Shown here: positions 1 through 35,301 of the stretch, in pieces
How the letters are laid out: each line of letters opens with the position of its first letter
Position numbering within the stretch: position 1 is the first letter of the stretch
Source: Candidatus Aerophobota bacterium
GTDB taxonomy: Bacteria > Aerophobota > Aerophobia > Aerophobales > JAGGVN01
DNA length: 35,301 nt
Direction: 5' to 3'
NCBI GenBank assembly: GCA_021158005.1
Contig: JAGGVN010000095.1
Coordinates: 1 to 35,301, forward strand
Notes under the pieces: generated by a model
Databases searched by the model: none
What the model was told of the DNA's origin: nothing
The model's input: only the letters and a program-made list of their open reading frames with translations
Program-made: the position numbers and the translations under genes

Positions 1-2
1 AT

Positions 3-335
3 GGCTATGTAAAAACTCCCTGGATTCTCTTTAAGCCAGGAGAATATAAGATTAGTTTACTTTGTAGAGGAGATAAATGTGATAATGTAGGACCGATAAT
101 TAGATTTAAAGGATTAGTTTATGATCCAGTTTCCTATTTTAAAAGAAAAGTATTGATTGAGAGAGAAATTAAAAATTCGGGTTGGGAATGGGTAGAATTT
201 CCTTTAAAATTGGATAAAAAGGAAAGACTGCTTTTAAAGTTTAGCTTTATTAATGATGGGGGTAATCCCAAAACAGGGGAAGATAGAAATTTTTATTTAA
301 AACAGTTAAAAATAATAAGGAGGAAAAATCAATGA
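3..335 (+). CDS. C-terminal part of a larger protein (5' truncated by the window edge), beta-sandwich-like tail, function unknown
   Basis: Frame 3 is open from the window edge (GYVKTPWILFKPGEYKISLLCRGDKC...) through the listed 153-335 ORF; the TTG at 153 is probably not the true start. Confidence 0.6.
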   Translation, partial: GYVKTPWILFKPGEYKISLLCRGDKCDNVGPIIRFKGLVYDPVSYFKRKVLIEREIKNSGWEWVEFPLKLDKKERLLLKFSFINDGGNPKTGEDRNFYLKQLKIIRRKNQ

Positions 336-562
336 AGAAATGGTTAGAGGTTATTGGAGGGGCAATAGCTGTAGTGATAGGAATTTGGCTGATTGTGATA
401 TTTGCTCCTCAGGTTTTAACTTTTTTAGAAGGTATCGTGGGAATAGCTGTCGGAGGAATAGGAGGAATTGTCTTAGCTATTGGGATTTCGGAATTAAAGG
501 AGGGAGTGGCAGAGAAAGCTGTATCAGAAAATAAAAAACAAGGAGAAGAAAGTGAAAAATAA
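332..562 (+). CDS. Small hydrophobic membrane protein, hypothetical
   Basis: ORF with AAGGAGG-like RBS (aataaggaggaaaaatcaATG), overlaps the stop of the upstream ORF; two hydrophobic stretches. Confidence 0.65.
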   Translation: MKKWLEVIGGAIAVVIGIWLIVIFAPQVLTFLEGIVGIAVGGIGGIVLAIGISELKEGVAEKAVSENKKQGEESEK

Positions 563-1234
563 AGTTCGGTTTGTGGCTATAGTATGTATTGTAAGTCTAA
601 TTTTCTTAGTGCTTCCGCAAGGGGGATAACCAGTTATAATATAGCTCACGCTCAGGAGAGCCAGGAAAGGAAAGAAACATTTAATATAGGTCTAGCCGGC
701 TTGCTGGTAGGATTTATGCTTGGGTACTCCATCCATGAGGGGATGAAAAAACCAACTGAAAAGACCAAAGAAAAACAAATACTTGCTTCTAGTAAAGATA
801 TAGAAGGTTTTCTGTTCCAAACTTTTATAACAGAGAATTTATGGAAAATTACAATCAGTTCTCTTAAGTTTTTATCAGGAACGAAAAATTTACAGCTTGA
901 TCTTCTCATTGAGAATTTACAAGAGGAACCAGCTGAATGTAAGATTTACACTCATGAAGCAGAGTGGGGAGGCCCTGTAAAAGAGACATATTTACTTGAT
1001 GATCTGGGGAATGAGTATCGGATTTCTACAAATCCACTCGAGGATCCGAAAAAACTTATACCGTATATGCCCTTAGAAACTCAGTTAATTTTCCCAGAAC
1101 TAAAAGAAGGGAGTAAAGCTATTGCTTTGTATCTTACTTTTACGGGTAAGAATCTTAAAACTGGTAAATGGCACTATAGGCAGCTATATATGGGGCTTAT
1201 AAAGATTCCTTCAGAGTCTTATGGTGAAGAATGA
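552..1234 (+). pseudogene. Secreted/membrane-anchored hypothetical protein, reading frame interrupted by a -1 frameshift at G5 (621-625)
   Basis: GTG at 552 with RBS aaggag encodes MKNKVRFVAIVCIVSLIFLVLPQG(G*), a signal peptide. The adjacent frame continues with ITSYNIAHAQESQERK... to 1234. The ATG at 584 in the ORF track has no visible RBS. Confidence 0.55.
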
Positions 1235-1279
1235 CATATGATTAAGTAGCTATAGGTTGAGAATATAAATCTTGAATAG

Positions 1280-1312
1280 AAAAAAGAGAGTTATCGTAGC
1301 TCTCTCTTTTTT
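1280..1312 (+). terminator. Intrinsic terminator
   Basis: AAAAAAGAGAG / CTCTCTTTTTT 11-bp stem ending in a U-tract, about 45 nt after the stop at 1234. Confidence 0.75.
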
Positions 1313-1582
1313 GCTAAAAATAGCTTAATCTTTTTCAAAAACTTAAGATTTATTTTTCTTTTAATATTTAAAGTTATTCATTTAAATACTAATTTGAGTT
1401 GATTTTTATGTTTATTTTGTCAGACATTTTAACTGTCATAACCCAAATTGTCCAGTTTTAGGGGTTCACTCCATTTTTATAGAAAATGAGGAGAAAACAA
1501 TCTCAAAAAATAGAGTAGGGGAGTATTTAGAAACTTTTAGACTTATAGAGGAAAAGGTGAGATATTAAAAGATATTCTATTT

Positions 1583-2218
1583 TTAAAAAGTTAAGAGTGC
1601 AGAAAGAATTCCTACAAGATAAATACCATCATAAATTCCTGCGCCTCCTATACTTAACATATGTATACCTATAGTTTCTAACTTATGTAAATTTAGTAGA
1701 TCTGCCCCAATAAGTGTTCCCAGAACACCGGAAATATAAGCCACCGGGACAGGGTTCTTTCGAGCCAGGGTAAGGGCAAGGATGGCTACGATAAAAGGAG
1801 GAATCAGCGCAGGCAAAGTAATCCCTACACCCGGAACAGGTTTTGCCAACAATTTTGCTATCCCAATCATAATTAAAGTGGAGATTAAAGTGGGTAAAAA
1901 GGGAGCTTTGGGAAAGAGATAAATGCAAAGAAGAATGGGAATGATAGCTCCTCCAAGATTTATGGCAATAATCTGTTCGTGAGCTAATCCCGGAGAAAAG
2001 GGAAATGACCACTCTCCATAAATAGATCTTCTGGCAATGGGGATGTTTACCATACTTCCCAGCAAAGAAAAGAGAAGAAGAAAAAGGACTATCTTAGGTG
2101 ATAGACCCAGTTTTTGGAAAGCTGCTCCTACTATTCCTATCTGAAGAAGAATAAAGAGAAAGGGTAGAAGTAGGAGAAAAAGAATAAATATAAAAACAGA
2201 AAGAGGAAAAAGAAACAC
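1583..2218 (-). CDS. DUF1614-like integral membrane protein
   Basis: Multiple TM segments with LGSMVNIPI...GGAIIPI...IGADLLN motifs typical of DUF1614. Confidence 0.7.
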   Translation of the reverse strand: MFLFPLSVFIFILFLLLLPFLFILLQIGIVGAAFQKLGLSPKIVLFLLLFSLLGSMVNIPIARRSIYGEWSFPFSPGLAHEQIIAINLGGAIIPILLCIYLFPKAPFLPTLISTLIMIGIAKLLAKPVPGVGITLPALIPPFIVAILALTLARKNPVPVAYISGVLGTLIGADLLNLHKLETIGIHMLSIGGAGIYDGIYLVGILSALLTF

Positions 2219-2243
2219 GATATTTTCTCCCTATAGTGTTTTT

Positions 2244-3098
2244 CTACTGTTTAAGACTTCTCCTCGATAAACTCTTCATTATTAACATATTCTTAAGATC
2301 ATCCCTTTTATTCTGGAAAGGAGTTTCCATTATTCCTGGTAATGAGGATAATAAAGGGTGATTTACAATTCTACGAAATGTTCTTAGTCCTATGTATCCT
2401 TTTCCTATGTGTTCGTGTCTATCCGAATGCGAGCCCAGAGGTGTCCGAGAATCATTTAAATGCAGTAGATGGAGTTTGTCAAACCCAATTAGTCTTTCAA
2501 ACTCTCTTAAGGTAATAGAGAATCCTTCTTTTGTAGAAAGGTCATACCCCGCTTCAAAAGCGTGGGCAAGGTCTAAACATACACCAATTCTTCTTTTATC
2601 TTTAATGAGTTCTATTATTGCCCTAATTTGAGAAAAGTTATATCCAATTTCTTTTCCTTGACCGGCTGTATTTTCTAAGAGAATAATGGTCTTATTTTTT
2701 AATTTATTGAGAATTTGGTTTATCCCTCCAGCGATATTTTTAATAGCTTCTTTCTCATCTCCGTTTGTTCTACTTCCGGGGTGAATAATTACATAAGAGA
2801 CTCCCAATATTTCTGCGCGCAAAAGCTCTTCTGAGAGAGCTCTCACAGACTTAAAGTAAATACTCTCCTTTGAGGATGATAAGTTGACCAGATAAGGAGC
2901 GTGAATAAATAGAGGATAAATATTTTTTTTCTTTAAGTTATCTTTAAACTCTTTTACTTCCTTCTCCGGTAAAGAGGGATTTCCCCATTGTCGCGGATTT
3001 CGGGAGAAGAACTGAATAGTTTCACACTTTCTTATTAGCGCTTGTTCTATTACTTTAGAAAATCCTCGGGCAATAGAAATTTGAAATCCTAATCTCAT
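2244..3098 (-). CDS. nfo: Deoxyribonuclease IV (AP endonuclease)
   Basis: Motifs FFSRNPRQW, HAPYLVNLSS, VIIHPGS, LENTAGQG, CLDLAHAFEAGYD, HLNDSRTPLGSHSDRHEHIGKGYIG. Confidence 0.93.
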   Translation of the reverse strand: MRLGFQISIARGFSKVIEQALIRKCETIQFFSRNPRQWGNPSLPEKEVKEFKDNLKKKNIYPLFIHAPYLVNLSSSKESIYFKSVRALSEELLRAEILGVSYVIIHPGSRTNGDEKEAIKNIAGGINQILNKLKNKTIILLENTAGQGKEIGYNFSQIRAIIELIKDKRRIGVCLDLAHAFEAGYDLSTKEGFSITLREFERLIGFDKLHLLHLNDSRTPLGSHSDRHEHIGKGYIGLRTFRRIVNHPLLSSLPGIMETPFQNKRDDLKNMLIMKSLSRRSLKQ

Positions 3099-3165
3099 TG
3101 GAGAGATGATAACTTTTTTCTTACAAAAGTCAAGTAAAATTAATTTTACCGGAAAATTAAACTAA

Positions 3166-3198
3166 ACCCGGGAAGATTTTCACTCTATCTTCCCGGGT
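3166..3198 (-). terminator. Strong hairpin downstream of the Spy/CpxP-like gene
   Basis: Perfect 12-bp stem ACCCGGGAAGAT/ATCTTCCCGGGT; on the minus strand it is followed by the T-rich run TTTAGTTTAATTTT. Confidence 0.65.
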
Positions 3199-3220
3199 AA
3201 GATTAAGGAGGAAAGGGGGT

Positions 3221-3751
3221 TTATCTTAAATTGAAGAAACATCTCCCTCTCTCTTTTATTTTTTTATCACCGAAGAAGAAAAGGAAACGAAGTTTATTTA
3301 ATTGTTCAGGAGTTAAGATTTTTCTAAGCTCTACTTGATATTCAAGAATTTTCCTCTCCAGTTCTTCTCTTATTTGGCCTATTTCTTTAATGAGGAGCTC
3401 GAGTTTTTCTTTATCCAGTGTTTCTTCCCAGAGAAGATTTTTATATTCTAACAACTTCGTTTCCAGGTCTTTCTTTAACCCCAGCATCTCTTTCTGAAAA
3501 TCCAATTTCAATTTTTGAAACGCCGTGATTTGGTCTTTGGAGAAATTGAATTCTCGCCAGAGCTCCGTAGTTATCCGATACTTAAAAGGAACGTTTCCCC
3601 TTTTGGGAATAATCTTCCAGCTGGAGATACCCGGAGTAGCTCTCCCTATGAAAATCTCTCCCTTTCTCATCCCTACTCTTTGAGCATAAACTACATTCCC
3701 CAGGAGAAGAACCATTAAGAAGACTATTCCTCCTGCAAGTATTTTTTTCAT
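3221..3751 (-). CDS. Spy/CpxP-like periplasmic coiled-coil protein
   Basis: Signal peptide followed by helical LTxxQ-like repeats (FSKDQITAFQKLKLDF..., LTPEQLNKLRFL). Confidence 0.6.
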   Translation of the reverse strand: MKKILAGGIVFLMVLLLGNVVYAQRVGMRKGEIFIGRATPGISSWKIIPKRGNVPFKYRITTELWREFNFSKDQITAFQKLKLDFQKEMLGLKKDLETKLLEYKNLLWEETLDKEKLELLIKEIGQIREELERKILEYQVELRKILTPEQLNKLRFLFFFGDKKIKERGRCFFNLR

Positions 3752-3919
3752 CTTTTCTCACCTCCCTTTAATTTTTTGTTTCTCTCTTTTTATGTAAACA
3801 CTAAATTTCTTAAAAACTTTCTCTCTTAATAATTTATTTTCTCTGTGTAGATTCTGCTGATTTATATTAACTTTTAATTTTCTCCGGGAAAACAAAAAGC
3901 AAAAAAAGTAATGTAGCAC

Positions 3920-3947
3920 TTGACATTTTCAATTTTTTTTATATGAT
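3920..3947 (+). promoter_or_regulatory. Sigma70-like promoter abutting the zapA start codon
   Basis: TTGACA (3920-3925), 16-bp spacer, TATGAT (3942-3947); ATG at 3950. Confidence 0.65.
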
Positions 3948-3949
3948 AA

Positions 3950-4222
3950 ATGAAAAAAGTGGGTATAAAAGTTTATATTTTTGATAGAGAGTATAATCTT
4001 AAGGCGAATCAGGATGAGGAATATTTAAAGGCGATTGCCAGTTTCGTAGATAATGAAATGAGGAGAATAGCTTCTTCTCTTCCGGGAAAAGGAGTAGAAG
4101 AAATAAGTATCCTTGCCTGTTTAAATATTGCTGATGAGTTTTATAAACTGCGGAAAAAGAGTGAAGTTGCCCGGGAGAAAATAAAGAAATTGATAAAAAG
4201 GATAGAAAAAGACAAAGATTAG
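3950..4222 (+). CDS. zapA: Cell division protein ZapA
   Basis: KVGIKVYIFDREYNLKANQDEEYLKAIASFVDNEM... ILACLNIADEFYKL. Confidence 0.85.
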   Translation: MKKVGIKVYIFDREYNLKANQDEEYLKAIASFVDNEMRRIASSLPGKGVEEISILACLNIADEFYKLRKKSEVAREKIKKLIKRIEKDKD

Positions 4223-4780
4223 ATGAACTTGCTGGATATAATTATTATTGGAATAGTTGCGCTCTTTATGATTCGTGGATGGAAAAAGGGTTTATTTCAG
4301 GAGATATTTACCTTAGGGGGTATAATCGGAGGAATTATCTTAGCTATAAATAAATATGAAGCATTAGGAGGAGTAATAAGTAGAGAATTAGATTTTATTA
4401 CTCCCAAAGTAAGTAAGATAATAAGTTTTGCTTTTATATTTATAGGAGTAGCTCTATTTTGTACCATAATGGGGGGATTACTCCATAAATTTTCAGAGCA
4501 TTCTATAGCGAAGGGAGTAGATCGGGGCGGAGGATTTTTGTTAGGAATAGGTGAAGGATGCCTGGTTTGTAGCTTAATTTTAGTTATTTTGGTAAATGTA
4601 TTTTCATCGTCAGAAAAGTTAAAAAAGTGGACCGGGGAGTCTGTATTAGCTCCTTATTTAATGAAAGTAGGTCCTTTTGTATATGATGAGGTAGTCTCTA
4701 TAATTCCCGGGGAGACAAAGAAATTTATGGAAAAACTGAGTAAAATAAAGAATTTATCTTTAGAGGATAGTGGAAAATAA
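4223..4780 (+). CDS. CvpA family membrane protein
   Basis: LLDIIIIGIVALFMIRGWKKGLFQEIFTLGGIIGG, four TM segments, ZapA-adjacent. Confidence 0.85.
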   Translation: MNLLDIIIIGIVALFMIRGWKKGLFQEIFTLGGIIGGIILAINKYEALGGVISRELDFITPKVSKIISFAFIFIGVALFCTIMGGLLHKFSEHSIAKGVDRGGGFLLGIGEGCLVCSLILVILVNVFSSSEKLKKWTGESVLAPYLMKVGPFVYDEVVSIIPGETKKFMEKLSKIKNLSLEDSGK

Positions 4781-5798
4781 TAAAAAAGTAGAAGAGGTAT
4801 TTGACCGGCTATCTCAAGAGAAATTTGAAGAAGAGTATCTTTCACCCTGGGCATGTAAGAGTCGGCAGAGTAGAGGACGGAGGCAGAAAGAAAAACCGTG
4901 TTTTTTGCGGACTGTTTTTCAGAGAGATAGAGATAGAATTATCCATGCAAAAGCTTTCCGTCGCTTAAAGCATAAGACTCAGGTATTTATTGCCCCTTTT
5001 GGTGATCATTATCGGACACGACTTACTCATACTTTAGAAGTTGCTCAGATAGCCCGTACAATAGGACGGGCTCTTCGTTTGAATGAGGATCTTATTGAAG
5101 CAATAGCTCTGGGACATGACCTGGGCCATACACCATTTGGACATGCAGGAGAAAAAGCCCTCGATGAAGTTCATCCCGGAGGGTTCTCTCATAATGAACA
5201 GAGTTTGCGAGTAGTAGAAAAGTTAGAAGGAGGAAAAGGTCTCAATTTAACCTGGGAAGTGCGTGATGGTATTCTGAATCATTCTGAAGATAGGAGTCAG
5301 GTTCATCCTCATACGTTAGAAGGGGAAGCGGTAAGGATAGCTGATTCTATAGCTTATGTAAATCACGATATTGACGATGCTCTACGTGCAGGAATAATTA
5401 AAGAGAGGGATATTCCTTCTGAAGTTTTAAAGGTTCTCGGAAGCAGTTGTAGAGAAAGAATAGATATTTTAATTCGTAATGTAGTCAAAACAAGCTGGAA
5501 CTCCCCCCGTATAGGGATGAGCAAAGAAATTTTAGAAGTTTTTTATAAGTTGAAAGATTTTATGTATAAGAAAGTTTATTTATCCTCTGTTTTAACAAGG
5601 GAAGCGGAAAAAGCCCGGCAAATTGTAAAAGACCTTTATACCTTTTACTTAGATAATTTGGATCTTCTTCCCATATGCTTTAAAAAGGATAGAGAAGAAG
5701 AGGTAAGAAGAGCCGTGGTAGATTATATTGCAGGAATGACAGATCAATATGCTCTTAATGTTTATAAAGAATATTTTTTGCCAAAAGGCTGGGGATAA
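4770..5798 (+). CDS. dgt: dGTP triphosphohydrolase-like HD-domain protein
   Basis: FQRDRDRIIHAKAFRRLKHKTQVF, RTRLTHTLEVAQIARTI, LGHDLGHTPFGHAGE; GTG start overlapping the cvpA end. Confidence 0.92.
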   Translation: MENNKKVEEVFDRLSQEKFEEEYLSPWACKSRQSRGRRQKEKPCFLRTVFQRDRDRIIHAKAFRRLKHKTQVFIAPFGDHYRTRLTHTLEVAQIARTIGRALRLNEDLIEAIALGHDLGHTPFGHAGEKALDEVHPGGFSHNEQSLRVVEKLEGGKGLNLTWEVRDGILNHSEDRSQVHPHTLEGEAVRIADSIAYVNHDIDDALRAGIIKERDIPSEVLKVLGSSCRERIDILIRNVVKTSWNSPRIGMSKEILEVFYKLKDFMYKKVYLSSVLTREAEKARQIVKDLYTFYLDNLDLLPICFKKDREEEVRRAVVDYIAGMTDQYALNVYKEYFLPKGWG

Positions 5799-7556
5799 AT
5801 GTCTGTTTATATCTCCGAGGAAATAATTGAGAAGATTGGTGAGCGTGCTAATATTGTAGATATAATTTCAGAATATGTTCCTTTAAAGAAAACGGGAAGG
5901 AACTATAAAGCTTTATGTCCTTTTCATGAAGAGCGGACCCCTTCTTTTATAGTTTCCCCGGAAAAACAGCTCTTTCACTGTTTTGGCTGTGGCGTAGGAG
6001 GAAATGTCTTTAGTTTTATTATGAAATGGGAGAAGGTTTCTTTCTCTGAAGCTGTAAGAATATTAGGAGAAAAAATGGGGATATCTATAGCTACTTCTCC
6101 CGATGAAGAAGAGGAAGGGGTATCGCGCAGAGAACTTTATCAAATTAATGAGACCGTTCTTTCTTTCTTTCAGAAATCTTTGCAGAAGAGTAGAGTAGTT
6201 CAGGATTATCTGGAGAAGAGAGGAATAAAAGAGGATACTCTGAATCTTTTTAGAATAGGATACGCACCTTCGTCAGCAGATTTTATAGAGTTTTGCAAAG
6301 AGAAGGGACTCTCTTTTGAGAATTTAGAAAGATTGAAACTTTTATTACCTTCCCAGAAGAGAGAGGGGTATTATGCTTACTTTAGAGAGCGAGTTATCTT
6401 TCCTATATTTACTCCCGAAGGAAAGGTGTGTGGTTTTGGAGGGCGTGTCTTAGATAATCATTCTTTACCTAAATATCTAAATTCTTCTCAATCTTCCCTT
6501 TTTGACAAAGGAAGGAATTTATACGGGTTGAATTTTACCAAAAGATTCATAGAAAAGGAAAGGTCAGCAATTTTAGTGGAGGGTTATACAGATCTTATTT
6601 TTCTCTATCAAGCAGGGATAAGGAATGTAGTGGCTTCTCTGGGAACTTCTCTTACTCCCTCGCAGGTGAGACTACTAAAACGTTATACAGATAGGATTTT
6701 TATAGCTTATGACCAGGACAAAGCAGGGGTAGAAGCCACTTTGCGAGGGATTGATCTTTTACTGGAAGCTGACTTAGAGATCAAAATTATTGATTTACCT
6801 GAAGGAATGGATCCAGCAGAAGTTATTGAGAAAAAGGGTAAAGACTTTTTCAGGGAGAGAGTAAAAGAAGCCAAAGAATACTTTGACTGGCGGATAGAGC
6901 TGGAGATTCGCCGTAGGTCCTCTCTTGATACCCAGAATAAGATAGAGATAGTTAACAATCTCTTTGCTACTTTGAGTAAAGTGAAGAGCTTAATAAGAGT
7001 TAAAGAATTAATAGGTGAAATGTCTCGCTGGTTAAATTTAAATGAGTCTTTACTGGAGGTAGAATTTGAAAAGTTTAAAGAAAAAGAGAGGATAAGTATT
7101 GCTCCCGAATTTTTCAAAAAAGAAGAGGCACGAATAGAAAGAGAAAAAATGCTTCTTCATCTTATGTTAAAGGATGAAGAAATATTGAGAATGGTCGAAG
7201 AAAAATGGGGCACAGAAAACTTTCTCAATTCCTCTTATAGAAAAATTGCTGAGGAAGCTTCCTTTCTTATGAAAGAAAAAGAATTTTCTATTTCTGGATT
7301 AATAAATCGTTTAAAAGATGAAAGGCTTTCTTCTATTATTTCTTCTTTTTATTTGAAGGATGCATTTTTTGAAAGTGCTGAACGAAAAGAATTAGCCTTA
7401 GATATTATTAAATCTTTAGAAAGAAGTAAGAGAAAAAGAAAAATTGAAGAGTTGAGAGAGCAAATAGCCAAAAGTGAAGCAGTGGGAGAGGAAGAAAAAA
7501 CCAATAAATTACTGACAGAACTAATATTTCTTAAAAAGCAAAATCTATTGAGGTGA
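5799..7556 (+). CDS. dnaG: DNA primase
   Basis: Zinc finger CPFHEERTPSFIVSPEKQLFHCFGCGVGG, TOPRIM ILVEGYTDLI / IAYDQDKAG. Confidence 0.97.
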   Translation: MSVYISEEIIEKIGERANIVDIISEYVPLKKTGRNYKALCPFHEERTPSFIVSPEKQLFHCFGCGVGGNVFSFIMKWEKVSFSEAVRILGEKMGISIATSPDEEEEGVSRRELYQINETVLSFFQKSLQKSRVVQDYLEKRGIKEDTLNLFRIGYAPSSADFIEFCKEKGLSFENLERLKLLLPSQKREGYYAYFRERVIFPIFTPEGKVCGFGGRVLDNHSLPKYLNSSQSSLFDKGRNLYGLNFTKRFIEKERSAILVEGYTDLIFLYQAGIRNVVASLGTSLTPSQVRLLKRYTDRIFIAYDQDKAGVEATLRGIDLLLEADLEIKIIDLPEGMDPAEVIEKKGKDFFRERVKEAKEYFDWRIELEIRRRSSLDTQNKIEIVNNLFATLSKVKSLIRVKELIGEMSRWLNLNESLLEVEFEKFKEKERISIAPEFFKKEEARIEREKMLLHLMLKDEEILRMVEEKWGTENFLNSSYRKIAEEASFLMKEKEFSISGLINRLKDERLSSIISSFYLKDAFFESAERKELALDIIKSLERSKRKRKIEELREQIAKSEAVGEEEKTNKLLTELIFLKKQNLLR

Positions 7557-8743
7557 ACAATATGATAGATAGAGAAGACAAAGAATTTTATAAAGATAAT
7601 GAATTATTAAAAGAAACTCCTGAAGAGGAGATCAGAGATTTACATCCTCTGGATATAGAAGCTAAGGATAGTATAGGTAGATATCTTCAACAGATAGGGA
7701 GGACTCCTCTTTTGTCTGCCGAGGAGGAGAGAGTATATGGGAAAAAGATAAGAGAGAGCAGGAAAGTTCTTCAACTAAAAGTAGTGGAAATTAGTTCTTT
7801 AATTGCAAAAAATCCTCACCTGTATTCTTTGGCCAAAGGCGCGGAAATAAAAGATAAAGATTTGCGAGGAGCGGGAAAAAGGTTCCAAAGAGTAAAAAAG
7901 ATAATTAATTTTGTTACCAGTTTAAGCAAAGAGGAGAGTAATAAGTTAGAGCCTGCAGAGGATAAAGAAACTTTTTTGAAATTGCAAAAGGAAATTAGAG
8001 AGGCAAAGTTTTGTTATGATAAATTTAGGGATAGGATGATTAAAGCGAACCTTCGCCTGGTAGTCAGTTTTGCAAAGAAGTATGTAGGAAGAGGAGTTCC
8101 TTTACTGGATCTCATTCAGGAAGGAAATATTGGTCTTTCTCGTGCCGTAGATAAGTTTGATTATCGGCGAGGAAATCGCTTTAGTACCTATGCAAGCTGG
8201 TGGATAAGACAATCTTTATCAAGGGCTGTTTCCGACCAATCCCGAACCATTAGAGTTCCTATTCATATAATAGAGCTTATGAAAAAGGTAAATAGGGTTT
8301 CTCAGGAAATAGAGCAAGAGACAGGTCATGTTCCTACAGCTGAGGATATTGCTGAGAAAGGTAATCTTCCTCTGGACAAAGTCTTGAAAGTGCAAAAGGT
8401 AGTTACGGGTTCTACTTCTATGGATGCATTTATTGGAGAGGAAGAGGATAGTCGCTTAATAGAAGTGATAGAGAATAAAAAAGCAACTAACCCCTTTGAA
8501 GAGATTAATTTGAGATGCTTGAAGAAGGAAATAAATAGCCTGATAGAAGAGGTGGAGGACAAAAGGGAAAGGGAAATTTTAAAGCTTCGTTTTGGAACAG
8601 AGGATGGATGGGATTGCACTCTCCAGGAAATAGGAAAGAAATACGGAGTTACCCGGGAAAGAATAAGACAGATTGAAGCTAAGGTGTTAATGCAGCTTCG
8701 TGAGATAGCGAAAAAGAGAATGCTGGAGGAATATTTAAGTTAA
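7553..8743 (+). CDS. rpoD: RNA polymerase primary sigma factor (start may be the ATG at 7562)
   Basis: DLIQEGNIGLSRAVDKFDYRRGNRFSTYASWWIRQSLSRAVSDQSRTIRVPIHIIE; region 4.2 GVTRERIRQIEAKVL. Confidence 0.97.
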   Translation: MNNMIDREDKEFYKDNELLKETPEEEIRDLHPLDIEAKDSIGRYLQQIGRTPLLSAEEERVYGKKIRESRKVLQLKVVEISSLIAKNPHLYSLAKGAEIKDKDLRGAGKRFQRVKKIINFVTSLSKEESNKLEPAEDKETFLKLQKEIREAKFCYDKFRDRMIKANLRLVVSFAKKYVGRGVPLLDLIQEGNIGLSRAVDKFDYRRGNRFSTYASWWIRQSLSRAVSDQSRTIRVPIHIIELMKKVNRVSQEIEQETGHVPTAEDIAEKGNLPLDKVLKVQKVVTGSTSMDAFIGEEEDSRLIEVIENKKATNPFEEINLRCLKKEINSLIEEVEDKREREILKLRFGTEDGWDCTLQEIGKKYGVTRERIRQIEAKVLMQLREIAKKRMLEEYLS

Positions 8744-8754
8744 AGAGTATTTTT

Positions 8755-8784
8755 GGGGCTCCATAGCTGAGTTGGTGGAGCAGG
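8755..8784 (+). pseudogene. Truncated tRNA-like sequence resembling the 5' half of the downstream tRNA(CAT)
   Basis: CCATAGCTGAGTTGGTGGAGCAG versus CCATAGCTCAGTCGGTAGAGCAG in tRNA(CAT): 3 mismatches in 23 nt; no anticodon or T arm follows. Confidence 0.6.
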
Positions 8785-8843
8785 AAAGTGAGGGTGTAGT
8801 TTTTGCTTCATCGTAATGTCAAGGAAAGTATAGTTCTAAGGCC

Positions 8844-8916
8844 GGGCCCATAGCTCAGTCGGTAGAGCAGCGGACTCATAATCCGTAGGTCGGAGGTTCG
8901 AGTCCTTCTGGGCCCA
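8844..8916 (+). tRNA. tRNA with CAT anticodon (elongator Met or Ile2, not resolved)
   Basis: 73-nt cloverleaf, acceptor GGGCCCA/TGGGCCC, anticodon loop CTCATAA, T arm GGTTCGAGTCC. Confidence 0.95.
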
Positions 8917-8919
8917 CTG

Positions 8920-8992
8920 GGGCGGATAGCTCAGCAGGGAGAGCGCTGCCTTCACGCGGCAGAGGTCACAGGTTCGAGCCCTGTTCCGCCTA
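8920..8992 (+). tRNA. tRNA-Val (CAC)
   Basis: Cloverleaf with anticodon arm CTGCC TTCACGC GGCAG; T arm GGTTCGAGCCC. Confidence 0.94.
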
Positions 8993-8993
8993 T

Positions 8994-9067
8994 GGGGCCG
9001 TAGTTCAGTCGGTTAGAATGCCTGACTGTCGATCAGGAGGTCGCGAGTTCGAGTCTCGTCGGCCCCG
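8994..9067 (+). tRNA. tRNA-Asp (GTC)
   Basis: Cloverleaf GGGGCCG...; anticodon arm CCTGA CTGTCGA TCAGG. Confidence 0.95.
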
Positions 9068-9072
9068 CTAAT

Positions 9073-9145
9073 GCCGAGGTAGCTCAGTCGGTAGAGCACA
9101 GGACTGAAAATCCTGGTGTCCGCGGTTCGATTCCGCGCCTCGGCA
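9073..9145 (+). tRNA. tRNA-Phe (GAA)
   Basis: Cloverleaf GCCGAGG...CCTCGGC A; anticodon arm CAGGA CTGAAAA TCCTG. Confidence 0.95.
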
Positions 9146-9154
9146 TTATTTTTT

Positions 9155-9226
9155 GCCGGTGTAGCTCAAAGGTAGAGCGGGTGATTCGTAATCACCAGGT
9201 TGTAGGTTCGAGTCCTATCGCCGGCT
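9155..9226 (+). tRNA. tRNA-Thr (CGT)
   Basis: Cloverleaf GCCGGTG...CGCCGGC T; anticodon arm GGTGA TTCGTAA TCACC. Confidence 0.94.
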
Positions 9227-9233
9227 TCAATAT

Positions 9234-10277
9234 GTGAGCTATTGGCCAACATTTATAGAGGAGGCACAAGAGAGGTTCAATAAGATGAAAGCCTACACAT
9301 ATCAAGATAATGTATTTTCATTTGAAGGAAGTGTTTCTATTGAGCAGAAAAAAGAATGGGTAGCTCCCTGGAGGATTGATTACGAGCAATTTGATTTTTA
9401 TCCATTTTTAACAGATGAAAGAGCTAAGCAATGTTCTGGTATTAGACTTAGTTTTACTACCGATGCTAAAAATATTATCCTAAAATTAGCAGAAGTAGAA
9501 GAAGGGATGATGCTGGATCTTTTTGTTAATGATGTTTTAACTCAAGAACTTACCTTAGATAAAAGTTCTCATCAAGTTTTTTTTAAACAACTCTCCCCAG
9601 GATTAAAGAGGATTGAGATCTGGTTGGATCAACGTTTTCCATTTAAACTAAAGCAAATTTTTGTAGATGAAGGAGCAAGAATTTGCAAGACAAAAGTTAA
9701 TAAAAAACGCTGGATTCATTATGGTAGCTCTATTAGTCATTCCGTACAGGCTCGTAGACCCTCTAAAATATGGACTTCTCTTATAGCCCAGAAGTTAAAC
9801 CTACATCTTACAAATTTTGGATTTGGTGGAGGTTGTATGTGTGAACCTATGATTGGGCGAATGATTAGAGATTTACCAGCAGATTATATTACTTTAAAAC
9901 TTGGCATTAATCTTTATGCAGGGAGTTTAACACAAAGGACTTTTAGCCCAAATGTTATTGGTCTTATTCAAATTATTAGAGAAAAACATCCAGATACGCC
10001 CTTAGCTATTATTTCTCCTATTTATAGTCCTCCAAGAGAGAAAGTAAAAGGTGGCAGTGGACTTAGCCTTGAAGATATGCGTAATATTCTTTCAGATATT
10101 GTCGCAAGTTGTAAGAAATACGGTGATAATAATATTTACTATGTTGACGGACTAAAGGTATTTGGTCCAGAAGAAATAAAATACCTACCAGATGAGGTTC
10201 ATCCTGATGCAGAGGGTCAATTTATATTAGCAGACCACTTCATTAAAGAAGTTTTCTGGAGATTTCCAGGTATATAG
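9234..10277 (+). CDS. SGNH/GDSL-like hydrolase with N-terminal beta-sandwich domain
   Basis: WIHYGSSISH (block I-like), LTNFGFGGG, ITLKLGINLY (block III-like), DEVHPDAEGQ (block V DxxH). Confidence 0.75.
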   Translation: MSYWPTFIEEAQERFNKMKAYTYQDNVFSFEGSVSIEQKKEWVAPWRIDYEQFDFYPFLTDERAKQCSGIRLSFTTDAKNIILKLAEVEEGMMLDLFVNDVLTQELTLDKSSHQVFFKQLSPGLKRIEIWLDQRFPFKLKQIFVDEGARICKTKVNKKRWIHYGSSISHSVQARRPSKIWTSLIAQKLNLHLTNFGFGGGCMCEPMIGRMIRDLPADYITLKLGINLYAGSLTQRTFSPNVIGLIQIIREKHPDTPLAIISPIYSPPREKVKGGSGLSLEDMRNILSDIVASCKKYGDNNIYYVDGLKVFGPEEIKYLPDEVHPDAEGQFILADHFIKEVFWRFPGI

Positions 10278-10322
10278 TAAGTCCACTTTTTTATTAAAGA
10301 AATTGATAAGGAGGGATCATGA

Positions 10323-12782
10323 ATGATTCCCTATGATCATAAAAAAATAGAGAGGAAGTGGCGTAAAATCTGGGAAGACAGGGAAGCTCATAAAACTCCC
10401 CAAATAAGTGATAAATCTAAATATTATTGTCTGGATATGTTTCCTTACCCCTCTGGTTCGGGACTTCATGTAGGGCATTGGCGGGGTTATGTCCTTTCGG
10501 ATGTGTGGGCACGATATAAGAAACTACAGGGATATAATGTTTTACATCCCATGGGATGGGATTCTTTTGGTCTGCCGGCAGAAAATGATGCTATCAAGAA
10601 AGGTATTCATCCAAAGATTAATACCCAGAGGAATATTCAGAATATGAAGAGACAATTAAAAGAGATAGGAGCAATGTATGACTGGAGCCGCGAAATTAAT
10701 ACCAGTGATCCTCGGTATTATAAATGGACTCAATGGATATTCCTTCAGATGTATAAAAGGGGTTTGGCTTACAAAAAACTTATGCCTATTAATTGGTGTC
10801 CAGGCTGTAAGACAGGTCTGGCAAATGAGGAAGTGATAGAGGGAAAGTGTGAACGCTGTGGCTCTCGAGTAGTTAAAAAAGATATGGAACAGTGGATGTT
10901 GAGGATAACTGAATACGCTGATTCTCTACTCTATGATTTAAAGAACCTTGATTGGCCAGAGAAAGTAAAGGTAATGCAAGTTAACTGGATTGGAAGAAGC
11001 GAGGGGACAGAGGTTATATTTAAAGTGATTTCATCTAAGGATAGCCGGGAATATAATCTTCCTGTTTTTACTACCCGTCCGGATACTCTCTTTGGAGCTA
11101 CTTATGTGGTTTTATCTCCGGAACATGAGATTGTTCAGAAAATTGTCTCTTCTCCAAAAGAAAGAGAAGTTTTTGAGTATATAAAGCATTCAAAGGAGAC
11201 TCCTGAGATAGAAAGAGTTTCTGTAGAGAGAGAGAAGACAGGTGTTTTTACCGAAGCTTATGCCATTAATCCGGTCAATAATGAAAAGATTCCTGTTTGG
11301 ATCTCGGATTATGTTCTTATTTCCTACGGAACGGGAGCTATTATGGCGGTTCCTGCTCATGATGAGAGAGATTTTGAGTTTGCTAAAAAGTTTTGTTTAC
11401 CTGTTAGAGAAGTAATATACCATAAAGATAGTCCAAGAGATAAAAAAGGAAATTTAATAAAAGCATATACCGGTGAGGGAAGATTGATAAACTCCGGGGA
11501 ATTTTCCGGTTTAAGTTCAGAGGAAGCCAGGGAAAAGATTACCCAGTGGCTTACAAAAAAAGGATTGGGTAAAAAGACGGTAAGTTATAAACTCCGGGAT
11601 TGGGTTTTTTCTCGTCAAAGGTACTGGGGTGAACCTATTCCTATTGTTTATTGTCCAAAATGTGGAGAAGTTCCTGTGCCCGAAAAGGATTTACCGGTAA
11701 GGCTTCCTGAGGTGGAAAGATATAAACCTACCGGGACAGGGAAATCCCCTCTGGAGAATATTCCTGAGTTTGTAAATACTATTTGTCCTACCTGCGGTTC
11801 TCCAGCGAGGAGAGAGACTGATACGATGCCCCAATGGGCAGGTTCTTGTTGGTATTTTCTCCGTTATCCCAATCCTCATTTTCAGGAATTTCCTTTTGAT
11901 AAAGAAGCAGTAAGATACTGGCTTCCTGTAGATGCTTATATTGGAGGAATAGAACATGCTATATTGCACCTTCTTTATGCACGTTTTTTCACTAAAGTAT
12001 TATATGATTTAGGTTACATAGAGTTTAATGAACCCTTTAAGAGATTATTTAATCAAGGAATGGTTTGTAGAAGAAGTGAAAAGTCAGGAAAAGTTGAAAA
12101 GATGTCAAAGTCAAAAGGTAATGTGGTCAATCCCGATGAATTAGTAAAAAAGTATGGAACGGATGCTCTCAGATTATATGAACTCTTCATTGGCCCCCCA
12201 GAAGCGGATTGTGAATGGACTGATCGAGGAATTGAAGGAACTTACAGGTTTTTAAAAAGAATGTGGGATATTGTCTTAAAGCTTAAAGATAACTTTGGTA
12301 AAGAAAGAGAAACTATTGTAAAAAGAAGGCACAGGCTTATTTACGATATTACTCAAAGAATAGAAAACTTTAAATTTAATACAGCTATTAGTGGATTTAT
12401 GGAATTTATTAATTTTTTAAGTAAAGATGAAGTTTTAGATAAAGGAGTGGATAAAGAGACAATAGAAGATTTGTTAATAATGCTCTCACCCTTTGCCCCT
12501 CACTTTTGTGAAGAATTGTGGGAAATCTTAGGGCACTCTCGGAGTATATTTGAGGAGAGTTGGCCAAAGTACGATTTGAAATTAATTGAATCAGATATGG
12601 TAAGTATTCCTGTGCAGATAAATGGTAAATTGCGAGGAGAGTTAAGATTGAGGAAGGATACTTCTGAACAAGAAGCCATAGAAAAGGCTAAGTCTCTGGG
12701 GAAAGTTAAAAAGTATCTTGAAGGAAAGGAGATTAAAAAGGTAATATTTGTCCCCGGGAAAATTATTAATCTTGTTGTTTGA
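10323..12782 (+). CDS. leuS: Leucyl-tRNA synthetase
   Basis: [23 protein letters not shown]...[26 protein letters not shown] ataaggaggg. Confidence 0.97.
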
Positions 12783-12816
12783 GCCCCAATTAGAGCCCTT
12801 ATAAAGAGATTTTAAA

Positions 12817-13326
12817 ATGTGGAATTTAACACGGGAAGAGCAATTGGCCCTCATTTTTGTTATCGCCGCTTTTACTATTGGGATAGGGGTGAAATTTTTT
12901 TGGGGAGGAATATTTCATTCGCGGGATTTTCCTTCTTTTTCTTCTCAAATGATTAAGGTAAAGATAACCGGAGCTGTAAGAAATCCCGGATGGTATGATT
13001 TTCCTGAAGGAAGTCTTGTTATCGAGGGAATTAAGAAAGCAGGAGGTGCTCTTCCAGAAGCAGACCTTGAAAAATTGAATCTTGCTTTACCTTTAAAAGA
13101 GGGGGAAGAAGTTTGGATTCCCGGGAGGAAAATCAATATAAATGAAGCTTCTTTTGAGCAGTTGACTTATCTTTCGGGAATCGGTCCAGAGCTGGCCAGG
13201 AGAATTATTGAATATAGAAAGAGAGAAGGAAAATTTACCAATATTCTGGAGCTGGAGAAAGTTAAAGGGATTGGAAAAGCAAAACTTCAAGAAATTAAGG
13301 AGAAAATTACTTTTGGAGAAAATTAG
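12817..13326 (+). CDS. comEA: ComEA-like DNA-binding protein (SLBB plus helix-hairpin-helix)
   Basis: VKITGAVRNPGWYDFPEGSLVIEGIKKAGG (SLBB) and INEASFEQLTYLSGIGPELARRIIEYRKREGKFTNILELEKVKGIGKAKLQEI (HhH). Confidence 0.88.
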   Translation: MWNLTREEQLALIFVIAAFTIGIGVKFFWGGIFHSRDFPSFSSQMIKVKITGAVRNPGWYDFPEGSLVIEGIKKAGGALPEADLEKLNLALPLKEGEEVWIPGRKININEASFEQLTYLSGIGPELARRIIEYRKREGKFTNILELEKVKGIGKAKLQEIKEKITFGEN

Positions 13327-14221
13327 AGAAGTTGGTGGGCAGGCAGTAATAGAGGGAGTAATGATGCGCTCCCCGGAATTTGTTAGTGTAGCTATTAGAA
13401 AATCTAATGGAGAAATTTTTGTTAAGAGAGATCCCTATATTGCTTTAACGAAGAGATTTAAATTCTTAAATATCCCTGTAATAAGAGGGATAATAGTTCT
13501 TATAGAGACTTTATATCTCGGAGTGAAGACTTTAATGTTTTCGGCAGATGAAGCGATGAAAGAGCTCTCCCCTAAGTCTAAAGGAACTCGGAAAGAAGGA
13601 TTATTAGAGAGTTTATGGATCTTTCTTATGGTTATTTTAGGAGTGGGGTTGGGAATTTTAATATTTTTCTATCTTCCGCTAATCTTCACTGATTTTTTGA
13701 AAATAAAAGGGAGTTTATTGTTTAATCTTGTGGATGGACTCATTAGATTGACTATTTTTCTGGTATATATTTATCTAATCAGTCTTTGGAAGGATATGAG
13801 AAGAATATTTGAATATCATGGAGCTGAGCATAAAAGTATTTATACTCTGGAAGCAGAGGAAGAGCTTACTGTAGAAAATGCTAAAAAATACTCTACTCTT
13901 CATCCCCGATGTGGGACAAGTTTTCTTCTGATTGTAGTAATAGTAAGTATTCTCGTCTTTATATTTTTAGGAAGACCCCATACTTTTACCGACCGTTTAA
14001 TAAGACTATCATTTATTCCCTTAATTGCCGGTATTTCTTATGAGTTAATAAAGTTATCTGGAAGAAAAAAAGATAGTAGATTGACTAAAGTTTTGACGGC
14101 TCCCGGGATGTGGCTTCAAAAAATGACTACTAAAGAACCTGACGAGAAACAACTGGAAGTAGCCATAGCCTCCCTGAAGAGTGCTCTTAACCTCCCCCAG
14201 GAGAGAGAAATAAGGGAATAA
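13313..14221 (+). CDS. DUF1385 family membrane protein (start reassigned from 13208 to TTG 13313)
   Basis: REVGGQAVIEGVMMRSP, EYHGAEHKSIYTLEA, LHPRCGTSFLL; RBS aaggag about 10 nt before TTG 13313. The 13208 start would lie deep in comEA. Confidence 0.87.
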   Translation: MEKIREVGGQAVIEGVMMRSPEFVSVAIRKSNGEIFVKRDPYIALTKRFKFLNIPVIRGIIVLIETLYLGVKTLMFSADEAMKELSPKSKGTRKEGLLESLWIFLMVILGVGLGILIFFYLPLIFTDFLKIKGSLLFNLVDGLIRLTIFLVYIYLISLWKDMRRIFEYHGAEHKSIYTLEAEEELTVENAKKYSTLHPRCGTSFLLIVVIVSILVFIFLGRPHTFTDRLIRLSFIPLIAGISYELIKLSGRKKDSRLTKVLTAPGMWLQKMTTKEPDEKQLEVAIASLKSALNLPQEREIRE

Positions 14222-14371
14222 ATTTTATATAGCAAACCTTTGTAAGTTCATTGTAATTCTTGATTTAGCACGATATTGAGTGAATCCCTTTTTTGATTCC
14301 TGTTTAAATAGAAGATTTTAGTAGGGATTATGACCTTTATATATGAGGAGATTTTTGAGAAGAGGAGCAAA

Positions 14372-14791
14372 ATGGACAAAAACTCTAACCTGGATTTTTT
14401 AAAGCGAAAATTAGAGAAGGACCCTTATAGTACTTTGCTGGGGATTAAATTGGAAAAAGTTGAGAAAGGTTATGCTCGGGTGAGCTTAGTATTAAAGGAA
14501 AATTTTCGAAATTTTTTAGGTTATATTCATGGTGGGCTCATCTTTTCTCTGGCAGATCAGGCTTTTGCGGTAGCCTCTAATTCAGGAGGAATAACTTCTC
14601 TTGCTCTTCAGATGAATATAAATTATACAAGACCCCCTTCTGTGGGAGATACTCTCATTGCCGAGGCTAAGGAGGAATCCATAACTACCAGAATTGGACT
14701 TTATCAAATAAAGGTGGAAAATTCTTCTCATCAGCTGATAGCCCGGGCTCAGGGTATAGTTTACCGGAAGCAGAGTTGGAAAAGTAACTAA
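14372..14791 (+). CDS. PaaI-like hotdog thioesterase (track start 14330; ATG 14372 has the better RBS)
   Basis: FRNFLGYIHGGLIFSLADQAFAVASNS hotdog motif; RBS agaggag just before ATG 14372. Confidence 0.82.
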   Translation: MDKNSNLDFLKRKLEKDPYSTLLGIKLEKVEKGYARVSLVLKENFRNFLGYIHGGLIFSLADQAFAVASNSGGITSLALQMNINYTRPPSVGDTLIAEAKEESITTRIGLYQIKVENSSHQLIARAQGIVYRKQSWKSN

Positions 14792-14798
14792 GTAATCA

Positions 14799-16376
14799 AT
14801 GAATAAACCTATAGTAGGGGTTACTCTCTTCTTTATTATAGGTTTAATTACCGGGAGGTATCTTCCTTTCTCAATTATTTCTCTCCTTTATTTAATTCTT
14901 CTTTGTTTCTTAGGGTTGGGCATTCTTCTTTATCTAAAAAATCGGAAGAAATCTCTTAACTTTCTTCTGATTTCTTTATGGGGAATAATTGGTGCTTTAT
15001 ATTTTAATTATAGCTATTTCCCGAGATCTCTGACCCCTATTTTAAATCTTGTTTCAGAAGAAGTAGAAATAGAGGGAAGGGTAGCTACACGGCCGGAGCT
15101 AAAGGGGAAAGTAGTTAATTTTATCCTTGAAGCAAAAAAAATGAAAAAAGTTGGCTATCAAAATAAAGAAGAAGAGAAAAAAGTGGAAGGAAGAATATGG
15201 ATAAGTAGTTTTTCCCTCTTTAGAAATTATGATTATGCAGATTTAGTGAGAGTGAGGGGAAGATTGAAGAGACCGCAAAATTTAAGAGAAAATTTTGACT
15301 GGCAAAAGTATCTTTCCTATCGGAGAGTCTGGGTAGAGATGAGGGTTAACGAAGTAGAATTGATAAGGAAAGAGAAAGGCTTCCTTCTTATAGAATGGGC
15401 TTATAAAAATAAAGACTGGATGGTGAGAGTAATTAACTTTATTCTTCCTGAAACTCATTCAGCTCTTTTAAAGGGGATAATGTTAGGGGATAAGAAGAGT
15501 TTACCCGCTAACATTCAGGAAAATTTTCTAAAGACAGGAACCGGTCACATCCTGGTAGTAAGTGGTCTCCATGTAGGTCTGATTTTGTTTTTATTTCTTA
15601 CTCTCTTTAAGGTTTTATCTTTCCCTCCCAAATTAGCTCATATATTGAGCATTCCTTTGTTAGGATATTATGCTTTCCTTACGGGCTTAAGGATACCTGT
15701 GCTTAGAGCTACTCTTATGGCTATTATTGTTTTATTAAGTTTTATTTTAGACCGAGAATCTCCTCCTTTGATAATCTTCTCTTTATCTTGTTTAATTATT
15801 CTTCTTTTTGATCCCCTTAGTCTCTTCACTATAAGTTTCCAACTTTCTTTTATTACTGTGGGAGGGATAATTTATCTATTGCCTCATATAGAAAAAAGAT
15901 TAAATAGATTACCTTTTCTCTTAAGGAGACCTCTGGCTATATCCCTGGCCGCTCAATTTTCTGTCCTCCCTCTATTGGCTTTTTATTTTAACCGACTTCC
16001 TCTGATTGGGGTGGTGAGTAATATAATTATTTCTCCCCTGATTACCATTATCCTGGCTTTGGGTTTATTATCATTAATTATGAGTCTTTTAACGTTAGGA
16101 GGAGCCCAGATAATAGGATTTGCCAATTGGGTATTTCTTACTCTTCTTTTAAAAATAACCCATCTTTTTACCTTTCCCCAAAATGAGTTTATGCAGGGGT
16201 TAACCTGTCCTTATATAAAGCCTTTCCCTTTTTGGGTTCTCTTGATTTATTATTTTTGTTTAATAACGGTTCCTCATCTTCCAGATTTAAAGGAGTTATT
16301 ATATAATAGAGGAATAATGTTTAGAAATGAGTATTTGAAAAATTTTATAAAGAGTGGGAAAGGAGAGAAATTATGA
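14799..16376 (+). CDS. comEC: ComEC/Rec2 family competence membrane protein lacking a C-terminal metallo-beta-lactamase domain
   Basis: DUF4131-like N-terminus, LLKGIMLGDKKSLPANIQENFLKTGTGHILVVSGLHVGLI, then TM bundle; ends shortly after the TM region. Confidence 0.88.
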   Translation: MNKPIVGVTLFFIIGLITGRYLPFSIISLLYLILLCFLGLGILLYLKNRKKSLNFLLISLWGIIGALYFNYSYFPRSLTPILNLVSEEVEIEGRVATRPELKGKVVNFILEAKKMKKVGYQNKEEEKKVEGRIWISSFSLFRNYDYADLVRVRGRLKRPQNLRENFDWQKYLSYRRVWVEMRVNEVELIRKEKGFLLIEWAYKNKDWMVRVINFILPETHSALLKGIMLGDKKSLPANIQENFLKTGTGHILVVSGLHVGLILFLFLTLFKVLSFPPKLAHILSIPLLGYYAFLTGLRIPVLRATLMAIIVLLSFILDRESPPLIIFSLSCLIILLFDPLSLFTISFQLSFITVGGIIYLLPHIEKRLNRLPFLLRRPLAISLAAQFSVLPLLAFYFNRLPLIGVVSNIIISPLITIILALGLLSLIMSLLTLGGAQIIGFANWVFLTLLLKITHLFTFPQNEFMQGLTCPYIKPFPFWVLLIYYFCLITVPHLPDLKELLYNRGIMFRNEYLKNFIKSGKGEKL

Positions 16377-17530
16377 GAAAAATATGGAAAGTAAGTACCA
16401 ATGTTATTTTGCTGGGATTGGTAAGTTTTCTTACCGATATAAGTAGCGAAATGATTCATCCTTTACTTCCTCTATTTATTACTCTTCTGGGAGGCGGAGG
16501 AGTAGCGGTGGGAATAATCGGAGGAGTAGGAGATGGTCTTTCCAGTATACTAAAAGTTCTTAGTGGATTTTTATCGGATAAGTCCGGGAAAAGAATGCCC
16601 TTTATATTTTCTGGATACCTGTTATCATCTCTTTGCAAGATTGCCTTATCTTTGTCTACAATCTGGCAGCATATTCTTATTCTTAGACCTCTTGAGAGAG
16701 TGGGCAAAGGTCTGCGGACTGCTCCTCGAGATGCTATTATTGCTGATTCTTCTGTGAAACAAAGAGGGAGGGCTTTTGGTTTTCACCGCGCTATGGATAC
16801 CTCAGGGGCAGTTGGAGGTTCATTCTTAGCTTTTTTCCTCTTTTATTTTTTAAATTTTAGTTTTAAGAGAATATTTCTTCTTGCCGGATTTATTGGATTA
16901 TTAGCCCTTATACCTCTTTTCTGGGTAAGAACTAAAAGGAGAGGGAAAAGAATCTTATCTTTTAAAGTAAGTCTCAAGGAATTATCTCCTTCTTTAAGGA
17001 AATTTGTATTTATAGCTACTCTTTTTGCTCTGGGCAATTTCAGTTATATGTTTTTTATTCTCCGGGCCAGGGATTTTTTCCCTTCTCCTAAGCTTTCTGT
17101 TGCTCTACCCATACTCCTTTATATATGGTTTAATATAATTTATACTCTATTTTCTTTTCCTCTGGGAATACTCTCGGATAAGGTAGGAAGAAAACCTCTT
17201 ATAATCTCAGGCTACTTTTTGTTTGGAGTTACTTCTCTTCTTTTTATTTGGGGAAAATCCTGGATTACTTTTATCCTCCTCTTCGGTCTTTATGGGCTTG
17301 TTTATTCTTTAATAGATGGACAACAGCGAAGTTTTGTCTCTGATTTAGCGAAAGAAGATTTGAAAGCGACTGCTCTGGGAACTTTTCATACCTGTGTCGG
17401 GTTGGCAGCCATTCCTGCCGGTCTTATTGCCGGATCTTTATGGCAATATGTAAATCCCGAAGCGACATTCATTTACGGAGGGACAGTTGGTATCATCTCC
17501 GCCATAGTATTTTTAAATCTTAGTCAATAA
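16373..17530 (+). CDS. MFS transporter
   Basis: SFLTDISSEMIHPLLPLF, LSGFLSDKSGKRMPFIFSGY, LGILSDKVGRKPLIISGY. Confidence 0.85.
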   Translation: MRKIWKVSTNVILLGLVSFLTDISSEMIHPLLPLFITLLGGGGVAVGIIGGVGDGLSSILKVLSGFLSDKSGKRMPFIFSGYLLSSLCKIALSLSTIWQHILILRPLERVGKGLRTAPRDAIIADSSVKQRGRAFGFHRAMDTSGAVGGSFLAFFLFYFLNFSFKRIFLLAGFIGLLALIPLFWVRTKRRGKRILSFKVSLKELSPSLRKFVFIATLFALGNFSYMFFILRARDFFPSPKLSVALPILLYIWFNIIYTLFSFPLGILSDKVGRKPLIISGYFLFGVTSLLFIWGKSWITFILLFGLYGLVYSLIDGQQRSFVSDLAKEDLKATALGTFHTCVGLAAIPAGLIAGSLWQYVNPEATFIYGGTVGIISAIVFLNLSQ

Positions 17531-17549
17531 AGATTTAATTTATCAAAAA

Positions 17550-19958
17550 TTAAGCAAGAACTTTAACCTCATCATTTTCTTCCAGCTTAATGATGCGGGA
17601 ACCGGTAGTAGACCTTCCCACTAAGGGAATATCCTTGGAGAGAAGTCTGATGCTCTTTCCTTTTTTGGTAATTACAACTATATCATCGTCCTCTTTTACT
17701 CTCTTTATTCCTACTACTTCCCCTTTTGAAGAGGTAAGACGGATATTAATAATTCCTTTTCCTCCTCGCTTTGTCTTGCGGTATTTAGAAAAGAGAGTTC
17801 TTTTTCCGAACCCTTTGGAAGTGATAGTGAGAACACTTTCATCATCTTTAGCTATCACCCCGTTTATTACCTGATCATCTTCTCTTAAAGAAATTCCCTT
17901 TACTCCCAAAGAGACTCTTCCTAAGGGGCGAAGGTCTTTTTCAGAAAAGAGAATAGCTTTCCCTTTTTTTGTAGAGATAAAGATATCATCTTCCCCACTA
18001 CTTAACAATACCTTAATTAATTTATCTTCTTCTTTTAAACGAATAGCATTTATTCCCTTTTTAAAAGGACGAGAATAACAGGAAAGAGGAGTCTTTTTCA
18101 CCAGTCCTTTTTTAGTAATCATTATTAGAAACTTATTCTCGTTGAAACTCTCTATAGGGATAGCAGCCGTAATTATTTCTTTCTCTTCTTTCTTTAAAGG
18201 AAGAAAATTGACTATAGCTCTTCCTCGAGATGAGCGTTTCCTCTGAGGAATATCATAAGCCTTTACCCAATAGACTCTTCCTAAGCTGGTAAAGAAGAGA
18301 ATAAGAGAATGAGTATTTGCGATAATGAGATTACTCACAAGATCCTCTCTTTCCAGAATTATTCCATTAACTCCCTTGCCTCCTCTTCTTTGATGTTTAT
18401 AAGCTTTTAAAGGGGTGTATTTTATGTAGCCCTGGGAGGTAAGGGTAATAACAATATCTTCTTTTTCAATAAGGTCTTCAGGTTCAAAGGAAATTTCTTC
18501 CCCTTTTTCTTTAAGAATAAGGGTGCGCCGGGTATCTCCGTATTTTTCTTTAACCTCAAGAAGTTCTCTTTTAATAATTTTCTTAATTTTCTCTTTACTA
18601 TGTAAAGTCTCTTCTAATTCTTTTATTTTTTTCAGTGATTCTCCATAATCTTTATCTATTTTTTCCCTCTCTAAGGCTGTCAGGCGCTGTAAGCGCATAT
18701 CCAATATAGCCTGGGCTTGAGTTTCAGTTAAATTTAGCGATTTAATTAATCTTTCCTTGGCTTTTGCCGGAGAGGGAGAGGATTTTATAAGATTAATTAC
18801 CATTTCTATTCTTTCTAGGACTTTCTTGAATCCCTCCAATAGATGAGCCCTTTTTCTCTCCTTATCTAAGAGAAATTTACTCCGGCGACGAATAACTTCT
18901 TCTCTATGGCTAAGATAAAGATTTATAGCTTCAAGAAGGTTTAGGAGGCGGGGCTTACCGTCTACCAGAGCCAGGAGAATAATTCCAAATACTACCTGAA
19001 GAGGAGTATATCTATAGAGTTGATTTAGGATAACCTGAGTATCCATTCTCCGAGAAGTTTCTATGACAATTCTTATTCCTTTTCTATCCGATTCATCCCG
19101 TACACTCTTAATTCCTATAATTCTATTATTTTGAGAAAGATTAGCTATTTTTTCTACTAAATTAGCTTTATTGACTTGATAGGGGAGTTCAGTAATGATA
19201 ATATTCTCTTTTCCTTCTTTATTTTCTATAACTACCTTTCCCCGAAGAGTTATTTTCCCTCTCCCTTTCTCATAAGCTTCTTTAATACCTTCTTCTCCTA
19301 CAATAATTCCTCCTGTAGGAAAATCAGGTCCCTCAATTATTGTCAATAATTCCTTTAAAGATATATCGGGATTATCAATTATTTTTATGCAAGCATCTAC
19401 TAATTCATTTAAATTGTGAGGAGGAATATTGGTAGCCATTCCTACGGCTATCCCCGAAGAACCATTTAGTAAGAGGTTGGGTATCTTTGCTGGTAAAACT
19501 ACGGGTTCTTTCAGAGTATTATCAAAATTAGAAACAAAATCTACCGTTTTCTTATCAAGGTCTTGAAGTAATTCTTCCGCTACAGGAGAGAGTCTTACCT
19601 CTGTATATCTCATAGCTGCTGGAGGGTCTCCATCGACGGATCCAAAATTCCCCTGTCCATCTATTAAGGGATATCTCAAAGAAAAATTCTGAGCCATTCT
19701 TACTATAGCATCATAAACAGCTACATCTCCATGGGGGTGGTATTTTCCTAAGGTCTCGCCGGTTACTCTGGCTGATTTTTTATGGGGTTTAGTAGAGGAA
19801 AGTCCCAGTTCATGCATAGCGTAAAGTATTCTTCTTTGCACTGGTTTTAAACCATCCCGGACATCAGGTAGCGCTCTACTAACAATTACACTCATAGCGT
19901 AATTCAAGTAGGAAGATTTCATCTCTTCTTCTAAATAGAGAGGTAAAACTTTACTCAT
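17550..19958 (-). CDS. gyrA: DNA gyrase subunit A
   Basis: [48 protein letters not shown], GyrA box HQRRGGKG. Confidence 0.97.
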
Positions 19959-20081
19959 AATAATTTATCCTCCATAATTAGTTCTTAGTTTCGGATTCTC
20001 AGGCAAAAACTGAATTAGCTCTCCCTAATTGCTTCTCTCCCTTGATCAGATTAAATTACTCCATAACCAGAATAATTAGCT

Positions 20082-21971
<1,890 letters not shown>

Positions 21972-22940
21972 TTATTTCCTCTTGAATTTTCCTATTCTCC
22001 TATACTTTTCGTATCTTTTTTCGAGTAACTCTGGCAAAGTTAAATCTTTGAGTTCGGAGAGATTTCTGATTATAGCTTGTTTGATATTAATGGCTGTCTG
22101 TTCAATATCTTTATGTGCTCCCCCTAAGGGTTCAGGAATGATTTCTTCTATCAGACCTAATTTCATTAAATCCTGAGAAGTAAGACGAAGAGCCTCTGCG
22201 GCTTCTTCTACTTTTTCCTGATTTTTCCAGAGAATGGCAGCGCATCCTTCAGGAGAAATTACTGAATAGATGGCGTTTTCCAGCATTAATATTCTGTCTC
22301 CCACCCCAATTCCCAGAGCTCCTCCACTTCCTCCTTCTCCGGTAACGATAACTAAAATAGGAGTTTCTAACCGGGCCATTTTTTCTAAATTGGCAGCAAT
22401 GGCTTCTGCCTGTCCTCTTTCTTCTGCCTGGATTCCCGGGTAAGCTCCTGGTGTGTCTATAAAAGTAACTACCGGTTTTTTGAATTTTTCCGCCAGGCTC
22501 ATTAATCTCGAAGCTTTTCTGTATCCTTCAGGGTGAGCCATGCCAAAATTTCTGGATAAATTTTCTTTTATTGATTTTCCCTTCTGATGTCCAATAAAGA
22601 CTATTCCCTCATTTTCTATCTTCGCCAGTCCTCCTATTATAGCCTGGTCATCACCATACAATCTATCTCCATGGAGCAGTAAAAAATCTTCAAAGATGAA
22701 ACTTGCTAATTGAAGGGGTTTAGGACGTTCAGGATGGCGTGCTAATTGCACTCTTTGCCAGGGAGTAAGATTAGCGAAAATACTTTCTTTGAGGTTTTTC
22801 AAACGGGATTGTAAAATTTTTATCTCTTCTTTGAAATCCAGTTTTTCTTTTTTCGCTAATCCTTCTAACTCTGTAATTTTCTGTTCTAATTCAATAATCG
22901 GTTTTTCAAAATCTAAATAATATCTGCTTCTTTCTACCAT
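21972..22940 (-). CDS. accA: Acetyl-CoA carboxylase carboxyltransferase subunit alpha
   Basis: [67 protein letters not shown]. Confidence 0.95.
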
Positions 22941-22972
22941 ATTATTTTCCTGGAAGAACTTTTGGTTCCAAA

Positions 22973-24055
22973 CTAATCTACTATTTCTGAGACATAAACT
23001 AACTGAATTTTTCTCTTCTCCAATTGGGAAATAAGCTTTTTTAAATTTTGAATAGTTATATAATTAATGTGAGCAATTCCTAAAGCTTCTCCCTTTTTTT
23101 TAGCTTGTAAGATAAGTTTTTTAAATTGTTCCTCGATATATCTACTCTCTTTTTGGTTGTCGAGAAAAACATCTCTTTGGGTAGATCTTACTCTTGTTTT
23201 TTTAGCTAAAGAAAAGGCAATAGAATGTGAGCTAGTCTTGCTATCTACAAAATAAAAATTCTTTTGTTTAATTACTTGGAGTAAAGGCTTCATAATTTCT
23301 TCTCTTTCGGTAGCCAGAGATCCCATATGATTATTTAAACCTCTACTATAAGGAACTTCTTCAATAGCTTTTTCCGTTATTCTCTTGATCTCCCTCTCTT
23401 TCATCTTCCCCGTAATTATCCATTTATAATTGTTATTAAATTTCCCCTTAGGTTCCATCGGTAGATGAACTACAATTTCTTTTCCATTACGATGAGCTTC
23501 TTCGGCGATATCCTTAGCATAGGGTGTTCCAGGAATAATGGAAATAGTAAGAGGTATATTTAAATGAAGAGCAGACTCTACCGTCCTACTCCGTGAATAT
23601 CCAAAATCATCGATAAGAAGAGCAATCTTAATCTTATGAAGAATAAAATTAAGATGATGAGTAATTCTCTTTTTGAAACCCAGAATTACTAAAATTTGAT
23701 AGTAATCTTTAAGATTTTGTTCTTTAATTTCCTGAACTTCTATTTCTTCAGAAGAAAAAACTTTATAAATTTCGGAGATGAGTTTATCTAAAGGATAATC
23801 AAAGGGAATCTCGCTGACTATTCTTGCTTGTTGACGAGGAGGAAAGAATCCCTTTTTTTCTATCCTTTTCTCCTGAATAGGAAGATTTAATTTTTCTAAA
23901 CCTCTTTCCACATTTACTTCTGCTTTAAGAAAGCTTCTTCGATAATAAGAACCCTTTAGGTGAAAATATAAACCCATGCTTAAAAATAAGAAAAAAAATC
24001 CTGTTAAAAGATAAAAGAATTTACGTGCTTTCTTCTTCTTTTTCTTCTTCTTCAT
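22973..24055 (-). CDS. Divergent polysaccharide deacetylase family protein (membrane-anchored)
   Basis: Poly-Lys N-terminus then [42 protein letters not shown]. Confidence 0.85.
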
Positions 24056-25422
24056 TTAAGAACTCGATATTTCTCAAAGACCTTATAGGAATTTAGTAAC
24101 TTTACGGCAAAGATAAGTTGAAGGTCGTTAAAGATGTCGTTTTCTTCATTGTCGTCTTTTTCTCTTAATATTCTTTCTAAAAGAGATTTTTCTACTTCTA
24201 TATTTTCTTCTTTTTTGAGGTCTTCTAAAAGATAATCTAAATTCTCTTTTTCCCAATGAGGATGTTGATTAAGGAACTCTTCAATTAATCTCGATTTTCT
24301 TAATTTTTCCATAATTTCGTTTTCTTTTTCATCTGCTTTAAAAGCTTCTACTTTTATATCCGGTTCAATTCCTATTCCCTCTATACATTTTCCAGAAGGT
24401 GTGTAGTATTTGGCAATGGTAAGAGATAAAGCTCCCTGGCCATTTACGGGGAATAACCATTGCACTGTTCCCTTTCCGAAGGTTTTGGTCCCGATAAGAA
24501 TTCCTCTTTGATGTTCCTTAATAGCTCCAGCTACAATTTCTGAGGCACTGGCACTTCCCTCATTTATCAGGACTACTAAAGGGATATTTTCAGCTTCTCC
24601 CCCCTCATATGAATAATAAATTTTATTTTCCCCGGATTCCCTTCCTTTGGTAAAAACAATCATTCTTCTTAAGGGGAGGAATTCATCGGCTACTTTTATG
24701 GCCTGATTAAGAGAACCTCCGGAATTATCTCTTAGGTCAAGGATAAGAGAGGAAATTTTTCTCTTTTTGAGTTCTTTTAAATATTCTTTTACATCTTTAT
24801 CTGTATTTTTATCCATAAAACTAATAATTTTAAGATAGCCAATATCTTCTATCAGGCGCCATTTAATATTGGGAATTTTGTAGATAGCTCGAGTGATAGT
24901 GAATATTATAGGTTCTTTCTTTTTTTCTCTTTGGATGGTTATCTGGACAGTAGTTCCTGGCTTACCCCTTAATTTAGTAGCGGCTTCTTCCAGACTGATT
25001 CCTTTGGTCGATTCTCCATTTATCTGGATAATTTTATCCTCCGGTTTGATTCCCGCTTTTCTGGCCGGAGTATTCTCTATTACAGAAACTACGACAGGAA
25101 AATAATCTTTAATGGTGATGGTAATTCCCAGTCCTCCCAATTCTCCTTTTCGCTTTATTTCCATTTCTTGGTAGGCTTTAGAATTCATCCAGCGAGAATG
25201 AGGGTCCTCTAAGGATTTAATCATTCCCTCGATAGCAGCTTCTATCAATTTTGAGGAATCTACTTTTTCTATATAGTGATTTTTAATAGCTTTATAAACC
25301 TCTTGGAAGAGAGTTAACTCATTATTTTCCTCTTCCCCTATAGTGATAGGGGCTCTTCCCATTATTAAAAGAGTAATTATTCCTGCGATTAACAGTAATA
25401 ACAGTAATTTATTTTTTTTCAT
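24052..25422 (-). CDS. C-terminal processing peptidase, S41 family, PDZ domain (start reassigned from 25515)
   Basis: PDZ GGLGITITIKDYFPVVVSVIENTPARKAGIK; catalytic NEGSASASEIVAGAIKEHQRGILIGTKTFGKGTVQ; signal peptide begins MKKNKLLLLLLIAG at 25422. Confidence 0.92.
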   Translation of the reverse strand: MKKNKLLLLLLIAGIITLLIMGRAPITIGEEENNELTLFQEVYKAIKNHYIEKVDSSKLIEAAIEGMIKSLEDPHSRWMNSKAYQEMEIKRKGELGGLGITITIKDYFPVVVSVIENTPARKAGIKPEDKIIQINGESTKGISLEEAATKLRGKPGTTVQITIQREKKKEPIIFTITRAIYKIPNIKWRLIEDIGYLKIISFMDKNTDKDVKEYLKELKKRKISSLILDLRDNSGGSLNQAIKVADEFLPLRRMIVFTKGRESGENKIYYSYEGGEAENIPLVVLINEGSASASEIVAGAIKEHQRGILIGTKTFGKGTVQWLFPVNGQGALSLTIAKYYTPSGKCIEGIGIEPDIKVEAFKADEKENEIMEKLRKSRLIEEFLNQHPHWEKENLDYLLEDLKKEENIEVEKSLLERILREKDDNEENDIFNDLQLIFAVKLLNSYKVFEKYRVLK

Positions 25423-26359
25423 CTTTTCTCCCAATGGCTTTTTTTGCCGCTTTATAGATATCATTTGCCGTAAGTTGATATTTTTCAAAAAGTTCTTCCG
25501 GTTTACCCGATTCACCGAATTTATCTTTTATTCCTATTCTTTCAAGAGGCACGGGGTAGTTCTCTCCTAAGGTTTCAGCTACAGCACTTCCCAATCCTCC
25601 GATAATTTGGTGTTCTTCAGCAGTAACTACTGCTCCGGTGGAATGTGCAGATTCTATGATAATTTTTTCATCAAGAGGTTTAAGGGTAGAAATATTAATA
25701 ACTTCTGCAGAGATTCCTTCTTCTTTTAATTTCTCCTCTGCTTTTAAAGCTTGAGAGAGCATAATTCCACAGGTAAAGATACTGACATCTTTCCCCTTCC
25801 TTATTATGTAACCTCTACCTATTTGAAAAGGATAATCTTCCTTAAAGATTACAGGAGTCTTAGCTCTTCCCAGGCGAATATAGACAGGTCCTTTTACTTT
25901 TATGGCTGCTTGAATGGCCTTTTTTGTTTCTACTCCATCAGCAGGAACTATTACTTTCATCCCCGGAATAGTTCTCATCAGGGAAATATCTTCCGTCCCC
26001 TGGTGAGAAGAACCATCTTCTCCTACAGAAATTCCTCCGTGAGTGGCTACAATCTTTACATTTAGATAAGAATGAGAAATGCTATATCTTACCTGTTCCC
26101 AGGCTCTGCCACTGGCAAAGATAGCGAAAGTAGTGGCTATGACAGTTTTGCCACATCGAGCTAAACCTGCGGCTACTCCCATCATATTTTGCTCGGCAAT
26201 ACCCATATTGAAGAATCTTTCAGGAAATTTTTCAGCAAACTTTTTTACTCTCGTAGATTCGGCTAAATCAGCCGTCAGAACTACCAGGTTTTTATTCTCT
26301 TCTCCTAATTTTAATAAAATTTCCCCAAAGGCATCTCTGGTAGCTACTAATTCTTCCAT
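25409..26359 (-). CDS. Transketolase C-terminal subunit
   Basis: NMGIAEQNMMGVAAGLA, EDGSSHQGTEDISLMRTIPGM, transketolase C-domain. Confidence 0.93.
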   Translation of the reverse strand: MEELVATRDAFGEILLKLGEENKNLVVLTADLAESTRVKKFAEKFPERFFNMGIAEQNMMGVAAGLARCGKTVIATTFAIFASGRAWEQVRYSISHSYLNVKIVATHGGISVGEDGSSHQGTEDISLMRTIPGMKVIVPADGVETKKAIQAAIKVKGPVYIRLGRAKTPVIFKEDYPFQIGRGYIIRKGKDVSIFTCGIMLSQALKAEEKLKEEGISAEVINISTLKPLDEKIIIESAHSTGAVVTAEEHQIIGGLGSAVAETLGENYPVPLERIGIKDKFGESGKPEELFEKYQLTANDIYKAAKKAIGRKDEKK

Positions 26360-27183
26360 TTTTTACTCTCCTCCTTTAACTGAGTTAGAGCTATTTGAGC
26401 TTCCTGTTTAGTGGGAGCTTTCCCGTGAAATTCTACTACATTTTCCATAAAGGAGACACCCTTTCCCTTTATAGTATGAGCAATGATTATAGTGGGTTTA
26501 CCTTTTACTTCTTTTGCTTTTTTAAAAGTATGGAGAATCTGCGGAATGTCGTGTCCGTTGACTTCTACAGTATTCCAACCAAAAGCACGCCACTTTTCTA
26601 TAATTGGCTCAGGATTCATTACTTCTTTAATAGGACCATCAATTTGCAAGCTATTATTATCAAGGATAGCACAGAGATTATCTAATTTGTAATGGCTGGC
26701 GCTCATTGCCGCTTCCCATACTTCTCCTTCTTCTATTTCTCCGTCTCCAAGGAGGACATACACCCGATATCTTTTTTTATCTATCTTTCCTGCTAAAGCC
26801 ATTCCTACAGCTACAGAAATTCCCTGCCCTAGAGAACCAGTGCAGATTTCTACCCCCGGCGTTTTCTTACAATCGGGATGACCCTGGAGGCGACTGTTAA
26901 TTTTTCTTAAAGTTTGAAGTTCTTCAGGAGGGAAGTAGCCAGATCGAGCCAGAGCCGAATATAAGAGGGGGCAAGCGTGTCCCTTAGAAAGGATAAATCT
27001 ATCTCTATCTTCCCATTCGGGATCCTCAGGATTATGGCGGAGTTCATTAAAATATAGGCAGGCTAATATATCTGCCGAGGAAAGAGAACCTCCTGGATGT
27101 CCCGAAGTAGCCACAGCCAGCATTCTAATTACATCCTGTCTCAAAAGATTAGCTTTTTCTTTAAGAAAATTAATTCTATCCAT
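26347..27183 (-). CDS. Transketolase N-terminal (TPP-binding) subunit
   Basis: ATSGHPGGSLSSADILACLYF, ILSKGHACPLLYS, LLGDGEIEEGEVWEA. Confidence 0.94.
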   Translation of the reverse strand: MDRINFLKEKANLLRQDVIRMLAVATSGHPGGSLSSADILACLYFNELRHNPEDPEWEDRDRFILSKGHACPLLYSALARSGYFPPEELQTLRKINSRLQGHPDCKKTPGVEICTGSLGQGISVAVGMALAGKIDKKRYRVYVLLGDGEIEEGEVWEAAMSASHYKLDNLCAILDNNSLQIDGPIKEVMNPEPIIEKWRAFGWNTVEVNGHDIPQILHTFKKAKEVKGKPTIIIAHTIKGKGVSFMENVVEFHGKAPTKQEAQIALTQLKEESKKWKN

Positions 27184-27209
27184 TTTTATTTCCCTTAAAA
27201 ATTTTGTTT

Positions 27210-27238
27210 ATTTTAGCATATTCGTCTTGATTTGTAAA
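27210..27238 (-). promoter_or_regulatory. Sigma70-like promoter for the transketolase-to-gyrA operon
   Basis: Minus strand TTTACA, 17-bp spacer, TAAAAT upstream of 27183. Confidence 0.55.
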
Positions 27239-27441
27239 GTTTACGCATTAAATTATGATAATCTTATTTCTGGATTCTCTAAGGTATTCCTCTTGTAAAT
27301 CTTTAAAGAATCTTTTCCAGCATTTAGTTATCTAAATTTTCCTTAGTTTTCCCTTATTCTTAAATAACTTTCGCATTAACTTTATCTTTTTCTCCCACAG
27401 TATTTTTTTAAAAGAAGGTCATTTATACTGACTATTCTTAG

Positions 27442-27805
27442 ATTCTACTCCCCGAGGGTAGGACTCTCCACGCTAAAAAGGAACTCAATTTTATCTTAGC
27501 TTTCTCTGAAATGTTTATTAAATCTAAATTTCAAGAAGTTTCAGTTTTTCTCTGGTCTAATGGCCCAAGAGCCTCTATTTTAGCTATGGGATTCAATGAC
27601 AACGTGCAGACCGAATTTGACTTCTATTTTCTTCTTAAGGTAAATATTAAACGGTGATAGATTCCCGGAGATAAAAAAGATTAGAAGGGGAAGGTTTTTG
27701 TCCGGCGAGCTTTATTCAGGAAACTATTTGGTAGAAGATGATGGAGGTATTGTTTTAAGCGTAGCTCAGGTAGATGGGTTTATTTCCGTGTATCCTGAGC
27801 CCTGA
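27442..27805 (+). pseudogene. Decayed coding region with frameshift(s), function unknown
   Basis: Two adjacent open segments in different + frames (27442-27657 and 27644-27805) without start codon or RBS. Confidence 0.4.
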
Positions 27806-28647
27806 GTTTTTAAAATAATATCTCCAACCCTACATCCTAAATTTCTTGCTATTACGGGGCATTTTGCTTTTAGAAGAAAAAAAATAGGCCTTTTTTCCTC
27901 TGAAAGAGTTTCATAGTTCCCTTGCCCTTTACTAATAATTAACTTGGTTTTAGTATAATAATTTAAAAATTCTTTCGAGCAATACCGAAGAATAGTTCCG
28001 GGAGCGTCACAACCTGAAGAAATAACCTTAGCTACTTTATCTATCCTACAAAACAAAGCATCTTCGATGGTAACATCATTAATAATAGGCTTGTCTCTTA
28101 CTACATAAATAACTTTTTGTGGCAATTCCTCTATTAAGATACGGTCAAATACTATTTCTCCAGTATTATCTCCTAAGTAAAGAATTTCTTTTGTTTTTTC
28201 CAGGCAATTTTTAAGCTTATCATAATCAAGAATAGCAAAATTTTGTTCAAGAGTATTTTTTAATTCTTTTCCGAGATTTATTTTTTTTCTTACTTCATTC
28301 ACCCCGAAATCAATAACATTTCCGGCAATAGCTATTTTTATAGCTGTAAGAAGAGGGTCTTTTGATTTCCTCACTTTCTTTTTTAATTCTGGATAAAGTT
28401 TTAAGGCCGCTTTATTATATTTATCCTTAATTTTCTTATAAGGATCAGAGGAGTGGGTAAATTTGCGGACAATTTTATGAATTATTCTCCCCATTTCTGG
28501 AGGAGTGCTATTCAAAGAAAACTCAGGAACAACCATAGCTATTTCATCTAAAATTTTTTTCTGGATTACTTTATCTTGAGTAATTATTCTTGCTGCATCT
28601 AATCCTTGTTTAAAAAAACAAGGAATACAATCTAAATATGTTTTCAT
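27766..28647 (-). CDS. DUF89 / ARMT1-like protein (putative metal-dependent damage-control phosphatase)
   Basis: N-terminal DCIPCFFKQ CxxC, LYLGDNTGEIVFDRILIEEL, DKPIINDVTIEDA. Confidence 0.85.
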   Translation of the reverse strand: MKTYLDCIPCFFKQGLDAARIITQDKVIQKKILDEIAMVVPEFSLNSTPPEMGRIIHKIVRKFTHSSDPYKKIKDKYNKAALKLYPELKKKVRKSKDPLLTAIKIAIAGNVIDFGVNEVRKKINLGKELKNTLEQNFAILDYDKLKNCLEKTKEILYLGDNTGEIVFDRILIEELPQKVIYVVRDKPIINDVTIEDALFCRIDKVAKVISSGCDAPGTILRYCSKEFLNYYTKTKLIISKGQGNYETLSEEKRPIFFLLKAKCPVIARNLGCRVGDIILKTQGSGYTEINPST

Positions 28648-28693
28648 TTTCCTTTCTTTTATTTATTTATTACCAGAGTTTCCTCGCTGTAAG

Positions 28694-28735
28694 TCTCTTT
28701 ATATTGAAGTGTATTTTATAAAGAGAGGTTGTCAA
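28694..28735 (-). promoter_or_regulatory. Sigma70-like promoter with overlapping inverted repeat upstream of the DUF89 gene
   Basis: Minus strand TTGACA (28735-28730), 16 bp, TACACT (28713-28708); inverted repeat TCTCTTTATA-N13-TATAAAGAGA (28694-28726). Confidence 0.5.
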
Positions 28736-28817
28736 TAGATATAAAAGAGTAATTCCAACAGAGATTAAATCAATTTAAAGCTATTCCTGGTCCATTAGAG
28801 GCTCTCACCCCTCATAT

Positions 28818-28845
28818 TTGACCTCTTTTAATTTTTTGGTATATT
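28818..28845 (+). promoter_or_regulatory. Sigma70-like promoter
   Basis: TTGACC, 16-bp spacer, TATATT; about 190 nt upstream of the bPH2 ORF. Confidence 0.5.
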
Positions 28846-29032
28846 GCCTTTAAATTACTTGAGGGGGGATGTTTCCCTCAACACTGAAGCTATTCCCCCT
28901 TCTGTCACTCAAGTTGGGAAGATAAGCAAATAAAAGGATCGACAAAGCAAATTCCCATATAATTAATAAACTTTATGGGGAAATGTTAAGCAAAACCTCG
29001 AAGAAAGGGAAGCAATGCGGTAAGAGGAAGAC

Positions 29033-29515
29033 TTGTCTGAAGAAAAGGTATTACTTAGAATAAGGCCTTCATGGAGATCTTATTTAGGGATTTTTATTTG
29101 GGCAGGAATATTTTTTGTTCTTACTACCAGCATATTTGTTCCCCTCCAGCTTTCTATGTTTTTTCAAGTAATTATAGCCTGGTATGTAATTACCGGTATC
29201 TGGGAAAAGATCTCTCTTAAATATACTGTTACTGAAAATAGAATAATTAAAACAGGGGGTCTCATCTTAAAGAAAAATTATGAAATTGCTCTTAGTGATA
29301 TTTCTCTGGTTAAGATTAAACAAACGACTCTTCAGCGAATTTTAAATATTGCCGATCTGGAAGTTGTAATTAAAGGAGGATTGAGTTATTCTCCTGTAGG
29401 AATAAAAATGAAGGGGATAAGGAAAGCAAATAAAATTAAGGAGATTATTGAGAAATATCGAAGAGAAATGAGAAAAGGAGGAGAAAAAAATGAGATTGGG
29501 GCTGGTGACTTATAA
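29033..29515 (+). CDS. bPH2-like (DUF304-type) membrane protein
   Basis: Two N-terminal TM helices then KYTVTENRIIKTGGLILKKNYEIALSDISLVKIKQTTLQRILNIADLEV; TTG start. Confidence 0.75.
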   Translation: MSEEKVLLRIRPSWRSYLGIFIWAGIFFVLTTSIFVPLQLSMFFQVIIAWYVITGIWEKISLKYTVTENRIIKTGGLILKKNYEIALSDISLVKIKQTTLQRILNIADLEVVIKGGLSYSPVGIKMKGIRKANKIKEIIEKYRREMRKGGEKNEIGAGDL

Positions 29516-30257
29516 TTTAGCCAAGGATTGGGATATTCCTACCATTATTGAAAGATGTAAGACTACTGGTTTTGAAGGGGTGGAATTGAGAACTACTCAC
29601 GCTCATAAGGTGGAGGTTAATCTTAGTAAAGAAGAGCGAGAGGAAGTTAAAAAAAGATTTAAAGATTCTCCCGTTGAGCTCGTTGGTTTGGGGAGTGTGT
29701 TTGAATATCATGCTATTGATTCTGAGGAGGTAAGAAGAAATATTGAAGGCACAAAAGAGTATGTGAAATTAGCCAGTGATGTAGGTGCTCCCGGGGTAAA
29801 AGTTCGTCCCAATGGTTTTCAAGATAAGGCCGGTATCCCTCGAGAAAAGACGCTGGAGCAGATTGGTTTAGCCCTGCGGGAATGTGGAGAATTTGCCAGT
29901 AATTTTGGAGTAGAAATTAGGTTAGAAGTCCATGGAGAGGGAACTTGTGAAGTTCCTTATATTCACCGAATTATGGAAATAGCTGATCATAAGAATGTAT
30001 TTGTTTGCTGGAATTCTAATCTTACTGATGTAGATAGCAAAGGTTCAGTAAAGAGTAACTTTAATTTGGTTAAAGATAAGATCCGTTTGGTGCATATTAA
30101 TGAGCTTTATCGGGAAGATTATCCCTGGCGAGAACTCTTTAGTCTTCTTAAAAATGCGGGATATGAAGGTTTTTGCCTGGCAGAAATTCCTGAAAGTCCT
30201 GAGCCAGAGAGATTAATGAGATATTATCGAGCTCTATTTAAGGCTTATACAGAGTAA
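29490..30257 (+). CDS. Sugar phosphate isomerase/epimerase (xylose isomerase-like TIM barrel)
   Basis: MRLGLVTYNLAKDWDIPTIIERCKTTGFEGVELR; EIRLEVHGEGTCEVPYIHRI; IRLVHINELYREDYPWRELFSLLKNAGYEGF; RBS aaaggagg. Confidence 0.85.
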   Translation: MRLGLVTYNLAKDWDIPTIIERCKTTGFEGVELRTTHAHKVEVNLSKEEREEVKKRFKDSPVELVGLGSVFEYHAIDSEEVRRNIEGTKEYVKLASDVGAPGVKVRPNGFQDKAGIPREKTLEQIGLALRECGEFASNFGVEIRLEVHGEGTCEVPYIHRIMEIADHKNVFVCWNSNLTDVDSKGSVKSNFNLVKDKIRLVHINELYREDYPWRELFSLLKNAGYEGFCLAEIPESPEPERLMRYYRALFKAYTE

Positions 30258-30297
30258 TAAGGAGAGAAAAATAAAAAAAAAGGAGAGAAAAATAAAA

Positions 30298-31314
30298 ATG
30301 CAGAACGAAAATATAGAAAAAGAAATAAAATGCGCAGTTTTAGGTTATGGACCGGCTTTTAATATGGGGAAGCGTCATTGCGAGTTGATTAAGGAGACTG
30401 AGGGATTGAGACTCGTATCTATATGTGATTTAAATCCAGAACGCACGGCTACTGCTAAAAAAGATTTTCCTGAGGTTATAACTTACAATAGTGTAGAAGA
30501 GATGTTAAAGAAAGTAGAGCTTGATTTAGTGAGTATAGTTACCCCTCATAATACTCACGCTTTTTTAACTCTCCAGTGTCTGAAAGCCGGTAAACATGTG
30601 GTTGTAGAAAAACCAATGTGTATCACGGTTAAGGAAGCTACAGAAATGATTGAAACTGCAAAAGCTCAAAGGAAAATGCTTTCAGTCTTTCATAATCGCC
30701 GTTTTGATGGAGATTTTTTAGCTATTAAGGAGGTAATAGATAAAGGACTTATTGGTGAGGTTTTTCATATAGAAACAGGTGGGGGAGGATATCATCATCC
30801 GGGATATTGGTGGCGTTCTGATAAAAAAGTTTCTGGAGGAGCTTTTTATGACTGGGGAGCTCATTTTGTCGATTGGGTATTGAATTTAATTCCCAAAAAA
30901 ATGGTAGGAATAGCCGGATTTTTCCATAAGCTTGTCTGGAATGATGTAACCAATGAGGATCATGTAGGGGCTCTTATCCGCTTTGAAAATGGGGCAGTTG
31001 CTGATGTTCAACTTTCTAATATCGATAGAATAGGGAGGCCTCGCTGGCGTATTCTGGGAACGAAAGGGGCTATTCTTGATAAGGGGGGAGGAAGTTTTAA
31101 GGTAAATACAGAAATAGAAGGTATTCCTGCAAGTATGGAGGTTAAATATAAAGAGACCGATTGGAGAAGGTATTATCGGAATATTGCCCGTCACCTGCTT
31201 TTCAGGGAGAAGTTAGAGATAACTCCTCAGTCTGCGCGCCGGGTAATAGCTGTATTTGAAACAGCGGAAAAAGCTGCTAAGAGCGGAAAGATAGAACCCG
31301 TCCCCTACGAATGA
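30298..31314 (+). CDS. Gfo/Idh/MocA family oxidoreductase
   Basis: CAVLGYGPAFNMGKRH, VTPHNTHAFLTLQCLKAGKHVVVEKPMC, GGGAFYDWGAHFVDW-like motif (SGGAFYDWGAHFVDW). Confidence 0.92.
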   Translation: MQNENIEKEIKCAVLGYGPAFNMGKRHCELIKETEGLRLVSICDLNPERTATAKKDFPEVITYNSVEEMLKKVELDLVSIVTPHNTHAFLTLQCLKAGKHVVVEKPMCITVKEATEMIETAKAQRKMLSVFHNRRFDGDFLAIKEVIDKGLIGEVFHIETGGGGYHHPGYWWRSDKKVSGGAFYDWGAHFVDWVLNLIPKKMVGIAGFFHKLVWNDVTNEDHVGALIRFENGAVADVQLSNIDRIGRPRWRILGTKGAILDKGGGSFKVNTEIEGIPASMEVKYKETDWRRYYRNIARHLLFREKLEITPQSARRVIAVFETAEKAAKSGKIEPVPYE

Positions 31315-31316
31315 AA

Positions 31317-31345
31317 CCTTTAAGGGGGTACTTCCCCCTTAAAGG
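31317..31345 (+). terminator. Strong hairpin between convergent genes; terminator without a clear U-tract
   Basis: Perfect 12-bp stem CCTTTAAGGGGG-TACTT-CCCCCTTAAAGG. Confidence 0.55.
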
Positions 31346-31375
31346 GTATTGCTTTCTCCTTAAAAAAATTAATAA

Positions 31376-32398
31376 TTAAATTTCTATAAGGACTTTCATT
31401 ACATTTTCTTTTTTCTTTAAAATAAGTTCAAAAGCTTTCTTTATATCTTTTAACTTAAAGGAGTGAGTAATAAGGGGTTGGACCTGGATTTTCTTTTTTT
31501 GAATAAGGTCTATTGCTTCTTCGAAATCGTCTCTTATATACATTAAACTTCCGATGAGCTCTAATTCTCTATCTCCTATATAAGCAAGATTTACTCGGGG
31601 ATTTTCTTCAGGGACTCCCACAATCATAATTTTTGTTCCCTTTCGAGCAATTTGAATAGCCTCAGATAAAGTTTCTTCTCTTCCCACGCACTCGTATATT
31701 AAATCTATTCCATTTTCACCGTAAGTTTCCCGGATAAATTCTACCAAATCTCGGGAAACGGAGTTTACTATTTTATCGGCTCCTAACTCCTTGGCTTTTT
31801 TTAATCTATAATCGAGGAGGTCGGTAATAATTATTTCTCCTGCTCCAGATACTTTAGCTACCTGCATAATCAACAGGCCAATGGGTCCTGCTCCTAAAAT
31901 TAAGACTTTATCACCTATCTTTTGTTTTGATTTTCTCACCGCATGAACCGCTACTGCTGTTGGTTCTATTAAAGCTCCCTCCTCAAAAGAAATCTCCCGG
32001 GGAAGCTTTATTACCTTATTTTGAGGCACAGCAATATATTGAGCAAAAGCACCATTATAACCTACACAACCGATAACTTTAAGGTAATTGCAAATATTAT
32101 ATCTCCCATGGAGGCAGTTGTAGCATTTTCCGCAAACTATATTGGGTTCAACGGAGACTCTCTCTTCTTTATGAAAATTTTTAACTTTCTTTCCCGTTTG
32201 AGAAATTATTCCCGAAAATTCATGTCCTAAAACAATAGGAGGATGCACAAAGGGATGTTTCCCTTTATAGGAGTGAATATCCGATCCGCAAATTCCGCAA
32301 TATTTTACCTTGATAAGTACTTCATTTTCTCTTACGGAAGGGATTTCTACTTCTTCCAATATTACCTTTTCAGGTTTTACTAAATTTGCTTGGAGCAT
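31376..32398 (-). CDS. Zinc-dependent medium-chain alcohol/polyol dehydrogenase
   Basis: CGICGSDIHSYKGKHP, GHEFSG, structural Zn CGKCYNCLHGRYNIC, VLILGAGPIGLL. Confidence 0.92.
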   Translation of the reverse strand: MLQANLVKPEKVILEEVEIPSVRENEVLIKVKYCGICGSDIHSYKGKHPFVHPPIVLGHEFSGIISQTGKKVKNFHKEERVSVEPNIVCGKCYNCLHGRYNICNYLKVIGCVGYNGAFAQYIAVPQNKVIKLPREISFEEGALIEPTAVAVHAVRKSKQKIGDKVLILGAGPIGLLIMQVAKVSGAGEIIITDLLDYRLKKAKELGADKIVNSVSRDLVEFIRETYGENGIDLIYECVGREETLSEAIQIARKGTKIMIVGVPEENPRVNLAYIGDRELELIGSLMYIRDDFEEAIDLIQKKKIQVQPLITHSFKLKDIKKAFELILKKKENVMKVLIEI

Positions 32399-32407
32399 TT
32401 TTTCTCC

Positions 32408-33427
32408 TCACTTTTCTGGCTTCATTAAAATTTTTATTCTCTCTTTGTTCTTTCGGTAAACCTGCATAGCTTCATCAAGCTCATTCAGTTTGAATTTATG
32501 AGTAATTAATTCTTTTACATTTACCCTTCCTTCTGCTAAGAGTTTAATAGCTCTTTCAGTAGTATAAGGATTAACAAAGCATCCTTTAAGAGTGATTTCA
32601 TTTCGATAGATATAAAAGGGATTTACTTTTACTTCTGCTTGAGGGTCAGCTACTCCAAACCAGATTACTCTCCCCCCCGGCTCTACCAGATTTAAAGATT
32701 CAACCTGAGTAGAAGGATTTCCAATACATTCTATGACTACTTCTGCTTTTTCTTTAAGAAAAGTTTTAATCTCTTTTTCTATCTTTACCTTAGTGGGGTC
32801 CAAAGATAAGTTAGCTCCCAATTTCAGAGCTAATTCTCTTCTTCTTTTTACCGGATCAGTAACTACAATCTTATCAGCTCCAGAAATTCTTGCTAATTGT
32901 AAGATAATGAGACCAATAGGGCCTGCCCCCAGAATAACTACCGAATGTCCTGGTTTAATTTCTGCTAAATCTATTCCATGAAGAGAGCACGAAAGTGGTT
33001 CTGTAAAAGAAGCTGTCTCTAAATCTAACTTTTCCGGAAGGTGATAAACTGAAGATTCGTTTACCTTTACATATTCAGCGAATCCTCCATCATAATTAAC
33101 TCCCAATCCCGGAATGGCCACACAAAAATTTTCCTTTCCATTTCGGCAATACTTGCATTTTCCACAAACGGTATTGGGATTAACAGTTACTCTGTCTCCT
33201 TTTTTAAAATTTTTTATTTTCTTTCCTACTTCTTCAATTATTCCTGAAAATTCATGGCCAATAATTACCGGGAAATTAGCCGGAAAAGTTCCTTCGTAAA
33301 TATGTACATCTGTTCCACAGATGCCACAGGTATCTACTCTTATGAGAACATCATCTTCTTTTATCCTGGGAATGGGAACTTCTTTTAACTTATACTTACC
33401 CCTCTCTTCGAATACAATTGCCCTCAT
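32408..33427 (-). CDS. Zinc-dependent medium-chain alcohol/polyol dehydrogenase (paralog of the neighbouring gene)
   Basis: CGICGTDVHIYEGTFP, GHEFSG, CGKCKYCRNGKENFC, VVILGAGPIGLI. Confidence 0.92.
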   Translation of the reverse strand: MRAIVFEERGKYKLKEVPIPRIKEDDVLIRVDTCGICGTDVHIYEGTFPANFPVIIGHEFSGIIEEVGKKIKNFKKGDRVTVNPNTVCGKCKYCRNGKENFCVAIPGLGVNYDGGFAEYVKVNESSVYHLPEKLDLETASFTEPLSCSLHGIDLAEIKPGHSVVILGAGPIGLIILQLARISGADKIVVTDPVKRRRELALKLGANLSLDPTKVKIEKEIKTFLKEKAEVVIECIGNPSTQVESLNLVEPGGRVIWFGVADPQAEVKVNPFYIYRNEITLKGCFVNPYTTERAIKLLAEGRVNVKELITHKFKLNELDEAMQVYRKNKERIKILMKPEK

Positions 33428-33476
33428 TTATTCTTCTCCTTTATTTCTAAGACTTTCAAAGGGAATAAAGAGTTTT

Positions 33477-34451
33477 TTAAGCCAGTGAAGCAAGGCGCTT
33501 GATGCGCTTCAACATATTCGGATGAGTGGTAAAAAGCTCCATCATTCTCTCTGTTCCCCTTATCTTTATCTTTTTATGCCTTAACTCCCAGAGTTCACTC
33601 TGGTCTATTGTTCCACTTAAATCTCTGTCCACTTCTTTTAGTTCCTGGATTTCATTTTGAGCCCGGGCAATATCATTTAAGAAAAAAGCCCTCACTCCCT
33701 GGACTCTTCTTAATTCTTCTTTTCCTCGAGCACTTCTTCGAATTTGGGCCGAGCCATAAACTAATTTATAAAGAGCTGAGGCTAAGTAATGGGGGGAATT
33801 TCCTATTTTTACACTTCCCTGGTCAGCATAATATTCTCGAATTCGAGATGCGTAGAGGACTAAAAGATTGGTTAAAAAGTAGAGTAAGAAAGCTACCAGA
33901 CCAATTAGAGCAGCATAACCACCTTCTTCTCTTCTTCTATAAAACATTCCTCCCCATAGTAATCTCCAGGATAGCCAGTAAAGCATCAGAGGAATTACTG
34001 AAAGTAGAGTGATAATTATCATATCTCGATGTCTAAGATGAGAGATCTCATGCCCTAAGACTGCCTTCAACTCATCCTTGTTTAATAACTTCCGGATTCC
34101 CTCGGTAATACAAACTCTCCCATCCCTTATTGTCCTTCCAAAGGCGAAGGCATTAGGAATAGAGATTTGAGAAATTCCTACTTTTGGCTTGGGAATATTA
34201 GATCTTTCAGCCAGTTCTTTTACCATCTGATGAAGTTCTGGTTCTTCATTTTCGGAGACCCATCTTACTCTCATTAACATTGAAACTATGGAAGGTCCAA
34301 TTAAATATTGAAAACCTACAAAGATTAAAGCCAGGACAAGGTAGATTCCTACATTTCCTATTCCAAAGTAACTCCCGATCCCAGTAATTACTCCGTAGAG
34401 TATCCCGAACATCAGGGCAACTAATAACCACATTTTAACTTGAAGCCCCAT
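33477..34451 (-). CDS. htpX: HtpX-like M48 zinc metalloprotease with an internal EF-hand-like loop
   Basis: VLGHEISHLRHRDM zinc motif, IREYYADQGSVKI, THPNMLKRIKRL C-terminus; DRDLSGTIDQSE insert. Confidence 0.92.
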   Translation of the reverse strand: MGLQVKMWLLVALMFGILYGVITGIGSYFGIGNVGIYLVLALIFVGFQYLIGPSIVSMLMRVRWVSENEEPELHQMVKELAERSNIPKPKVGISQISIPNAFAFGRTIRDGRVCITEGIRKLLNKDELKAVLGHEISHLRHRDMIIITLLSVIPLMLYWLSWRLLWGGMFYRRREEGGYAALIGLVAFLLYFLTNLLVLYASRIREYYADQGSVKIGNSPHYLASALYKLVYGSAQIRRSARGKEELRRVQGVRAFFLNDIARAQNEIQELKEVDRDLSGTIDQSELWELRHKKIKIRGTERMMELFTTHPNMLKRIKRLASLA

Positions 34452-34484
34452 AGAATACCCTCCTTGATTTATTGATTTATATAT

Positions 34485-34512
34485 ATGATATTGAAAACTG
34501 CATAGACGTCAA
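34485..34512 (-). promoter_or_regulatory. Sigma70-like promoter for the htpX-like gene
   Basis: Minus strand TTGACG, 16-bp spacer, TATCAT. Confidence 0.5.
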
Positions 34513-34552
34513 ATTTTTGATTTAAATTATATCTATAAATTAAAGCGATTCC

Positions 34553-34581
34553 TTTACAAATTGAGAAATCTTTGTTATGAT
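34553..34581 (+). promoter_or_regulatory. Sigma70-like promoter for rpsO-pnp
   Basis: TTTACA, 17-bp spacer, TATGAT; the track's ORF start at 34577 is inside this -10. Confidence 0.6.
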
Positions 34582-34600
34582 AAAAAAAGTAAAGGAGAAG

Positions 34601-34888
34601 ATGATGATAATTACGAAAACAAAAAAAGAAGAAGTAAGAAAAAAGTTTGCTCTTAACTCCAAAGATACAGGGTCTCCGGAGGTTCAAATAGCTCTTCTTA
34701 CGGAGAGGATCGATAATCTGGTTCGTCATTTGTCCCGGTTTAAAAAAGATTATAGCTCTAAGAGAGGACTTCTGAAACTCGTAGCTCAAAGAAGAAAACT
34801 TCTGAAGTATCTTCAAGATAAGGATGAAGAGAGATATAAGAAAATGGTGGAGTATCTCCAAAGCTATAAAAGGAATGGAACAAAATGA
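34601..34888 (+). CDS. rpsO: 30S ribosomal protein S15 (start reassigned from 34577)
   Basis: [30 protein letters not shown]...[19 protein letters not shown] aaaggagaag before ATG 34601/34604. Confidence 0.96.
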
Positions 34889-35301
34889 GGTTAGAGAGAG
34901 AAATAGGAGGAAAAATTTTAGTTTTGGAAGAAGGGAAACTTGCGCGAAAGAGCGATGGAGCAGTGCTTGTGCAGTATGGAGAGACAGTGGTCCTGGTGAC
35001 CGCTGTAGTCTCTTCTTTCACCCGGGAAGAGATTGATTTTGTCCCTCTGGTTGTGGATTACAGGGAAAAAGCTTATGCAGCGGGAAAAATTCCTGGAGGA
35101 TTTTTTAAAAGAGAGGGAAAGCCTTCTGATGAAGAAATATTGGCCAGTAGATTAATAGATAGGTCTATTCGTCCTCTCTTCCCCAAAAATTTTAGAAATG
35201 AAGTTCAAATAATAGCTACTGTTTTGTCTGCAAGTCATTCAAATCAACCAGTTATTCTATCTATTATCGGAGCTTCGTTGGTTTTATCGCTTGCAGGATT
35301 A
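34885..35301 (+). CDS. pnp: Polynucleotide phosphorylase, N-terminal part (truncated by window end)
   Basis: ATGAGG overlaps the rpsO stop; [41 protein letters not shown]...[39 protein letters not shown]. Confidence 0.95.

Follow-up and report, generated by a model that had tools for sequence, protein, structure and literature searches.

An HtpX-like protease encoded in the window (the whole stretch of 35,301 nucleotides analysed here, DNA of a deep-branching, uncultured bacterium) carries an insert of about 40 residues between the helix supplying the third zinc ligand and the HPx4R plug, and conservation, profile searches and structural modelling strongly support its identification as a single canonical EF-hand. 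The predicted EF-hand is built into the catalytic domain, adjoins the gating element of M48 proteases, and has been preserved across two domains of life. Protease and EF-hand are each known, but their combination, the location ahead of the plug, the rigid conservation and the cross-domain spread appear undescribed in the open-access literature. Searches of open-access full text turned up no EF-hand described for HtpX or other M48 proteins. Intracellular EF-hand enzymes are, to our knowledge, scarce in prokaryotes, and the control of prokaryotic enzymes by cytosolic Ca2+ is still debated.

The protease and its predicted EF-hand

The gene and the relevant segments of its product, in the order of the protein, are the following:

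33477..34451, minus strand: open reading frame for a 324-residue HtpX-like M48 zinc metalloprotease (match to Pfam PF01435 at 141.1 bits against a cut-off of 20.3)
34368..34445, minus strand: predicted transmembrane helix 1, residues 3-28 (AlphaFold2 model, hydropathy)
34275..34352, minus strand: predicted transmembrane helix 2, residues 34-59 (AlphaFold2 model, hydropathy)
34038..34052, minus strand: HEISH zinc-binding and catalytic motif, residues 134-138 (sequence; H134, E135 and H138 invariant in the family alignment A1)
33942..34025, minus strand: predicted hydrophobic helix 3, residues 143-170 (AlphaFold2 model, hydropathy)
33807..33923, minus strand: predicted hydrophobic helix 4, residues 177-215, continuing into REYYAD (AlphaFold2 model, hydropathy)
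33822..33839, minus strand: REYYAD with the third zinc ligand E206, residues 205-210 (R205, E206, Y208, A209 and D210 invariant in A1)
33636..33671, minus strand: predicted EF-hand E-helix, residues 261-272 (AlphaFold2 model, pLDDT about 80; conserved E267 and L271)
33594..33629, minus strand: 12-residue EF-hand loop DRDLSGTIDQSE, residues 275-286 (exact translation, conservation, model)
33576..33602, minus strand: predicted EF-hand F-helix, residues 284-292, from loop position 10 (AlphaFold2 model)
33504..33527, minus strand: THPNMLKR, the M48 HPx4R active-site plug motif, residues 309-316 (sequence; plug as defined in BepA, PMC7950410)

The product is most likely a zinc-dependent M48 protease that is integral to the membrane and belongs to the HtpX type. 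Peptidase_M48 (PF01435) is matched by all 20 clade members scanned, and the zinc ligands, THP and R316 are invariant across A1, the family alignment and profile of the clade. As in E. coli HtpX, the 3cqb domain and Haloferax HtpX, four hydrophobic helices, HExxH, a third ligand in an R-E-Y/F context and a C-terminal THPxxxxR are present. None of the NCBIfam HtpX equivalog cut-offs is reached (PRK02391 comes closest, 211 vs 341; PRK01265 gives 190.5 vs 275), and the protein is therefore labelled HtpX-like rather than a certified HtpX equivalog. Members of the HtpX family have an N-terminal transmembrane hairpin and cytosolic catalytic and C-terminal regions (PMC9263693); by analogy, the EF-hand site would face the cytosol. 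In the genome profile search the window protein is the sole strong M48 match of its own genome (141.5 bits). A second, short M48-like stretch of the same genome (G000:C143:24010-24222) scores 22 bits and holds one in-frame TAG. The BlaR1 peptidase M56 model PF05569 is also matched by the 20 members scanned (33 bits in the window protein, cut-off 31), which probably reflects a common gluzincin membrane-protease architecture.

The preliminary description had placed an EF-hand-type loop at 33594-33629, within an HtpX-like protease with intact HExxH and REYYAD motifs and just before a conserved C-terminal segment. Exact translation of the minus strand gives DRDLSGTIDQSE at residues 275-286, HEISH and REYYAD begin at residues 134 and 205 with their zinc ligands invariant in A1, and THPNMLKR follows at residue 309; the M48 score, the ligands kept in 72 of 72 complete clade members and the helix-loop-helix of the model strongly support the reading. 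The loop has ligands at positions 1, 3, 5, 9 and 12, glycine at position 6 and a hydrophobic residue at position 8, as canonical 12-residue loops do. In 200,000 shuffled versions of the window protein a relaxed EF pattern, D.[DNS].[DNS]G.[ILV]...[ED], occurs 51 times and the exact pattern never, and the relaxed pattern is absent from 206 neighbouring proteins (55,039 aa) encoded at related loci.

The domain search proposed in the preliminary description succeeds for the protease (141.1 bits against a PF01435 gathering cut-off of 20.3) and fails for the loop: on the window sequence alone Pfam EF-hand_5 gives 13.8 bits, below its 25.9 gathering cut-off, so that automatic annotation misses this EF-hand. 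When members are scanned one at a time, EF-hand_5 and EF-hand_1 detect 14 of 20 apiece, 1.2e-4 at best; hence standard annotation mostly overlooks the element. The signal emerges when the family is taken together. A profile of the insert (39 columns), searched against PDB sequences, retrieves calmodulin on top (7.5e-10), along with CDPK, centrin and lanmodulin; calmodulin, CDPK and centrin share with the insert a 12-residue DxDxSGxIDxxE loop set between helices. The full-length profile retrieves HtpX (3cqb, 6.7e-16), Ste24 (2.1e-7) and, via the insert, calmodulin (0.002).

An AlphaFold2 model built from 20 sequences, with no ion, has a pLDDT of 82 and a pTM of 0.81. The helix-loop-helix anticipated in the preliminary description is predicted, with helices at 261-272 and 284-292 and the F-helix starting from loop position 10, which is the canonical EF-hand register. 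With the whole model, Foldseek matches Ste24p, ZMPSTE24, HtpX and BepA; the significant matches are M48 or related metalloproteases only, as expected of a whole-chain comparison. The 53-residue hairpin folded alone is predicted with low confidence (pLDDT 60), and its Foldseek matches to calmodulin and calcineurin B (E 4-9) are non-significant. The M48A CAAX proteases Ste24 and ZMPSTE24, which provide the top Foldseek matches (4il3, 2ypt), share the membrane-embedded M48 fold. They are eukaryotic and form a seven-helix chamber, and we know of no EF-hand reported in them. E. coli BepA (6ait, Foldseek E 0.03) shares the catalytic fold and the plug motif, but is periplasmic, carries TPRs, and has been described without an EF-hand before the plug (PMC7950410). 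Canonical EF-hand proteins, and the bacterial EfhP and CaBP, have at least two loops, and EfhP and CaBP are described as EF-hand proteins and not as proteases; the window protein has one loop, inside the catalytic domain of a protease.

Conservation and distribution of the EF-hand form

The strict loop is kept by all members of the clade having a complete C-terminus, 69 of 69 distinct proteins plus three of three found later (72/72), with the ligand set D1, D/N3, S/D/N5, G6, I/L/V8, E/D12. In the 71 loops aligned, D1 and G6 are invariant (71/71 each), position 3 varies only between D and N, position 5 only among S, D and N, and position 12 is E in 67 loops and D in 4. Entropy at the non-ligand positions 2, 10 and 11 is 3.0-3.2 bits. 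Loops were extracted with a strict pattern; every complete clade member passed it and none failed, so that the counts are not a selection artefact. The Asp/Glu positions singled out in the preliminary description are thus conserved within the clade, and fixed ligands next to free non-ligand positions are, at the level of sequence, the signature of a selection for metal coordination which goes beyond the hairpin.

The EF-hand form is rare and patchy, yet it crosses Bacteria and Archaea, Asgard included. In a genome-collection scan, Aerophobetes, Chloroflexi/Dehalococcoidia, Atribacteria and Altiarchaeales yielded relatives at 57-75% identity, and Jordarchaeia a single one at 45%; taken as a whole, the clade includes Aerophobota, Atribacterota, Dehalococcoidia, Altiarchaeales and Asgard archaea. 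The nearest named relative of the window's genome is Candidatus Aerophobetes Ae_b3b (NJBP01000012), of the same order. Surveys with the A1 family profile separate the EF clade from other M48 proteins by a clean score gap. In Dehalococcoidia (the class of G065), as an example, 33 of 294 genomes have a match above 400 bits, and the next score is 213. Clade matches occur in 3 of 17 genomes of Aerophobota, the window's phylum, in 7 of 50 Atribacterota (the phylum of G064), in 15 of 121 genomes of an archaeal spread around G069, in 7 of 228 genomes (at least 390 bits) of the phylum of G070, which includes the Jordarchaeia genome, and in 6 of 290 genomes of a bacterial spread, three of them from the window's order.

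A few members deserve a separate mention. One, L106 (G107:C19:76908-77858), has a single TAG in frame some 25 residues ahead of its EF loop; past this stop, loop and plug stay in frame; a pseudogene, a sequencing error or recoding are all possible. Two proteins from genomes titled Chloroflexi BS517 (L034) and Patescibacteria (L035) nest in the 12-row subclade of the window, as a result of either recent transfer or misbinned or misnamed public MAGs.

The preliminary description held that classical HtpX has no such site, and this is true of every canonical HtpX aligned. In the HtpX of the sampled genomes REYYAD and THP are 54-79 residues apart, mostly 60-65, with no insert, whereas in EF forms, the window group included, the spacing is mostly 98-105 residues. 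The idea that the insert is common to all HtpX is rejected, as it is carried by 0 of the canonical HtpX aligned. In the proteins examined, the loop-bearing insert lies at this one site and nowhere else, and it recurs there in further Asgard M48 groups. Another M48 group from archaea, chiefly Asgard, hosts DLDKDGTLDEKE-type loops there (L127, L139, L144, L148-L156, L158 and L203), in multiple copies per genome in some cases, for instance G485 and G488. Two very divergent Asgard M48 proteins (L159, L160), set apart from the remaining EF groups by a long branch, carry loops of the DVDRSG[SA]LDT[DE]E type, and an independent gain is possible. Two archaeal M48 proteins (L204, G638:C26; L205, G645:C51) have tandem EF loops ahead of STHP, at a spacing of 21 residues, which may represent a duplication that gave an EF-hand pair. 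In five proteins (L125, L126 and L128-L130) a helical insert of similar length lacks the ligands and the catalytic motifs are intact. Inserts of EF length without ligands are also present in Asgard M48 proteins with frames of 562-580 aa (L130-L136, L138, L140-L143 and L145-L147), which, as read in L131, extend past the plug by a hydrophobic C-terminal stretch of some 230 residues.

In a quick tree of 143 proteins, computed with the insert columns excluded and having some long branches, the main clade consists of EF rows throughout (58 of 58) and has an SH-aLRT support of 99. The EF label requires at least 4 changes on this tree, vs a mean of 47.8 when shuffled, and starred branches force only 2; the tree cannot tell gain from loss, and single taxa are possibly affected by MAG binning errors. 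Mutual exclusion of EF form and canonical HtpX was considered for Aerophobota, where 3 of 17 genomes have just the EF form, 6 have just the ordinary one and no genome combines the two; it was discounted because genomes are too few and some archaea carry both forms.

A putative Ca2+ site next to the active-site plug

In BepA the HPx4R motif of M48 proteases acts as an active-site plug gating the zinc site: the plug histidine is a fourth zinc ligand and takes the place of the substrate, function requires the plug to be mobile, and the motif is kept throughout PF01435, HtpX included (PMC7950410). In the window protein HPx4R corresponds to H310-R316. Residue 286 is the last of the EF loop, 23 residues before T309, and the F-helix extends until 292. 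Since loop and F-helix lead directly to HPx4R, the hairpin is well placed to set the plug. According to the reading we prefer, Ca2+ occupancy of the 275-286 loop would fold and lock the E-loop-F hairpin; as the hairpin continues straight into THPNMLKR, Ca2+ loading would determine how the plug sits above the zinc, and cleavage of membrane-protein substrates would become Ca2+-dependent, Ca2+ being either an obligate cofactor or a signal entering the cell upon membrane damage. That the bound metal is Ca2+, that it acts on the plug, and what triggers it in the cell are what we infer, and that the predicted site sets the plug in this manner has, in our judgement, slightly less than an even chance of being right. 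The broader proposal of a Ca2+-gated family of membrane proteases in anaerobic, mostly uncultured bacteria and archaea, Asgard included, is more doubtful. Here loading of the EF-hand would displace the HPx4R plug, and cytosolic Ca2+, having entered for instance where the membrane is damaged, would take the plug off the zinc and start proteolytic clean-up. If true, membrane damage would be coupled directly to proteolytic clean-up, and prokaryotes would have an EF-hand-controlled intracellular protease.

A constitutive structural site, always filled with Ca2+, whose task would be to stabilise the C-terminal hairpin in an HtpX with a longer insert and not to regulate activity, is a serious competitor, and may well be correct. 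Conservation of the ligands is equally compatible with structural use. Sensors are usually paired EF-hands, and proteins of the clade carry one loop, tandem loops being found only in L204 and L205; the single EF-hand makes a structural site nearly as likely as a switch. The minimum for Ca2+-dependent activation is indeed a pair of EF-hands (PMC3997525). A wider EF-hand system in the window's genome is rejected, as an EF-hand_7 search finds no other protein there, and no conserved gene neighbourhood suggests a regulatory circuit; both results suit a structural role. Against it, the EF-hand adjoins the one M48 segment known to gate activity, and a cytosolic site permanently occupied at resting Ca2+ levels demands high affinity. 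Two points speak against the plug reading: resting cytosolic Ca2+ is low in bacteria, and the affinity of a lone EF-hand may be insufficient; and the hairpin can work without metal, as the ligand-less inserts of L125, L126 and L128-L130 go along with intact catalytic motifs.

Less probable, though not negligible, is a conserved hairpin that serves Mg2+ binding, docking of substrates or partners, or the pairing of two EF-hands in a dimer, rather than Ca2+ binding. Aspartate at EF position 12 tends toward Mg2+ preference and is found in 4 of 71 loops, but the other 67 have glutamate, the bidentate Ca2+ ligand. Pairing across a dimer would resolve the problem of the single EF-hand, and L204 and L205 have evolved an internal pair; docking, on the other hand, leaves the invariance of exactly the chelating residues unexplained. 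A coincidental acidic loop without metal-binding role, to which the single-sequence Pfam score well under cut-off (13.8 vs 25.9 bits) could point, is scarcely credible and is refuted, for practical purposes, by ligands kept in 72 of 72 members over two domains of life while non-ligand positions vary freely, by the shuffles (51/200,000), and by the calmodulin match of the insert profile (7.5e-10).

Ca2+ control of membrane-protein proteolysis becomes a question testable by two point mutations. The M48 field gains a natural handle on the positioning of the HPx4R plug, and Asgard archaea a class of EF-hand proteins.

Genomic surroundings

Across 25 loci no neighbour gene recurs in most; common neighbours are seen only in small groups of close relatives. 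As only the protease recurs across most of the loci, the gene is read as stand-alone, pointing to a housekeeping-like function. In the window, rpsO and then an open reading frame resembling pnp, by its reading, are divergent from the protease gene. Directly downstream of it, on the same strand, lie two adjacent zinc-type alcohol/sorbitol-dehydrogenase-like genes (31376-33427, minus strand), near which a sugar-isomerase-like and an oxidoreductase-like open reading frame are found (29490-31314).
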